Positions 1 through 64,000 of a stretch of 64,000 bases of DNA are shown here, in pieces. Below the pieces are notes generated by a model, which did not search any database, was not told where the DNA came from, and was given only the letters and a program-made list of their open reading frames with translations. A program made the translations under genes and the position numbers. How positions within the stretch are numbered: the first letter of the stretch is position 1; every line of letters starts with the position of its first letter. Origin of the DNA: Achromobacter pulmonis (GTDB lineage: Bacteria > Pseudomonadota > Gammaproteobacteria > Burkholderiales > Burkholderiaceae_B); contig NZ_CADIJV010000012.1 of NCBI RefSeq assembly GCF_902859765.1, positions 1-64,000 on the forward strand. Reading direction: 5' to 3'.

Positions 1-920
1 AGGCGCGGCGGCGCCACCGGCGGGCGGGCGCGGGGCCGGCGCAAGCGCGCGTGATAGATGGCGCCGCCGCGCGCATGCACGCGCCCAGCCGCGTCGGGCG
101 CCTGCTCCAGGTCGCCGTCGAACAGGTCCGCATAGCGATAGACGCCCAGCGCCGTGGCCGCCAGGCCGAGGGCCTGCATGGCGCGGCGGTTGGCCCCGAC
201 CAGCAGGTCCCCCTGGAAGGCCAGCAACCCCTCGCCGGGCGTGCCCAGGCCGGAACGGTCGACGTGCAGATGCAGCACCGCGCAGGGTTCATGCGCCGTA
301 TCGAACAACTGGTGTTCGATCAGGTCAACGGCCGCGCGCACCCGCGCCAGCACATCGGGGCGCACCTCGCGCGCCGGGCTGGACAGGTCCAGTACCCCCA
401 GCATGCGGCCTTCGCTGTCGGTGATCGGCACCGCCGCGCAGGTCAGGATGCGGTTCGGCTCGAAGTAGTGTTCGGCGCCGTCGACGATGATAGAGCGGCC
501 TTCCGCCAGCGCGGTGCCGATGGCATTGGTGCCGGCCGCCGCTTCGTCCCATGGGGCGCCGGGCATCAGGGCCACGCGCGAGGCGCGTTGCGCGAAATCG
601 ATGTCGCCGTCGCTGTCCAGCACCAGCCCCTGCGCATCTGACAGGATCACCAGCCCATCGCTGCCGCCCTCGCGGCGCAACAGCGCCATGGCCGGTTCCG
701 ACATGCGCCGCAGGGCTTCGTTGCGCTGGCGCGCCTCGCGCAATTCGGCGGCGGTCATGGGTTCGGCGCGGCGGGCGCCGCGCATGTCGATACCCAGGTC
801 GGCGCAGCGCCGCCAGGAACGCAGGATGGGCTCGGCGACCAGCCCGCCGGGCACCACGCCCTGCTGGTTGAACAGCTGGCGCGCGTGCGTCAGCGATTGC
901 CAACGGGATTGAGTGGCCAT
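1..920 (-). CDS. acoR: AcoR-like sigma54-dependent transcriptional activator, N-terminal part (3' end outside window)
   Basis: About 306 codons are visible, opening with [17 protein letters not shown] and running without a stop to the window edge. The start ATG has GGAGACATGC in front of it. The visible part shows the AcoR pattern: a leader with [14 protein letters not shown], then a GAF-like sensor domain ([22 protein letters not shown] and [23 protein letters not shown]), then the start of a PAS-like stretch ([12 protein letters not shown]). The AAA+ and Fis-type domains lie outside the window. It is divergent from an acetaldehyde dehydrogenase gene that has a consensus sigma54 promoter and an inverted repeat, so it very probably activates that gene. 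The name AcoR is by family resemblance; the real inducer (acetoin, ethanol, acetaldehyde) cannot be read from the sequence. Confidence 0.85.
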
Positions 921-964
921 GCATGTCTCCTTGGACGGTGTTCTGCGACACCTGTTCCGCGACG

Positions 965-983
965 GTGTCGCGAAACGCGACAC
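965..983. promoter_or_regulatory. Perfect inverted repeat, probable activator (UAS) site
   Basis: GTGTCGCG-AAA-CGCGACAC is a perfect 8-bp inverted repeat with a 3-bp spacer. A second, degenerate copy (GGTGTTCTGCGACACC) lies at 937-952. The pair sits about 100-140 bp upstream of the -24/-12 promoter, where enhancer sites of sigma54 activators are expected. Binding by the divergent AcoR-like protein is inferred. Confidence 0.75.
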
Positions 984-1078
984 CCTGGGGCGGCGCCAGA
1001 CCGCCCACGCCCTTGCCGGCGCGTGGAAATGTACTTTCGCACGCGGCACGCGCGCTTGTCCAGCCGCGTCCCCCGACA

Positions 1079-1094
1079 TGGCACGCGGTTTGCT
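1079..1094 (+). promoter_or_regulatory. Sigma54 (-24/-12) promoter of the aldehyde dehydrogenase gene
   Basis: TGGCACG-N4-TTGCT matches the RpoN consensus in every defined position; the GG at 1080-1081 and the GC at 1092-1093 have the required 10-base spacing. Transcription would begin near 1105, leaving a leader of about 40 bases before the ATG. Confidence 0.88.
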
Positions 1095-1147
1095 TGATAC
1101 GAAGCAGGCACCCGACTGCCGTTACACCGATCTATACGGAGACAAGC

Positions 1148-2677
<1,530 letters not shown>

Positions 2678-2702
2678 CCCCCGGGGCAGCGAGGAGCCCA
2701 TC

Positions 2703-3080
2703 ATGCCAGGACCCACTCCCCGCGTGGTCGCCACCGACGCGGCCCGTGCCTTGATCGAGACCCTGCGAGCCAGGCACGGGCCGCTGATGTTCCACCAGTC
2801 CGGCGGCTGCTGCGACGGCAGCTCGCCCATGTGCTATGCGCAGGGCGAGTTCATGGTGGGCGCTTCGGACGTGCTGCTGGGCGATCTGGAGGGTTGCCCG
2901 TTCTACATGGGCGAAGACCAGTTCGCCTACTGGGAGCACACCCAGTTGATCATCGACGCGGTGCCCGGACGCGGCGGCGCCTTTTCGCTCGATAGCGCCG
3001 AAGGCCAGCGCTTTCTGCTGCGTTCCCGGCTGTACTCGGACGAGGAGTGGGCCAACGTGGCGCCGGTCACGCACGGCTGA
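2703..3080 (+). CDS. DUF779 family protein
   Basis: A 125-residue cytoplasmic protein of the DUF779 family, which is commonly encoded right after AcoD/ExaC-type aldehyde dehydrogenases. The conserved Cys-rich core QSGGCCDGSSPMC is at about residues 35-47 and the family block YMGEDQFAYWEHTQL at about 70-84. No signal peptide or membrane segment is visible. It lies 25 bp behind the dehydrogenase, so it is probably in the same sigma54 transcript. The biochemical role is not known; the paired Cys residues could bind a metal or act in redox chemistry, but that is a guess. The following 282 bp up to the convergent isomerase gene hold no convincing gene. Confidence 0.85.
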   Translation: MPGPTPRVVATDAARALIETLRARHGPLMFHQSGGCCDGSSPMCYAQGEFMVGASDVLLGDLEGCPFYMGEDQFAYWEHTQLIIDAVPGRGGAFSLDSAEGQRFLLRSRLYSDEEWANVAPVTHG

Positions 3081-3362
3081 GGCCCCCCCAGGGCGGGCGC
3101 GGCGCGTCAGGGGCGCTGCGGCCCGCCGCCCTTGGCGGCCGGCTCTGCGCCGCCGGACTGCTGCTGCCACTGGAACGAAACGCGACGGATGCGCGCGGCG
3201 CGGAATTGCGTGAACGAACGGCCACCCGGCATGGGTGCGCCGCGAAGCGGACTGCTGCTGTTTTTCATTGCGGATAAAACGTCGAGGAAAAAAGGAACAA
3301 ACGTCCGTAAAGCGGCGATGCCGCCGCCAGGCGATGGCGGCACGGCAATGGCTCGGACGGTT

Positions 3363-4007
3363 TCAGCCGTTGGCCGCGGCCCGGACGCCGACGGCCGCGC
3401 GGCGGGTCCATTCAAGCGCGTCTTCGAGGCGGTCATTGCCCCAGAACATCTCGCCATCGACAAAGAAGGTGGGCGCGCCGAACAGGCCCAGGTTGCGCGC
3501 CTGGTCCACCTGGCGGCGCAACGCCTCTTTGGCGGCCTCGGACTTGCCACGCGCGATCAATGCATCGGCATCGAGCGACAGGCCGGTCAACAGCGTATGC
3601 ACCACGTCCTCGGCCTGGATGTCCTGGTCATGCTGGAAATTGGCGCGGAACACGGCCAGGCAGAAATCGCGGCACCACGGTTCGTCCTGACCCAGCCGCG
3701 CGATGCGGGCGGGCAGCACGCTCATGCGCGGAAACAAACTCGGACGGTGGTAAGGCACGCCGTATTTTTCGGCCAGGCGGGCGATGTCGCGCATCATGTA
3801 GGCGCCCTTGCCAGGAAACAGCCGGAAAGGCGTGTCGTGCCAACCCTGGGCCTGGAAGATCGGCCCCAGCAGGAACGGCCGCAGGTCGACCCGCACGTCA
3901 GCCTGCCTCGCCAAGGCCTCGATGCGCTCGATCGCCAGGTAGCTGTATGGGCTGGCGAAATCGAACCACATCTCGAGGCGGGGCATGGCAGGCAGGGGCG
4001 CATTCAT
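3363..4007 (-). CDS. 2-hydroxychromene-2-carboxylate isomerase family (DsbA-like fold)
   Basis: A 214-residue protein of the kappa-class GST/DsbA-like family. The opening LEMWFDFASPYSYLAIERIEAL carries the conserved active-site region with Ser in place of the DsbA CxxC, and NLGLFGAPTFFVDGEMFWGNDRLE is the cis-Pro block near the C-terminus. Known members isomerise 2-hydroxychromene-2-carboxylate in naphthalene breakdown or act as glutathione-dependent isomerases; no aromatic ring-cleavage genes are nearby, so the substrate is open. Its ATG overlaps the stop of the upstream DUF2917 gene (ATGA), which suggests translational coupling. Confidence 0.85.
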   Translation of the reverse strand: MNAPLPAMPRLEMWFDFASPYSYLAIERIEALARQADVRVDLRPFLLGPIFQAQGWHDTPFRLFPGKGAYMMRDIARLAEKYGVPYHRPSLFPRMSVLPARIARLGQDEPWCRDFCLAVFRANFQHDQDIQAEDVVHTLLTGLSLDADALIARGKSEAAKEALRRQVDQARNLGLFGAPTFFVDGEMFWGNDRLEDALEWTRRAAVGVRAAANG

Positions 4008-4243
4008 GACAAAAGCTCCAACGACGGGGAAACCCGGGATATCAGGGCGACCTGCGCTTGCGGCAGGCCGCTGAGGACGACGTCGCGATTGCTGGCCACG
4101 ATGATGGACTCGCCGGCTTGCAGCACGCTGTCATCGCGGCACCGATACTCGGACATCCAGACCGTGCCGGCATGACAGACGATGCGAACCCCCGAGGCGC
4201 GCCTGAGCAGCATAGTCGAACCCTGGGCCAAACGGAATGACAT
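4004..4243 (-). CDS. DUF2917 family protein
   Basis: A small protein (79 residues from the chosen start; up to 103 if the upstream ATG at 4315 is used) resembling DUF2917: a single-stranded beta-type domain beginning FRLAQGSTMLLRRASG and continuing VRIVCHAGTVWMSEYRCRDDSVLQAGESIIV. I prefer the start at MSFRLAQG because the conserved family region begins there; no strong ribosome binding site decides it. The stop overlaps the isomerase start. A LysR gene is divergent. Such proteins often neighbour LysR genes, and the function is unknown. Confidence 0.65.
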   Translation of the reverse strand: MSFRLAQGSTMLLRRASGVRIVCHAGTVWMSEYRCRDDSVLQAGESIIVASNRDVVLSGLPQAQVALISRVSPSLELLS

Positions 4244-4415
4244 TCCCGCAGTGCAACATATTCGGATCATGGCGCAACCCCCCGCCGCGATGGCGGCCAT
4301 CATGGCGGGCGTCATCGGCTTGCCACCGCTTCACCCGTCGTCTGAGTCATATTGGACGCCGCAGGCGTTATATTGCTCAAGCGACATTTCCGCCGCATAC
4401 GCATGAGTTTTACGA

Positions 4416-5345
4416 ATGTCATACCCCTTGGCCAAACTCCCTCCGCTTGACCTGGTGCGCGGCTTCGTCGCCGTCGGCCGCCGCATGAGCATCACGTTGG
4501 CGGCTCAGGACCTGCACGTGACACAGTCGGCGGTCAGCCGGCAGATCCGGGCGCTGGAGGCCCATCTGGGCGTGCCGCTGCTGGTGCGGGGCTTTCGCAG
4601 CGTCTCGTTCACCTCCGAGGGCGCGCAACTGTTCCGGATGGCCGACACCTGGCTGAGCCAGCTGGGCGATCTGACCGAACAACTGCGCGCGCCGGAACGC
4701 CGCACGCCGGTCACGGTCACCACCACCATCGGCGTGGCGTCGCTCTGGCTGCTGCCGCGGCTGGGGGACTTCCAGGCGGCCTATCCGAATATCGACGTGC
4801 GCGTGGCAGCCGACAACCGGGTCATCGACATCGACCGCGAAAGCGTCGACATCGCCATCCGCTACAGCCTGCGCGACACGGTGCCGGACGGCGCTATCTG
4901 GCTGTTCGGCGAATCCGTGGTGCCGGTGGCCCACCCCTCGCTCCAGGCGCGCGCCCTGGACGCGCGCGAATTGCAGCGCCACGTACTGCTCGAATTCGAC
5001 GATCCCACCCGGCCCTGGCTGCAATGGTCGGAATGGCTCAATGCGCGCGGCCTGGGCCGGGTGCGGCCCAAAGGCATGCTGCGCTTCAACCAGTACGACC
5101 AGATCGTGCACGCGGCGCTGGCCGGCCACGGCATCGCGCTGGGACGGCTGGCGTTGATCGCGCCGATGCTGGCGGACCGCCGCCTGGTCACGGTGGGGGG
5201 CCAACCGGCAGACGCCACCGAACACGCCTACTGGCTGGTGCGCAACGCCCGCCGCAGCACGCCCGATGCCGAGATCGTGACGCGCTGGCTGGTGCAGCAA
5301 GCCACGGCCACGGCGCCGCTGCTGACACCGGAATCGGACCGATAA
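4416..5345 (+). CDS. LysR family transcriptional regulator (GcvA-like)
   Basis: A 309-residue LysR-type regulator. The winged helix-turn-helix occupies about residues 10-68 (SITLAAQDLHVTQSAVSRQIRALEAHLGVPLLVR is the core), followed by a linker helix and a periplasmic-binding-like effector domain opening with VTVTTTIGVASLWLLPRLGDFQAAYPNIDV, the GcvA-subgroup pattern. It is divergent from the DUF2917/isomerase pair, so it probably regulates those genes and itself from the 172-bp gap. The effector cannot be told from sequence. Confidence 0.9.
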   Translation: MSYPLAKLPPLDLVRGFVAVGRRMSITLAAQDLHVTQSAVSRQIRALEAHLGVPLLVRGFRSVSFTSEGAQLFRMADTWLSQLGDLTEQLRAPERRTPVTVTTTIGVASLWLLPRLGDFQAAYPNIDVRVAADNRVIDIDRESVDIAIRYSLRDTVPDGAIWLFGESVVPVAHPSLQARALDARELQRHVLLEFDDPTRPWLQWSEWLNARGLGRVRPKGMLRFNQYDQIVHAALAGHGIALGRLALIAPMLADRRLVTVGGQPADATEHAYWLVRNARRSTPDAEIVTRWLVQQATATAPLLTPESDR

Positions 5346-5511
5346 ATACCGATATCCGCCCGCGCGCCAACATTGTCGGACTGACAGACCCGGCCTCTCC
5401 CTGGGCGGCACGCTACAAGTTCTATACAAACCTTCATAGATTCGCGCCTCCCCTGCGGTAGATTGCGGCCTGCATAGCCCGCATCGATCCGAACTCCCCC
5501 TGCGAATGCCC

Positions 5512-5561
5512 CCCGCGCCCCCCTGTCGGGCGCGGGTCCGTTGCCGCCGTTTTCCGGCGGC
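5512..5561 (+). other. Two stem-loops in the leader of the sulfatase gene
   Basis: A 9-bp stem (5512-5520 with 5528-5536, CCCGCGCCC paired with GGGCGCGGG) is followed by a 7-bp stem (5543-5549 with 5555-5561, GCCGCCG paired with CGGCGGC around TTTTC). They lie just before the chosen ATG and inside the longest possible reading frame, which argues for the later start. They may end transcription from the upstream LysR gene or act as a leader structure. Confidence 0.5.
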
Positions 5562-5580
5562 TTCCCCGCCTTTTCTCTTC

Positions 5581-7653
5581 ATGGCGCAGATGAAGCTCTT
5601 CCGTTCCGCCGACGCCTGGCAAACCTGGTTTCTCAATTTCCAACGTTCCTTTCTGATCCTGCTGGCGCCGTGGCTGGTGTCGGTACTCGCGCAGGGCGCC
5701 GGCCGCGCCTACCTGCTGGCCGCGTATGCGCCTCCCGGCGCCTACGCGGCGCTGACGCAGGACATCAACCGCACGCTGCTGGTCGGCCTGCTGTTCGACA
5801 TCAAGGTCGCGGCGATCGCGTTCGCGGCGCCGCTGCTGGCGGCGCTGGTGCTGGCGGCCCGCCCGGCGATGCAGGCCCGGTGGCTGCGCTGCCTGCCGGG
5901 CCTGGGCGCCGTGCTGGCAACCCTGTTCGCCGCCAGCACGGTGGTCAGCGTGTACTACTTCGCCACCTTTTCGCGCTCGATCGACATCTTCGTGTTCGGC
6001 CTGATGGACGACGACACCCACGCCATCCTGGTGACGCTGTGGCACGGCTATCCGGTGTTGCGGACCCTGGCGTTGCTGGCGGCGGTGCTGGGCGCCACCT
6101 ACTGGCTGGCGCGCCGCTGGGGCGCCGGGGTCCTGCGCGCGCGACTGGCACGGCGCGGCCTGGCGCACAGCGCGGCGCGGCTGGCGCTGATCCTCGGCCT
6201 CACCGTGCTGGCCTGCCGCGGCTCGCTCGGCACCTTCCCGCTCAACAAGGACGACGCCGGCATCTCGTCGCTGCGCCTGCTCAACGATATTGCGCCCAAT
6301 GGCATTTCGGCGTTCTTCTGGGCATTGTCCGAGCGCGGCAACGACAAACGCTTCACGCCGGTCAGCGACGATGAGGGCGCGCAACTGTACCAGCGCTTCC
6401 TGGGCCGCCCCGGCCATGGCCTGCAGCCCTTCATGGCCAGCACCGGCGCCAATCCGCAGGCCCGCGACCAGCCTCCCCATGTCGTGCTGCAGGTGATGGA
6501 GAGCATGGGGCATCACATGGCCATGTACGACCTGCCCGGCCGCGACCTGCTCGGCGCACTGCGGCCGCATTGGCGGCAGGACTGGCGCTTCGACCGCTTC
6601 CTGTCCGAAGGCAACGGCACCATCGATTCACTCAGCCGCCTGCTGGTGCGCAGCCCGGTGCCGGCCATCAGCCAATCGTCGGCGGCCCACGCCGACTTCG
6701 CAAGCAATGCCTTCACGCCCTTCCTGGCGCGCGGCTACCGGGTGGTGTTCGTCACCTCGGGCGCGGCCACCTGGCGCAACCTGGGGCGCTTTGCCAGCCA
6801 TCTGGGCGCGCACGAATTCGCCGACCAACTGACCCTGAAACAGCGCTATCCCGAGGCCCGGCCGGGCGCCTGGGGCGTGCCGGACGAATACATGTTCCGC
6901 TATATCGCCGAGCGGCTGGCGCGGGCCGACCGCGATGGCGAACGGCTGTTCATCGTCGCCCTGTCCACGACCCACCATCCGCCTTTCCTGGTGCCCGAGG
7001 GCGGCCAGCGCGGCGGCCTGGACCTGCGCGATATCGAGCGGCTGCCCTACTACGCCCACTGGTCGGGCCTGGAGGATGCGTTCGACACCTTGCGCTATGC
7101 CAATGACCAATTGGGCCGCTTCCTGACCGGCTTGAAAAGCTCGCCCCAGGGCGCCCGCACCATCGTCGCCGTCACTGGCGACCACAACATCCTGGGCGTC
7201 GACTATGCCCGGGAGACCGATGCCGCGCTGGCGCACGCGGTGCCCTTCTATCTGTACGTGCCGGCCGCCTATCGCGGGCAGTCGACCTACGATCCCTCGC
7301 GGCCGGGCAGCCACAAGGACATCCTGCCGACGCTGTATCACCTGAGCCTGCCGGACACGCCATACTTCCGCAGCGGCTGCGACCTGCTGGCCGCGCGGCC
7401 CGATCCGCAATGGTGCTTCGGCTTCAACAACCCGCGCCTGCTGATCACGCGCGATGGCGCCTACCGCAGCGACCGGCAGGGCCGCATCCTGCCATGGGCC
7501 GCGCAGACGGGCCTGGCACTGGCCGCCGAGCAAGCGGCAACGCCGGCCCAGGCGGCCGAACAGGCCCGGCTCGACGCCTATGCCCCTTTGCTGCAATGGC
7601 AGATCAATTATCAGGTGCAGCACCAGGCGTCATTGCGGCCTGACCGGCCCTGA
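5581..7653 (+). CDS. LTA-synthase-like membrane sulfatase (alkaline phosphatase superfamily)
   Basis: About 690 residues from the preferred ATG (MAQMKLFRSADAW); an in-frame ATG 25 codons upstream is less likely because two hairpins intervene. The N-terminal third holds about five membrane segments (LILLAPWLVSVLAQ, VAAIAFAAPLLAALVLAA, LGAVLATLFAASTVVSVYYFA, TLALLAAVLGATYWLA, LALILGLTVLACRG). A sulfatase domain follows from HVVLQVMESMG, with GNGTIDSLSRLL carrying the likely Thr nucleophile and VTGDHN plus GSHKDILPTLYH as the metal-binding blocks. Relatives transfer glycerol-phosphate or phosphoethanolamine groups onto envelope polymers, or cut such groups. Here it stands alone, convergent with selD, so the acceptor is unknown. 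Confidence 0.8.
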   Translation: MAQMKLFRSADAWQTWFLNFQRSFLILLAPWLVSVLAQGAGRAYLLAAYAPPGAYAALTQDINRTLLVGLLFDIKVAAIAFAAPLLAALVLAARPAMQARWLRCLPGLGAVLATLFAASTVVSVYYFATFSRSIDIFVFGLMDDDTHAILVTLWHGYPVLRTLALLAAVLGATYWLARRWGAGVLRARLARRGLAHSAARLALILGLTVLACRGSLGTFPLNKDDAGISSLRLLNDIAPNGISAFFWALSERGNDKRFTPVSDDEGAQLYQRFLGRPGHGLQPFMASTGANPQARDQPPHVVLQVMESMGHHMAMYDLPGRDLLGALRPHWRQDWRFDRFLSEGNGTIDSLSRLLVRSPVPAISQSSAAHADFASNAFTPFLARGYRVVFVTSGAATWRNLGRFASHLGAHEFADQLTLKQRYPEARPGAWGVPDEYMFRYIAERLARADRDGERLFIVALSTTHHPPFLVPEGGQRGGLDLRDIERLPYYAHWSGLEDAFDTLRYANDQLGRFLTGLKSSPQGARTIVAVTGDHNILGVDYARETDAALAHAVPFYLYVPAAYRGQSTYDPSRPGSHKDILPTLYHLSLPDTPYFRSGCDLLAARPDPQWCFGFNNPRLLITRDGAYRSDRQGRILPWAAQTGLALAAEQAATPAQAAEQARLDAYAPLLQWQINYQVQHQASLRPDRP

Positions 7654-7680
7654 GACGGCCGGGGCGGCAACGCAGGCGGG

Positions 7681-8742
7681 CTAGTCGACGCGCACCAGCG
7701 CCTCGCCCGCGCACATCTCGCCGACGACGGCGGCATCGGCGAAGCCCTGCTGGCGGAACAGGTCCAGCACCGCCGGCGCCGCTTCGGGCGTGCAGGCCAC
7801 CAACAGCCCTCCGGAGGTCTGCGGATCGGTCAGCAGGGCGCGCTCGGTATCGGTGACATCCGCGCCCAGCCGGATCGAGGCGCCGTACGAGGCCCAGTTG
7901 CGGCCCGATGCGCCCGTGATCACGCCATCGGCGGCCAAGGCGCGCACGCCCGGCAACCACGGTAGCGCCTCGCGCCGCAAGGTCGCCGTCAGCCCCGCGC
8001 CGCGCGCCATCTCCAGCGCATGGCCCAGCAGGCCGAAACCGGTGACGTCGGTGATGGCGTGCACGCCATCCATCGCCGCCAACGCCGCGCCGGGGCGGTT
8101 CAGGCGCGTGGTGGTGTCGATCATCACGCGGTAGCCGTCCGCATCCAGCCGGTTCTTCTTCAAGGCCGCCGACAGGATGCCTACCCCCAATCCCTTGCCC
8201 AGCACCAGCACATCGCCGGCGCGCGCGTCCGCATTGCGCTTGATGCGGTCCGGATGCACCAGCCCCATCGCCGCCAGGCCGTAGATCGGCTCGACCGAAT
8301 CGATGCTGTGGCCGCCCGCGACCGGGATGCCGGCATCCCGGCAGACCGACTCGCCGCCGCGCAGGATATCGGCGATGACCGCGTGCGGCAGCACGTTGAT
8401 CGGCATGCCGACAATCGCCAGCGCCATGATCGGCGTGCCGCCCATGGCGTACACGTCCGACAGCGCGTTGGTGGCGGCGATGCGGCCGAAATCGTAGGGA
8501 TCGTCGACGATCGGCATGAAGAAGTCGGTGGTCGCGATCAGCGCCTGCTCGTCGTTGAGGCGGTAGACGGCAGCATCATCGGCGGTTTCGGTACCCACCA
8601 GCAGGCCGGGGTAGGCGGTAGCCGGCCCACAGCGCGCCAGCAGCTGCGACAGCACGCCGGGCGCGATCTTGCAGCCGCAGCCGCCGCCATGCGATAACGA
8701 AGTCAAGCGCGGCACCGCCGCGGACGCTGCATCCTGGGTCAT
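7681..8742 (-). CDS. selD: Selenide, water dikinase
   Basis: Predicted 353-residue enzyme making selenophosphate from selenide and ATP, the selenium donor for tRNA-Sec. The start ([20 protein letters not shown]) has GGAGAGACC in front. The active-site loop GGGCGCK puts Cys22 and Lys25 at the catalytic pair, so this is the Cys form and not a selenoprotein. Other blocks are typical: [53 protein letters not shown] and DPQTSGGLL. It is separate from the selAB/selC unit, with two unrelated genes on the other strand in between, so it must be transcribed on its own. Confidence 0.97.
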
Positions 8743-8884
8743 GTCGGTCTCTCCGTAGGGGATGGGAAAAGGATAGCACCGCGCCCCCAAATAGCCCTAT
8801 GATGAGCCAAGCAGCAGGCAGCAACGGACGGCCGCCCGCCACCGGGCGCACCGACAGCCAACATTCACCACGCGTGAGGGCTTC

Positions 8885-9982
8885 ATGGACCGCCGACACT
8901 TTCTCCGTTTCTCGGGCGCCCTGTGCGCCACCCAAGCGGCCTTGCCCCTGGCCGCGCGCGCCGCGCAGGCGCCTGTGGACGCCGGTTGGCGTACCTTCGA
9001 ATTGACCACCCTGGTCCGCCTCCAGGACCCCGGCGCCCAGGCCCGCATCTGGATTCCCGTGCCCTATGCCACCGACACCGACTACCAGCGCGGCGTGCAG
9101 AGCGCCTGGCTGGTCAGCGGTGGCGGCGAGGCGCAGTTGGTGCAGGCGCCCGGCTACGATGTGCGGATGCTGGCGGTGCAATGGCCCGACGCCCAGGCGC
9201 CGCGCGAGGTCAAAGTCACCAGCCGATTCCAGACCCGCAACCGGCGCGTCGACCTGACCCGACCGTCCCCGGGCGCGCCGCGCGAAAGCGCCGCCACCCT
9301 GCGTGAATTCCTCAGGCCCACCGCTTTGCTGCCGACCGACGGCATCGTCAAAAGCACCGCCGACCGCATCACCGCAGGCCACCAGGGCGCCCTGGCGCGC
9401 GCTCGCGCCCTCTATGACTGGGTGGTCGCCAACACCTGCCGCACCGCCGCCACCCCGGGCTGCGGCACCGGCGACGTGCGCTACATGCTCACCGCCAACG
9501 ACCTGAACGGCAAATGCGCCGACATCAACGCGCTGTTCGTCGCCCTGGCGCGCGCGGCCGGCATCCCTGCCCGCGATGCCTACGGGCTGCGCGTGGCCAA
9601 CTCGCAGCTTGGCTTCAAGAGCCTAGGCAAAGCCGGCGACGTGACAAAGGCGCAGCATTGCCGCGCCGAGTTCTACGCCGACGGCTACGGCTGGATCCCG
9701 GTCGACCCGGCCGACGTGCGCAAGGTCATGCTGGAAGAACCGCCCGGCGACCTGCCCGCCACCGACGCGCGCGTGCGTGCCGCCCGCGTCATGCTGTTCG
9801 GCGCCTGGGAAATGAACTGGGTGGCCTACAACCACGGCCACGACGTCGCCCTGCCCGGCACCGCCCACGGTCCCATCCCGTTCCTGATGTACCCCAACGG
9901 CGAAACCGCCGACGGCCGCCTCGACAGCCTCGACCCCGACAGCTTCCGCTACACCCTGAGCGCGCGCCAGCTAGCCACGTGA
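8885..9982 (+). CDS. Exported transglutaminase-like (papain fold) protein
   Basis: A 365-residue protein with a Tat-like leader (MDRRHFLRFSGALCATQAALPLAARA). The C-terminal half carries a transglutaminase core: NGKCADINALFVALARAAGIPARDAYGLRVA holds the catalytic Cys, QHCRAEFYADGYGWIPVDPADV holds the His and Asp. The middle part resembles the N-terminal beta domain of bacterial transglutaminase-like proteins. It is followed after 15 bp by a thioredoxin-like gene, so the two probably form an operon acting in the periplasm. Substrate unknown: proteolysis or amide bond formation are both possible. Confidence 0.82.
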   Translation: MDRRHFLRFSGALCATQAALPLAARAAQAPVDAGWRTFELTTLVRLQDPGAQARIWIPVPYATDTDYQRGVQSAWLVSGGGEAQLVQAPGYDVRMLAVQWPDAQAPREVKVTSRFQTRNRRVDLTRPSPGAPRESAATLREFLRPTALLPTDGIVKSTADRITAGHQGALARARALYDWVVANTCRTAATPGCGTGDVRYMLTANDLNGKCADINALFVALARAAGIPARDAYGLRVANSQLGFKSLGKAGDVTKAQHCRAEFYADGYGWIPVDPADVRKVMLEEPPGDLPATDARVRAARVMLFGAWEMNWVAYNHGHDVALPGTAHGPIPFLMYPNGETADGRLDSLDPDSFRYTLSARQLAT

Positions 9983-9997
9983 CCCGGCGGCGTCGCC

Positions 9998-10549
9998 ATG
10001 GCCAGCCGCCGCCTGCTCCTGCAATCCGCCCTGTCGCTGGCGGCGCTGCCCGCCTGGGCCCGCGCCGCCGCCAGCGACAGCGCCCTGAAGGCTGCCACCG
10101 GCCCCGACTGGGCGCCCTGGACCCTGCCCACCCCGCCTCTGGTCCTGCCAGACCTCTCGGGGCGCGAACAGAAACTTGCCGCCTGGCGCGGCAATGTCGT
10201 CATCGTCAGCTTCTGGGCCACCTGGTGCGATCCCTGCCGCGACGAAATCCCCCTCATGTCCGCCATGGCCAAACGCCACCGCGAAGAAGGCCTGCGCCTG
10301 GTCGCCGTCAACGTTGGCGAAGCCCTGGGAAAAATCACCACCTTTCTGGCCAAATGGCCCATCGCCGGCACCGTCCTGCACGACCGCAACAGCACGACCT
10401 CAAGGAAATGGAACGCCGCAGGCCTGCCCGCCAACTATCTGGTCGACCGCAGCGGCAGCATCCGCCACTGGCATCTCGGCGCCCTTGACTGGCAGGCCGA
10501 GAACATCAACCGCGTCGTCACCAGGATGTTGCGCGCGGCGCCGCGCTGA
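9998..10549 (+). CDS. TlpA-like periplasmic thioredoxin-fold protein
   Basis: A 183-residue protein with an export leader (MASRRLLLQSALSLAALPAWARA) and a TlpA/ResA-like thioredoxin domain: VVIVSFWATWCDPCRDEIPLM contains the WCDPC redox motif and GLPANYLVDRSGSIR the cis-Pro region. It probably reduces or isomerises a periplasmic thiol, perhaps keeping the catalytic Cys of the transglutaminase-like partner reduced; that link is inferred only from the 15-bp spacing. The two genes lie between selD and selC but run on the opposite strand. Confidence 0.88.
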   Translation: MASRRLLLQSALSLAALPAWARAAASDSALKAATGPDWAPWTLPTPPLVLPDLSGREQKLAAWRGNVVIVSFWATWCDPCRDEIPLMSAMAKRHREEGLRLVAVNVGEALGKITTFLAKWPIAGTVLHDRNSTTSRKWNAAGLPANYLVDRSGSIRHWHLGALDWQAENINRVVTRMLRAAPR

Positions 10550-10592
10550 CGCCAGCGCGATGGCAGAACCGGGGACCGCCCGCGAGAAAGAT

Positions 10593-10688
10593 TGGCGGAA
10601 GGCAGCAGGAGTCGAACCTACCTGGGAGCGTCTGACGCCCCCAACCGGGTTTGAAGCCCGGCCGTGCCACCGGACACGGATGCCTTCC
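10593..10688 (-). tRNA. selC: tRNA-Sec (anticodon TCA)
   Basis: Read on the minus strand: an 8-bp acceptor stem (GGAAGGCA with TGCCTTCC), an anticodon loop CTTCAAA with anticodon TCA at 10652-10654, a long variable arm rich in G and C, a T-loop GTTCGACTCC and an encoded GCCA 3' end. The length of 96 nt and the 8-bp acceptor are hallmarks of selenocysteine tRNA. The 5' end lies only 12 bp behind the selB stop on the same strand, so it is probably processed from the fdo-fdhE-selAB transcript. Confidence 0.97.
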
Positions 10689-10700
10689 GGAAAGACCTGC

Positions 10701-12638
10701 CTATGATAGCGCCTGTCCGTCAGCCAAGTAGGCGCTATCGGCCCGCAGCACATGCGTGTCCCGCACCCGCCGCGTCAGCCCCGTCCGGTCGAAGAACTCC
10801 AGGATCTGGATCGCGCGTTTGCGCCCCAGGCCGGTGGCATCGCGGAAGGCCGCCGCGTTCAACCCATCCGGCTTCGCGGCAAGCTCGACCGCCAGCGCCG
10901 CCAGTTGCGTCACCCGTTCGCGGTGATAGAACAGATCCTTCACCACCTGCGCCACGTCCGCGCGCCGCAGCAGTTTGCGCAGCACTTGCCGCACCCGCTC
11001 CTCCGGCTCGCCCAACGCGCGCGCCAGGTCGCGCACCCACGGCGGATCGTAGGCCCCGGCCGCCAGCAGCGGCAGCAGGCGTTGCGCCAGTTGCGCCTCG
11101 GCCTCGGCCAGCGCCGCGGTGTGGCCCGGCAGATGCAGCCACGGCCCATTGCGCAGCACCCGGCCCTGCTGCCGCAGATCGTCCAACAGCCCCTGCCACA
11201 GCGCCTCGGGCGCCGCCGGCAAAGCCATGCGGCGCAGGCGTGAGCCGTCCGGCCCCGGCTCGTCCGGCGCCCCCTGGTGGAATGTCGCCAGCGCCTGCTC
11301 CACCCGCGCCCGCAGCGCTTCCCAGTGCGTGGCCAGGATCAGCGTGCGCGTGCCCTGCGGCGTGCGCGGCTCGATCCAGACCGCGCCATCCGGCGCCGGC
11401 AGTTCACGCACCGGCTTGCCGGTCAGGCGTTGCAGCGCCGTTTCGTCCAGGCCCAGCGCGGCCTGCGCCAGCAGCGGCTGCAACCCGCCCCCTTGCAGCA
11501 TGTCCGCCACGCCTTGCAGCCATTGCAGCCGCGCCGGCGCGCGGCGCTTGCGGTCCGGCGCATTCGGATCGAGCACCCGGCCGCCGCCCACGGTGCGCGT
11601 GGCCTGCGCGTTGCGCACGATGTAGCGGTCGCCCGGCATCGCGCACACCGGCGCATCGAAAACCAGCTGCACCCAGCCCGATTGCCCCGGCGCCAGCGCA
11701 TCGGCCGACAGCGGCACCACGTGCGCCATGTGCCGCGCCGCGCCCAGATGCACATGCAGCGGCGTCCAGGGGCGCAAGGGCGCATCGGCCGAAGACAGCA
11801 ACGCCAGCGTCACGTCGACATGGCGCGACGGCTGGAAGCAGCGCGCGTCCGCGATCCAGTCGCCGCGCGTGATCGCATCCTTGTCGATGCCCGCCAGGTT
11901 GAGCGCGCAACGCTGCCCGGCCGCGCCGGTCTCGCTGGGCTGGTTCTGCGCGTGGATGCCGCGCACTCGCACCCGCGTCCCGGCCGGCATCAGGCGCAGA
12001 TCGGCGTCTTCGTCGCCGACGCGGGCGCGCCCGCCATGGACGGTGCCGGTCACCACCGTGCCATGGCCGGCCAGCGTAAAGACCCTGTCCACCGCCAGCC
12101 GGAACAGGCCCGCGCCGTCGCGCGCGCCAAGCGCCTGCGCGGCCTCGTCCAGATGCTGCTTGAGCCGCGCCACGCCCGCGTCACCGGCGCGGGCCGCGCA
12201 CACCTCGAACACCGGCGCGTCATGCAGGAACGTGCCGGCCGCCAGCGCCGCGATATCGGCCCGCACCGCCGCCAGCCGGTCCGTGTCGGCGCGGTCGGCC
12301 TTGGTCAACGCCACCGCGCCACGCGCCACGCCCAGCAACGCCAGGATCGCCAGATGTTCGCGCGTCTGCGGCATGACGCCGTCGTCGGCGGCCACCACCA
12401 GCAGGCCAAAGTCGATGCCGCTGGCGCCCGCAGCCATAGTGTGCACCAGCTTCTCATGGCCTGGCACGTCGATGAAACCCAGCACGTCGCCGTTGGGCAG
12501 CGGCGTGTAGGCGTAGCCCAGCTCGATGGAAATGCCGCGCGCCTTCTCTTCCTTCAGGCGATCGGTATCGACGCCCGTCAGCGCCCGCACCAGCGTGGTC
12601 TTGCCATGATCGATATGGCCGGCGGTGCCGACGATCAT
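10701..12638 (-). CDS. selB: Selenocysteine-specific translation elongation factor
   Basis: Predicted 645-residue GTPase that brings Sec-tRNA to UGA codons marked by a SECIS hairpin. The N-terminus [15 protein letters not shown] gives the G1 loop, [16 protein letters not shown] the switch I region, [11 protein letters not shown] the G3 block and TKADRAD the G4 block. EF-Tu-like domains follow, and the C-terminal part consists of winged helices ([26 protein letters not shown] near the end) that bind the SECIS RNA. The start overlaps the selA stop (ATGA), so the two are translationally coupled. A larger open frame reads upstream into selA out of frame and is spurious. Confidence 0.96.
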
Positions 12639-14047
12639 GCCAGCGGCTCCGCCAATTGCGCCGCGAAGGCGTCCTCGTCGCGCGCTTCCAGGCAGCGCAG
12701 GTCGAGCCACAGGGCATCGTCGGCGATGCGGCCGATCACCGGCACAGGCAGGTTGCGCAAGCGCGTCTCCAGGCGGTCCAGGTGACGCCCGGGGCGCCCC
12801 TTGCCGCGATAGCGCACCGCCAGCCCGTAGCTGGGCAGTTGGTCCACCGGCAGCGCGCCGCTGCCGATCTGGCTGAACATCGGCACCGCCTCGACCTCGT
12901 AATCCGCGCCCGCCGCGTGCGCCAGCGCGCCGCGCAGGCGCTCGGCCTGCGGCTGGATCTCGCGCTGCGGCCGGGTCAACAGGCGCAGCGTGGTCAGGCG
13001 CTGCGCCAGGAATTCGGGCGCGCGGTACAGCTGCAGCACCGGCTCGAGCGCGGCCAGCGTCAGCTTGCCCACGCGCAGGGCGCGCTTGAGCGGGTTCTTC
13101 TTGATCTTGCGGATCAGGTCGGCGCGTCCCACCAGCAGGCCGGCCTGCGGGCCGCCCAGCAGCTTGTCGCCGCTGAAGGTCACCAGGTCGGCGCCGGCGG
13201 CGATGGTCTCGCGCACGGTGTCCTCGCGCGGCAGGCCGAACTGGGTCAGGTCCACCAGCGTGCCGCTGCCCAGGTCCACCGTGGCGGGCAGGCCGCGCGC
13301 ATGCGCCAGCGCCGCCACCTCGGCCACGCTGACGCTCTTGGTGAAGCCGGTGACGGCGTAGTTGCTGCAATGCACTTTCATCAGCATCGCGGTGCGCGGG
13401 CCAATGGCGTTCTCGTAGTCGGCGGCATGGGTGCGGTTGGTGGTGCCGACCTCGACCAACCTGGCGCCGGCGCGCTTCATGATGTCCGGGATGCGGAAAG
13501 CGCCGCCAATCTCGACCAGCTCGCCGCGCGACACCACCGCCTCGCGGCGGTCGGCCAGCGCGTTCAGCATCAGCAGCACGGCGGCCGCGTTGTTGTTGAC
13601 CACGGTGGCGGCCTCGGCGCCGGTCAGTTCGCACAGCAGCTCGTCGATCAGGTCGTCGCGGTCGCCACGGCCGCCCGTGTCCAGGTCGAATTCCAGATTG
13701 GCCGGCGTGGTCAGCGCGCGCAGCACCGAGGCCACCGCCTCGTCAGGCAGCAGGGCGCGCCCGAGGTTGGTGTGCAACACGGTGCCGGTCAGGTTGTAGA
13801 CGGCGCGCAGGCGCGGCGCACTGGCACGCGCCAACGCGGCATCGACGGCTGCCGCCACGCAGCTTTCGGCCAGTTCCGCGCGCGGCAATTCGCCCGCCAC
13901 GGCGCGTTGCCGCAACGCATCCAGGTGACGGCGCAAGGCCGCCACCACCTGGGTGCGGCCATGCACATCCAGCGCCGCGGCCACGGCCGGTGCGTTCAGC
14001 AACCGGTCGAGCGCGGGAATCTCGGCGGCGGCGGCGAACCCGGTCAT
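12635..14047 (-). CDS. selA: L-seryl-tRNA(Sec) selenium transferase
   Basis: A 470-residue PLP enzyme that turns Ser-tRNA-Sec into Sec-tRNA-Sec using selenophosphate. The start [17 protein letters not shown] has GAGGAGGAG in front, inside the last codons of fdhE. Family landmarks include [66 protein letters not shown] and the PLP-binding Lys in [14 protein letters not shown]. Length matches the family. It sits 2 bp behind fdhE and overlaps selB. Confidence 0.96.
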
Positions 14048-14049
14048 GC

Positions 14050-14985
14050 TCACTCCTCCTCGGCGCCGTGCCATAGCAACGGATTGCCGCTGGCGCGCGA
14101 ATAGCCGGCTTCGCCCACCAGCACGTCCAGCATCAGGCTGGCGAGATCGTCGGCCACCGGCTCGACGTTCAAGTCCTTGTCCTGGTAGAAGATCTTGCGA
14201 TAGGTGTGGCAATGGTCGCAGGTCTCGGCCTTGATGGCCGGCGTGCGCCCCTCGATGGCCTGGTAGGCGACCGATTCGACGTCCTCGCAATGCGAGCATT
14301 TGACGCGCACCATGTGCCATTGCGTTGCGCACAGGCTGCAACACAGGTAGCGGTAGCCTTCGAATTGTCCTCCCACGCGCACCACGCTGGCCACCGGCAA
14401 GCTGGCGCAGACCGGGCAAACGCCGAAGGGCGAGGCAACCGGCAATTGCTTTTCGTCGAAACGGCTGGCCAGGTCGGTCCAATAGACCTGCAGCGCGGCC
14501 ATGACGAAGGGCGCGGCGGCGCCATCGACGCCGCGATGCTGCTCCGACAGCAGCGCCTCGGCCAGGTCCTCCAGCGATTCGGTGTCTTCATCCAGCGCGC
14601 GGCGCAACGCCGCGCAAACCTCCAGCGCCTCGGCCGGCACGTCCTGGCCGCCGGCCACGTCGTCGACCAGCCGGCGCAGGATATCGCGCCACAGCGCGGT
14701 GCGCGGCCAACCCACCGCCTGCAACGGCGGCATGCCATGGGCCTGCGCCAGCGCAATGCGATCTTCCGATGCCGGCGGCGCGGCGCAGTCGCGCAGCGCC
14801 CGCTGTTGCGCGTCCACCAGCCGCGCCATCAGCAGCAGGTAATCGGCCACCGGACTGTCGACAGCCAACTGCCGCAGGCGCGCGGCGCGCGTCGCGAAAA
14901 CCGACTCGCGCGCGGGCAGCTGGACGCGGGGAATGGTGTTGTGGTCTAGCGCTTCGATTTCGCCACGCGGAAGAATTCGCTGCAA
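14050..14985 (-). CDS. fdhE: Formate dehydrogenase accessory protein FdhE
   Basis: A 311-residue cytoplasmic maturation factor of respiratory formate dehydrogenases. I place the start at a TTG giving [14 protein letters not shown], since GGAG precedes it at the right distance, the length then matches the E. coli protein (309), and a strong hairpin occupies the region that any earlier ATG would translate. Two rubredoxin-like CxxC zones are visible ([41 protein letters not shown]), expected for the iron-binding C-terminal half. [19 protein letters not shown] is a strongly conserved family block. Confidence 0.9.
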
Positions 14986-15006
14986 TTGCGTCTCCAGATA
15001 AACGAA

Positions 15007-15041
15007 CACGGCTGCCGCCCCACAAAGGGGCGACAGCCGTG
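15007..15041 (-). terminator. Strong stem-loop between fdoI and fdhE
   Basis: CACGGCTG and CGCCCC pair with CAGCCGTG and GGGGCG around a 5-base loop, a 14-bp stem with a single mismatch. It stands between the structural genes fdoGHI and the maturation/selenium genes. The run of T after it in the direction of transcription is poor (TTCGTTT), so it may act as a partial terminator or an RNA-processing/stability element setting different levels for the two halves. Confidence 0.7.
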
Positions 15042-15115
15042 CGGTGGGATCGGGAAGTGCCAACCCGGCCGGCCCGCCACGCCAGGGACGCGGACGCCAG
15101 CCAGGCGGCGCCCGC

Positions 15116-15763
15116 TTACTTCGTGGTGGACTGCTTGCCGATTTGCTCGCGGAACCAGGCGCGGTGGTGTTTCCACGCCCAGCCCGCGGTCACGTAGCCG
15201 CGCAGCATCGCCGTGAGCGAGCCCTTGACCCAGATCGCCGCATAAATATGCACAATGATCGCGCAAATCAGCACCAATGCACAAACGGCATGCAGCACCG
15301 AGGCCGCGCGCACGACCCAGATCGGGAAATAGAAGGCGAAGTAATCGCGCCAGATCACGATGCCGCTGGCGAACAGCCCCAGCATGCACAGGATCAGCAC
15401 GTAGAACAGCAGCTTCTGGCCGGCGTTGTACTTGCCGACCTCGGGCAGCTTGTCCTCGCGGTTCTCGACCACGTCATTGAGCTGGCTCAGCCACTGGCGG
15501 TCGGCCTTGGTCATCAGGTTGTGGCGCCACATGTGGCCGGCGAACACCACGAAGCAGAAGAACATCACCAGCCCGATGAACGGGTGCAGGATGCGGGTCC
15601 AGGGACCGCCGCCGAACAGGTTGGCGAGCCAGAACATCGACGGGTGGAACAGCGCCAGCCCGGACAACGCCAGCAGGATGAACGTGAGGGCGATGATCCA
15701 GTGGTTGGTGCGCTCGCCGGGCGAATAGCGCTTGATCCGGCGGTGATGGCGATCGTCAGTCAT
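15116..15763 (-). CDS. fdoI: Formate dehydrogenase cytochrome b556 subunit (gamma)
   Basis: A 215-residue inner-membrane subunit that passes electrons from the iron-sulfur subunit to quinone. The start ([22 protein letters not shown]) follows GAGGAGATCCGCC and overlaps the end of fdoH by 8 bp. Four membrane segments are evident ([80 protein letters not shown]), with His residues in segments I, II and IV that suit two b-type haems. Confidence 0.95.
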
Positions 15764-16655
15764 GGCGGATCTCCTCTTCGGCACGGCGTTCGTCTTCCTC
15801 GTCGACCTCGTTGCGGCCGACGCGGGCGTAGTGGAAGAAACCGGCCAGCGCCGTCAGGGCCATGGCGGCCACCCCCAGCGGCTTGGCGATGCCCTTCCAC
15901 AGCGCCACCATCGGGCTGATCTGCGGGTCCTGCGGCAGTCCGTGGTACAGCCCGGGCTGGTCGGCGTGATGCAGCACGTACATCACATGGGTGCCGCCCA
16001 CGCCCTGCGGGTCATACAGGCCGGCCTGCTCGAAGCCGCGCGACTTCAGGTCCTCGATGCGCTCGGCGGCGTGTTGCTTCATGTCGTCCTTGGTGCCGAA
16101 CACGATGGCGCCGGTGGGACAGGCCTTGACGCAGGCCGGCTCCTGGCCGACGGCCACGCGGTCGGAACACAGGGTGCACTTGTACGCCTTGTGGTCCTTC
16201 TTGCTGATGCGCGGCACGTTGAACGGGCAGCCGGTGATGCAGTAGCCGCAACCGATGCAGTTCTCTTCGTGGAAATCGACGATGCCGTTGTTGTACTGGA
16301 TGATGGCGCCCGGGGAAGGGCAGGCCTTCAGGCAGCCCGGGTCCTCGCAGTGCATGCAGCCGTCCTTGCGGATCAGCCACTCCAGGTCGCCTTGCGTGTT
16401 CTCGTATTCCGAGAAGCGCATCACGGTCCAGGAATGCTCGGTCAGGTCGGCCGGGTTGTCGTAGACGCCGACGTTGGTGCCGATCTCGTCGCGCAGGTCG
16501 TTCCACTCCATGCAGGCGCTCTGGCAGGCCTTGCAGCCGATGCACTTGGAGACGTCGATCAGCTTGGCCACGGACCCGGTGATGGGTTCGCGAATGCCGG
16601 GAGGCGGCGTGGTGGTGGCCGAGCGCCGTTTAATGTCGAGGGATTGCATAGACAT
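15756..16655 (-). CDS. fdoH: Formate dehydrogenase iron-sulfur subunit (beta)
   Basis: A 299-residue four-cluster ferredoxin-like subunit linking FdoG to FdoI. Four Cys clusters are visible: [41 protein letters not shown] and [23 protein letters not shown]-terminal hydrophobic anchor ([22 protein letters not shown]) fits the known single transmembrane helix of FdnH/FdoH. GGAGAGCGCAC precedes the ATG. The gene lies 10 bp behind fdoG. Confidence 0.96.
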
Positions 16656-16665
16656 GTGCGCTCTC

Positions 16666-19600
16666 CTAGATCTTCTCGACCTGCACCAGGAACGACTTGA
16701 ATTCCGGTGTCTGGGAATTGCCGTCGCCCACGAATGGCGTCAGGGTGTTGGCCAGGAAGCCGGGCTTCGCGATACCGACAAAGCCCCAGTGGATCGGAAT
16801 GCCGACGTGGTAGACGGTCTTGCCCTCGATGGTCAGCGGCCGCAGGCGCTTGGTGACCAGCGCCACCGCCTTGATGTAGCCGCGGTTGGACGACACCTTG
16901 ACGCGCGAGCCGTTGGCGATTCCCAATTCCTTGGCCATGACTTCGCTGATCTCGACGAACTGCTCGGGTTGCAGGATCGCGTTGATGCGGACGTTCTTGG
17001 TCCAGTAATGGAAGTGCTCGGTCAGGCGGTAGGTGGTGGCCACGTACGGGAACTTGTCCACCGTGCCCATCGCCGCCAGGTCGTCCTTGAACACGCGCGC
17101 CGCCGGGTTGTTGGTGACGCCCTTGGCCTGCGGATACAGCGGGTTGTAGCCCAGCGGCGTCTCGAACGGCTCGTAGTGTTCCGGGAATGGCCCTTCGGCC
17201 ATGCCGGCGCGCGCGAAGAAGCGCGCCACGCCCTCGGGGTTCATGATGAACGGCCCCATGCCGCCGTCAGGGTTCTCGTCGCCCTTGAAATCGGGAATGT
17301 CGGCGCCGACCCAGGCCTTGCCGTTCCAGGAAATCAGGCTGCGGCGCGGGTCGAACGGCTTGCCCGAGACGTCACAGGACGCCCGGTTGTACAGGATGCG
17401 GCGGTTGGCCGGCCAGGCCCAGGCCCAGTTCAGGGTCTGGCCGATGCCGGTCGGATCGCTGTTGTCGCGGCGCGCCATCAGGTTGCCGCCCGGCCCCCAG
17501 GCGCCGGCGAAGATCCAGCAGCCGCTGGCGGTGGAACCGTCGTCGCGCAGCTCGGCGAAACCGGCCAATTGCTCGCCGCCCTTGCGCGTGATCCTGGCGG
17601 GGTCCTTGGGATCGGCCAGGTCGACCAGGGCCTTGCCGGAATATTCCTTGGCCAGTTCCTCCGGGGTCGGGCTTTGCGGGTTGGAATACGGCCACGACAG
17701 GTTGACGATGGGGTCGGGATACTTGCCGCCTTCTTCCTGGTACATCTTGCGCAGGCGCGTGAAGATCTGCGACATGATCTCGATATCGCTCTTGGCCTCG
17801 CCCGGCGGCTCGGCGCCCTTCCAGTGCCATTGCAACCAGCGCCCGGAGTTCACCAGCGCGCCATCTTCCTCGGCGAAGCAGGTGGTGGGCAGGCGGAACA
17901 CCTCGGTCTGGATCTGCTTGGGATCGACGTCGTTGGCCTCGCCGGCGTTGCGCCAGAACTCCGAGGTCTCGGTGGCCAGCGGGTCCATGATCACCAGATA
18001 CTTCAACTTGGCGAAACCCTGGTTCAGCTTGGCCTTGTTGGGCGCGGCCGCCAGCGGGTTGAAGCCCTGCGCCAGATAGCCGTTCATCTTGCCCTGGTGC
18101 ATCAGCTCGTAGACCTGCAGCATGTCGTAGAGCTTGTCGAGCTTGGGCAGGTAGTCGAACGCCCAGTTGTTCTCGGCGGTCGCGGCCTTGCCCCACCACG
18201 CCTTCATCAGGCTGACGTGGAACTTGCCGTAGTTCTGCCAGTAGCTGAGCTGGTTGGGCCTGAGCGGCTTGAGCGCGCGCGCGGCGATGTACTGACCGTA
18301 GTCCTGCTCGGGCTCGTTGGGCAGGGTCAGGTAGCCGGGCAGCAGATTCGACATCAGGCCCAGGTCTGTCAGGCCCTGGATGTTCGAGTGCCCGCGCAGC
18401 GCGTTCATGCCGCCGCCGGCCACGCCGATATTGCCCAGCAGCAGCTGCACCATGGCGCCGGTGCGGATGATCTGCGAGCCGATGGAATGCTGCGTCCAAC
18501 CCAGCGCGTACATGACGCTGGTGGCGCGATCGGGAGTGGCGGTGGACGCCAGCATCTCGCATACCTTCAGGAACTTGTCCCGCGGCGTGCCGCAGACCCG
18601 CTCGACCATTTCCTCGGTATAGCGCGAGTAGTGCTTCTTCAGCAGCTGGTAGACCGTGCGCGGATGCTGCAGCGTCGGGTCGGTCTTGACATAGCCGTCA
18701 TCGCCGCGCTCGTAGTCCCAGCTGGCCTTGTCGTAGCTGCGCTTCTCGGCGTTGTAGCCCGAATACAGCCCCGCGTCGAAGGCGAAGTCCTCGCGCACGA
18801 TGAACGAGAAGTCGGTGTAGTTGCGCACGTACTCGTGCTGGATCTTGTCGTGATCCAACAGGTACTTGATGACGCCACCCAGGAAGATGATGTCGGTGCC
18901 GGTACGGATGGGCGCGTAGAAGTCCGCCACGGATGCCGAGCGCGTAAAGCGCGGATCCACGACGATCAGCTTCGCCTTGTTGTGGGCTTTCGCTTCCGTG
19001 ACCCATTTGAACCCGCACGGGTGGGCCTCGGCGGCATTGCCACCCATGATCAGTACTACGTCCGCGTTCTTGATGTCGACCCAATGGTTCGTCATCGCTC
19101 CACGGCCAAACGTCGGGGCAAGACCTGCCACCGTCGGGCCATGTCAGACACGGGCTTGGTTGTCGAACGCCAGCATCCCCATGCTGCGCACGGTCTTGTG
19201 CGTGATGTAGCCCACCTCGTTGCTGCTTGCCGAGGCGGCCAGCATGCCGGTGGTCAGCCACCGGTTGACCGTTTTGCCGTCTTCGGTCTTTTCGACGAAG
19301 TTGGCGTCACGGTCGGCCTTCATGAGCTTGGTGATGCGGGTCAGGGCCTCGTCCCACGACATCCGCACCCACTTGTCCGAACCGGGTGCCCGGTACTCCG
19401 GGTACATCAGGCGGTTGGGGCTGTGGATGAAGTCGATCAGGGCCGCGCCCTTGGGACAGAGCGTGCCGCGGTTGACGGGGTGGTCGGGGTCGCCCTCGAT
19501 GTGCATGATGCTGGCGCGGGCGTTCTTGGCGCCGTCGCCCAGGCCGTACATCAGCAGACCACAGGCGACCGAACAGTAGGGACAGGTGTTGCGCGTTTCC

Positions 19601-19734
19601 GTCATGCGCGCAAGCTTGTACTGGCGCACCTCGGCCATGGCCGTGCCGGGGGCTGCCCCCAGCAAGGCCAGGCTCGAGCCGGCCAGCGTAGTACCGGTCA
19701 CCTTGAAGAACTGGCGGCGGTTCATGTTGACCAT
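16666..19734 (-). CDS. fdoG: Selenocysteine-containing formate dehydrogenase catalytic subunit (alpha)
   Basis: One 1022-residue selenoprotein encoded across an in-frame UGA at 19146-19144 (Sec197; Sec196 in E. coli FdnG). Evidence for recoding: both sides are in the same frame, the flanking protein [29 protein letters not shown] matches the family exactly at the Sec position, a SECIS-like hairpin follows, and selA, selB, selC and selD are all present. The N-terminus has a Tat leader ([22 protein letters not shown]) and the [4Fe-4S] ligands [14 protein letters not shown] plus GTLCPKGAA. The molybdenum/tungsten-bis-MGD domains follow. It oxidises formate to CO2 in the periplasm. GAGGAG precedes the ATG. 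Confidence 0.97.
19104..19146 (-). promoter_or_regulatory. Bacterial SECIS element of fdoG
   Basis: Starting at the UGA, the minus strand reads into a hairpin with apical loop AGGTCT (19121-19126) closed by GGC/GCC pairs (TGGC-AGGTCT-TGCC). The GGTCT loop matches the core recognised by SelB in E. coli fdhF/fdnG, and its distance from the UGA is right. The stem pairing was judged by eye. Confidence 0.85.
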
Positions 19735-20007
19735 GAAGCACTCCTCTCCGGGTGAAATGGGGGAAGCCGAGGGCCGGTCCGGGCAAAGCCCCTACGGATC
19801 CCAAGGATATGAAATCAAGTATAGGCTCAGCGCGGAGCGGGCGCCATGCCTGGAGATCCCGCCGCGACGAAATCAGTCGCTGCGAACCGATAAGCCGCCA
19901 GAATCAGGGTTCTTCGCGGATTTTGGATCATCGCGCGACTGCTACCATTGCCGGCGTCGGGTTCCGACCCGCTTTTCCGCCCGTCCCGCCTGCCTGTTGG
20001 AGCGCCG

Positions 20008-21516
20008 ATGCGCTGTTTCGCCCCCTTGCTCCTGTCCCTGTCACTGGCCGCGCCGAGCCTGGCCCCGGCCGCCGCCGCGCCGCCGCTGACCCCGGCGGCG
20101 GCGGCCACCGAGTCCGCCCGCGAGGCGGCGATGGCAGGCTATCTGTATTTCTACCCGTTGCTCACCCTGGACCTGACACGGCGCCAGTTCACGCATCCGT
20201 CGCAGGGCGCCGAAGGCGCGCCGGCCAATGCCTTCCTGCACGCGCGCGCCCTGCCGCGTCCCGGCGCGGCCACGCCCTGGGCCAATCCCGACATGCTGCG
20301 CAGTACCGCCTGGCTCGACCTGAGCGCCGGCCCGGTGGTGCTGTCGGTGCCCGACAGCCAGGGCCGCCTGTATACGCTGACGCTGCTGGACCTGTGGAAT
20401 GAGGCCTTCGCCACCTTCGGCAAGCGCAGCACCGGCACCACCCGCGGCAACACCGCGATCGTACCGCCAGGCTGGACCGGCACCCTGCCCTCGGGCATGC
20501 CGCGCATCGACGCGCCCACCGCCTACGTCTGGGCCCGCTCGCTGATCCAGACCGGCGGCCCGGCCGACTATCCGGCGGTGCACGCGCTGCAGGATGGCTT
20601 CACCCTGACGCCGCTGGCGCAGTGGAATCTGCCGCCGCAATCGCAGCGGATCAAGGCCGACCCGTCACTGGACCTGACAACGCCGGTACGCGAACAGGTC
20701 GAGTCGATGCCGACCGACGCCTTCTTCACCTACGCCGCCGAATTGCTGCGCCGCAACCCCGCGCACGCCACCGACCAGCCGGTGCTGGCCCAGTTGCGCC
20801 GGGTCGGGCTGATCCCCGGGCGGCCGTTCGACTTTTACAAGCTCGACCACCCCGTCAAGCAGGGCCTGCGGCGCGGCCTGCGCGACGCGCGCGAACGCAT
20901 GCAGGCCGCCGCCGGCGTCAGCCTGACCAGTGTCAACGGCTGGCAGCGGGAGACGGCCAGCGTCGGCGTCTACGGCAACGCATACCTGCGGCGCGCGTTG
21001 TCGGCCCAGGCCCAGCCCGGCGCCGGGCTGGCCGAAGACCTGTCGGCGCTGCTGCTGGCGGCCGACAGCCAGGGCCGGCCGCTGGACGGCGCCCACCGCT
21101 ACACGCTGCATTTCGACAGCGGCCAGTTGCCGCCGGCAGGCGCGCTGTGGTCGCTGGCCGCCTATGACGCGCAGGGCCAGCCGATGGCCAACCCGATCGG
21201 GCGCTACGCGCTGGGCGTGCGCGATCCGCTGCAATACAACGCCGATGGCTCGCTCGACCTGCTGCTCAGCCACGGCGCCCCCGAGCCCGGGGCCCAGTCC
21301 AACTGGCTGCCGCTGGCCGCCAGCGGGCCGGTATACGTGCTGCTGCGCGTCTATGCGCCCGGGCCGGCCTTGCTGGACGGCCTGTGGGCGCCGCCGCCCG
21401 CCGTGCGCGACGAACCCGAGCCCGAGCCGGAACCCGAGCCGCAGGCCGCGCCGGCACCCGCAGTCCCGCCCGCCGTGGGCGCATCCACGCCCGCCGCCCC
21501 CGCGAAGAAACCCTGA
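20008..21516 (+). CDS. Exported DUF1254/DUF1214 family protein
   Basis: A 502-residue protein with a Sec-type signal peptide (MRCFAPLLLSLSLAAPSLAPAAAA). The chosen ATG has GGAG 6 bases upstream. The DUF1254 half opens with AMAGYLYFYPLLTLDLTRRQFTH and includes PNPDMLRSTAWLDLSAGPVVLSVPD-like blocks (WANPDMLRSTAWLDLSAGP); the DUF1214 half has RYTLHFDSGQLPPAGALWSLAAYDAQG. The tail is a low-complexity Pro-Glu/Ala run (PEPEPEPEPQ). These proteins are periplasmic beta-rich proteins of unknown role. It is divergent from fdoG by 273 bp, in which I see no further gene. Confidence 0.88.
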   Translation: MRCFAPLLLSLSLAAPSLAPAAAAPPLTPAAAATESAREAAMAGYLYFYPLLTLDLTRRQFTHPSQGAEGAPANAFLHARALPRPGAATPWANPDMLRSTAWLDLSAGPVVLSVPDSQGRLYTLTLLDLWNEAFATFGKRSTGTTRGNTAIVPPGWTGTLPSGMPRIDAPTAYVWARSLIQTGGPADYPAVHALQDGFTLTPLAQWNLPPQSQRIKADPSLDLTTPVREQVESMPTDAFFTYAAELLRRNPAHATDQPVLAQLRRVGLIPGRPFDFYKLDHPVKQGLRRGLRDARERMQAAAGVSLTSVNGWQRETASVGVYGNAYLRRALSAQAQPGAGLAEDLSALLLAADSQGRPLDGAHRYTLHFDSGQLPPAGALWSLAAYDAQGQPMANPIGRYALGVRDPLQYNADGSLDLLLSHGAPEPGAQSNWLPLAASGPVYVLLRVYAPGPALLDGLWAPPPAVRDEPEPEPEPEPQAAPAPAVPPAVGASTPAAPAKKP

Positions 21517-21594
21517 CAGACGCGCCGCCGACGGCGTCATGACAAGGTTTCGCCACTACCATAGGCGTTTTTGTCGCCGAGTAGAACGCCCGCC

Positions 21595-22095
21595 ATGGAC
21601 GAAGCCTTTAGCCACCAACTGTCGATGACCATCCTGATGACGCCCGATATGGCGAATTTCTCGGGCAATGTGCACGGCGGAACCATCCTCAAGTACCTCG
21701 ACCAGGTCGCCTATGCCTGTGCCAGCCGCTATGCGGGCCAGTACGTCGTGACCCTGTCGGTCGACCAGGTCGTGTTCCGCGAACCGATCCACGTCGGCGA
21801 GCTGGTGACTTTCCTGGCGGCGGTGAACTACACCGGCCGCACCTCGATGGAAATCGGCATCAAGGTGGTGACCGAGGACATCCGCAAGAAGCTGGTGCGC
21901 CACACCAATAGCTGTTACTTCACGATGGTGGCGGTGGACGACCAGGGCGCGCCCACCGCGGTGCCGCCGCTGGCGCCGCGCAACCTCGAGGAAAAGCAGC
22001 GCTTCGAGGCCGCCCGCCTGCGCCGCGAACTGCGCCAGGAAATGGAACGGCGCCACGACGAGATCAAGCGCGAGACCACTCATGAAGGGGGTTGA
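21595..22095 (+). CDS. Acyl-CoA thioesterase (hotdog fold, YciA/BACH type)
   Basis: A 166-residue cytoplasmic thioesterase. The hotdog signature NFSGNVHGGTILKYLDQVAYACASRYAGQYVVTLSVDQVVF carries the catalytic region, and GELVTFLAAVNYTGRTSMEIGIKV is the second conserved strand pair. A charged, probably helical tail (about residues 128-166, EEKQRFEAARLRRELRQEMERR region) extends beyond the core. Hydrolyses medium- or long-chain acyl-CoA; the exact chain length is not readable. Two hairpins follow the stop. Confidence 0.9.
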   Translation: MDEAFSHQLSMTILMTPDMANFSGNVHGGTILKYLDQVAYACASRYAGQYVVTLSVDQVVFREPIHVGELVTFLAAVNYTGRTSMEIGIKVVTEDIRKKLVRHTNSCYFTMVAVDDQGAPTAVPPLAPRNLEEKQRFEAARLRRELRQEMERRHDEIKRETTHEGG

Positions 22096-22161
22096 GCGCC
22101 ACGCCGCGCGCTAGCTGCCCCCGAGAGGGCTGCCCGCCCTTGGGGCGGCCCGGCGAGGGGC

Positions 22162-22204
22162 GGCTATTCTTGCGACGGCCAGCGTTCGGGTCGCAAGAAT
22201 AGCC
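22162..22204. repeat. Perfect 15-bp inverted repeat (13-base loop)
   Basis: GGCTATTCTTGCGAC at 22162-22176 is matched exactly by its complement at 22190-22204. It lies in the gap between two convergent genes and 10 bp before a second hairpin. It could be a terminator without a T-run, a transcript-stabilising element or a binding site. Confidence 0.8.
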
Positions 22205-22213
22205 AACATGAAA

Positions 22214-22238
22214 AAACCGGGCCTTGAAGGCCCGGTTT
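22214..22238. terminator. Bidirectional rho-independent terminator
   Basis: AAACCGGGCC at 22214-22223 pairs with GGCCCGGTTT at 22229-22238 around a 5-base loop; A-rich and T-rich flanks (AAAAAA before, TTTCT after) allow it to work for both convergent genes. Confidence 0.9.
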
Positions 22239-22265
22239 CTCTTGGCGACGATGCCGCGCGGCGCG

Positions 22266-23285
22266 TCAGGCCCCCTCGGCCGCGCCCGGCGGGCGCGACG
22301 GCGACGGCGACGCCGTCACGGCCGGCTCGCGGTCGCGGCCCACCATGCGCTTGAGACCCAGCCACTGCTGCGCCCAGAAGCCCCGGCCGTAGTCGCGGCC
22401 GCCCAGTTCCGGCTGCTGATCATGGATGCCGGTGGGGCCGTAGCCGACGCCGAAGCGCGCCGAGCGGAACAGCACGTCCCAGACCGGGAACAGCGCGGCG
22501 AAGTTGTAGCCGCCGGCCGGCCCCGGGGTCGAGGCGTCGTAGGCGATGGAATGGTGATGGCGGTGAAAGCGCGGGCTGACCAGCAGGCGCTCGCCGATGG
22601 CGCCAAAGTGCATGCGCAGATTGGCGTGCGAGAAGCTCTGCGCCAGCTGGGTGATGGCCACGATCGCCACGAACTGCGCCGGCGGCACACCCACCAGCTG
22701 CGACACGAACACCACCACCACGTCGCGCAGCATGTCGTCCAGCAGGTGGTTGCGGTCGTCGCTCCAGATGGTCATCTGGCGCTGGCTGTGATGCACCGCG
22801 TGCAGCGCCCAGAGCCAGGCGAAACGGTGCTGGGCACGGTGGTACAGGTAGTCCACCAGATCGAACAGCAGCAGGTAGATGATCAGGCTGACCCAGGCCT
22901 GGTCGGTCACGCCGGGCCAGTACTGGTCGAGCTGGAACGGCGCGAAACCCCAGATGTGCAGTTGCCCGAAGATGCTGTCCCAGAATGGGTCGATGGTGAA
23001 AAACAGCGCCAGGCGGAACAGGCCCAGGCGGTGGATCAGGGTATAGATCACGTCGATGCCGATCTGGCGCCGGTCGACGACCGGCTCGACCGGGCGCAGG
23101 CGCTGCAGCGGGCCGAACACCAACACCAGCACGGCCACCTGCAGCAGGCCGACCAGCAGCCACATGGTGGCGTCATAGCCGTCCTCGATGAAATTGCTCA
23201 GGCCCAGGTGGAACAGCGCCGGCTGCACCAGGGTTTCGAACAGCCATTGCTGGCAGTTCCCGAACCATTGACTAAGCGTATCCAT
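22266..23285 (-). CDS. Fatty acid hydroxylase / sterol desaturase family membrane protein
   Basis: A 339-residue integral membrane protein with the three His clusters of the family: HRAQH (HxxxH), HAVHH (HxxHH) and HRHHH near residue 250, which bind a diiron centre. Membrane segments include WLLVGLLQVAVLVLVFGPL and WVSLIIYLLLFDLVDYLYH. The Pro/Ala/Ser-rich tail (PAVTASPSPSRPPGAAEGA) looks disordered. It starts 2 bp after the polysaccharide deacetylase stop, so it is cotranscribed with that gene. The lipid or alcohol substrate is unknown. Confidence 0.88.
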   Translation of the reverse strand: MDTLSQWFGNCQQWLFETLVQPALFHLGLSNFIEDGYDATMWLLVGLLQVAVLVLVFGPLQRLRPVEPVVDRRQIGIDVIYTLIHRLGLFRLALFFTIDPFWDSIFGQLHIWGFAPFQLDQYWPGVTDQAWVSLIIYLLLFDLVDYLYHRAQHRFAWLWALHAVHHSQRQMTIWSDDRNHLLDDMLRDVVVVFVSQLVGVPPAQFVAIVAITQLAQSFSHANLRMHFGAIGERLLVSPRFHRHHHSIAYDASTPGPAGGYNFAALFPVWDVLFRSARFGVGYGPTGIHDQQPELGGRDYGRGFWAQQWLGLKRMVGRDREPAVTASPSPSRPPGAAEGA

Positions 23286-23287
23286 GA

Positions 23288-24079
23288 TCAGTGATGCGTG
23301 GCGATCCAGTCGCGGTAAGCGGGATGCGTATCCAAGGTGGCAAAACAATACCCCTTGCGCTGCAGGCCTTCAATCAGCGGTTCCAGCACGGCCGGGGCCC
23401 AGGGGTCCTGGCGCGACCAGATGCCCAGGTGCGCCAGCAGGATGTCACCCGGCTTGATGGTGCGCAGCGCCTGCTCCAGCAGCCTGGCGTTGGGGTATTT
23501 GTCGCTGGGCAGTTCGTCGCCCAGGAAGCCGGCCGGCGCCCAGCCCACGTGCGCGTAACCGCAGGCCTTGGCCGCGCGCAGCAAGGCCGGCGAGGTCTTG
23601 CCCCCCGGCGCGCGGTACAGCGGCAGCATCTGCTTGCCGGTCATCTGCGTGAAACGGGTGGCGGAACGCTTGATCTCGGCGCAGTACTGCTCGGCCGTCC
23701 AGGTCTGGCGCTTGCCGGCGTCGGGGCCGGCGCTGGGTTTGACGCGGAACTTGCCATCCGGCAGGTCGCCCTGCCAGTAGACGTGGTCGTAGGTGTGCGA
23801 GCCAAACACGTGGCCCTCGGCGGCGCGCGCCCTCCACCAGGGCGCCCAGTGGTCGTCCAGGCTGCTGCCGTCGGTCAGGGTGCGCTCGTTGGCCAGGAAG
23901 AACGTGACCTTGACGTGATGGCGCGCCAGCACCTCGGCGATCAGCGGCGCCACGCCCATGTGGCCGGTGTCGAAGGTCAGGTAGACCGGCTTGTCACAGG
24001 ACGCCGGGGCCGCCGTGGCGGCCTGCGCCGCCAGCGCCAGGCAGACGGCGGCGGCCAGCCGTTCAGCGGGTCGGCGCAT
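23288..24079 (-). CDS. Exported polysaccharide deacetylase-like (NodB fold) protein
   Basis: A 263-residue protein with signal peptide (MRRPAERLAAAVCLALAAQAATA). The NodB motifs are visible: LTFDTGH, with Thr-Gly in place of the common Asp-Gly, then GSHTYDH (metal His residues) and YRAPGGKTSPALL. ILLAHLGIW near the C-terminus is the motif 5 region. The first metal Asp of the usual TFDDG is partly altered (TFDTG), so activity or specificity may differ. It overlaps the upstream beta-propeller gene by 17 bp and touches the hydroxylase gene downstream. Confidence 0.85.
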   Translation of the reverse strand: MRRPAERLAAAVCLALAAQAATAAPASCDKPVYLTFDTGHMGVAPLIAEVLARHHVKVTFFLANERTLTDGSSLDDHWAPWWRARAAEGHVFGSHTYDHVYWQGDLPDGKFRVKPSAGPDAGKRQTWTAEQYCAEIKRSATRFTQMTGKQMLPLYRAPGGKTSPALLRAAKACGYAHVGWAPAGFLGDELPSDKYPNARLLEQALRTIKPGDILLAHLGIWSRQDPWAPAVLEPLIEGLQRKGYCFATLDTHPAYRDWIATHH

Positions 24080-25052
24080 GGTTCAGCGTCCAGACGCCGT
24101 GCGGCGATTTGCCGACATTGACCTGCTTGACGACTTTCTTCTGCTCCAGGTCCACCACGGAGAGCTTGCGGGCCCAGCGCGAGGTGACCAGCAGGGTCTT
24201 GCCGTCAGCCAGCACGTCCATGCAGTCGGGACCGCCCGGCACCGGGAAGGTATCGACCACCGCCAGCGTCTGCATGTCGATGCGGCTGATGGAGTTGGCG
24301 GTGCGGTTGCTGACAAACAGGTGGCGGTGGTCGCCCTGGGCGCGGAAGGCGTGCGCGCCGGCGGCGGTCTTGATGCGCGAAATCAGCTTGGCCGGGCCCT
24401 TGCTGACGTCATAGGCCTCGACGTAGGAATCGCCGGTCAGCGCCACCAGCAGCGTCTTCTGGTCGGGCGTGAGGAACACGTCGGCCGGCGTCTTGCCCAC
24501 CGAAACGGTCCACTTGGGCGTCTGCGTGGCCAGGTCGATGGCGATGAGCTGATCGCTGTCCTGCAACGTGACGTACGCCGTGGTGCTCTTGGCGTCGATC
24601 ATGATGTGGCTGGGCGTCTTGCCGGCCGGGATGCGCTTGACCAGTTTCAGGTCGAAGCCCTTTTCCAGCGGCTGCCAGGCGTAGATGTCGATGTGGTCCA
24701 GGCGGTTGGCCGCCGTGACGAACCACTTCATGTCCGGCGAGAACTGCAGCTGGTAGGGATCGACAATGCCGGTCAGGGTGCGCTGCACTTCGCCGGTCTT
24801 GGGATCCATCAGCGTGATCGAATCGCCGGTGGCATTGGCCACCATCAGCGACTTCCGGTCAGGCGTGAGATACAGGTGGTGCGGTTCCTTGCCGGTGGGA
24901 ACACGCCGCAGTTCGGTGTAGGTGGCCGGATCGACGATGCTGACGTTCGCATCCAGGGAATTCAGGACAAAAATCGGGGCCGACGCCGCGACGGCGCTGA
25001 GCGCCATCCCTGCGCCGAAAATGGCGCAGCGGACAAAATGCAAGGGATTCAA
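24063..25052 (-). CDS. YncE-like beta-propeller protein, exported
   Basis: A 329-residue protein with an N-terminal hydrophobic export segment (IFGAGMALSAVAASA). The rest is a seven-bladed propeller of YVTN-like repeats: IFVLNSLDANVSIVDPATYTELRRVPTGKEPHHLYLTPDRK, SLMVANATGDSITLMDPKTGEV, HLFVSNRTANSISRIDMQTLAVV and TLLVTSRWARKLSVVDLEQKKVV are four clear blades. Such propellers bind partner proteins or ligands in the periplasm. It is the first gene of the propeller-deacetylase-hydroxylase unit, which suggests a joint envelope task of unknown nature. Confidence 0.86.
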   Translation of the reverse strand: MNPLHFVRCAIFGAGMALSAVAASAPIFVLNSLDANVSIVDPATYTELRRVPTGKEPHHLYLTPDRKSLMVANATGDSITLMDPKTGEVQRTLTGIVDPYQLQFSPDMKWFVTAANRLDHIDIYAWQPLEKGFDLKLVKRIPAGKTPSHIMIDAKSTTAYVTLQDSDQLIAIDLATQTPKWTVSVGKTPADVFLTPDQKTLLVALTGDSYVEAYDVSKGPAKLISRIKTAAGAHAFRAQGDHRHLFVSNRTANSISRIDMQTLAVVDTFPVPGGPDCMDVLADGKTLLVTSRWARKLSVVDLEQKKVVKQVNVGKSPHGVWTLNHAPTR

Positions 25053-25331
25053 TTTCCAGGTCCGACAAAAGGGGATCGGGCACCGATCCCGGCGGCTGCC
25101 ATTTTGGCATAGCCGCCTGTCAAAAAACCGTAAGTCGGCGCCGGGTCGGCAAACCCGAAAGCGTGTTGCCGCCCCGCAACAGGCGGGGATTTATCCGATC
25201 GCAACAATCGCAAAAAAACATTGCTGGCCAGCCGCGCGACTCGGCCGAAAGCCGTACTGGATCGCGCCAGGGCGCCGCCCTATACTGGACCTGCCCTTGC
25301 TGGACGTTCCTTTTCCCAAAGGAGACGCAAC

Positions 25332-25769
25332 ATGTACAGGCATCTGCTCATCGCCGTGGACGGCTCGCTGCTGTCCGAATCGGCCTTCAAGAAAGCGCTC
25401 GCGTTCGCCAAGGAAATGAACGCGACGGTCACCCTGCTGCGCGCCATCCCTGAAGACCACCTGACCATCTACCAGGCGGAAATGCTGGGCGCCCACCAGG
25501 CCCAGCACACCGACCAGGCCCGCAAAAACGCCACCGCCTACCTCGAAGGCCTTGAAGCCGAGGCGCGCCACGCGCTGGTGCCGTGCGACACCGCCGTGGT
25601 GATCAACGACCATCCGCACGAAGCCATCGTCGACACCGCGCAGCAGCGCGGCTGCGACCTGATCGTGATGGGGTCGCACGGCCGCCACGGCATGACCGGC
25701 TTCCTGCTGGGCAGCGAAACCCAGCGCGTGCTGGCGCGCACCAAGTTGCCGGTGTTGGTGTTCCGCTAG
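25332..25769 (+). CDS. Universal stress protein (UspA family)
   Basis: A 145-residue single UspA domain. The opening MYRHLLIAVDGSLLSESAFKKALAFAKEM and the nucleotide-binding block VMGSHGRHGMTGFLLGSETQRVLARTKLPVLVFR (G-2x-G-9x-G-S/T) are intact, so ATP binding is expected. AGGAGACGCAAC precedes the ATG, and TATACT at 25281-25286 could be its -10. The 279-bp gap to the divergent propeller gene holds a GC hairpin-like stretch but no gene. Confidence 0.93.
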   Translation: MYRHLLIAVDGSLLSESAFKKALAFAKEMNATVTLLRAIPEDHLTIYQAEMLGAHQAQHTDQARKNATAYLEGLEAEARHALVPCDTAVVINDHPHEAIVDTAQQRGCDLIVMGSHGRHGMTGFLLGSETQRVLARTKLPVLVFR

Positions 25770-25833
25770 CGGGCGTTCCCGAGGCTGCCGCGCGGCGGCG
25801 CCTTTCCGGGCTGACGGCGCCGGGCCGCCGCGG

Positions 25834-26850
25834 CTACGGCATCACGGCCGTGGCCGGCGCGTGCTGGAAGGTGAAGCTGTCGGCGTAGACGTGGTCCAGG
25901 CTGGCGCCGCGCCCTGCCAGCAACGCGGTCGCCTCGCTGATCATGGCCGGCGCGCCGCACAGGTAGAAGGCGTGCTCGGACAGGTCGGCATGGTCCGCCA
26001 CCACCGCCTGCTGCACGTGGCCACGCCGTCCCCGCCAATCGGCACTGGCGCGCGACAGCACCGGAACGAAGTTGAATTCGTACAGGCGCCCGGCCCAACT
26101 CTCGATCACGTCGCGCAGATACAGGTCGGCCTCGGTGCGCATGCCCCAGTAGAGCGTCACCGGCGGGCAATCTTCATTGTCCAGCAGCGATTCCAGGATG
26201 GCCTTGATCGGCGCGATGCCCGTGCCAGTGGCCATCATGATCATGGGCCGCCAGTCTTGCTCGTGATAGCTGAACACCCCCAGCGGCGCTTCGATCTCGA
26301 GCGTCGCGCCAGGCCGTGCCTGGCCCAGCCAATGATCGGTATAGCGGCCGCCGGGAATGCGCCGCACATGGAAATCGAGCCGGTTGGCGGCCGGCGCCGA
26401 CGCCATCGAGAAGCTGCGGGTGGCGCCGTCGGGCAGCACCACGTTCATGTACTGGCCGGGCGCATAGTCCAGCGGCGTGTCCGGCGGCAGCGCCAGCGTC
26501 AGGTGGATGACGTCGTCGCACAGCGCCGTGATCTCCTGCACGCTGGCCGCCAGGCGGCGGGGCTCGGCGAACGGGCGCGGATTCGGCACGCTGATGCACA
26601 GGTCGCCGCAAGGCCGCGCCTGGCAGGCCAGGGCATAACCCTGCGCCGCCTCTTGCGGCGTCAGCGCCATGGGGAATTCCTCATACGTGACGGCGCCTTC
26701 GGCCAGCTTGACGCGGCAGGTGCCGCAGCCGCCGAAGGTACATTCGTGCGGCAGCCGGATCGCGGCGCGCTCGGCCGCCTGCAACACGGATTCATCCGGT
26801 TCGACCATGAAGGCCTGTCCGGTTTCGAGGATCTGCACGCGATATGCCAT
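25834..26850 (-). CDS. [2Fe-2S]/FAD/NAD oxidoreductase (oxygenase reductase type)
   Basis: A 338-residue electron-transfer protein with the order ferredoxin - FAD domain - NAD domain. Plant-type cluster ligands are Cys37, Cys42, Cys45 and Cys76 (HECTFGGCGTC and LACQ). FAD binding shows as RSFSMASAP, NAD binding as ATGTGIAPIKAI, and the C-terminal FYLCGAPAMI block is typical. Databases often label such proteins CDP-6-deoxy-delta-3,4-glucoseen reductase, but the same layout serves ring-hydroxylating and soluble oxygenases. It lies 13 bp behind the GlcG-like gene. In this locus it is the natural electron source for the two free ferredoxins and the diiron protein at 33-34 kb; that role is inferred. 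Confidence 0.88.
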   Translation of the reverse strand: MAYRVQILETGQAFMVEPDESVLQAAERAAIRLPHECTFGGCGTCRVKLAEGAVTYEEFPMALTPQEAAQGYALACQARPCGDLCISVPNPRPFAEPRRLAASVQEITALCDDVIHLTLALPPDTPLDYAPGQYMNVVLPDGATRSFSMASAPAANRLDFHVRRIPGGRYTDHWLGQARPGATLEIEAPLGVFSYHEQDWRPMIMMATGTGIAPIKAILESLLDNEDCPPVTLYWGMRTEADLYLRDVIESWAGRLYEFNFVPVLSRASADWRGRRGHVQQAVVADHADLSEHAFYLCGAPAMISEATALLAGRGASLDHVYADSFTFQHAPATAVMP

Positions 26851-26863
26851 GACCGCCAGCCGC

Positions 26864-27343
26864 CTATTTCTTGATGTCGGCCTGCACCAGCACTTTCATG
26901 CCGCGCGGCTCCAGCAGTTCGGCCAGCGCGGTCAGCGCCGCCAGCCCCGCCTGGGTATCCTGCTCGCCATTGCCGCCGCTCAGGCCGACGCCGCCGATCA
27001 CCTCGTCATTGACCACGATCGGAAAGCCGCCCACGAACGCGGCGAACTTGCCCTCGAAGCTCCACTGGATGCCAAAGGCCTCATTGCCCGGCAGGGCGGG
27101 GCCGTTGGGCGGGGTCGTGAACAGGTGCGTGGAGCGCTTGTGCCCGGCCGCCGTGAAGGCCTTGTTCCAGGCGATCTGCGGGCCGGTGATGCGGGCGCCG
27201 TCCATGCGTTCCAGCGCGATCGGATAGCCGCCATCGTCGACGATGCATACCGATTCGAGCACGCCGATCTGCTCCGAACGGGCTATGGCCGCGCGCACCA
27301 TGAGACGCGCTTCTTCGAGTTCCAGGCGATATATCTGCTTCAT
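26864..27343 (-). CDS. GlcG/HbpS-like (DUF336) protein
   Basis: A 159-residue protein of the haem-degrading/GlcG family: MKQIYRLELEEARLMVRAAIARSEQIGV, CIVDDGGYPIALERMDGARI, and the Gly-rich end GGFPIVVNDEVIGGVGLSGGNGEQD. Members bind haem or cobalamin, or act as small accessory proteins in oxidative pathways such as glycolate or diol use. GGAGCAAGGAC precedes the ATG. It lies 21 bp behind the aldehyde dehydrogenase and 13 bp before the reductase, so it belongs to the same operon. Confidence 0.87.
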   Translation of the reverse strand: MKQIYRLELEEARLMVRAAIARSEQIGVLESVCIVDDGGYPIALERMDGARITGPQIAWNKAFTAAGHKRSTHLFTTPPNGPALPGNEAFGIQWSFEGKFAAFVGGFPIVVNDEVIGGVGLSGGNGEQDTQAGLAALTALAELLEPRGMKVLVQADIKK

Positions 27344-27364
27344 GTCCTTGCTCCAGGTGGGCCG

Positions 27365-28825
27365 TCAGCCGGCGCGGTAGACGGTCTTGATCTGCGTGTA
27401 GAACTCCAATCCGACGCGGCCCGATTCGCGGAACGTCGAGGTGCTGGAGCTTTTCAGGCCGCCGAACGGGGCGTTGATGAGGTTGCCGGTGGTGGTGCGG
27501 TTGATCTTGACGGTGCCGGCCTGGATGTCGCGGGCAAAGCGATGGGCATAGCGCGCATCCGTGGTGGCGATGGCGGCCGACAGACCGTACTCGGTGTCGT
27601 TGGCGCAGGCGATGGCCTCGTCGTAGCCATCCACCGCGATCAGCGCCAGCACCGGGCCGAAGATTTCCTCGCGCGCGATCCGCATCTGCTGCGTCACGTC
27701 GGCGAACAGGGCCGGCGTCACGAAATAGCCGTGGTCGAAGCCCGGGCCTTGCAGGCGCTCGCCGCCGGTCAGGTGGGTCGCTTCCTGCTTGCCCAACGCG
27801 ATATAGCTCAGCACCGTATCGAGCTGCTTGCGCGTGGCCAGCGGCCCCAGGTCGAAATTGCCGTCCAGGCCGTTGCCGATGGTCAGCTTGCCCATGCGCG
27901 CCAGCAGCTTGTCGGTGAACGCCGCCATCACCTTGCGGTCGACCAGCAGCCGGCTGGTGCCGGTGCAGGCCTGGCCGCTGAGCGAAAAGCCGCCCTTGAC
28001 CGCCAGATCCACCGCGCGGTCCAGGTCCGCGTCCGCCAGCACGATCAGCGGGTTCTTGCCGCCCAGTTCCATCTGCGTGCGCGTGGTCAGACCGGCGCCG
28101 CGGTGGATCTGTTCACCGGCGGCGGTCGAGCCGGTGAAGGAGATGGCGCGCACCGCCGGCGCGGTGGTGATGGCCTGGCCCACCTGCGAGGCCGGGCCGG
28201 TGAGGAAATTCAGCACCCCGGGCGGCAGGCCGGCGTCGACAAACGCCTCGGCCAGCCGGTAACCGCTCAATGGCGCATCGGATGAGGGCTTGAACACCAC
28301 CGTGTTGCCGGTGATGAGCGCCGGCGCGATCTTGCGGGCCGGAATCGAGATGGGGAAATTCCATGGCGAGATCACCGTGACCACGCCCAGCGGTTCGCGC
28401 TGGCTGTAGACCACCATGTCGGGATCGTCATTGACGAAGGTCTCGCCCGTGAACGACTGCCCCTCCACGGCGTAGAAACGCAGGGTCTGGGCCGAGCGCA
28501 GCACTTCGTCGCGCGCCAGCCCGAGGCTCTTGCCTTCCTCGCGGGTCAATTCCCGCGCCACGCTGTCGGCCCGGTCTTCCAGGATCTGGGCCGCGCGAAA
28601 CAGGATGGCGGCGCGCTTGGAGATCGGCGTGTCGCGCCAGGCGGCGAACGCGTTGGCGGCGGCCGCCACCGCGCGGGCGGCATCGGCCGCGTCCGATTGC
28701 TGAAAGTGCCCCACCACGTCCGACGTGTCGGCGGGGTTCAGGTTGGGCGCCGTAGCGCCCGAGGCGCACGCCACCCATTCACCGCCGATGTAGTTGAGAA
28801 ATGCCTGCTGCGAGAGATCGTCCAC
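27365..28825 (-). CDS. NAD(P)-dependent aldehyde dehydrogenase (semialdehyde dehydrogenase-like)
   Basis: About 486 residues from a GTG start (VDDLSQQAFLNYIGGEW), preferred because AAGGA lies at a workable distance and family homology begins there; the open frame extends to an ATG at 28894, but that ATG touches the GTATAC site. Motifs: SPWNFPISIPARKIAPAL, FTGSTAAGEQI, MELGGKNPLIVLADADLD and the catalytic Cys in GQACTGTSR. Overall pattern is closest to 2-oxoglutarate-semialdehyde dehydrogenases (DTPISKRAAILFRAA, EVLRSAQTLRFYAVEGQ). It presumably oxidises an aldehyde produced by the pathway of this locus. Confidence 0.9.
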   Translation of the reverse strand: MDDLSQQAFLNYIGGEWVACASGATAPNLNPADTSDVVGHFQQSDAADAARAVAAAANAFAAWRDTPISKRAAILFRAAQILEDRADSVARELTREEGKSLGLARDEVLRSAQTLRFYAVEGQSFTGETFVNDDPDMVVYSQREPLGVVTVISPWNFPISIPARKIAPALITGNTVVFKPSSDAPLSGYRLAEAFVDAGLPPGVLNFLTGPASQVGQAITTAPAVRAISFTGSTAAGEQIHRGAGLTTRTQMELGGKNPLIVLADADLDRAVDLAVKGGFSLSGQACTGTSRLLVDRKVMAAFTDKLLARMGKLTIGNGLDGNFDLGPLATRKQLDTVLSYIALGKQEATHLTGGERLQGPGFDHGYFVTPALFADVTQQMRIAREEIFGPVLALIAVDGYDEAIACANDTEYGLSAAIATTDARYAHRFARDIQAGTVKINRTTTGNLINAPFGGLKSSSTSTFRESGRVGLEFYTQIKTVYRAG

Positions 28826-28886
28826 GGAGGTTGTTCCTTTGCCGGGCTGGCCGGAATGCCCGGAAATTGGCCGTCTTAGGTAATTT

Positions 28887-28901
28887 CTGAACATTGTATA
28901 C
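28887..28901 (-). promoter_or_regulatory. GTATAC-type operator/promoter site of the aldehyde dehydrogenase operon
   Basis: CTGAACATTGTATAC. The same 15 bases, with two changes, lie before the diiron-protein operon (34211-34225). On the coding strand it reads GTATACAATGTTCAG, with TACAAT as a possible -10. It is about 60-75 bp ahead of the GTG start. The local GntR/FCD regulator is the likely binder, by inference. Confidence 0.6.
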
Positions 28902-28943
28902 TTTAATCCGTTTGATTCGATCCACGTAAACCCGAACCCGCCC

Positions 28944-30476
28944 TCAGCCCCAGATCAGCACGGCGCAGATGGTGGACACGCATAGCGCCAGCACGACGGG
29001 CAATAGCAGCGCCCGCACCAGCGACAACACATGCACCCGCGCGAACCCCGCCACCGCGATCAGCGATGACCAGGCGATCAGCGTGCCGCCGCCGGTCCAG
29101 ACCGCGCCCATCTGCCCGACCGCCGCCAGGGTCGCCGGGTCCACACCTACCACCGGTCCGAGCGCGCCCGAGAGCGTGCCGGTCAACGGCAGGCCGGCGA
29201 AGCCCGACCCGTCAATGCCGGTGATCATGCCCACCAGCAACACGCCGAACGCCACCAGGAAGTGGTTTTCCGGAATCAGGTGCTGCCCGGCCGAAATCAC
29301 TTCGAACAGCAGGCCCGGCGCCTGCGCTTGCGGCATGCCCAGAATCTGCGCGGCGGTCTCGTTGGCGCCGATGAAGAAAAACCCCGCGATGGGCAACACC
29401 GAGCCCATTGCCTTGAAGGCGAACACGAAACCATCGGTGACGTGCTCGGGGCAGACGTCGAGCATCTTGCGCGGCCCCTCGGCGGCCAGCGTCACCAGCA
29501 TCATCACCACGAACGCCACACCGCCCACCAGCGCCGCCGCGTCGCCGCCGCGCAGGGCCGGCAGCGCCGGGAACAGCCGCGGCAGCACCATCACCGCGAT
29601 CACGCCCAGGAAAGCCAGCGGCGTCACCACCGCGAACACCCGCGACCAGCGCACCCGGCGTCGCTCCTCGTCGTCCAGCCCGGGGCCGCGCGGCAGCGCC
29701 GGGTTGGCGCCCATGGTGCCGCGCGCCAGCTCGGCCTTGTCGAACGAACCGGAATGCTCGATCTCGGCCAGGCTGCCGTCCTGCGCCCGCGCCTGCCAGG
29801 CCGACAACAGGCGCGCGTCGGCCGGCACGATGTGCTTGCGTATCAACAGATAGGCCGCCGTCAACGCCACCGCTCCGGTGATCAGCGACAGCACCAGCGC
29901 CCGGTCCGCCACCACCGCGGCGCTGACGGCGGCGCCGGCAGCCTTGGCGCTGATGCCCGGCGCCACGCCGATCACGTAGTCCGACGACAGCGCCATGCCC
30001 TGCCCGGCGATGGCGATCGCCATGGCCCCCGCCAGCGGCGGCAGCCCGGCCGCGATGGCCGCGGGCAGCAGGATCGCCGACACCAGCGGCACCGCCGGCG
30101 TGGGCCAGAAGAACAGCGAGATCACATACGTACAGAGGGCGATGATGATGAACGACGAGTGCCCGCCGCGCATCACCCGCCGGAATGGCTGCACCATGCG
30201 CACGTCCGCCTGCAGCGTCTTGAGCGCATTGAGCAGGGCGGTCATGAAAGTGATCACCAAGAAAATATTGAAGAGCTCTTTGGCGGCCACGAAGCTGGCC
30301 GAGAAAATCCCGATCAGCGCGCTGATCGGATTGCCGGTGATGGCCAGCACGACCAGGAAAGTGCCGATCACCGACGGCACCACCACATTGGCCCGCAGAA
30401 TCATCGTCAGGATGATCGCGGCGACGCTGATCAGGTACATCCAGTGAGCGGCGTTGAGCACGACGTCCGATTGCAT
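28944..30476 (-). CDS. Polytopic membrane permease (ion transporter superfamily-like, probable organic anion uptake)
   Basis: A 510-residue integral membrane protein with about 12 hydrophobic segments, e.g. WMYLISVAAIILTMILRANVVV, VIGTFLVVLAITGNPISALIGIFSASF, FIIIALCTYVISLFFWPTPAVPLVSAILLPAAIAAGLPPLAGA, and the paired TGIDGSGFAGLPLTG and AVWTGGGTLIAWSSL re-entrant-like loops. The layout resembles DcuC/CitM-type carriers, but I cannot name the family with certainty. A cytoplasmic loop of about 65 residues lies near the middle. AAGGGGAATAGCGC precedes the ATG. Its promoter overlaps a GTATAC site, so it is probably coregulated with the diiron locus and may import its substrate. Confidence 0.75.
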   Translation of the reverse strand: MQSDVVLNAAHWMYLISVAAIILTMILRANVVVPSVIGTFLVVLAITGNPISALIGIFSASFVAAKELFNIFLVITFMTALLNALKTLQADVRMVQPFRRVMRGGHSSFIIIALCTYVISLFFWPTPAVPLVSAILLPAAIAAGLPPLAGAMAIAIAGQGMALSSDYVIGVAPGISAKAAGAAVSAAVVADRALVLSLITGAVALTAAYLLIRKHIVPADARLLSAWQARAQDGSLAEIEHSGSFDKAELARGTMGANPALPRGPGLDDEERRRVRWSRVFAVVTPLAFLGVIAVMVLPRLFPALPALRGGDAAALVGGVAFVVMMLVTLAAEGPRKMLDVCPEHVTDGFVFAFKAMGSVLPIAGFFFIGANETAAQILGMPQAQAPGLLFEVISAGQHLIPENHFLVAFGVLLVGMITGIDGSGFAGLPLTGTLSGALGPVVGVDPATLAAVGQMGAVWTGGGTLIAWSSLIAVAGFARVHVLSLVRALLLPVVLALCVSTICAVLIWG

Positions 30477-30518
30477 GCGCTATTCCCCTTGTCTACGTGG
30501 CTGTTAAGTCGCCACGTC

Positions 30519-30550
30519 GGTATACTATATTTCGTTGTGCGCTATACCAA
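30519..30550 (-). promoter_or_regulatory. Promoter of the permease gene with overlapping GGTATA/TATACC inverted pair
   Basis: On the minus strand TTGGTA (30545-30550) and TAGTAT (30522-30527) form a -35/-10 pair with a 17-base spacer. GGTATAC at 30519-30525 overlaps the -10 and TATACC at 30543-30548 overlaps the -35, so a bound repressor would block polymerase directly. Confidence 0.6.
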
Positions 30551-30591
30551 TTGAAATATGCAGTGCTTAGGGAAAGCGATAATTCTGAAAA

Positions 30592-30611
30592 TTCCATGAA
30601 TATTCGTGGAA
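30592..30611. promoter_or_regulatory. 20-bp near-perfect palindrome
   Basis: TTCCATGAATATTCGTGGAA has one mismatch over two 10-bp arms. It lies midway between two divergent permease genes in an unusually AT-rich stretch, so it is probably a dimeric regulator site. Its binder is unknown. Confidence 0.65.
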
Positions 30612-30623
30612 AATCAGCGCATT

Positions 30624-30661
30624 ATGTTGGGGCATCGGCCCAATGTTGGTGCATCGCCCAT
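30624..30661. repeat. Tandem 19-bp imperfect direct repeat
   Basis: ATGTTGGGGCATCGGCCC and ATGTTGGTGCATCGCCC lie head to tail with a 19-base period (copies at 30624-30642 and 30643-30661). The second copy includes TTGGTG, a possible -35 of the TauE-like gene. Likely regulatory. Confidence 0.6.
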
Positions 30662-30677
30662 TCTTCTATAGACTATC

Positions 30678-30683
30678 GTATAC
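30678..30683 (+). promoter_or_regulatory. GTATAC site at the start of the TauE-like gene
   Basis: ATCGTATACAAAAAG lies 20 bp before the ATG and close to the expected transcription start of a TTGGTG-N17-TAGACT promoter (30646-30674). It shares its core with the other GTATAC sites of the locus. Confidence 0.5.
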
Positions 30684-30702
30684 AAAAAGACGCGACATCG
30701 GC

Positions 30703-31440
30703 ATGGCAAACTACCTTCCGGATTTCTGGCATTACGCCGCCATGGCCGCGGTGGTGTTCGGCGCGGCGCTGGCACAGGGCGTGGGCGGCATCGGCTTCGC
30801 CATGTTCGCCGCGCCGGTGGCGGCGTTGTGCTTCCCGCAACTCGCGCCGGGGCCGCTATTGACCCTGGGCGGCTTCATTTCCCTGCTGACCGCGCTGCGC
30901 GAACGCGCCGCCATCGACTGGCCAGCGGTCGCCTACGCCCTGGGCGGACGCGCCGCCGGCACGCTCATCGCCATCTACGCCATGGCGCGCTTCGCGCCGC
31001 AGACATTGGGACTGTTGTTCGCCGCCATGATCCTGGCGGCAGTCGCGCTCAGCGTGGCCGGGCTGCGGTTTACCGCCACGCCCGGACGCGTCTCGGGCGC
31101 GGGCGTGGCCTCGGGCATCATGGGCACCATGACCTCGGTCGGCGCCCCGCCGATCGCCCTGGTGCTGCAGCACACTGAACCGGCGCGGCTGCGCGCCACG
31201 CTCGGCATGGTGCTGTTCCTGGGCTCGATCTTCTCGCTGGCCATGCTGGCCTGGGCGCGCCGCTACACCGGCTACCACGCCGGCCTGGCCCTGAGCCTGG
31301 CGCCTTTCCTGCTGGCGGGATTCGCGGTTTCGGGGCGCCTGCGCCATCGGCTGCCGCCGCGCGCCGTGCGCGCCGTGCTGCTGGCGGCCTGCGCCCTGGG
31401 CGCGCTGGGCGTGATCGGCAAGGCCCTGTGGGCCGGCTGA
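30703..31440 (+). CDS. TauE/SafE family permease
   Basis: A 245-residue membrane protein with about eight hydrophobic segments in two repeats, the usual TauE/SafE form: AAMAAVVFGAALAQGVGGIGFAMFAAPVAALCFP in the first half and SGAGVASGIMGTMTSVGAPPIALVLQH in the second. The start MANYLPDFWHYA is chosen; an earlier in-frame ATG would place the GTATAC site and promoter inside the gene. Family members move sulfite, sulfoacetate or organic acid anions across the inner membrane. Here it may export or import an acid of the diiron pathway. The GntR gene follows on the same strand 77 bp later. Confidence 0.85.
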   Translation: MANYLPDFWHYAAMAAVVFGAALAQGVGGIGFAMFAAPVAALCFPQLAPGPLLTLGGFISLLTALRERAAIDWPAVAYALGGRAAGTLIAIYAMARFAPQTLGLLFAAMILAAVALSVAGLRFTATPGRVSGAGVASGIMGTMTSVGAPPIALVLQHTEPARLRATLGMVLFLGSIFSLAMLAWARRYTGYHAGLALSLAPFLLAGFAVSGRLRHRLPPRAVRAVLLAACALGALGVIGKALWAG

Positions 31441-31476
31441 GGTCCGCGTGACCCGCCGCCGGCGCGCCGCCCGGTA

Positions 31477-31494
31477 ATACAATGAAGACTGTAT
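31477..31494 (+). promoter_or_regulatory. ATACA-N8-TGTAT inverted repeat before the GntR gene
   Basis: The arms ATACA and TGTAT flank 8 bases ahead of the preferred GntR start, and TACAAT within it could be the -10. It is related to the GTATAC sites and would suit autoregulation. Confidence 0.4.
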
Positions 31495-31517
31495 CCATTC
31501 CGCCAGACCTGCTCGCC

Positions 31518-32234
31518 ATGACCACTACGCCCGTCAGCCCGCAAGCCGTAGACACCCAGTCATCTGCCCCGCTGAAAATCGGCGAGCAGCATCCGCAGTT
31601 GTTCGCGGTCATCCGCGACAAGCTGCGCGAGCGCATCCTCAGCGGTGAATTCACACCTGGCGACCGCCTGGTCGAAGGGCGGCTGTCCGAGGAGATGGGC
31701 GTGTCGCGCATCCCGGTGCGCGAGGCGCTGCGGGCGCTGGCGGCCGAAGGCCTGGTCACCATCGAACCGCGCCGCGGCGCGTCGGTCTCGGTGCTGTCGG
31801 ACGCGGTGGCCTATGACATGGTGGAAGTGCGCGCCACGCTCGAGGGCCTGAACGCCAAGCTGGCGGCCCAGCGCCGCGATAACGAAACGGTCGAGCGCCT
31901 GCAGGCATTCCTGCGCGAGGGCGCCGAGGCCGCGCGCAGCGAGCAGTTGGACAAGTTCCTGGCGCTGAATTCGCAATTCCACGAAATGCTGGCCACCATC
32001 GGCGGCAATGTGGTGCTGACCGACCTGATGCGTTCGTTGCGCGACCGCACCGCGCTGCTGTTCGCGCCCAGCAACATGCACCGCGCCAAGCAGAACTGGG
32101 ACGAGCACTCGCAGATCCTGAACGCCGTCATCGCCGGCAACGGCGACCTGGCCGCGCTATTGGCCAGCCAGCACGTGCATAACGCCGCCAAGGCCTACAC
32201 CGACACGCGCCAGGCGCATTCGTCGGCCGCCTGA
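31518..32234 (+). CDS. GntR family transcriptional regulator (FCD subfamily)
   Basis: A 238-residue regulator (start MTTTPVSPQAVD preferred; another ATG is 12 codons upstream, inside the putative operator). The winged helix is at LFAVIRDKLRERILSGEFTPGDRLVEGRLSEEMGVSRIPVREALRALAAEGLV, and the all-helical FCD effector domain follows, with metal-binding His candidates in LNSQFHEMLATIG, WDEHSQILNAVIAG and LASQHVHNAA. It sits in the middle of the diiron/ferredoxin locus and is the only regulator in it, so it is the best candidate for the shared GTATAC sites. FCD regulators commonly answer to small organic acids, often as repressors. Confidence 0.92.
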   Translation: MTTTPVSPQAVDTQSSAPLKIGEQHPQLFAVIRDKLRERILSGEFTPGDRLVEGRLSEEMGVSRIPVREALRALAAEGLVTIEPRRGASVSVLSDAVAYDMVEVRATLEGLNAKLAAQRRDNETVERLQAFLREGAEAARSEQLDKFLALNSQFHEMLATIGGNVVLTDLMRSLRDRTALLFAPSNMHRAKQNWDEHSQILNAVIAGNGDLAALLASQHVHNAAKAYTDTRQAHSSAA

Positions 32235-32250
32235 GGGCGGCGCCGCGCCA

Positions 32251-32595
32251 TCAGGGTATCGCCGGCGCCGGCTGGCTGCTGGCGCCGTCCACCACCACGC
32301 CCTTGCCGTCACGCACCACCCACGATACCGCCACGTCGCCCAGCACGAAAGTCTGGCAGGCCATGCGGTAGCCGGCCTCGAAGTCCTCGGGCCGCAGGTG
32401 CTTGCGCTCCTTGGGTTTGATGGCGTCGGTGTTTTCCACCCCCTGTTCGATGCGGCATTTGCAGGTGCCGCACAGGCCGCCGCCGCACTTGAAGGGGATG
32501 CCGCCCTGCTCCTTGAGCGACACCCGCAGCAAGTTGCTGTTCTCGGGCGCCTGGGCCACCTTGCCGCCATTCGATAGAAACGTAATCTTGACCAT
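32251..32595 (-). CDS. Plant-type [2Fe-2S] ferredoxin (second of two)
   Basis: A 114-residue ferredoxin with cluster ligands Cys37, Cys42, Cys45 (FKCGGGLCGTCKC) and Cys80 (GYRMACQTF). About 30 residues follow the last ligand (AVSWVVRDGKGVVVDGASSQPAP). It is the last gene of the diiron operon, 7 bp behind the 112-residue unknown, and convergent with the GntR gene. It differs clearly from the other ferredoxin of the operon, which suggests separate redox partners or potentials. Confidence 0.92.
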   Translation of the reverse strand: MVKITFLSNGGKVAQAPENSNLLRVSLKEQGGIPFKCGGGLCGTCKCRIEQGVENTDAIKPKERKHLRPEDFEAGYRMACQTFVLGDVAVSWVVRDGKGVVVDGASSQPAPAIP

Positions 32596-32602
32596 ATGCT
32601 GC

Positions 32603-32941
32603 TCACTGCTCCGCGACGGGGCCGGGACGCCGCGTCAAGGTGGTTTGCATGCTGCCGAAGCGGCTCAGGTGCGCCAGCTCGCGGCGCGCGGCCTCGAGCG
32701 TGGCGAACGCGTCCAGGAACTTGGACGGCACGCGGTTGACGATATAGGGCGGGGTTTCCTCGGTGACCAGCAGGCGCGCCGGCCCGTGCAGGCGGGCAAT
32801 GCTGAACACGGCGCGCGTCCTGCCATCGCAGGCGTAGTCATAGGTCTCGACGATCTCGGCCTGCGCGTCCACCTCGGTGCGGTACACGCCGGGCTTGGAC
32901 GTCAGGATCACGAACACGGCGTCATTCGCGTCGCGGGTCAT
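32603..32941 (-). CDS. Uncharacterised 112-residue protein between two ferredoxins
   Basis: I do not recognise a family. It is a soluble alpha/beta-looking protein: AVFVILTSKPGVYRTEVDAQAEIVETYDYACDGRTRAVFSIARL followed by ARLLVTEETPPYIVNRVPSKFLDAFATLEAARRELAHL. There is one Cys (YACDGR) and no signal or membrane segment. AAGGAACCGCGC precedes the ATG, codon use is like its neighbours, and it is 68 bp behind one ferredoxin and 7 bp before the other, so it is a real gene of the operon. A coupling or chaperone role for the diiron protein or ferredoxins is a guess. Confidence 0.85.
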   Translation of the reverse strand: MTRDANDAVFVILTSKPGVYRTEVDAQAEIVETYDYACDGRTRAVFSIARLHGPARLLVTEETPPYIVNRVPSKFLDAFATLEAARRELAHLSRFGSMQTTLTRRPGPVAEQ

Positions 32942-33009
32942 GCGCGGTTCCTTTGCATCGGGTTGGACGGCGGCGCCGGGGCTGGTGGACGGGGAGCACG
33001 CGCGGCGCG

Positions 33010-33354
33010 CTAGGGCTGCCCGACCGTGGCCGCGGGCACGGGCACGGACGCGACCGCCACCTCGGCATCCTGGGCCAGTTCGATGTCATGGCCCAGCCAC
33101 AACTGGCAAGCCAGCCGGTAGCCCGCGTCGATGCGCTCGCCCAACTGCTTTTTTTCCTTCCAGTTCACTGGCGGCAGGTGTTCCGCGCCCGCCAGCACGC
33201 GGCAGGCACATTTGGCGCATTTGCCCATGCCACACTCGTAGCGCAGGTGCGGGAAGGGGAATTGCCGGATGCCGGCGCGGACCACCAGGTTGGCGTTGTC
33301 CGGCACCTCCCCGGTATAGGTCTGGTCGCCTTTGTGGAATACGACGGTAGGCAT
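33010..33354 (-). CDS. Plant-type [2Fe-2S] ferredoxin (first of two)
   Basis: A 114-residue ferredoxin with ligands Cys41, Cys46, Cys49 (YECGMGKCAKC) and Cys83 (GYRLACQLW), plus an extra Cys51. FPFPHLRYECGMGKCAKCACRVLAGAEHLPP is the core. A Val/Pro/Ala-rich tail follows. It lies 72 bp behind the diiron protein gene and is the probable direct electron donor to it. Confidence 0.92.
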   Translation of the reverse strand: MPTVVFHKGDQTYTGEVPDNANLVVRAGIRQFPFPHLRYECGMGKCAKCACRVLAGAEHLPPVNWKEKKQLGERIDAGYRLACQLWLGHDIELAQDAEVAVASVPVPAATVGQP

Positions 33355-33426
33355 GGATGGGTTATCCGGTTGGACCCCGCGGCGATGGCCCGCGCCAGGG
33401 CGCGGGTCGTCGCCGCGAATGGGGCA

Positions 33427-34158
33427 TCAGGCCGCCAGGCCCAGTTCCGGCAGCGCGATTTCCTGCTGCACGTAATCGGTATAGAGCGCGGTGGTATAGA
33501 GCAGACGCATCTGCGCGCCGATTTCGCAGATCTTCAGGCAACGTTGCTGCAGCTCGACCGTGTTGGCATGCTCCAGCACGATCTGGTAGCCGCGTTCACC
33601 GTGGATTTCATCGGACACGATGTGCAGGTCGAAGAATTCCACTTCCTCGTCGGTGAAGCCGTATTTTTCGCGCAAGGTCGGCGTCTGCTTGCGGTAGATC
33701 GACGGCACTTGCGATTCCAGACCCACCACCAGGCCGGCCACGGCCACGATGGGGTCTTCGCGCATCGCCACGGCATAGCACCAGCTTTGCAGGGCCCGGG
33801 TGGTGGGCGACATGTTGTCCGGATTGGTGACCCGTTCGCGGCTGGTGCCGCAGGCCTCGGCGAAACGGATCAGCAGGTCGGTATGGCGGTCGCCGCCGAT
33901 TTCCTCTTCGTACATGTTGGCCAGCAGGAAGTCCTTGGCCTCGGTGTAGGTGTCGGGCGTGCGGGCGTACAGATAGCCCAGATAGTCGGCGAACGGACCG
34001 ACATAGTGATAGTGATTCTCGGCCCAGCGCGCCAGATGCTCGCGGCTGAGCTTGCCTTCGGCCCAGGCAATGGAAAAGGGCGACGCGTTGGCGCTCTTGC
34101 CCTTGATCGCGTTTTCCAACGCGGTACGGAATTCATCTCGGTTCATCAGTTCTGCCAT
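33427..34158 (-). CDS. Heme-oxygenase-like diiron oxidase (HDO; CADD/PqqC-like fold)
   Basis: A 243-residue all-helical protein of the iron-containing redox enzyme/CADD group. All six ligands of the HDO diiron site can be placed: Glu85-x6-His92 (EEEIGGDRH), Glu148 (VGLESQ), and His179-x3-Asp183-x2-His186 (LHIVSDEIH). Spacings match those of CADD. PqqC and TenA share the fold but lack this site, so an oxygen-activating oxidase or oxygenase is expected. The start MAELMNRDEF follows TTGGAGCGCGTC. The two ferredoxins downstream supply electrons by inference. Known HDO reactions include decarboxylation (UndA), C-C cleavage with aldehyde release (BesC) and N-oxygenation (SznF); which applies here is open. 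Confidence 0.88.
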   Translation of the reverse strand: MAELMNRDEFRTALENAIKGKSANASPFSIAWAEGKLSREHLARWAENHYHYVGPFADYLGYLYARTPDTYTEAKDFLLANMYEEEIGGDRHTDLLIRFAEACGTSRERVTNPDNMSPTTRALQSWCYAVAMREDPIVAVAGLVVGLESQVPSIYRKQTPTLREKYGFTDEEVEFFDLHIVSDEIHGERGYQIVLEHANTVELQQRCLKICEIGAQMRLLYTTALYTDYVQQEIALPELGLAA

Positions 34159-34210
34159 GACGCGCTCCAAGTCTAGGTGGGAGGGGGCCGGCCGAAAACC
34201 TCGACCGATG

Positions 34211-34225
34211 CAGAACATCGTATAC
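34211..34225 (-). promoter_or_regulatory. GTATAC-type operator/promoter site of the diiron-ferredoxin operon
   Basis: CAGAACATCGTATAC shares 13 of 15 bases with the site before the aldehyde dehydrogenase operon (28887-28901). It lies about 55-65 bp ahead of the diiron gene start. On the coding strand ATCAAA stands 16 bases before GTATAC, and ATCAAA with a 15-base gap is also seen at the other site. Confidence 0.65.
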
Positions 34226-34321
34226 CGTCTACTGTTTTGATCGACTAGGGTATTCCCGTTGCCATGACTGCCAACGGGGACTGTCCCTTTGACATCAACG
34301 TGTTGGATGAAGGTGCCGAGG

Positions 34322-34350
34322 TTGGAACTCCGGGTTTACCCTGGTACAAT
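34322..34350 (+). promoter_or_regulatory. Sigma70-type promoter of the 69-residue ORF
   Basis: TTGGAA (34322-34327), a 17-base spacer and TACAAT (34345-34350) form a good -35/-10 pair. Transcription would start near 34357, about 25 bases before the small ORF. GGTACAATGAATACAC around the -10 loosely resembles the GTATAC-type sites. Confidence 0.6.
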
Positions 34351-34381
34351 GAATACACTTTCAATGCAATCCGGAAATACC

Positions 34382-34591
34382 ATGACTACCCGCCACCCCC
34401 TGGGAGACGCCCCGATCGGCCAGCAATTGCTGGCGCATTACGCCCGCCGCGATGCGGTCCGCCACGCCACGCCCCTGTTACCCTCGTCCTGGGCCGAATG
34501 TCTGGCCCCCTTCCGCAATGCGCGGCTGCGCGCGCAGGCAGCGCGCGCCGGGCAGGCTGGCGAAGGCACGCCGGTCGGTCAGGCCGGCTGA
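34382..34591 (+). CDS. Possible small protein (69 residues), divergent from the diiron operon
   Basis: Begins MTTRHPLGDAPIGQQLLAHYARRDAVRH; a basic, Ala/Arg-rich protein without membrane segment or Cys pair. The open frame begins further upstream, but the promoter at 34322-34350 places the start at this ATG; CCGGAAATACC in front offers a weak ribosome binding site. I recognise no family. The promoter and its place next to the diiron operon support it; the Arg-rich, GC-rich tail (RLRAQAARAGQAGEG) is a reason for doubt. Confidence 0.5.
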   Translation: MTTRHPLGDAPIGQQLLAHYARRDAVRHATPLLPSSWAECLAPFRNARLRAQAARAGQAGEGTPVGQAG

Positions 34592-34655
34592 GCGTGCGCG
34601 GGGGCCGCGCCCCGCATTGCATGCGAGTCGGGCAAACGCCCGCCGCGCAATCGCC

Positions 34656-35075
34656 TCAGGGCCGAACGTCGCCTTCGGCGGCGCGGCCGCCAGCGTCTTG
34701 CGGGCGCGGCCGCCGCCGCGCCGTCAGCAGCAGCACCAGGAAGAACCCCAGCGTATAGGCCAGCATGTCCCACCAATCGGGCACGCTGCCCAGAACCACG
34801 CGCAGCACCGGTTGTTCCAGGCGCCAGCCAAAGTGGCGCGCCAGGTACTGGCCCAGTTCAACCGCATAGCCGGTCAGCAGGGCCGCCAGCGCCAAAGGCA
34901 GCACGCTGGCGCGGATGAAGCTGCGGTACACCAGATAGGCCCAACCCACCGCCACCACATCGCCCACGAATCCGCGCAACAGCGGATAGGGCTTGCCCAG
35001 GGTCGCGATCAGCACCTCCACGGCGGTCACCGCGAGCAGGGCCGCGAAGGCTCTTCGATTGAAAGTCAGTCTCAT
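34656..35075 (-). CDS. DUF2809 family membrane protein
   Basis: A 139-residue protein with four hydrophobic segments: FAALLAVTAVEVLIATLG, FVGDVVAVGWAYLVYRSFI, VLPLALAALLTGYAVELGQYLA and WWDMLAYTLGFFLVLLLTA. The blocks GDVVAVGWAYLVYRSFI and VLGSVPDWWDMLAYTLGFF are those of DUF2809 (VanZ-like) proteins. It has an Arg/Pro-rich cytoplasmic tail. Function unknown; it is divergent from the sulfite dehydrogenase genes. Confidence 0.82.
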   Translation of the reverse strand: MRLTFNRRAFAALLAVTAVEVLIATLGKPYPLLRGFVGDVVAVGWAYLVYRSFIRASVLPLALAALLTGYAVELGQYLARHFGWRLEQPVLRVVLGSVPDWWDMLAYTLGFFLVLLLTARRRPRPQDAGGRAAEGDVRP

Positions 35076-35215
35076 TCTGGCGTCAGGCGCGCGGCGCGGA
35101 AAACCCGGTTATTGAAACGGCCGATGCAACTGTTAACGTATTTTTCAGGCCGGCAGGCGTAGCCTGAATCGACCGCGCCGCAGGCGAGGGTACTAGAAAA
35201 CACGAGGAGACAAGC

Positions 35216-36451
35216 ATGAGCGCATTCGATCCGGATGGGCGCCGACGCTTCCTGCGCCAGGCCTGCACCCTGGGCGCGACCAGCACACTGGCCGGTCACG
35301 CCCTCACCAGCCTGGCGGCCCCGGCCACCGTCACCCTGCCTTTCGCCAACGGAGAGCGCGACCTGATCGCCTACCCGCAGAAGCGCCCCCTGATCCGGCA
35401 GACCTCGCGGCCCCCGCAACTGGAAACACCGTTCGCCGTCTTCAATGAAGACCTGATCACGCCCAACGATGCCTTCTTCGTGCGCTACCACTTGGCCAAT
35501 ATTCCCACCGCCATCGACCCCGCCGCCTACCGGCTGCGCGTGGGCGGAATGGTGGCCACGCCGCTGGAACTGTCGCTGGCCGACCTGAAGCAGCAGTTCG
35601 GCGCACCGGTCGAGCTGGTGGCGGTGACCCAGTGCTCCGGCAACAGCCGCGGCTTTTTCGAGCCGCGTGTCGGTGGCGGCCAATCGGGCAACGGCGCCAT
35701 GGGCAACGCCCGCTGGCTCGGCATCCCGCTCAAGCGGGTGCTGGACAAGGCCGGCATCAAGGCTGGCGCGCGCCAGGTGACCTTCGAGGGGCTGGACCGG
35801 CCGGTGCTGCAAGGCACGCCCGAGTTCATCAAGGCGCTGGACGCGGCCCACGCGCTCGACGGCGAGGTGATGCTGGCCTATGCCATGAACGGCGCCGACC
35901 TGCCCATGCTCAACGGCTATCCGGTGCGGCTGGTGGTGCCGGGCTATTACGGCACCTACTGGGTCAAGCACCTGGCCGACATCCAGGTGCTCGACCGGGA
36001 ATTCGACGGCTTCTGGATGCAGAAGGCCTATCGCATCCCCGACAACGACTGCGCCTGTACGCCGCCGGGCAAGGCACCCGACAAGACCCGTCCCATCGGC
36101 CGCTATAACGTGCGCAGCTTCATCACCAGCCTGGCCGATGGCGCCCGTGTGGCCAAGGGCAAGCGCGTGCCGGTGCGCGGTATCGCCTTCGACGGCGGCC
36201 AGGGCATCCGCGGCGTCCAGTTCTCCGCCGACGGCGGCAAGACCTGGCATGCCGCCAAGCTGGGCCGCGATCTGGGCCGCTATTCCTTCCGCGAATGGCA
36301 CGCCGATTTCACCCCGGCGCAAGCCGGCGCCTACCAACTGATGGCACGCGCCACCAACATGGCCGGCGAGACCCAGCCGCTGGAGGCGCGCTGGAATCCG
36401 GCCGGGTACATGCGCAATGTGGTCGAAACCGTGCGCGTCGACGCCGCCTGA
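35216..36451 (+). CDS. sorA: Sulfite oxidase-like molybdopterin enzyme, SorA type
   Basis: A 411-residue protein with a Tat leader (GRRRFLRQACTLGATSTLAGHALTSLA). The molybdopterin domain carries the molybdenum Cys140 in VTQCSGNSRGFFEPRV; GNARWLGIPLKRVLDKAGI and NGYPVRLVVPGYYGTYWVKHL are typical, and the C-terminal Mo-co dimerisation domain begins near VRGIAFDGGQGIRGVQFSADGGKTW. It should oxidise sulfite (or a related compound) in the periplasm and pass electrons to the cytochrome encoded 10 bp downstream. GAGGAGACAAGC precedes the ATG. Confidence 0.9.
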   Translation: MSAFDPDGRRRFLRQACTLGATSTLAGHALTSLAAPATVTLPFANGERDLIAYPQKRPLIRQTSRPPQLETPFAVFNEDLITPNDAFFVRYHLANIPTAIDPAAYRLRVGGMVATPLELSLADLKQQFGAPVELVAVTQCSGNSRGFFEPRVGGGQSGNGAMGNARWLGIPLKRVLDKAGIKAGARQVTFEGLDRPVLQGTPEFIKALDAAHALDGEVMLAYAMNGADLPMLNGYPVRLVVPGYYGTYWVKHLADIQVLDREFDGFWMQKAYRIPDNDCACTPPGKAPDKTRPIGRYNVRSFITSLADGARVAKGKRVPVRGIAFDGGQGIRGVQFSADGGKTWHAAKLGRDLGRYSFREWHADFTPAQAGAYQLMARATNMAGETQPLEARWNPAGYMRNVVETVRVDAA

Positions 36452-36461
36452 GGAGAGCGCC

Positions 36462-36788
36462 ATGATCCGACTCGTCCGCCTCGTCCTGGCCTTGGCCGCC
36501 GCCTGCGCCGCCACCCCCGCGCTGGCCCTGGACATCCAGCTGCCCCAGGAGACCGCCACCCTGCGCCCCGGCAGCGGCCCCGGCGCCCAGGGCGCCACCC
36601 TGTGCCTGATGTGCCATTCGGTCGACTATCTCTCGTCGCAACCGCCCATGCCGCCGGGCTTCTGGGAGGCCGAAGTCAAGAAGATGGCCGGCACCTACGG
36701 CGCGCCGATACCGGCCGAACAGGTGCCGCTCATCGTCGAATACCTGAATCAGGCCTATCCGCCGCGCGGGCCGTCCGCCAAGCCCTGA
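36462..36788 (+). CDS. sorB: Small periplasmic cytochrome c, SorB type
   Basis: A 108-residue protein with signal peptide (MIRLVRLVLALAAACAATPALA) and one haem c site, CLMCHSVDYLSSQPPMPPGFW; Met residues in the PPMPPGFW/VKKMAG region may be the sixth ligand. GGAGAGCGCC precedes the ATG and the gene follows sorA by 10 bp, the usual SorAB arrangement in which the cytochrome takes electrons from the molybdenum subunit. Confidence 0.9.
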   Translation: MIRLVRLVLALAAACAATPALALDIQLPQETATLRPGSGPGAQGATLCLMCHSVDYLSSQPPMPPGFWEAEVKKMAGTYGAPIPAEQVPLIVEYLNQAYPPRGPSAKP

Positions 36789-36953
36789 GCCCCGTGCCGC
36801 GCGCCCCTGCGGACGCGCGGCCCGGCACTCCCCCGCCGACTCGTCGCCACCGTGACGCCCCAATAGGCGTACCATTGGACGGCTCCCGCCCGCTGCCGCC
36901 GGGCGATGACAAAAGCCGCCATGCTCCAGCCCGTTTCGGCCACCAACGATCTG

Positions 36954-36960
36954 CCCCCCC
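36954..36960 (+). repeat. C7 homopolymer tract at the 5' end of the MFS gene
   Basis: Seven C in a row. With seven, the ATGs at 36906 and 36921 run out of frame with the exporter, which must use the GTG at 36997. With six, they would join it in frame. Either a slip-prone tract that switches the start, or a sequencing slip. Confidence 0.5.
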
Positions 36961-36996
36961 ACCGCGCCGGGTACGGCCGCCGCGCCGCCGCGCCCG

Positions 36997-38625
36997 GTGC
37001 TGCGAGCCGGCACGCTGTCTCCCTTCGCCTTCCCCGCCTTCCGCCTCATCTGGATCGCCAATCTGTTCGCCAACCTCGGCACCTGGGCCCAGTCGGTCGC
37101 CGCGGCCTGGGTCATCACCACCGAGCAGAGCAGTCCGCTGATGGTTGCCATGATCCAGGTGGCCGCGGCCTTTCCGCTGGTGGCGCTGTCGATCCTGACC
37201 GGCGTGCTGGCGGACAACTACGACCGCCGCAAGGTCATGCTGACCGGCATGCTGCTGGAACTGGCCGGCGGCATCTTCATCACCATCCTGGCCTATCTCG
37301 GCCTGCTGCACCCGGTCACCCTGATCGTGTCGGTCTTCTGCATCGCCATCGGCAGCGCCATCGTCACGCCCGCCTGGCAGGCGGCGGTGGGCGAACAGGT
37401 GCCGCGCGAGCACATCGGCAGCGCGGTGCTGCTCAATAGCGTCAACTACAACGTGGCGCGCGCGGTCGGGCCGGCGATCGGCGGCCTGCTGTTGGGCGCG
37501 GCCGGCGCGCCCACCGTGTTCCTGCTGAACTGCGTCTGCTATGGCAGCCTGATCTGGGCCATCTGGCGCTGGCGCCGCGATGTCCCGGCGCGGCGGTTGC
37601 CGCCAGAACGGCTACTCGAAGGCGTGGTGGCCGCCCTGCGCTATACCCAGCATTCCACCGTGACGCGAGTGGTGATGCTGCGCGCCTTCGCCTTCGGCCT
37701 GTCGGCCAGCGCGCTGTGGGCGCTGCTGCCCTTGCTGGCCTACGCCCACGAACAGGGCAACGCCCTGCTGTACGGCTACATGCTGGGCGCGCTGGGCCTG
37801 GGCGCCATCCTCGGCAGCGTCGTGGTGCGGCGGCTGCAGGCGGCCTGGGGCGCCAGCGGCCTGGTGAGCGCCGCGGCGGGCCTGCTGGCCGCCTGCCTGC
37901 TGGGGCTGGGGCTGACCCGCACACTGTGGCTGGCGTTTCCGGCGTTGCTGCTGTCCGGCGCCTGCTGGATCGGGGTGCTGGCCACCTACAACACCACCGT
38001 GCAGATGCTGGTGCCCGACTGGGTCAAGGCGCGTTCGCTGGCGCTGTACCAGACGGCGATCTTCGGCGGACTGGCGGCCGGTTCGTTCATGTGGGGCCAC
38101 TTCGCCGGCACCATGGGCGTGTCCGGCGCCCTGTCGGCCGCGGGCATCACGCTGGCGGTCACCGTCGCGCTGCTATACCGCTCCCGCCTGCCCGAGCCGG
38201 TGGACACGCAATCGCTGGCGCGCGCCGACGCCGCCGAACCGGCGCTGTCGGCGGCTGGCTTCAACACCCAGCATGGCGCGGTGCTGGTGGCGGTGGAATA
38301 CCTGATCCCCACGGAAAAGCTGTCCGCCCTGATCCACGCGGCGCGCCCGCTGCGCCTGCTGCGGCTGCGCAACGGCGCGCAGCAATGGCAGCTGTTCCGC
38401 GACCTGGAGCGCGAGGGCGTATGGCGCGAGGTATTCCTGGTCGAAAGCTGGATGCAGTATCTGCGCATGATCGACCGTATGACGCTGGCCGACAAGATGG
38501 TGCTGGACGAACTGCGGGCGATGCACAGCGGCGACCAGCCGCCGCGGGTCTCGCGCAATGTCAGCTATCTGGCCATGAACGACGCGCAGGGCTTTTCACT
38601 GCGGCGTGAACCCGAACCGTCCTGA
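36997..38625 (+). CDS. MFS exporter of the MFS_3 (EntS-like) family with C-terminal extra domain
   Basis: A 542-residue protein from a GTG start (VLRAGTLSPFAFPAFRLIWIANLFANLGTWAQSVAAAWV), the first start available in this frame. About 12 membrane segments cover residues 10-400, with the MFS loop DNYDRRKVMLTGMLLE after segment 2. The last roughly 130 residues form a soluble domain (AVLVAVEYLIPTEKLSALIHAARPLRLLRLRNGAQQWQLFRDLEREGVWREVFLVESWMQYLRMIDRMT) like the C-terminal extension of other MFS_3 members. Substrate unknown. The start is uncertain because of the upstream C tract. Confidence 0.85.
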   Translation: MLRAGTLSPFAFPAFRLIWIANLFANLGTWAQSVAAAWVITTEQSSPLMVAMIQVAAAFPLVALSILTGVLADNYDRRKVMLTGMLLELAGGIFITILAYLGLLHPVTLIVSVFCIAIGSAIVTPAWQAAVGEQVPREHIGSAVLLNSVNYNVARAVGPAIGGLLLGAAGAPTVFLLNCVCYGSLIWAIWRWRRDVPARRLPPERLLEGVVAALRYTQHSTVTRVVMLRAFAFGLSASALWALLPLLAYAHEQGNALLYGYMLGALGLGAILGSVVVRRLQAAWGASGLVSAAAGLLAACLLGLGLTRTLWLAFPALLLSGACWIGVLATYNTTVQMLVPDWVKARSLALYQTAIFGGLAAGSFMWGHFAGTMGVSGALSAAGITLAVTVALLYRSRLPEPVDTQSLARADAAEPALSAAGFNTQHGAVLVAVEYLIPTEKLSALIHAARPLRLLRLRNGAQQWQLFRDLEREGVWREVFLVESWMQYLRMIDRMTLADKMVLDELRAMHSGDQPPRVSRNVSYLAMNDAQGFSLRREPEPS

Positions 38626-38641
38626 CCCGCGCGAGGCTCCC

Positions 38642-40705
38642 ATGCTGAACTCCCTCTGGCGTAAATGGCTTGCGTCGCGGCATGGCGGGCCGCAACTCGA
38701 CACCATCCTGGCCAGCGCCGATCCTGAAGCGCCGCTGGCGCAGCGCAACCTGTGGATGGTGGACCTGTGCCGCTGGATCGACCGCCCCGGGCGCGACCCG
38801 GCCGAAGATGGCCGCCACCCGCAACATGCGCGGCTGCGCTACGCGCTGCAGGTGCTGGAGAACAACCCGGCGCTGGCTGCCCCGGTGGCTGCCACGCTGC
38901 GCTCGCTGGTTGCCGATAACGATCCCACCTCGCTGCTATGCGATACGGGCGTGGCCTCGCACCCTGGCTTCTGGGGTGAATTCTGGGAACGCGCGCAGGC
39001 GCGGCTGCTGCCGCCACCGCCGAACCGCAGCGACATGTTCGGACTGTTCTCTCTGATTTTCCGCAAATCCCATGACGCCGCCTGGATCGAAGCGCTGGAC
39101 GAGGACACCCGCGCCCGCATGCGGCGCCTGTTGCGCCACGGCGATGGCATCGACCGCATCGACGCGGCCGCCCCCGAAGCCCCTCCACGCCACCTGGTCG
39201 ATGCACTCACCAGCAGCATCCAGGTGCTGGCCAGCCAGGTGCGCGCCACCGGCCTGAGCCAGGACATCCGCTCGCGCCTGCCGGGCCGGGTGCGGGAAAG
39301 CCCGTTCTTCGCCCTGGCGGCCGCCGCCGCCGAACTCTGCGACAGCCCAGCCGACACACCGCGCGAGGTCTTCGCCCGCCGCCTCAACCTGTTTCGCGCG
39401 CAACTCGACAGCTGCCGCGCCGCCTCGCAGCATGTCTACGCCGAACTGGAACAGAACGGGGTATCGGTCGAAGTCGTCTTCCAGATCGAACGCATGAAGC
39501 TGCGGCTGGCGCGCATCGAGTTGCTGCTGGGCGTGTGGGTCGACCCGACGCAGCGCCACAAATACGTGCATCTGATCGCCGAGCTGATCCGCTCGACCCA
39601 GGCGCGCAGCAGTATCCGCCACCTGGCGGCCTCGTCGTTCGCCCAGTTGGCGCGCCGCGTCATGGACCGCACCGCCGAAACCGGCGAGCATTACATCGCG
39701 CGCGACAGCGCGGAATACCTGGCGATGCTCAAGGCCTCGGCCGGCGGCGGCCTGTTGATGGTGCTGACCGTCTACCTGAAGTTCTTCATCGTTTCGCTGC
39801 ACCTGGACAAGTTCATCGAAGGGCTGCTGGCCGCGCTGAACTACGCCGGCGGTTTCCTGGCCATCCATTTCTCCCATTTCACGCTGGCGACGAAACAGCC
39901 GGCCATGACCGGGCCGGCGCTGGCGCACCGCCTGGATGAAGCCAACACGCCCGAGGGCCGCGAAGCCTTCCTCGACGACACCCTGTCGATGATCCGCTCG
40001 AACGCCGCGGCCATCCTGGGCAACCTGGCGGTGGTGTTTCCGCTGGCCTGGGCGGCGCAATGGGTGGCGCAGCATGGGCTGCAACGGCCGCTGATCGATG
40101 CGCACAAGGCGCAGGCGACGCTGGACTCCTTTTCGATCTGGGGGCCCACGCCGATCTACGCCGCGGCCACCGGCGTGCTGCTGTGGCTGTCCAGCCTGAT
40201 CGCCGGCTGGGCCGACAACTGGTTCGCGCTGCACCGCGTGCACGACGTGATGGCCTACGACCGCCGCATGCGCCACCTGTTCGGCGCGCGCGGCGCGGCG
40301 CGCTGGGCCGGGTTCTGGCAGCGCAATATCGCCGGTATCGCCGGCAATGTGTCGCTGGGCCTGATGCTGGGCCTGGGCCCGGCCATCGTCAGCTTCTTCG
40401 GTCCGCACGTCGAAGTGCGCCACGTGACGCTGAGCGCAGGCCAGCTCGGCTCGGCCATCGGCGCGCTGGGCTGGGAAGTCGTGCACACGCCGGCGTTCTG
40501 GCTGGCAGTCGCGGGCACCGCGTTGACCGGCGTGCTGAACGTGGGCGTCAGCTTCGCGCTGGCCTTCGACGTGGCGCTGCGCTCGCGCAACCTGCGCCGC
40601 GGCGACCGCCAGGCATTGACCCTTGGCGTGCGCCGACGCATCTGGCAACGGCCGGCCACGCTGTTCTGGCCGGTCAAGCCACGGCCGCCGGGTCCGCAAT
40701 CGTAA
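38642..40705 (+). CDS. Gcr family membrane protein (annotated elsewhere as site-specific recombinase)
   Basis: A 687-residue protein of the SpecificRecomb (Gcr) family. The first 380 residues are soluble and helical; from about 380 there are several membrane segments (GGGLLMVLTVYLKFFIVSLHL, AAILGNLAVVFPLAWAAQWVA, YAAATGVLLWLSSLIAGWADNW, GIAGNVSLGLMLGLGPAIVSFFG, WLAVAGTALTGVLNVGVSFALAFDVAL). The HFSHFTLATKQPAMTGPALA block and WADNWFALHRVHDVMAYDRRMRHLFG are distinctive. There is no Ser or Tyr recombinase motif, so the common name recombinase is probably misleading; envelope function seems likelier. It starts 16 bp behind the MFS gene. Confidence 0.85.
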   Translation: MLNSLWRKWLASRHGGPQLDTILASADPEAPLAQRNLWMVDLCRWIDRPGRDPAEDGRHPQHARLRYALQVLENNPALAAPVAATLRSLVADNDPTSLLCDTGVASHPGFWGEFWERAQARLLPPPPNRSDMFGLFSLIFRKSHDAAWIEALDEDTRARMRRLLRHGDGIDRIDAAAPEAPPRHLVDALTSSIQVLASQVRATGLSQDIRSRLPGRVRESPFFALAAAAAELCDSPADTPREVFARRLNLFRAQLDSCRAASQHVYAELEQNGVSVEVVFQIERMKLRLARIELLLGVWVDPTQRHKYVHLIAELIRSTQARSSIRHLAASSFAQLARRVMDRTAETGEHYIARDSAEYLAMLKASAGGGLLMVLTVYLKFFIVSLHLDKFIEGLLAALNYAGGFLAIHFSHFTLATKQPAMTGPALAHRLDEANTPEGREAFLDDTLSMIRSNAAAILGNLAVVFPLAWAAQWVAQHGLQRPLIDAHKAQATLDSFSIWGPTPIYAAATGVLLWLSSLIAGWADNWFALHRVHDVMAYDRRMRHLFGARGAARWAGFWQRNIAGIAGNVSLGLMLGLGPAIVSFFGPHVEVRHVTLSAGQLGSAIGALGWEVVHTPAFWLAVAGTALTGVLNVGVSFALAFDVALRSRNLRRGDRQALTLGVRRRIWQRPATLFWPVKPRPPGPQS

Positions 40706-40787
40706 TGGGGTTCAGAACGTAAACTAGAATCAACCCTCACCCAAAGCCGGCGTGCTCCCGCGCCCCGGTCTCTTGCCGCGGCGCCCC

Positions 40788-42197
40788 ATGCTCTCTTTCT
40801 CGCACCACACCATCCATCCCGCGGGCCAGGGTCTGCCCGCGTCCGAGCGCCTGGGCGCGCTGCTGGCTGTGATGCTGGCCGTTTGCATGGCCAGCCTCGA
40901 CACTGCCATCGCCAACACCGCGCTGCCGACCATCGCCCGCGACCTGCGCGCCAGCGATGCCGGCTCCATCTGGGTCATCAGCGGGTACCAGCTGGCCATG
41001 GTCGCCGGCCTGCTGCCGGCCGCCGCGCTGGGCGAGATCCTGGGACACCGCCGCGTCTACATGGTCGGCATCGCGGTCTTCACGCTGGCCTCGCTGGCCT
41101 GCGGGCTGGCCCCGTCGCTGCCGGTACTGGTGGCCGCCCGCATCCTGCAAGGGCTGGGCGCCGCCGGCGTCATGAGCGTGAATGCCGCCCTGCTGCGCTT
41201 TATCTACCCCGCGCCGGTGCTGGGGCGCGGCATGGGCCTGAACGCCATGGTGGTGGGGCTGTCGTTCGCCGCCGGGCCGACCGCGGCATCGGCCATCCTC
41301 TTGCTGGGCTCTTGGCATTGGCTGTTCCTGATCAATGTGCCGATCGGCCTGCTGGCGGTCGGCCTGGGCCTGCGCGGCCTGCCCCAGACCACACGCGCGC
41401 CGCATGGCTTCGACGGTCTTGCCGCGGCGCTGTGCGCGCTGACGCTGGGGCTGTTCGTGCTGGGGTCGAATGAATTGGCGCACAGCGCGCCGTGGCAACG
41501 CGTCGCCCTGGAATGGGGCCTGACGGTCGCCAGCCTCTGGCTGCTGATGCGGCGACAAGCCGGCCATCCCGCGCCGATCCTGGCGGTGGACCTGCTGCGC
41601 CGGCCGCTGTTCGCGCTGTCGGCCGCCACTGCGGTCTGCGCTTTCGCGGCGCAAGCGCTGGCCTTCGTGTCGCTGCCGTTCCTGTTCCAGACCGTACTGG
41701 GCTACAGCCAGGTGCATACCGGCTTTCTGATCACGCCCTGGCCGGTCGTGGTGGCCTTCATGGCGCCCATCGCCGGGCGCATGTCGGACCGCTATCCGGC
41801 CGGCATCCTGGGCGGGGTCGGGCTGGCGCTGCTGGCCCTGGGCATGGTCTCGCTGGCGCTGCTGCCGGCGACGCCGTCGGCATGGGACATCGCCTGGCGC
41901 ATGGCGCTGTGCGGCGCCGGCTTCGGCTTTTTCCAGTCACCCAACCTGCGCGCCATCATGACCTCGGCGCCGCCCTCGCGCGCCGGTGGCGCCAGCGGCA
42001 TGATCGGCACGGTGCGATTGCTCGGGCAGGCCAGCGGCGCGGCCCTGGTGGCGGCCTGTTTCAATGTCTCGAGCAGCCATGGCGCGGTGATGGCGCTGTG
42101 GCTTGGCGGGCTGTGCGCCGCGCTGGCGAGCCTGGCCAGCTTCGCACGGCTGCGCTTTGGCGCGCTCGAACCGGCCGAAATGCCCGCCGCCCGCTGA
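40788..42197 (+). CDS. MFS efflux transporter (EmrB/QacA-like, DHA2 family)
   Basis: About 469 residues from the chosen ATG (MLSFSHHTIHPAGQ); a GTG 12 codons earlier is possible. The opening LLAVMLAVCMASLDTAIANTALPTIARDL carries the DHA2 motif D1, GEILGHRRVYMVGIAVFTLASLACG is motif A, and about 14 hydrophobic segments follow. GRMSDRYPAGILGGVGLALLALG is the second-half motif A. It probably expels drugs or metabolites with proton motive force; the substrate is not readable. No strong ribosome binding site is visible. Confidence 0.88.
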   Translation: MLSFSHHTIHPAGQGLPASERLGALLAVMLAVCMASLDTAIANTALPTIARDLRASDAGSIWVISGYQLAMVAGLLPAAALGEILGHRRVYMVGIAVFTLASLACGLAPSLPVLVAARILQGLGAAGVMSVNAALLRFIYPAPVLGRGMGLNAMVVGLSFAAGPTAASAILLLGSWHWLFLINVPIGLLAVGLGLRGLPQTTRAPHGFDGLAAALCALTLGLFVLGSNELAHSAPWQRVALEWGLTVASLWLLMRRQAGHPAPILAVDLLRRPLFALSAATAVCAFAAQALAFVSLPFLFQTVLGYSQVHTGFLITPWPVVVAFMAPIAGRMSDRYPAGILGGVGLALLALGMVSLALLPATPSAWDIAWRMALCGAGFGFFQSPNLRAIMTSAPPSRAGGASGMIGTVRLLGQASGAALVAACFNVSSSHGAVMALWLGGLCAALASLASFARLRFGALEPAEMPAAR

Positions 42198-42339
42198 ACC
42201 CGCTTTTTATTGCGCTTTATGTCGTTATAAATCAGGTCGCGCCAGACATATACGTAAGATGTGCAACACCCGCTAAATATCGGTGGCGCGGGGACGTTGT
42301 CCGGGATGTAGCAGTCTCCCACACCCTGGAAAGACACGT

Positions 42340-43959
42340 ATGACAAAGTTCCTGAAAGACATCACCATCCGCCGCATGATCCTGTGCACGCTGCTCCTGA
42401 TCAGCGCCCTGCTCGCGGGCCAGTCGGCCATCAGCGTAAAAGGCCTGCGCAACTCCGGGGAAGCGCTCACTGCCAGCTATGCGCTCCTGAATGAAGTTTC
42501 CGCCCTTTCCCGCGTCAACGACCAGATCATGCGGGCGCGCCTGCGGCTGTCGCGCCAGCTGGAATATGCGCGCGACGGCCTGGCCGGACCGGCGGCCGAG
42601 GAAAACCGCAGCATCGACGCCGCCATGACGCTGGCGCGAAAGTACCAGGCCGCCTTCCTGGCGTCGGCCAAGGACGACACCCCCGCCGCCATCCTGGAGC
42701 CGCTGCAGCGCGGGTTCGACGCCCTGGTCGGCGACATCGACACGCAGCGCAGGCTGCTCGCCGCGGACGAGGTCGAGAAGGCGCGCGCCCATGCCACCGG
42801 CCCGGTGATCGTCGCCAGCCGGGCCTTCGGGGCGAGCATCGAAAAATACGAGGTCTATGCGCAGGAACGCCAGGATTCGATGCGGGCCGATGCGATCGGC
42901 GAGCGCCGCAACGCCTATGCCGGCATCGGCATCGTGCTGGGCGTGACGCTGCTGCTGCTGTTCCTGGGCGACCGCTACGTGGTGCTCTTCGTGCGCCGGC
43001 CGCTGGACGACATCAAGCGGCATTTCCAGCATATCGCCGCCGGCGACCTGACCGTGCCCATCGCGCCCTTCGGCCGCAACTGTGTCGGCCAATTGATTCC
43101 GTATCTGCAGGAAATGCAGTCCAGCCTGGTGCGCACCGTGCACACGGTGCGTGACGGGGTGGCCGAGATCAACACGGGCTCCAGCGAAATCGCCGCTGGC
43201 AACCAGGATCTGTCCAGCCGGACCGAACAACAAGCAGCCTCGCTCGAAGAAACCGCGGCCAGCATGGAACAGTTGCTGTCCACCGTCACCAGCAACGCCG
43301 ACAACGCGCGTCAGGCCAACGCCATGGCCACCGAGGCTTCGGATGTGGCCCGCCGCGGCGGCGCGGCGGTGCGCAGCGCGGTGAGCACCATGCGCGAAAT
43401 CGCCCAGGACTCCGGGCGTATCGAGGATATTGTCGGCGTCATCGACGGCATTGCGTTCCAGACCAATATCCTGGCCTTGAACGCCGCCGTGGAAGCGGCC
43501 CGGGCCGGTGAACAGGGCAAGGGCTTCGCGGTGGTGGCCGGCGAAGTGCGCTCGCTGGCGCAGCGCAGCGCCAGCGCCGCCAAGGAAATCAAGCAACTGC
43601 TGGCGACCTCGGGGTCAACCGTGCAAGCCGGCGCGGCCCAGGTGGAAACGGCCGGGCGCACCATGGAGGAAATCCAGGCCGCGATCGAGCGGCTCACCAC
43701 CCTGGTCGGCGACATCGCCACCGCCTCGCAAGAACAGGTCACAGGCATCGACCAGGTCAATACGGCGGTCACGCAGATGGACCAGGTCACGCAACAGAAC
43801 GCGGCCCTGGTCGAACAGGCGGCCGCCGCAGCGGCTTCGCTCGAATCGCAGGCCCAGCGGCTGCAACAGTCGGTCAGCGCCTTCCGGCTGCCGACCCATC
43901 CGCTCGAACACGAACAGCGTACCCTGCCGGTGCGCGAGCGGCTGGCGCTGTCGGCCTGA
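42340..43959 (+). CDS. Methyl-accepting chemotaxis protein
   Basis: A 539-residue chemoreceptor. TM1 lies at about residues 12-30, a four-helix-bundle periplasmic domain ([32 protein letters not shown] onward) follows, TM2 ([21 protein letters not shown]) is near residue 195, then HAMP ([25 protein letters not shown]). The signalling domain has the conserved hairpin tip ([53 protein letters not shown]) and methylation helices on both sides. No C-terminal NWETF-type CheR tether is present. GGAAAG precedes the ATG. Confidence 0.95.
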
Positions 43960-44008
43960 GGCGCCGTGGCGGCCATGCCGGCATCGCCGGCGCGGCCGTC
44001 CACACGCG

Positions 44009-45226
44009 TCAGGCCAGCGAGGTGGCGCAGACCTGTTGGCCGTGGCGAATGACCCGCTTGGGCAATTCGCCGCCGATCCAATACGCCAGCTCGGCGGGGT
44101 GCGCAATCTCCCATGCCACGAAATCCGCGGTCATGCCGGCCGCCAGCACACCGTGGCTGGCCTGCAGGCCGAGCGCGCGCGCCGCGTGGACCGTGGCGCC
44201 CGCCAGCGCCTCCTCCGGCGTGAGGCGCAACAGCGTACACGCCATGCTCAACATCAGCCGCAACGACAACGCCGGCGAAGTGCCCGGATTGAGGTCGGTG
44301 GATATCGCGATGGGCACCCCATGACGGCGCAGCAGGTCTACGGGCGGCAGCTGCGTTTCGCGCAGGGCATAGAACGCGCCCGGCAGCAGCACCGCCACGG
44401 TGCCGGAGGCGGCCATGGCGCGCACGTCGGCTTCGGTCAGGTATTCCAGGTGATCGGCGGATAGCGCGTCGTAACGCGCGGCCAGGCTGGCGCCATGCAG
44501 CGGCGACAACTGCTCGGCGTGCAGTTTCACCGGCAAGCCAAGCTGGGCCGCGGCCTGGAACACCCGTTCAACCTGCGCCGGCGAGAACGCCAGGTGCTCG
44601 CAGAACGCGTCCACCGCATCCACCAAGCCCTCGGCCGCCAGCACTGGCAACATGCGGCGCGCGACCTCGTCGATGTAATCATCGGCACGGCCGGCGAATT
44701 CCGGCGGCAACGCATGCGCCGCCAGACAGGTGGCGCGCACGGTCAGCGGCAGCGTCTGTCCCAGGTGGCGCGCCACCCGCAACATCTTGCGTTCATTGGG
44801 CAGATCCAGACCATAGCCGGACTTGATCTCCAGCGTGGTCACGCCGTCTCGCAGCAGGTGCAGCGCGCGCAGCCGGGCGCTGGCATACAGTTCCTGCTCA
44901 GTGGCGGCGCGGGTGGCGCGCACCGTGCTGGCGATGCCGCCGCCCTGGGCCGCGATCACCGCGTAATCCACCCCCTGCAGGCGCTGCTCGAACTCCTGGC
45001 TGCGGTTGCCGCCGAACACCAGGTGGGTATGGCAGTCGATCAGGCCCGGCGTCACCCAGGCGCCGCCCAGGTCGTGCGAGGGCGCATCGATACCGCCTGG
45101 CAGCGCCCGCTCCGGGCCGATCCATTCGATCAGCTCGTCCCGGGTCACCAGCGCGGCCCGCTCGATCACCGCGTACCGCCCGCCAGCCATCGTCGCCGCT
45201 TGGCAATTGCGCCATACCTGCTTCAT
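44009..45226 (-). CDS. hutI: Imidazolonepropionase
   Basis: A 405-residue metal-dependent amidohydrolase, third step of histidine degradation (imidazolonepropionate to N-formimino-glutamate). The metal motif [12 protein letters not shown] is at about residue 70; KSGYGLD and [13 protein letters not shown] are family blocks, [10 protein letters not shown] holds the catalytic Asp and [11 protein letters not shown] follows. AGGAG precedes the ATG ([16 protein letters not shown]). An ORF upstream overlaps this ATG as ATGA. Confidence 0.95.
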
Positions 45227-45402
45227 CGAAAGACTCCTGTCATCCGCCATGCCGGCGGCTCAATCCGCGGCCTCGGCGCGCGGGGCGCCGACGCCGCAGC
45301 CAGGGCCCTGGGGCCGTACCCACAGGCGATAGACCTGGCGCCACAGCCCGACCCATGTCGCGCCGGCAGGCCTCGCCTGAGATTCTTCTCCTGGGTCTGC
45401 AT
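45223..45402 (-). CDS. Possible 59-residue leader ORF coupled to hutI
   Basis: Begins [19 protein letters not shown] behind a good GGAGACAAGG and ends in an ATGA overlap with hutI, an arrangement that can couple translation across the 261-bp hutH-hutI gap. The composition (Arg, Ala, Pro) is that of a chance high-GC frame and no family is recognisable, so it may not encode a functional protein. Confidence 0.25.
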
Positions 45403-45487
45403 CCTTGTCTCCATATTTTTTGGCCGAGCGACGGCCAGCGTCCAGGGGACGGCGCCTCGCCCGGCGCGCGCCGGCCGCCGGCAGACA

Positions 45488-47017
45488 TCACAGGCTGGGC
45501 AACAGGCCGGCCGGCATCAGCGCGTTCAGTTGGCGGCCGGCGATCAGTTGGCTGGCGGCCTCGATGTCGGGCGCGAAGAAACGGTCTCTCTCGTAATGCG
45601 CCACCTTTTCGCGCAGCAGGGCGCGGGCGCGCTCCAGCTTGGGCGATGTCTTCAGGCCGGCGCGGAAGTCCAGACCCTGGCAAGCGCCCAGCCACTCGAT
45701 CGCCAGGATGTCGCGCACGTTGTCGGCCATCGGCCAGAGCCGCTTGCCGGCGTTGGGCGCCATCGACACGTGGTCTTCCTGGTTGGCCGAGGTTGGCAGG
45801 CTGTCGACGCTGGCCGGGTGGGCCAGCGCCTTGTTATCGCTGGCCAGCGCGGCCGCGGTCACCTGCGCGATCATGAAGCCCGAGTTGACGCCGCCGTTGC
45901 TCACCAGGAATGGCGGCAGCTGCGACATGTGCTTGTCCATCATGAGCGAAATGCGGCGCTCGGACAGCGCGCCGATCTCGGCCAGCGCCAGGGCCAGGTT
46001 GTCGGCTACCAGCGCCACCGGCTCGGCGTGGAAGTTGCCGCCCGACAGCACGTCGCCCTGTTCGGCGAACACCAGCGGGTTGTCGGAGACGGCATTGGCC
46101 TCGATCCGCAGCACCTGCGCCACATGACGGATCTGCGTCAGGCAGGCGCCCATCACCTGCGGCTGGCAGCGCAGCGAATAGGGGTCCTGCACCTTGTCGC
46201 AGTCGGCGTGCGAATGGCCGACTTCGCTGTCATCGGTCAGCAGGTCACGGTAGACGGCGGCCACGTCGATCTGGCCCGGCTGACCCCGGGCGTCGTGGAT
46301 ACGGGCGTCGAACGGCACGCGCGACCCGAGCATGGCCTCGACGCTGAGGCTGCCGCAGACCAGGCCGGCGGCCAGCAGGTCCTCGGCCTCGAACAACCCG
46401 CGCAAGGCGTAGGCGGTGGACACCTGGGTGCCGTTCAGCAACGCCAGGCCTTCCTTGGCCGCCAGCGTCAGCGGCTCCAGCCCGGCGCGGGCCAGCGCCG
46501 CCTTGGCGGGCAGCCACTGGCCGTCGCAGCGGGCGCGGCTTTCGCCCAGCAACAGCAGCGACATGTGCGCCAGCGGCGCCAGGTCGCCGGAAGCGCCCAC
46601 CGACCCCTTCAGCGGGATATGCGGATAGACGCCGGCGTTGACCAGCGCGATCAGGCTGTCGATGACCCGGCGGCGGATGCCCGAACGGCCGCGCGCCAGG
46701 CTGTTGATCTTGAGCACCATGATCAGGCGCACCAGGGCGTCGTCCAGCGCCTCGCCCACGCCGGCCGCGTGCGACAGCACCAGCGAGCGTTGCAGCGCCT
46801 GCAGGTCCTCGCGCGCGATCCTGGTGGACGCCAGCAGGCCGAAGCCGGTGTTGATGCCGTAGGCCGTGCGGCCTTCGGCGATGATGCGCTCGACGCAGGC
46901 GACGCTGGCGTCGATCGGGCCGTAGGCGGTCGGGTCCAGCGTCAGGCGGACCGGATGCTGGTACGCCTGGCGCAGTTGCGCCAGCGTCAGGCGGCCGGGT
47001 TCGAGGTGCAGGTCCAT
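45488..47017 (-). CDS. hutH: Histidine ammonia-lyase
   Basis: A 509-residue enzyme that turns histidine into urocanate and ammonia. The MIO-forming Ala-Ser-Gly is in [22 protein letters not shown]; other blocks are [67 protein letters not shown] and [21 protein letters not shown] precedes the ATG. It follows hutU by 134 bp. A much longer open frame reading into hutU antisense frames is spurious. Confidence 0.97.
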
Positions 47018-47151
47018 TTCTTGTTCTCCAGGATGAGGCTGCGGTGTCATGCAATATCGTGGCCGCGCCGCGCTGTCCTGCCGCATGCGGGGTCTCCTTG
47101 TGGGCACCCCGTCCGGCAGCGCCCCGGCATTTCCTTCGGCGGGCCGTGGAT

Positions 47152-48831
47152 TCAACGGATGGCGTCGACCATGGGCAGGTCCAGGCCCTGTTCGCGGGCG
47201 CAGTCGATGGCGATGTCGTAGCCGGCATCGGCATGGCGCATCACGCCCGTGGCCGGATCGTTGGTCAGCACGCGGGCGATGCGCGCGGCCGCCGCGTCGG
47301 TGCCGTCGCACACGATCACCATGCCGGCGTGCTGCGAGAAGCCCATGCCCACGCCGCCGCCGTGATGCAGCGAGACCCAGGTGGCGCCGCCCGCGGTGTT
47401 CAGCAGGGCGTTGAGCAGCGGCCAATCGGACACCGCGTCGGTGCCATCGCGCATGGCCTCGGTCTCGCGGTTGGGGCTGGCCACCGAGCCGGAGTCCAGG
47501 TGGTCGCGGCCAATCACCACGGGCGCCGACAGTTCGCCGCTGCGCACCATCTCGTTGAACGCCAGGCCCAGCCTGGCGCGCTGGCCCAGGCCGACCCAGC
47601 AGATGCGCGCCGGCAGGCCCTGAAAGCGGATGCGTTCGCGCGCCATGTCGAGCCAGCGATGCAGGTGGGCATCGTCGGGAATCAGTTCCTTGACCTTGGC
47701 GTCGGTCTTGTAGATGTCCTGCGGGTCGCCCGACAGCGCGGCCCAGCGGAACGGACCGACGCCGCGGCAGAACAGCGGCCGGATGTAGGCGGGCACGAAG
47801 CCCGGGAAATCGAAGGCGTTGGCCACGCCCTCGTCCTTGGCCATCTGCCGGATGTTGTTGCCATAGTCGAAGGTCGGGACGCCCTGCTTCTGGAAGTCGA
47901 GCATGGCCTTGACGTGCACGGCCATCGACTGCTTGGCCGCCTTGACCACCGCCGCGGGCTCGCGCTGGGCGCGCTCGCGGTACTCGGACCAGGTCCAGCC
48001 GGCGGGCAGATAGCCGTTGAGCGGATCGTGGGCGCTGGTCTGGTCGGTCACCATGTCCGGACGCACGCCACGGCGCACCAGCTCGGGCAACACCTCGGCG
48101 GCGTTGCCGCACAGCGCGATCGATACCGCGCGGCCTTCCGCGGTGTAGCGAGCGATGCGCGCCAGCGCGTCGTCCAGGTCGCGGGCCTGCTCGTCGACGT
48201 AGCGGGTGCGCAGGCGAAAGTCGATGCTGGCCTGCTGGCACTCGATGTTCAGCGAGCAGGCGCCGGCCAGCGTCGCGGCCAGCGGCTGCGCGCCGCCCAT
48301 GCCGCCCAGGCCGGCGGTCAGCACCCAGCGGCCGCTCAGATTGCCGCCGTAGTGCTGCCGGCCGGCCTCGACGAAGGTCTCGTAGGTGCCTTGCACGATG
48401 CCCTGGCTGCCGATGTAGATCCAGCTGCCGGCGGTCATCTGGCCATACATCGCCAGGCCCTTGGCGTCCAGCTCGTTGAAGTGTTCCCAGGTGGCCCAGT
48501 GCGGCACCAGGTTGGAATTGGCGATCAGCACGCGCGGCGCGTTGGCGTGGGTCTTGAACACGCCCACCGGCTTGCCCGACTGTACCAGCAGGGTTTCGTC
48601 GTCCTCCAGGCGCTTGAGCGTCTCGACGATCCGGTCGTAGCAGTCCCAGTCGCGCGCGGCGCGGCCGATGCCGCCGTACACCACCAGCTCCCTGGGATTC
48701 TCGGCCACGTCCGGATCGAGATTGTTCATCAGCATGCGCAGCGGCGCTTCGGTCAGCCAGCTCTTGGCCGTCAGCTGGTTGCCACGCGGGGCGCGGATCT
48801 CGACATCGCGATATCGGTTCGATTTTTCCAA
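47152..48831 (-). CDS. hutU: Urocanate hydratase
   Basis: A 559-residue NAD-containing hydratase, second step of histidine use. Landmarks: [80 protein letters not shown] and [27 protein letters not shown]. It is the first gene of hutU-hutH-hutI, and a HutC-type palindrome lies 69 bp ahead of its ATG. Confidence 0.97.
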
Positions 48832-48899
48832 GGCGGTCTCCGTGTTCGAGGGCGGCGCAGGCCGCCGCGTGGCTGATGCCGAATCATAGGATGCCTATT

Positions 48900-48913
48900 C
48901 TTGTATATACAAG
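48900..48913. promoter_or_regulatory. HutC-type operator (perfect 14-bp palindrome)
   Basis: CTTGTATATACAAG is a perfect palindrome in the 152-bp gap between hutD and hutU. It matches the TGTATA-TACA type of site used by HutC in other proteobacteria. Placed to repress hutUHI. Confidence 0.88.
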
Positions 48914-48983
48914 TCCGGTAGAGTTTTTCCCAGATCAGGGATTTCCCGTATGCAAGGGGCGGCCGCTCAGCGGCGGGAGCCGT

Positions 48984-49610
48984 TCAGCCGCAACGCCGCT
49001 GCAGTTCGATCAGGCAGGCGTCCAGCATCGACGCCGACGCCAGCCGGTACTCGGCCAGATCATCGCGGCCGTCCTCGCGCGCCGCGGCCTGCTGTTCGAT
49101 GTGCAGGCAGTCGTAGCGCGCTGGTTCGAGCAAGGCGCGGCCGTCACGCTGGACGGTCAGCGCCTGCCCCGCATTCAGCAGCAACACCGTGCTGGCGGCG
49201 CTATGGAACGCCCACTCGCGCACGCCGCCGATCCACTGCAGCCGGGCGCGGTAGTGACGCGGCGAGTAGATCAGATTGAAGTCGCGGATGGCGCCCGCCA
49301 GCAGGCGGCAGTCGACCCGCGCTTCGCCGGAGAACGCATAGGCCTGGCGCGGCCGCAACGGCGCCTGCGCCTGGCCGTCGACAGTCAGCGCGATGCCGGC
49401 GCCTTCGAGCACCGTGATGATGCGTTGCTGGCCGCGAAAGAGCGAGAACCCGCCGTCCTGCGCCACGTCGGCGATGGACAGGCGCCATTCGAACGCGGCG
49501 CTGCTGCCGCCTTCATTGCAGGCCACTTCCTGGGTGGTGCCGCCGCCATTGCGCCAGGGCATGCGCGGGTAATCCTGTGCCCGGTACAGGCGCACATCGA
49601 ACGGAGTCAT
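48984..49610 (-). CDS. hutD: HutD/Ves family protein
   Basis: A 208-residue bicupin of the HutD family: MPWRNGGGTTQEVACNEG, EWRLSIADVAQDGGFSLFRGQQRIITVLEGAGIAL and ARVDCRLLAGAIRDFNLIYSPRHYRA. HutD is thought to moderate urocanate levels in histidine catabolism, perhaps by binding formylated or related intermediates. The start overlaps the hutC stop (ATGA), and hutU follows on the same strand behind its own operator. Confidence 0.92.
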   Translation of the reverse strand: MTPFDVRLYRAQDYPRMPWRNGGGTTQEVACNEGGSSAAFEWRLSIADVAQDGGFSLFRGQQRIITVLEGAGIALTVDGQAQAPLRPRQAYAFSGEARVDCRLLAGAIRDFNLIYSPRHYRARLQWIGGVREWAFHSAASTVLLLNAGQALTVQRDGRALLEPARYDCLHIEQQAAAREDGRDDLAEYRLASASMLDACLIELQRRCG

Positions 49611-50350
49611 GTGGTGAACTTTCCTTCAAGGCGATGGCGCGAACCGGGGTGGATCAAGCGCGCCAGGGTGACGGCGCGTTCGCCCGACCAGGTGCGGCGG
49701 CGGATCAGCAGACAGGGCTCGCTGCGCTCGATCTGCAGCAACTGGCACTCGCGCGGCTTGGCGACGATGGCCTCGACCACGTGCTCGCCCTCGGTCAGCG
49801 GCGCCACGCGCGTCAGGTATTCATAAGGCGTATGGCGGGTGAAGTCCTGCTTCAGATAGTCAGGCGCCAGACGCACGTTGACGTAGCGGTCCTCGAGCTG
49901 GATCGGCACGTCGTCCTCGTAATGCACGATAAGCGAATGGAATAGCGGCTGGCCCTCGCGAATGTCGAGCGCGGCGGCCTGCTCGCCGCCGGCCGGTTCC
50001 TCGGCCAGCCGCACCACGCGCGCGTGGTGGCGATGGCCGCGCGCGGTGATCTCATCGGCGATGTTGTTGACCGCGAACAGCGCCGAGCGGGTCTTGGGCT
50101 GGGCCACGAACGTGCCCACACCCTGCATGCGCACCAGCAGCCCCTCGGCCGTCAGTTCGCGCAGCGCGCGGTTGACCGTCATGCGGGAATAGCCCAGCTC
50201 CCGCACCAGCTCGCTTTCCGAGGGCACGCGGTAATGCGCCGGCCATGCGCCGCTGCGGATCTGCTGGGCGATCATCTGCTTGAGCTGGGCGTACAGCGGC
50301 GCCGGCAGGGCCGAGGGCTGGGCCGGCAGACGGGGCGGGGGAGAGGCCAA
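49607..50350 (-). CDS. hutC: Histidine utilisation repressor (GntR/HutC)
   Basis: A 247-residue repressor with an N-terminal winged helix (LYAQLKQMIAQQIRSGAWPAHYRVPSESELVRELGYSRMTVNRALRELTAEGLLVR) and a UTRA effector domain (FHSLIVHYEDDVPIQLEDRYVNVRLAPDYLKQDFT). Urocanate is the usual inducer. The start appears to be TTG with AGGAT in front; no ATG or GTG is available upstream in the frame before homology begins. It overlaps hutD. Confidence 0.93.
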   Translation of the reverse strand: MASPPPRLPAQPSALPAPLYAQLKQMIAQQIRSGAWPAHYRVPSESELVRELGYSRMTVNRALRELTAEGLLVRMQGVGTFVAQPKTRSALFAVNNIADEITARGHRHHARVVRLAEEPAGGEQAAALDIREGQPLFHSLIVHYEDDVPIQLEDRYVNVRLAPDYLKQDFTRHTPYEYLTRVAPLTEGEHVVEAIVAKPRECQLLQIERSEPCLLIRRRTWSGERAVTLARLIHPGSRHRLEGKFTT

Positions 50351-50450
50351 GAGGTATCCTGTGTCGTGCCATGGGACGAATCCCGATTATAGGGGTCAGC
50401 TCGACATGTACAGACAGGCGATCCGCGCTGGACGCGGCGGCCTTGCTTGC

Positions 50451-50470
50451 GTATACTCCCCCCCTGTATC
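50451..50470. promoter_or_regulatory. FrmR-type operator
   Basis: GTATACT-C7-TGTATC: AT-rich inverted arms (ATAC and GTAT) around a run of seven C, the pattern bound by FrmR/RcnR/CsoR tetramers. It lies 15 bases before the frmR start and probably overlaps its promoter. Confidence 0.75.
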
Positions 50471-50484
50471 TACCGGAGCCTGCC

Positions 50485-51911
<1,427 letters not shown>

Positions 51912-51932
51912 CGCCACGGCAGTGTCCTCGCG

Positions 51933-51960
51933 CGGGCCCGGTGCGCAAGCACCGGGCCCG
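51933..51960 (+). terminator. Strong hairpin behind frmA
   Basis: CGGGCCCGGTGC (51933-51944) pairs perfectly with GCACCGGGCCCG (51949-51960) around GCAA. No long T-run follows (TGCCGTTT), but strength and position suggest termination of frmRA. Confidence 0.78.
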
Positions 51961-52003
51961 TGCCGTTTCATGACGGCCGCGCGATAACGGCCGGGTCCGG
52001 ATG

Positions 52004-52017
52004 TGACAGGCCTGTCA
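52004..52017. promoter_or_regulatory. Perfect 14-bp palindrome before the nucleotidase gene
   Basis: TGACAGGCCTGTCA, 63 bp before the ATG. The overlapping CTGTCAT, followed after four bases by CTTCACG, loosely resembles Pho box half-sites; either a distinct operator or a degenerate PhoB site. Confidence 0.5.
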
Positions 52018-52079
52018 TTCATCTTCACGTCATCTCGGCCCGCGACCATGCGCCCTCCGACGACAGAGGATGCGCGCGA

Positions 52080-53993
52080 ATGATCACGTGGAAAAGGAAC
52101 GCCGGCGCGGCCGCCTTGAGCCTGGCGGCGCTGCTGGCCGGTTGCGGCGGCAACGATGACGACAAAACGCCCGCCAGCCCCGCCCCGGCCGCCAGCCGGC
52201 CGATGGCACTGACCATCCTGCATATCAACGATCATCATTCCAACCTGGACAGCAAGAAGAAAGACCTGAAGCTGCTGGACGCGGCCGGCACGCGTGTCGC
52301 CGTCAACACCCAGGTGGGCGGCTTCGCGCGCGTGACGGCCGCCTTCGAAGCGCTCGCCGCGCAAGCGCCCAATGTGCTCAAGCTGCATGCCGGCGATGCC
52401 ACCACCGGCACGCTCTATTTCAACCGCGCGGGCGAGCCCGGCGAGGCCGACGCCGCCCTCATGAACATGGTCTGCTTCGACGCCATGACGCTCGGCAACC
52501 ATGAGTTCGACAAGGGCGACAGCGGCCTGAAGCGCTTCATCGAACTGCTGCATGCCGGAACCTGCCAGACGCCCCTGCTCAGCGCCAACGTCACCTTCGG
52601 CGCCAACTCGGCGTTGAACCCGGCGCGCGCGCCCGGCCTGGTCAGGCCATCTATCGTGCTGCAGCGCGATGGCCAGCCCATCGGCCTGGTCGGGCTGACC
52701 ATCGCCAACAAGACGCAACAGTCGTCCAGTCCCGATCCCGGCACGCGCTTCTCCGACGAGACCGCCGCCGCGCAGCAACAGATCGACGCGCTGCGCGCGC
52801 AAGGCGTCAACAAGATCGTGGTGATGAGCCACATCGGCTACGACTACGACAAGCGGATCATCCCCAATCTGAGCGGCGTCGACGTGGTGGTGGGCGGCGA
52901 TTCGCACACCCTGCTGGGCCCGGATGCGTTATCGGCCTACGGCGTCGGCACGCCCGCCGGCGCTTACCCCACCGAACTGCGCGACAAGGACGGCAAGCGC
53001 GTCTGCCTGGTCCAGGCCTGGGAGTACTCGCAGGTGGTCGGCGAACTCAAGGTCAGCTTCGACGCCAATGGCGATGTGACGGCCTGCGCCGGCACCCCGC
53101 ACGTGCTGATCGGCGATACCTTCACCATCGCTGGCGCCGCGCCGTCCGCGCCCGATCTGGCCGCCATCCAGGCCGATGTGGCCGCCAGCGGCTTCCTGCG
53201 GGAACAGGCGCCGGACGCGCGGGCCATGGCGGTGCTGCAGCCGTTCAAGGCCAAGGTAGATGCCTTCAGCGCCAGCCTGGTGGCGACAGTGCCCCAGGAA
53301 CTGTGCTCGCGGCGCGTACCCGGCGGCCCGGGCTCGCGCGACTATGGCCGTTCCAGCGTCGCCTGCAACACACTGGGCAACGTCAGCCTGCATGGCGGTG
53401 ACATCCAGCAACTGGTGGCGCAGGCCTATCTCGACGTGGCCAATACCCGCTACGGCGGCGCCGACATCTCGCTGCAGAGCGGCGGCGGCGTGCGCGTGCC
53501 GCTGCTGGGCAATGTGACCGCCGCCAACGTGATCGAGGTGGTGCCCTTCGGCAATATGCTGTGGCGCCTGGAGATCACCGGCGCCGAAGTCAAGAACATG
53601 CTGGAGGACGGCATGCAGGCGGTCTATGGGCCGGGGGGTTCCACCGGCCCCTACCCCTATGCCGGCGGGCTGCGTTGGGACGTGAATGCGGCCCTGGCCG
53701 AGGGCAACCGCGTCTCCAACATCGAGGTGTTCGACAACGCCGGCGGCGGTTGGCTGCCGCTCGACCCGGACCGCACGTACAAGCTGTTCGTCCTGAGCTT
53801 CAACGCCACCGGCGGCGACGGCTACAAGACGCTGGCCAGCGTGCCGGCGGCGCGGCGCCAGGACATCGGCGTGCTCGACGCCGATGTCCTGCAGGCCTAC
53901 ATCGACAAACAGGCCAAGGACCCCGTGTCCGGCCTGCCGGTGCTGAACCGGCTGCCGATCAGCCTGTACAGCACCAAGACGTACAGCGAGTGA
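52080..53993 (+). CDS. Lipoprotein 5'-nucleotidase / UDP-sugar hydrolase family
   Basis: A 637-residue protein with a lipoprotein signal (SLAALLAGCGGN, lipobox LAGC). The metallophosphatase domain shows LTILHINDHHSNLD, LKLHAGDATTG, TLGNHEFDKG, SHIGYDYD and GGDSHT; the C-terminal 5'-nucleotidase domain includes ISLQSGGGVRVPLLGNVTAANVIEVVPFGNMLWRLEITGAEVKNMLE and YPYAGGLRWDV. It probably frees phosphate from nucleotides in the periplasm or at the outer membrane. ATGCGCGCGA in front gives no clear ribosome binding site (AGAGGA is further up). Confidence 0.92.
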   Translation: MITWKRNAGAAALSLAALLAGCGGNDDDKTPASPAPAASRPMALTILHINDHHSNLDSKKKDLKLLDAAGTRVAVNTQVGGFARVTAAFEALAAQAPNVLKLHAGDATTGTLYFNRAGEPGEADAALMNMVCFDAMTLGNHEFDKGDSGLKRFIELLHAGTCQTPLLSANVTFGANSALNPARAPGLVRPSIVLQRDGQPIGLVGLTIANKTQQSSSPDPGTRFSDETAAAQQQIDALRAQGVNKIVVMSHIGYDYDKRIIPNLSGVDVVVGGDSHTLLGPDALSAYGVGTPAGAYPTELRDKDGKRVCLVQAWEYSQVVGELKVSFDANGDVTACAGTPHVLIGDTFTIAGAAPSAPDLAAIQADVAASGFLREQAPDARAMAVLQPFKAKVDAFSASLVATVPQELCSRRVPGGPGSRDYGRSSVACNTLGNVSLHGGDIQQLVAQAYLDVANTRYGGADISLQSGGGVRVPLLGNVTAANVIEVVPFGNMLWRLEITGAEVKNMLEDGMQAVYGPGGSTGPYPYAGGLRWDVNAALAEGNRVSNIEVFDNAGGGWLPLDPDRTYKLFVLSFNATGGDGYKTLASVPAARRQDIGVLDADVLQAYIDKQAKDPVSGLPVLNRLPISLYSTKTYSE

Positions 53994-54016
53994 GGGCGGG
54001 GCGGCGCGACGGCGGT

Positions 54017-55063
54017 TCAGCGCGCGCCGCGCAGGCGCATCAGGCTCAGGATCTCGAACAGGATCTGCGCGCCGGCGTGCGCCGTGTTGGCAGTGGCGTC
54101 GTACGACGGCGCCACCTCCACCAGGTCGCCGCCGACGATGTCCAGGCCCGCCAGCCCACGCAGCATGGCCTGGGCCTCGCGCACCGTCACGCCGCCGACC
54201 TCGGGCGTGCCGGTGCCCGGCGCGAAGGCCGGGTCCAGGCAATCGATGTCGAACGACACATAGACGGGCGTATCGCCGACCACGGCGCGCGCCCGGGCGA
54301 CGATGGCCTCTACGCCCAGGCGCGGAATGTCCTCGGCGTGGATCACCGTCATGCCCGATTCGTACGAGAACTCCCAAAGATATTCGGCCGAACCGCGAAT
54401 GCCGATCTGGATGGTGCGGGTGGGATCGAGCACGCCTTCCAGCACCGCCTGGCGAAACGGCCCGCCATGGTGGAAGCGGCTGCCGTCGAATGGGCCGCCG
54501 GTGTCACAGTGCGCATCGAAGTGCACCAGCGCCACCGGTTGCCTGGCCCCCAGCGCGCGCAGAATCGGCAGCGTCACCGAATGATCGCCGCCGACCGATA
54601 GCGGCGTGACGCCGGCCGCCACGATCTTCTCGTAGGCCGCATGGATATCGGCGTGCGACTGCTCCAGGCTGAAGCGGCTGCGCATCGGCACATCGCCAAT
54701 GTCGGCCACGCGCAATTCGCGCACCGGCACGCACTTGAGCGCGTGGTTGTAGGGACCGACCCGCTCGATGGCGCGCAAGGCGCGCGGCCCGAAACGACAG
54801 CCGCTGCGATTGCTCGCGCCCAGGTCCATCGGCACCCCCAGCAGCGCCACCTGCAGATCCCCGAAATCCGGCCGCTGCCAATCGATCTGCCACGCCGGCG
54901 CGTCCAACAGTGTCGGCATGCCGGCATAGGGCGCGCTGCGCGTGCCGCTGTCGTCGATGACATTAGCCGCCACCGCGCGAAAATGCGGGTCGTGGATGAC
55001 GGCCTCGTTGGATCCACCGAACCGGGCGCGCAAGGCGGCCAGTTTTTCGGGCGTGAAACTCAT
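54017..55063 (-). CDS. speB: Agmatinase / guanidino-acid ureohydrolase family
   Basis: A 348-residue binuclear manganese hydrolase that removes urea from a guanidino compound. Ligand motifs are intact: SVGGDHSVTLP, VHFDAHCDTG, and SFDIDCLDPAFAPGTGTPEVGG. The N-terminus is longer than in E. coli SpeB (about 50 extra residues), as in guanidinobutyrase and guanidinopropionase. Its start overlaps the symporter stop (ATGA), so the two are cotranscribed. The gene name is by family only; the substrate is uncertain. Confidence 0.82.
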   Translation of the reverse strand: MSFTPEKLAALRARFGGSNEAVIHDPHFRAVAANVIDDSGTRSAPYAGMPTLLDAPAWQIDWQRPDFGDLQVALLGVPMDLGASNRSGCRFGPRALRAIERVGPYNHALKCVPVRELRVADIGDVPMRSRFSLEQSHADIHAAYEKIVAAGVTPLSVGGDHSVTLPILRALGARQPVALVHFDAHCDTGGPFDGSRFHHGGPFRQAVLEGVLDPTRTIQIGIRGSAEYLWEFSYESGMTVIHAEDIPRLGVEAIVARARAVVGDTPVYVSFDIDCLDPAFAPGTGTPEVGGVTVREAQAMLRGLAGLDIVGGDLVEVAPSYDATANTAHAGAQILFEILSLMRLRGAR

Positions 55064-56460
55064 GGAGCACTCCTGGAAGAGGTTGCGCCAGGGGCGGGCG
55101 CGGGCGCCTGCCCCATCAGGCTGATAACAATGAAACTGATGGCGCTGACGGCCAGGCTGGCGTAGATCGGCGTATTGGCCGCCAGCCCGTCGCGGATCAT
55201 GCAACCGACCGCCGTGGCGCAGCCCAGCAACATGCTGGCGATCGCCGCCGCCGTGGTCGCGCGGCGCCACCAGATCGCGCCCAGAATCGGCACCAGCATG
55301 CCGCCCACCAGCAGGTTGTAGGCGCAGGTCAGCGCATCGAGCACGTCATCCACCGCCAGCGCGATGCCCAGCGTGACCAGACCGACCAGCAGCGTCATCA
55401 GCCGATGGCTGCGCACGTGCGCAAAGCCGCGCCCGCCGCGCAGGGCCGGCAGCAGGTCTTCGGCCAGCACAGTGGCCGAGGCCAGCATCGCCGCACTGGC
55501 GGTAGACATCATCGCCGCCAGCGCCGCCGCGATCACCAGGCCGCGGATGCCGGCCGGCAGTTCGGCCTGCACGATGGCGGCAAAGGCATTGTTGACGTTG
55601 TCGAGATCCGGCAGCAGCACCCTGGCGGTCATGCCGATCAATGCCCCCACCAGGCCGTAGACAATGCAGTACATGCCCGCGGCCGCGCCCGCCAGGCGCG
55701 CCACCCGCTCACTGCGGGCGGTGAAGACCCGTTGCCAGATATCCTGGCCGATCAGGATGCCGAAGAAGTAGATCAGGAAGTAGGTCAGAATGGTGGGCCA
55801 GCCGATCGCGGTGGCCTCGAAACTGGTCGGCGGCAATTTCGCCACCAACTGGTCCCAGCCGCCGACCCGGTACAGGCAGATCGGCAGCAGCACCGCCATC
55901 AGGCCGACGGTCTTGATCAGGAACTGCACGATATCGGTCAGGGTGAGCGACCACATGCCGCCCACGGCCGAATACACCACCACCACGCCGCCACCCACCA
56001 GGATCGCCAGCCAGAAGGGCATGTCGAACAACACCTGCATCACCGTGCCGGTCGCGATCACCGAGGTCGCCGCCAGCATCAGCGCGTAGGCCATCATCAC
56101 GAGCGCGCTGACATGCCGCGTGCGCGCGCTGTAGCGGAACTCCAGGATCTGCGTCACGGTGTAAATGCGCAGCTTCAGCAGCGGCCTGGCCAGGCACACA
56201 TTGAGCACGATGATGCCCAGGCCCAGCATGGCGCACAGCCAGAAACCCGAGATGCCATGCACATACCCCAGCCGCACCGTGCCGACGGTGCTGGCGCCGC
56301 CCAGCACCGTGGCGGCCATCGTGCCCATGTAGAAGGCCGGCCCCAGATTGCGGCCCGCCACCAGGAAATCCTCCTGCGTCCTGGCGCGGCGCATGCCGTA
56401 CCAGCCCAGCAGCAGCATCGCGGCCAGATAGACCGCGACCACGGCTATGTCGACAAACAT
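55060..56460 (-). CDS. Sodium:solute symporter (SSS family)
   Basis: A 466-residue carrier with about 13 hydrophobic segments, beginning MFVDIAVVAVYLAAMLLLGWYGMRRARTQEDFLVAGRNLGP. The sodium-site region is near MMSTASAAMLASATVLAEDLLP (segment 8). AAGGGGAAGGAC precedes the ATG. It is coupled to the ureohydrolase, so it probably takes up the guanidino compound. The divergent LysR gene likely controls the pair. Confidence 0.9.
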   Translation of the reverse strand: MFVDIAVVAVYLAAMLLLGWYGMRRARTQEDFLVAGRNLGPAFYMGTMAATVLGGASTVGTVRLGYVHGISGFWLCAMLGLGIIVLNVCLARPLLKLRIYTVTQILEFRYSARTRHVSALVMMAYALMLAATSVIATGTVMQVLFDMPFWLAILVGGGVVVVYSAVGGMWSLTLTDIVQFLIKTVGLMAVLLPICLYRVGGWDQLVAKLPPTSFEATAIGWPTILTYFLIYFFGILIGQDIWQRVFTARSERVARLAGAAAGMYCIVYGLVGALIGMTARVLLPDLDNVNNAFAAIVQAELPAGIRGLVIAAALAAMMSTASAAMLASATVLAEDLLPALRGGRGFAHVRSHRLMTLLVGLVTLGIALAVDDVLDALTCAYNLLVGGMLVPILGAIWWRRATTAAAIASMLLGCATAVGCMIRDGLAANTPIYASLAVSAISFIVISLMGQAPAPAPGATSSRSAP

Positions 56461-56522
56461 GTCCTTCCCCTTGTCCGTTCGCGTGCGGCACGCACGCGGA
56501 TTGGCCACCGCCGCCAAAACAA

Positions 56523-56534
56523 CTATTGCAATAG
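56523..56534. promoter_or_regulatory. LysR-type palindrome between symporter and LysR genes
   Basis: CTATTGCAATAG is a perfect 12-bp palindrome with the TTGCAA core common in LysR sites, 63 bp before the symporter ATG. An imperfect GAAAA-N6-TTTTC repeat lies 12 bp further on. Confidence 0.55.
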
Positions 56535-56713
56535 AAGTGAATCTGGAAAATCAGGCTTTTCAGACCTCGATCCGCCCGCCCTCCGGCGACGGCACCACAG
56601 CCGGGTCGAATCGATAACACCGGTGGAATAATAGGAATCCGGACTTTTTCCATCCATGCTTAGTTCGGAAAATTCACATCGATATTCATCAATGTTCTGT
56701 CGGTATTAACCCT

Positions 56714-57631
56714 ATGCTCTCGAACGTTTCCGACCTCGACCTGCGCCTGATCCGCGTCTTCCTCACCATCGTCGACGCCGGCGGCGTATCGGCCGCGCAG
56801 GCCCTGCTGGGCGTGGGCCAGTCCACCATCAGCAGCCAGCTCGCCACGCTCGAAACACGGCTCGGATTCACGCTGTGCGAGCGCGGTCGCGGCGGCTTTC
56901 GCCTGAGCGCCAGAGGGCAACGCTTCGACAAGCTGGCGCGGCGCGCGCTGGCCTCGCTGGACGACTTCAGCGCGCAGGCCCGCAACATGCACCGGCAATT
57001 GGTCGGCAATCTCACGCTGGGCCTGATCGGCAACGCCACCATGGCGCAGAACGCGCGCATCGGCCACGCCATCGAGAAATTCCGCCGGCGCGACGAGGCG
57101 GTGCGGCTGTCGGTGCTGATCCGCAGCCCGCGCGAACTCGAAGAACTGATCCTGAAGGACGAAATGCAGGTGGCCATCGGCTACTTCCTGCACCGCGTGC
57201 CGATGCTCGACTACACGCCGTTGTTCCAGGAGCGGCAGATCGCCTATTGCGGCGCCACCCATCCGCTGGCCGGCAGCGCCGGCCGCGTCACCGAGGCGGA
57301 TCTCGCCGATGCCGACTGGACCTGGCGCTCCTATCCGCTGCCCGAGTCCTCGTTCGCCGGTCGCCCGCGCCGCATTACTTCGGAAGCCGACAACATGGAG
57401 GCCGCGCTGATCCTGATCCTGTCCGGCGCGCACCTGGGCTACCTGCCCGAACACTATGCGGCGCCGTATGTCGCGGCCGGCCTGCTGCACGCGCTCGACG
57501 CCGACACTTACCAGTACGATGTCGAGATCAGTATGGTGGCCAAGCGGCGCAGCCAGCTGGACGACATTGCCGCCGCCTTTCTCGAGGACATGCGCGCGGC
57601 CCTGGCGGCTGCGCCCGGCGCCGCGTCGTGA
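56714..57631 (+). CDS. LysR family transcriptional regulator
   Basis: A 305-residue regulator with N-terminal helix-turn-helix ([56 protein letters not shown]) and effector domain starting at [15 protein letters not shown]. It is divergent from the ureohydrolase/symporter operon over a 253-bp gap and is the natural regulator of that operon. panB follows 64 bp downstream on the same strand. Confidence 0.92.
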
Positions 57632-57695
57632 TATACCTTTGCGGCGCGCCACCCCCCCGTACCCGGGCCGCGCGCGCCGCATACAGGAGCCTCGC

Positions 57696-58526
57696 ATGTC
57701 TACCACCGCCACGTTGACTTCCGCGCCCGCCGCGCCGCGCCACATGACCGTCCCGGCGTTTCGCGCCCGCAAGCGCGCCGAGCCGCTGGTCATGCTCACC
57801 GCCTACACCGCGCGCATGGCCGAACTGCTGGACCCGCACTGCGACGCGCTGCTGGTGGGCGATAGCCTGGCGCAGACTCTCTACGGCCTGCCGTCCACCG
57901 TGCCGGTCACGCTCGACATGATGATCGCGCACGGCGCCGCCGTGGTGCGCGGCGCGCGCCAGGCATTGGTCGTCGTGGACATGCCTTTCGGCAGCTATGA
58001 GGCCAGCCCCGAGCAGGCGTTTCACTCGGCCGCGCGCATCCTGAAGGAAACCGGCGCCAGCGCGGTCAAGCTGGAGGGCGGTCAGGCCATGGCGCCGGCC
58101 ATCGCCTGCCTGACGGCGCGCGGCATTCCGGTGATGGCGCACATCGGCCTGACCCCGCAGGCGGTCAACCTCCTCGGCGGCTACGGCGCGCGCGGCCGTG
58201 GCCAGGCCGAATACGCCCGCATCGCCGCCGACGCCAGGGCGGTGGCCGACGCGGGCGCGTTCGCGGTGGTGATCGAAGGCGTGGTCGAGCCGCTGGCGCT
58301 GGCCGTTACCGAGGCCATTGCCTGCCCCACCATCGGCATCGGCGCCTCGGCCGGCTGTGACGGCCAGGTGCTGGTGGTGGACGACATGCTGGGCATGTTC
58401 GACCGCACCGCCCGCTTCGTCAAACGCTATGACAGCCTGGCCGAGCGCATCCAGGCCGCCGCCCGCGATTATGCGGCCGACGTGCGGTCCCGCCGCTTCC
58501 CGCAAGCGGAACACCTGTACGGCTGA
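57696..58526 (+). CDS. panB: 3-methyl-2-oxobutanoate hydroxymethyltransferase
   Basis: A 276-residue enzyme making ketopantoate for pantothenate and coenzyme A. The motifs [46 protein letters not shown] (Mg-binding Asp), [27 protein letters not shown] and [18 protein letters not shown] are intact. CAGGAGCCTCGC precedes the ATG. panC, its frequent neighbour, is not in the window. Confidence 0.95.
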
Positions 58527-58606
58527 CACGCCCGGCGCGGTCCGGCCCGCGCGCGCATTTGTCGCTAGAATCAGGCCATGCCCGACTTTCGCGCCGTCCG
58601 CCAGCC

Positions 58607-59716
58607 ATGAATCCGCCTCGCCATGACACCCCGCAGTTGCAGGACGCGATCGCCGACGCGATCAGCACCGCCACCCGCGGCGCCGGCCGCGTCAACATCC
58701 TGGTCGCCGGCAAGACCGGCGTGGGCAAGAGCACCCTCATCAACGCGGTGTTCCGCGGCGACCTGGCCAGGACCGGCGCCGGCAAGCCGGTCACGCAAAC
58801 CACCCAGGAGTTCTCGCGTCCCGGCCACCCGCTGACCATCATCGATACCCGCGGGCTGGAGGTCGGCGACTACGCGCGCTCGCGCCAGCAACTGGCCGAC
58901 CTGATCGGCGAGCGCGCCGCCGCGCAAGACCCGGACCGGCATTTGCACGTCGCCTGGCTCTGCCTCCAGGAAAGCAGCCACCGTGTCGAAGACGCCGAAA
59001 TCGAATTGAGCGCGCTGCTGGCCGATGCCGGCATTCCGGTGATCGGCGTGCTCACCAAGGCGCGCAAGAACAGCCCGTTCCTGGAACAGGTCCGCGCGCT
59101 GCTGCCGCGCGCGCGGCAGGTGGTGGCGGTGCGCGCCCTGCCCGAGCACATCGAGGAGCTGGGCGCCGACCTGCCGCCCATGGGGCTGGACGCGCTGATC
59201 GAAGCCACCGCGCAGTACATCCCCGAATCGCAACAGCGCGCCTACGCCAACGCCCTATCGACCCGCAATCTCAAGGCCCTCGAAGTAAAAAAAAAGCGGG
59301 CTGAAATAGAGGTCAACGTCGCCGCCGGCCTGGCCGCATCGGCCGCCGCCGCGCCGATCCCGTTCTCGGACGCGGTAGCCCTGGTGCCGATCCAGGTCGG
59401 CATGATCGCCAAGATCGGCATCACCTTCGGCATGGAACTGAACACCACCGCCATCAGCACGCTGGTGACCTCGTCGCTGGGCGCGTCCGCGGCCACGCTG
59501 GTCGGCCGCTCGGTGGTGTCGGGCCTGCTCAAGTTCATTCCCGGTGCCGGCAGCGCGGTGGGCGGCACCATCGCCGCCACCACCGCCGGCGCCATCACCA
59601 AGCTGCTCGGCAACGCCTATATCGCCGTGCTGTACGACTTCTGCCAGAAACATCCGGGCCAGGATCTCGACATCCCGATGATCACGCAGGCGCTGAAACA
59701 GCGCATGGGACGCTAG
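58607..59716 (+). CDS. GTPase with C-terminal DUF697-like membrane-associated domain
   Basis: A 369-residue dynamin-like/Era-type GTPase: G1 VAGKTGVGKSTLIN, G2 Thr in VTQTTQEF, G3 IDTRGLE and G4 GVLTKARKN. The C-terminal part (VNVAAGLAASAAAAPIPFSDAVALVPIQVGMIAKIGITFGM, then LKFIPGAGSAVGGTIAATTAGAITKLLGNAYIAVLYDF) is amphipathic and hydrophobic like DUF697 proteins, suggesting contact with the inner membrane. The start MNPPRHDTPQLQDAIAD is chosen over a TTG 16 codons upstream. Role unknown. Confidence 0.87.
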   Translation: MNPPRHDTPQLQDAIADAISTATRGAGRVNILVAGKTGVGKSTLINAVFRGDLARTGAGKPVTQTTQEFSRPGHPLTIIDTRGLEVGDYARSRQQLADLIGERAAAQDPDRHLHVAWLCLQESSHRVEDAEIELSALLADAGIPVIGVLTKARKNSPFLEQVRALLPRARQVVAVRALPEHIEELGADLPPMGLDALIEATAQYIPESQQRAYANALSTRNLKALEVKKKRAEIEVNVAAGLAASAAAAPIPFSDAVALVPIQVGMIAKIGITFGMELNTTAISTLVTSSLGASAATLVGRSVVSGLLKFIPGAGSAVGGTIAATTAGAITKLLGNAYIAVLYDFCQKHPGQDLDIPMITQALKQRMGR

Positions 59717-59735
59717 GCGCGGCACACGCCTGCTG

Positions 59736-59764
59736 CTTGCGCCAGGTCCGTTGCCCGGCGCAAG
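59736..59764 (+). terminator. Hairpin behind the GTPase gene
   Basis: CTTGCGCC (59736-59743) and GGCGCAAG (59757-59764) form an 8-bp stem with a 13-base loop, 20 bp after the stop. No T-run follows, so termination is only suggested. Confidence 0.45.
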
Positions 59765-59883
59765 GATCCGACTTAATGCGTCAAGATCGGCAAGAATGCG
59801 CCTTTTCGCGCCATGCCGGTAAATAATCACGGCGGCACGACGTAAAGGGAGTGCCGCGAATCCCGCAACGCCCGCCCAATCCA

Positions 59884-61965
59884 ATGATCCTCGAAAATTC
59901 CGACGTCATGTACCGGCACCTCGTGCAAGGTGTCGTCGACTACGCAATCTACATGCTGAACCCCGACGGCACGGTCGCCAATTGGAACGCCGGCGCGCAG
60001 CGCGCCAAGGGCTATACGCGCGACGAAATCGTGGGACGGCACTTCTCCTGCTTCTACAGCCCGTCCGACCAGGCCGCCGGCCTGCCCGCGCGCGGCCTGG
60101 CCACTGCCCGCGAGCAAGGCCGCTTCGAGGCCGAAGGCTGGCGCATCCGCAAGGACGGCACGCCGTTCTGGGCCCATGTCGTGATCGATGCCATTCACGA
60201 CGACGCCGGCGCCCTCATCGGCTACGCCAAGATCACCCGCGACTGCACCGAGCGGCGTGAACGTGAATTGCAGCTGCTGCAAGCCAAGGATCTGGCCGAA
60301 CGCTACAACAGCGAGCTGACCTCGCTATCGAGTTTCCTGGAAGCGGTGGTCTCGCACATCCCCTCTTGCGTGCTGGTGCTGGACGCCGTGTCGCGCCGCA
60401 TCCTGCTGGCCAACCGCCAGACCGAGGCCGCCTTCGGCGCGCGCCGCGAACAGATGCTAGGGCTGACCATGCAGCAGTGCCTGCCGCCCGCCGTGCATGA
60501 GTTCTTCGAGCGCCTGACCAACGACGCCCTGCGCTCGGACGGCGCGCTGCGCGAGGCCGGCCAGGAGGAAGTGATGACGGGGCGCGGACCGCGCACCCTG
60601 CGCAGCCGGACGCTGGTATTCCACAGCAACGATCCGCGCTCGCGTTACGTGCTGCTGATCGCCGATGACATCACCGACGAGAACGCCGCGCAGGCTCAGG
60701 TACGCTACATGGCGCACCACGACACCCTGACCGGCATTCCCAACCGCCGGCTGTTCCGCGAGCGGCTGCTCAAGGCGCTGGCGCCCGATGGCCGCGAACG
60801 CAGCGCCGCGGTGCTGTGCCTGGACCTGGACAACTTCAAGAGCGTCAACGACACGCTGGGTCACTTGCACGGCGACGAACTGCTGCGCCAGCTGGCGCGG
60901 CGCCTGGCCAAGAATCTGCGCGAACAGGACACGCTGGCGCGCCTGGGCGGCGACGAATTCGCGGTCGTGCTGCCCGGCATCGAGAAAACCGACGACCTGC
61001 GCCAGATGGCGCAACGCCTGATCGACGCAGTGCGCGAGCCGTTCCAGGTCGACGGCCATACCGTGCCGGTCAGCGTCAGCATCGGCATCGCGCGCGCCAC
61101 CGCGCAGGAGTCAGGCGCAGACCACCTGCTGCGCTACGCCGACATGGCGCTCTACGAAGCCAAGCGCAATGGCCGCAACTGCCTGGCGTTCTTCAAGCCC
61201 GAAATGGAAGCCGCCGCGCTCAAGCGCCACGAAATGGAGATGGACCTGCGCCAGGCGATCCTGTCGCACCAGTTGCAGCTGTACTACCAGCCCATCAAAG
61301 ACACCAGCCACGTGCGCACGGTGGGCCGCGAAGCCCTGATGCGCTGGCAACATCCGGCCAAGGGCCTGATCATGCCCAACGACTTCATCCCGATCGCCGA
61401 GGAAACCGGGCTGATCCACGAGTTGGGCGCCTTCACCTTGCATGAGGCCTGTCGCGAGGCCATGACCTGGGACGCGCACGAAACCGTGGCGGTGAACCTG
61501 TCGGCCACGCAGTTCAACAACAGCGCGCTGGTGTCGCTGGTGGAGTCCGCCCTGGCCACCTCGGGCCTGGCGGCCAGCCGGCTGGAGCTGGAGATCACCG
61601 AATCGGTGCTGCTGGCCAACTCCGAGGCCAACCTGAACACACTGAACCGGCTCAAGCAACTCGGCGTGAAAGTGGCGCTGGACGACTTCGGCACCGGCTA
61701 TTCGTCGCTGGGATACCTGCGCACCTTCGAGTTCGACAAGATCAAGATCGACAAGTCCTTCACCCAGGACGTCGAATCGAGCAAGGAAGCGCTGGCCATC
61801 ATCCGCGCCATCAACGGTATCGGCCGCAGCCTGGACATCCCCACCACCGCCGAGGGCGTCGAAACACCGGCGCAGCTGGAACGGCTGACCCAGGAAGGCT
61901 GCTCGCACTTCCAGGGATACCTGCTGGGGCGGCCGGTATCGCACGAACCGCCACCGCAGCCATAG
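59884..61965 (+). CDS. PAS-PAS-GGDEF-EAL cyclic-di-GMP protein
   Basis: A 693-residue cytoplasmic protein. A first PAS domain (YAIYMLNPDGTVANWNAGAQRAKGYTRDEIVGRHFSCFY) and a second (VLVLDAVSRRILLANRQTEAAFG) precede GGDEF (HHDTLTGIPNRRLFRERL, RLGGDEFAVVLPG) and EAL (GREALMRWQHP, DDFGTGYSSLGYL). GGDEF is canonical and an inhibitory RxxD site (REQD) lies five residues before it, so both cyclase and phosphodiesterase activities look possible. A GTG 11 codons upstream abuts a Shine-Dalgarno-like run with no spacing, so I prefer this ATG. No membrane segment. Confidence 0.92.
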   Translation: MILENSDVMYRHLVQGVVDYAIYMLNPDGTVANWNAGAQRAKGYTRDEIVGRHFSCFYSPSDQAAGLPARGLATAREQGRFEAEGWRIRKDGTPFWAHVVIDAIHDDAGALIGYAKITRDCTERRERELQLLQAKDLAERYNSELTSLSSFLEAVVSHIPSCVLVLDAVSRRILLANRQTEAAFGARREQMLGLTMQQCLPPAVHEFFERLTNDALRSDGALREAGQEEVMTGRGPRTLRSRTLVFHSNDPRSRYVLLIADDITDENAAQAQVRYMAHHDTLTGIPNRRLFRERLLKALAPDGRERSAAVLCLDLDNFKSVNDTLGHLHGDELLRQLARRLAKNLREQDTLARLGGDEFAVVLPGIEKTDDLRQMAQRLIDAVREPFQVDGHTVPVSVSIGIARATAQESGADHLLRYADMALYEAKRNGRNCLAFFKPEMEAAALKRHEMEMDLRQAILSHQLQLYYQPIKDTSHVRTVGREALMRWQHPAKGLIMPNDFIPIAEETGLIHELGAFTLHEACREAMTWDAHETVAVNLSATQFNNSALVSLVESALATSGLAASRLELEITESVLLANSEANLNTLNRLKQLGVKVALDDFGTGYSSLGYLRTFEFDKIKIDKSFTQDVESSKEALAIIRAINGIGRSLDIPTTAEGVETPAQLERLTQEGCSHFQGYLLGRPVSHEPPPQP

Positions 61966-61983
61966 CGCCGCGGCGGTGGCGCG

Positions 61984-63042
61984 TCAGCCCCGCAGCAATG
62001 CCTGGCTGGCGCGGGCCGCGGCCTGGCGGGCGCGCACCCGTTCGAACAGGTTCTTCGGATCGGCCAGGTCCGGCGCCACTTCGATGCGCGTACCAGCACC
62101 ATGCTTGAGCGCGCTGTCGCGCAGCCAGCGCAGGGCCGAGAAATCCTCCAGCGCGAAGCCGACCGAGTCGAACACGGTCACATCGCGTGCGTCCTGGCGG
62201 CCGGCGCGCTGGCCGGTCAGCACTTGCCACAGCTCGGTCACCGCGAAGTCGGCCGGCATCTGCTGCAGATCGCCTTCGATGCGTGTCTGCGGCTCGTATT
62301 CGACGAACACGGGGCCGGCGCGCAGCACATCGGCATGCAACTCGGTCTTGCCGGGACAGTCGCCGCCGACGGCATTGATGTGCATGCCGGGCTCGACCAT
62401 GTCGGCAGTGAGGATGGTGGCGTAGGTCTTGTCGGCCGTCACCGTGGTCACGATGTCCACGTCCCGGACGGCGGCGGCGGTGCTGTCGAAACGTCGCAGG
62501 CGCAGGCCCGGCACATCGGCCAGGTTGCGCGCCAGCTTGTCGCTGGCGGCCGGATCGACATCATGCAGGTGCAGCGTGTCGATGCCGAGGATGTGATGGA
62601 ACGCCAGCGCCTGGAATTCGCTCTGCGCGCCATTGCCGATCAGCGCCATGCTGCGCGCCCCCGGCCGGGCCAGGGCGCGCGCGGCCAGCGCCGAGGTGGC
62701 GGCGGTGCGCAGCGCGGTGGTCAGGGTCATTTCACTGATCAGCAAAGGCTCGCCAGTGCTGACCTGCGCCAGGGCGCCAAAGGCCATCACGGTGCTCAGG
62801 CCGGCCGCCGGATTGCCGGGATGGCCATTGACGTACTTGAAACTGTAGAGATCATGATCGGCGATGGGCATCAACTCGATCACGCCGCTGGCCGAATGGC
62901 TGGCCACGCGCGCGCTTTTGTCGAACTCCGGCCAGCGCAGGAAGTCGGCCAGCAGGTAATCCAGCAGATCCTCGAACACCTTGCGCGGTCCCTGCGCGGC
63001 CACGATTTTCGCAACATCGGTGGTGGTGAGCAGTGTCGTCAT
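61984..63042 (-). CDS. Ornithine cyclodeaminase / mu-crystallin family
   Basis: A 352-residue NAD-binding enzyme. SMALIGNGAQSEFQALAFHHILGIDTLHLHDVDP is the Rossmann block, MTLTTALRTAATSALAARALA the conserved helix and HINAVGGDCPGKTELHADVL the substrate-side block with Asp. Ornithine cyclodeaminase makes proline from ornithine; other members reduce cyclic imines or make N-substituted amino acids. CAGGGGAAAAC precedes the ATG. A LysR gene, cut by the window end, lies 153 bp upstream on the same strand. Confidence 0.9.
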   Translation of the reverse strand: MTTLLTTTDVAKIVAAQGPRKVFEDLLDYLLADFLRWPEFDKSARVASHSASGVIELMPIADHDLYSFKYVNGHPGNPAAGLSTVMAFGALAQVSTGEPLLISEMTLTTALRTAATSALAARALARPGARSMALIGNGAQSEFQALAFHHILGIDTLHLHDVDPAASDKLARNLADVPGLRLRRFDSTAAAVRDVDIVTTVTADKTYATILTADMVEPGMHINAVGGDCPGKTELHADVLRAGPVFVEYEPQTRIEGDLQQMPADFAVTELWQVLTGQRAGRQDARDVTVFDSVGFALEDFSALRWLRDSALKHGAGTRIEVAPDLADPKNLFERVRARQAAARASQALLRG

Positions 63043-63195
63043 TGTTTTCCCCTGATGGTCCTGATACGGAAATTCTGTCCGATGCCCAGGTCAATGCCTA
63101 GCGCCCACTTTCCACACGAAATGCGAGGAATCTGCCATTCTGGCAACGGCCGCTGCCACTTGTCGCAAACCGGCGCCATCGCCCTGGAGCGGCCC

Positions 63196-64000
63196 TCAGG
63201 CCGGGCGCGCGTCGGCGCGCAACTCCGATGGCAGGTGTTCGCGCATGGTCTCGATGAAGCGCCGCAGGCGCGCCGGCTGCAGCCGCGACGGCGCATAGAC
63301 CAGGTACACCGGCAGCGGCGCGGCGCGCCATTGCGGCGCCAACTGCACCAACTGGCCTGTGGCCAGTTCCTCGCGTAGCGCCCAGGCCGATGCGATGCCC
63401 ACGCCCAGGCCCAGCAAGGCTGCCTTGCGCAGCGCGTACAGGCCGTCGGTCGACAGGCGCGGCTGGATCTCGAAGCTCGCGACCTCGCCGGTATCCACGT
63501 GGGTCAGGCTGACCTGGTCGCGATAGAACGTGCGCAGCGCCAGCCAGGGCAGGCCGGCCAGTTCGGACGGATGCGCGGGAACCGGACCGCCGCCCAACAG
63601 CGACGGCGCCGCCATGACGCTGCGCGGCACCTCGCCCAGCTTGACCGCCACCACCGAGGGGTCCTCCACAGGACCGACCTTGATGGCGCAATCGATGTTC
63701 TCGGCAATGAAATCCGGCAACCGGTCATGCAGCAGCCATTCGACATGCATGCGCGGGTACTGGCGCAGGTACTGCGCCAGCGCGTCCATGAATTGATTCT
63801 GGCCGAACGCGTGCGGCGCCACCACGCGCAACGTACCCGCCAGCGCCTCGCCGGCCCCGCGCACATCGCTCTCGAACGACTGCCAGGAAGCCAGCAGTTC
63901 CTTGGCGCGCTCGTAGCAGCGCTGGCCGTCCTCGGTCAGGCCGATGGCGTGGGTCGAACGCTGCAGCAAGCGCACCGCCAGCGAACGTTCGAGCTGTTGC
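63196..64000 (-). CDS. LysR family transcriptional regulator, partial (5' end outside window)
   Basis: About 268 residues are visible; the frame is open to the window edge and begins QQLERSLAVRLLQRSTHAIGLTEDGQRCYERAKELLASW, the end of a LysR helix-turn-helix domain. The effector domain (GTLRVVAPHAFGQNQFMDALAQYLRQYPRMHVEWLLHDRLPDFIAENIDCAIKVG) is complete to the stop. Pattern is that of the large AaeR/CrgA-like LysR subgroup. It may regulate the cyclodeaminase gene downstream. Confidence 0.92.
   Translation of the reverse strand, partial: QQLERSLAVRLLQRSTHAIGLTEDGQRCYERAKELLASWQSFESDVRGAGEALAGTLRVVAPHAFGQNQFMDALAQYLRQYPRMHVEWLLHDRLPDFIAENIDCAIKVGPVEDPSVVAVKLGEVPRSVMAAPSLLGGGPVPAHPSELAGLPWLALRTFYRDQVSLTHVDTGEVASFEIQPRLSTDGLYALRKAALLGLGVGIASAWALREELATGQLVQLAPQWRAAPLPVYLVYAPSRLQPARLRRFIETMREHLPSELRADARPA

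What the first reader, a model, noticed from the sequence alone, without database searches (positions are those of the whole stretch)
25834..34591. Uncharacterised diiron oxidase locus with two ferredoxins, a reductase, an aldehyde dehydrogenase, two permeases and one GntR regulator
A heme-oxygenase-like protein with all six HDO diiron ligands (Glu85, His92, Glu148, His179, Asp183, His186) is encoded with two different [2Fe-2S] ferredoxins and an unknown 112-residue protein. A [2Fe-2S]/FAD/NAD reductase, a GlcG/HbpS-like protein and a semialdehyde-dehydrogenase-like enzyme form a second operon. Two permeases and an FCD-type GntR regulator lie between, and related promoter motifs tie the parts together. 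This has the parts of a complete system: uptake, reductant supply, an oxygen-activating enzyme, aldehyde removal and induction. Known HDOs mostly act in biosynthesis (UndA, BesC, SznF, CADD); a catabolic HDO with a dedicated redox chain, clearing an aldehyde product, would be new to me.
Basis: partly seen in the sequence, partly recalled or inferred. Interest (0 to 1): 0.85.

Follow-up and report, generated by a model that had tools for sequence, protein, structure and literature searches.

The report
Catabolic-looking diiron oxygenase regulon, substrate unknown
A block of about ten genes, shared by many bacteria and tied together by one regulatory DNA site, appears to encode an unstudied oxygen-using iron enzyme with its own electron supply, transporters and aldehyde removal, most likely to break down a still unknown small molecule.

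Summary
The window (Achromobacter by its relatives) encodes a 243-residue heme-oxygenase-like protein (HDO) with all six diiron ligand positions, two [2Fe-2S] ferredoxins, a 112-residue orphan (P112), an FCD GntR regulator, a TauE-like and an unclassified permease, and an ALDH-DUF336-reductase operon. In 85 long loci HDO is with DUF336 (85), GntR (84) and the block FdA-P112-FdB (82), in 26 arrangements. In 200 genomes of one related family P112 occurs in the same 36 as the HDO orthologue. A palindrome around GTATAC lies upstream of all four inferred units in the window and of most module units elsewhere, 34-fold over background; it also marks an amidase and an ABC-transporter/isochorismatase unit. 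So this is very probably one regulon. Most likely it is a multicomponent HDO oxygenase of an inducible catabolic pathway for an amide-derived or nitrogenous compound, yielding an aldehyde. Substrate, reaction and the roles of P112 and DUF336 are inferred. ALDH and reductase are optional: six Acetobacteraceae loci lack both in the DNA held. The 2026 review describes biosynthetic HDOs without effectors; one 2026 paper calls MboAB perhaps the first HDO-redox partner pair. A well-supported new variant of a known kind.

The parts
33427..34158 (-). HDO: heme-oxygenase-like protein with 3 His/3 carboxylate diiron ligand set, 243 aa
   Evidence: PF14518 134 bits; ligands aligned to CADD 1rcw (counted by hand); ligand spacing kept in 85 of 86 copies in 85 loci
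33010..33354 (-). FdA: [2Fe-2S] ferredoxin
   Evidence: PF00111 34.6 bits; Cx4Cx2C...C in 82 of 82 copies
32603..32941 (-). P112: orphan small protein between FdA and FdB; proposed effector/coupling protein (inference)
   Evidence: no family; no significant PDB match with a profile; FdA-P112-FdB adjacent and co-oriented in 82 of 82 loci that have P112; in the same 36 of 200 genomes as the HDO orthologue
32251..32595 (-). FdB: second [2Fe-2S] ferredoxin
   Evidence: PF00111 47.8 bits; Cx4Cx2C...C in 82 of 82 copies
31482..32234 (+). FCD-type GntR regulator, probably of this regulon (start uncertain)
   Evidence: PF00392, PF07729; in 84 of 85 loci
30703..31440 (+). TauE/SafE-like permease, 245 aa; optional member
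   Evidence: PF01925 66.9 bits (on the longer reading); start re-set; in 55 of 85 loci
28944..30476 (-). Perm: 510-aa membrane protein of no assigned Pfam family, proposed importer
   Evidence: no Pfam family at E<=0.001, DUF6611 at E 0.028 only; in 77 of 85 loci; in 24 of 200 genomes, all of them HDO carriers
27365..28825 (-). Aldehyde dehydrogenase, nearest NCBIfam model alpha-ketoglutaric semialdehyde dehydrogenase (below cut-off)
   Evidence: PF00171 552 bits; NF042993 551 bits, cut-off 770; start re-set
26864..27343 (-). GlcG/HbpS-like DUF336 protein
   Evidence: PF03928 108 bits; PDB sequence relatives include EfgA 6bws and NahX 9jth; in 85 of 85 loci
25834..26850 (-). [2Fe-2S]/FAD/NAD(P)H reductase (BenC/MmoC-like architecture)
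   Evidence: PF00111, PF00970, PF00175; BenC 209 bits, cut-off 430; in 73 of 85 loci
28896..28901 (.). putative operator core GTATAC upstream of ALDH operon
   Evidence: same place in 25 of 25 Achromobacter loci
30520..30525 (.). putative operator core GTATAC upstream of Perm
   Evidence: orthologous sites
30678..30683 (.). putative operator core GTATAC upstream of TauE-GntR
34220..34225 (.). putative operator core GTATAC upstream of HDO operon
   Evidence: orthologous sites

Best explanation
A GntR(FCD)-controlled regulon for an oxygen-dependent catabolic pathway built round a multicomponent HDO. Supported by computation: the gene set, its conservation, the shared upstream sites, the HDO ligand positions and the ferredoxin cysteines. 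Inferred: a small organic acid or nitrogen compound enters by Perm, TauE or, in trans, a NitT-type ABC transporter, in several lineages with hydrolysis of an amide or ester (amidase, isochorismatase-type, GGT-type or alpha/beta hydrolase). NADH electrons pass through the reductase and FdA/FdB to the diiron(II) HDO, which activates O2 and oxidises the substrate so that an aldehyde is released. ALDH oxidises the aldehyde. P112 works as an effector or coupling protein for HDO and the ferredoxins; the DUF336 protein binds the aldehyde or iron and protects the enzyme or cell. The regulator releases the operators when substrate or metabolite is present.
For: HDO with DUF336 85/85, GntR 84/85, FdA/P112/FdB 82/85, Perm 77/85, ALDH 77/85, reductase 73/85, in 26 different arrangements of the nine core genes. 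P112 and HDO orthologue in the same 36 of 200 genomes; Perm in 24 of those and in 0 of the other 164. GTATAC within 300 bp upstream of unit heads: HDO 73/73, FdA 16/16, Perm 75/77, TauE 47/49, amidase 23/25; 3.63/kb against 0.105/kb elsewhere in 60 non-Achromobacter loci, ratio 34, first of 64 palindromic hexamers (second: TATATA, 20, on 22 sites). In five genomes 15 of 37 rows of a longer pattern lie at this locus. In the window's own genome one of nine sites outside this locus precedes the NMT1-ABC-isochorismatase unit found beside the module in other genera. DUF336 relative EfgA is a formaldehyde sensor (PMC8153426). Distant HDO relatives lie within about 8 kb of UbiD-like and RutB/BiuH-like genes (L179) and a CoxL-type gene (L180).
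Against: No substrate, product, expression or structure data. ALDH and reductase not found in the DNA held in 6 of 6 Acetobacteraceae loci (two of them with under 4 kb on one side), reductase in 0 of 3 Bradyrhizobium and 0 of 2 beta MAG loci. L060 lacks FdA, P112, FdB and GntR within 10 kb. GntR heads carry the site in only 25 of 39, OCD 11 of 19, NMT1 5 of 8, porin 2 of 4, reductase 0 of 3, GGT 0 of 2, DUF336 0 of 1. Genome-wide the patterns are not in clear excess: own genome 12 sites against 7 for the pattern read backwards; five genomes 37 rows against 23; a strict pattern 2 sites, both at this locus, against 4 control sites. Most sites outside the locus were not shown to be functional. 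The 44% relative L112 lacks FdA, P112, FdB, ALDH and reductase in its 19.9 kb and has a longer E..H spacing. No binding of GntR to the site is shown. The 2026 review says HDOs studied so far need no protein effector.
Confidence: 0.6

Rival explanations
1. The HDO opens or oxidises a nitrogen heterocycle (for example a pyrrole-, pyridine- or pyrimidine-type acid). The hydrolases act on the amides so formed, the OCD-family enzyme reduces an imine and ALDH finishes a semialdehyde. This is a specific form of the best explanation.
For: Hydrolases of several families appear beside the module in different lineages: amidase 25 of 85 loci, GGT 9 (one only 37% identical), isochorismatase 8, alpha/beta hydrolase 7; the amidase heads have the site in 23 of 25. 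A distant HDO relative (L179) lies within about 8 kb of RutB/BiuH-like and UbiD-like genes and another (L180) near a CoxL-type gene. ALDH nearest to alpha-ketoglutaric semialdehyde dehydrogenase.
Against: No ring-specific gene is conserved in the module; the ALDH, isochorismatase, UbiD and CoxL scores are below the equivalog or subfamily cut-offs; the hydrolases could equally act before HDO. The heterocycle pathways themselves are recalled.
Confidence: 0.2
2. Oxygenolytic desulfonation: HDO releases sulfite and an aldehyde from an alkylsulfonate; TauE exports sulfite and the neighbouring SorAB oxidises it.
For: TauE-family permease in 55 of 85 loci; SorA 691 bits (cut-off 600) and SorB 96 bits (cut-off 93) at 35216-36788; NitT/Ssu-like binding protein 75 bits in Candidimonas.
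Against: SorA is found in 14 of 25 long Achromobacter loci and in 0 of 60 other long loci; the TauE query finds nothing in Acetobacteraceae, Bradyrhizobium, Paraburkholderia/Caballeronia, Noviherbaspirillum and g37 loci, though one Noviherbaspirillum locus (L086) has another TauE-family gene; the Ssu score is below its cut-off of 163.5.
Confidence: 0.08
3. A biosynthetic or stress-protective HDO (metabolite, metallophore or oxidative-stress factor, as for most known HDOs or DtpC) with an accidental catabolic-looking neighbourhood.
For: The characterised HDOs in the review are biosynthetic (PMC13108848); DtpC is stress-linked (PMC13232832).
Against: No ATP-grasp, NRPS or ligase family was matched by the 28 distinct neighbours scanned, a part of all neighbours; an acyl-CoA-ligase-type gene does lie near the 44% relative L112. 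Conserved permeases, hydrolases and an FCD regulator share one upstream site.
Confidence: 0.12
4. The HDO is not an oxygenase but a PqqC/TenA-like or pABA-synthase-like enzyme.
For: Profile matches to CADD and PqqC families and TENA_THI-4 (47 bits, cut-off 22).
Against: CADD and PqqC scores far below cut-off (99.9 of 200; 52.5 of 240); CADD Tyr27 and Lys152 (PMC13108848) align with S29 and Q158 (counted by hand), although K157 is next to Q158; six metal ligand positions kept.
Confidence: 0.03

Closest known systems
CADD/PabS p-aminobenzoate synthases (HDO superfamily)
   Same: Closest solved sequences (E about 5e-18 to 5e-17); same six ligand positions
   Different: Sacrificial Tyr27 and Lys152 positions are S29 and Q158; below the CADD family cut-off; encoded with ferredoxins and permeases
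MboA/MboB mangotoxin acetylenase (PMC13185094, passages seen)
   Same: HDO with a dedicated flavin/[2Fe-2S] NAD(P)H reductase; said there to be possibly the first HDO-redox partner pair
   Different: Biosynthetic and peptide-modifying; here two extra ferredoxins, P112, DUF336, ALDH and permeases
Bacterial multicomponent monooxygenases (ferritin-like diiron)
   Same: Works like (proposed): reductase, ferredoxin, diiron enzyme and a small accessory protein
   Different: Heme-oxygenase-like, not ferritin-like, profile; P112 matches no family searched
EfgA and other DUF336 proteins (PMC8153426, abstract and passages seen)
   Same: The GlcG-like protein is in PF03928; EfgA 6bws is a PDB sequence relative
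   Different: Formaldehyde sensing is shown for EfgA; membership of the EfgA clade was not tested
DtpC of Acinetobacter (PMC13232832, passages seen)
   Same: Predicted HDO with a role outside known biosynthesis
   Different: In an operon with katE; the word ferredoxin does not occur in the paper's main text

Membership tests
HDO superfamily | Heme-oxygenase-like domain by profile | tested here: met
   PF14518 134 bits, cut-off 28.9
HDO superfamily | 3 His/3 carboxylate ligand set at conserved positions | tested here: met
   Alignment with 1rcw (counted by hand); spacing in 85 of 86 copies; identity of CADD ligands recalled
HDO superfamily | Ligands meet in a predicted fold | not testable with these tools
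   Structure prediction switched off
HDO superfamily | Binds two metals and activates O2 | not testable with these tools
   needs purified protein
CADD/pABA synthase | TIGR04305 cut-off 200 bits | tested here: not met
   99.9 bits
CADD/pABA synthase | Sacrificial Tyr27 and Lys152 | tested here: not met
   S29 and Q158 at these places (counted alignment; K157 adjacent); residues named in PMC13108848
PqqC | TIGR02111 cut-off 240 bits | tested here: not met
   52.5 bits
HDO-redox partner pair (MboAB type) | Flavin/[2Fe-2S] reductase encoded with HDO | tested here: met
   Met in the window; reductase in 73 of 85 loci, not found near HDO in Acetobacteraceae, Bradyrhizobium, two beta MAG loci and L112
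HDO-redox partner pair (MboAB type) | Partner needed for turnover | not testable with these tools
   needs enzyme assay
Bacterial multicomponent monooxygenase | Ferritin-like diiron hydroxylase | tested here: not met
   HDO matches only PF14518 and PF03070 in Pfam at E<=0.001
Alpha-ketoglutaric semialdehyde dehydrogenase | NF042993 cut-off 770 bits | tested here: not met
   550.9 bits
DUF336/HbpS-like | PF03928 cut-off 25 bits | tested here: met
   107.6 bits

The most novel reading that the evidence does not exclude
The first catabolic HDO oxygenase: a heme-oxygenase-fold counterpart of the multicomponent monooxygenases, with two dedicated ferredoxins, a new small effector protein (P112) and a DUF336 aldehyde- or iron-binding helper, encoded as an inducible regulon spread through Beta- and Alphaproteobacteria for an amide-derived or heterocyclic substrate.
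Probability: 0.45. Interest if true: 0.85.

Novelty: new variant of a known kind. Interest (0 to 1): 0.72.

Why it matters
Only about a dozen HDOs are validated, and the 2026 review says that those studied need no protein effector (PMC13108848). A widespread regulon with an HDO, two ferredoxins, an orphan partner and a defined upstream site gives a direct handle: regulator and gene deletions can reveal the substrate, and the parts can be tested in vitro. It would extend the family from biosynthesis to catabolism and give a function to a small protein and a permease without an assigned Pfam family, and to another DUF336 protein.

Tried and rejected
Structure prediction for P112 and HDO: not possible, so no fold search was run. 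Perm: no PDB relative (best E 0.49) and no significant Pfam family. P112 profile against PDB: best E 0.75, nothing. ALDH substrate from PDB relatives: betaine-aldehyde, semialdehyde and general aldehyde dehydrogenases, not decisive (best 60 of 188 shown). The OCD-family gene (45 of 85 loci) looked like a key enzyme, but the window's own genome has only 30-32% relatives, so it is optional. SorAB link: considered and rated low, see rivals. A strict operator pattern gave two sites in five genomes, both at this locus, but its control gave four sites; a looser one was used. The own-genome sites outside the locus were read by eye from ORFs only; several look intragenic. The substrate guesses (pyrrole or pyridine acids, sulfonates) rest partly on recalled pathways. 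Genus-to-family assignments such as Acetobacteraceae are recalled from the record titles.


Full report
What is there. The window belongs to an Achromobacter-like genome: the best matches of its HDO among named genome contigs are Achromobacter dolens, insuavis and ruhlandii at 99%. The stretch 25834-34158 holds ten genes. On the minus strand: HDO (33427-34158), FdA, P112, FdB; Perm; ALDH, DUF336, reductase. On the plus strand between them: TauE and the FCD-type GntR regulator. P112 matches no Pfam family at E<=10 and Perm only DUF6611 at E 0.028, below its cut-off. re-set the probable starts of ALDH, HDO and TauE.

Ligands. CADD's sacrificial Tyr27 and Lys152 (named in PMC13108848, passages seen) face S29 and Q158, and the CADD and PqqC profiles score below half of their cut-offs. 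So it is an HDO by sequence but by these tests neither a CADD-type pABA synthase nor PqqC. The spacing of the six residues is kept in 85 of 86 HDO copies; the exception is the 44% relative L112, which has an insertion between the first two ligands.

Conservation. A scan of genome contigs found 494 relatives; the best 80 were kept, so the set is biased to close ones. Presence by tblastn (E<=1e-4, at least 40% of the query): HDO 85, DUF336 85, GntR 84, FdA, P112 and FdB 82 each, Perm 77, ALDH 77, reductase 73, TauE 55, OCD-family enzyme 45, amidase 25, GGT 9 (one at 37%), NMT1-type binding protein 8, isochorismatase-type hydrolase 8, alpha/beta hydrolase 7, porin 4. FdA, P112 and FdB are missing in L060 (10 kb held on each side), in L070 (HDO 539 bases from the contig end) and in L112. 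The nine core genes stand in 26 different arrangements, while FdA-P112-FdB is an unbroken co-oriented block in 82 of 82 loci that have P112; so the association is not mere synteny. HDO is the best conserved part: 86-93% identity to the window in the 60 non-Achromobacter copies other than L112, against 35-55% for P112 in the 21 other rows of alignment A1.

Phylogenetic profile. The HDO search gave 37 matches, 36 at E below 1e-140 and one partial 36% match. The P112 profile matched 36 genomes, the same 36. Perm matched 24, all among the 36. The 12 HDO carriers without a Perm match belong to one genus (g37); in the two of these that I fetched (L158, L159) the locus has the amidase gene, and in L159 an MFS transporter of aromatic-acid/H+ symporter type (222 bits, cut-off 419) stands between HDO and the amidase. 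An even sample of 398 genomes of the phylum gave 5 with a match at E<=1e-20, the window's own included, so the gene is patchy.

One regulon. GTATAC occurs 7 times in the window (1.43 expected, 0 of 100 shuffles as many). Four of these lie upstream of HDO, TauE-GntR, Perm and ALDH. In the 85 loci the hexamer lies within 300 bp upstream of unit heads for HDO 73 of 73, FdA 16 of 16, Perm 75 of 77, TauE 47 of 49, amidase 23 of 25, ALDH 8 of 10, OCD 11 of 19, GntR 25 of 39, NMT1 5 of 8, porin 2 of 4, reductase 0 of 3, GGT 0 of 2, DUF336 0 of 1. In the 60 non-Achromobacter loci its density is 3.63 per kb in such regions and 0.105 per kb elsewhere, the highest ratio (34) of the 64 palindromic hexamers; the next, TATATA, has 20 on 22 sites, as AT-rich words favour promoters. 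The aligned sites extend to about WWNAYNGTATACNRTNWW. All 25 Achromobacter loci have a site just upstream of ALDH. L112 keeps two sites at its HDO promoter. A longer pattern in five whole genomes gave 37 rows, 15 of them (12 distinct places) at this locus; the pattern read backwards gave 23 rows. A strict pattern gave two sites, both at this locus, against four control sites. In the window's own genome 12 distinct short-pattern sites exist (control 7); three are here, and one stands 271 bases upstream of the start of similarity of an NMT1-ABC-ABC-isochorismatase unit 62-72% identical to the one beside the module in Candidimonas. Genome-wide, then, the patterns are only mildly in excess; their concentration at this locus is what stands out. 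That the GntR protein binds these sites is inferred from its constant presence.

Mechanism. The parts fit an inducible pathway: uptake, hydrolysis of an amide or ester, NADH to reductase to ferredoxin to diiron enzyme with O2, and aldehyde oxidation. Hydrolases of several families stand beside the module in different lineages, and the amidase and the isochorismatase unit often carry the site; this suggests an amide-bound precursor or an amide product. DUF336 relatives include EfgA, shown to bind formaldehyde (PMC8153426, abstract and passages seen), and NahX; the EfgA paper also notes DUF336 genes in propanediol and chloroaniline pathways. P112 as an effector is a guess from its place between the ferredoxins and its strict co-occurrence. 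The operon in the six Acetobacteraceae loci is Perm-HDO-FdA-P112-FdB-DUF336 beside a GntR gene; ALDH and reductase are not in the DNA held there (two of the six have under 4 kb on one side), so electrons and aldehyde removal come from elsewhere in those genomes or the product is not an aldehyde.

Distant relatives. HDO relatives at 36-38% (L179, L181) and a stretch with three copies at 28-32% (L180) show no match to the ferredoxins, P112 or DUF336 in the 18-19 kb read. L179 has UbiD-like and RutB/BiuH-like genes and L180 a CoxL-type gene, all below family cut-offs. This hints that catabolic HDOs are a wider group; it is a lead only.

Literature. Nine searches of the held library listed no paper on this gene set; four of them found nothing at all, and one search listed only 25 of 401. 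Of the review PMC13108848 I read sections 4 and 11 and passages: it counts about a dozen validated HDOs, says that those studied need no protein effector, and has no occurrence of 'ferredoxin' in its main text. PMC13185094 (passages) presents MboAB as possibly the first HDO with a dedicated redox partner. PMC13232832 (passages) describes DtpC, a stress-linked predicted HDO. Most subscription papers are not in the library, so prior work may exist.

Verdict. It is best described as a new variant of the HDO kind: a multicomponent, regulon-encoded HDO.

Noticed in passing
window 35216-36788 (+): SorA/SorB sulfite dehydrogenase pair (691 and 96 bits, above cut-offs) about 1 kb from the HDO promoter; SorA in 14 of 25 long Achromobacter loci and 0 of 60 others.
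   Followed up: partly
L174:5956-9555 (own genome): NMT1-ABC-ABC-isochorismatase unit elsewhere in the genome with a GTATAC site upstream; likely a regulon member in trans.
   Followed up: partly
L180:3197-9554: Three HDO-like genes within 6.4 kb beside a CoxL-type molybdenum hydroxylase gene (and, read by eye, a small Fe-S subunit) in an unnamed proteobacterium.
   Followed up: partly
L112:6919-8793: Next to the 44% HDO relative, a divergent Rieske-type protein and a CmcJ/NvfI-family oxidoreductase; GTATAC sites lie in the shared promoter region.
   Followed up: partly
window 34289-34591 (+): Small ORF divergent from HDO; similar DNA seen only in Achromobacter loci (query in another frame).
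   Followed up: no
L058: Cupriavidus basilensis locus with two HDO copies and two Perm copies.
   Followed up: no
L065, L071, L096, L101, L102: HDO 86-91% identical between Alphaproteobacteria and Achromobacter, suggesting horizontal spread of the module; also found on Caballeronia plasmids.
   Followed up: no
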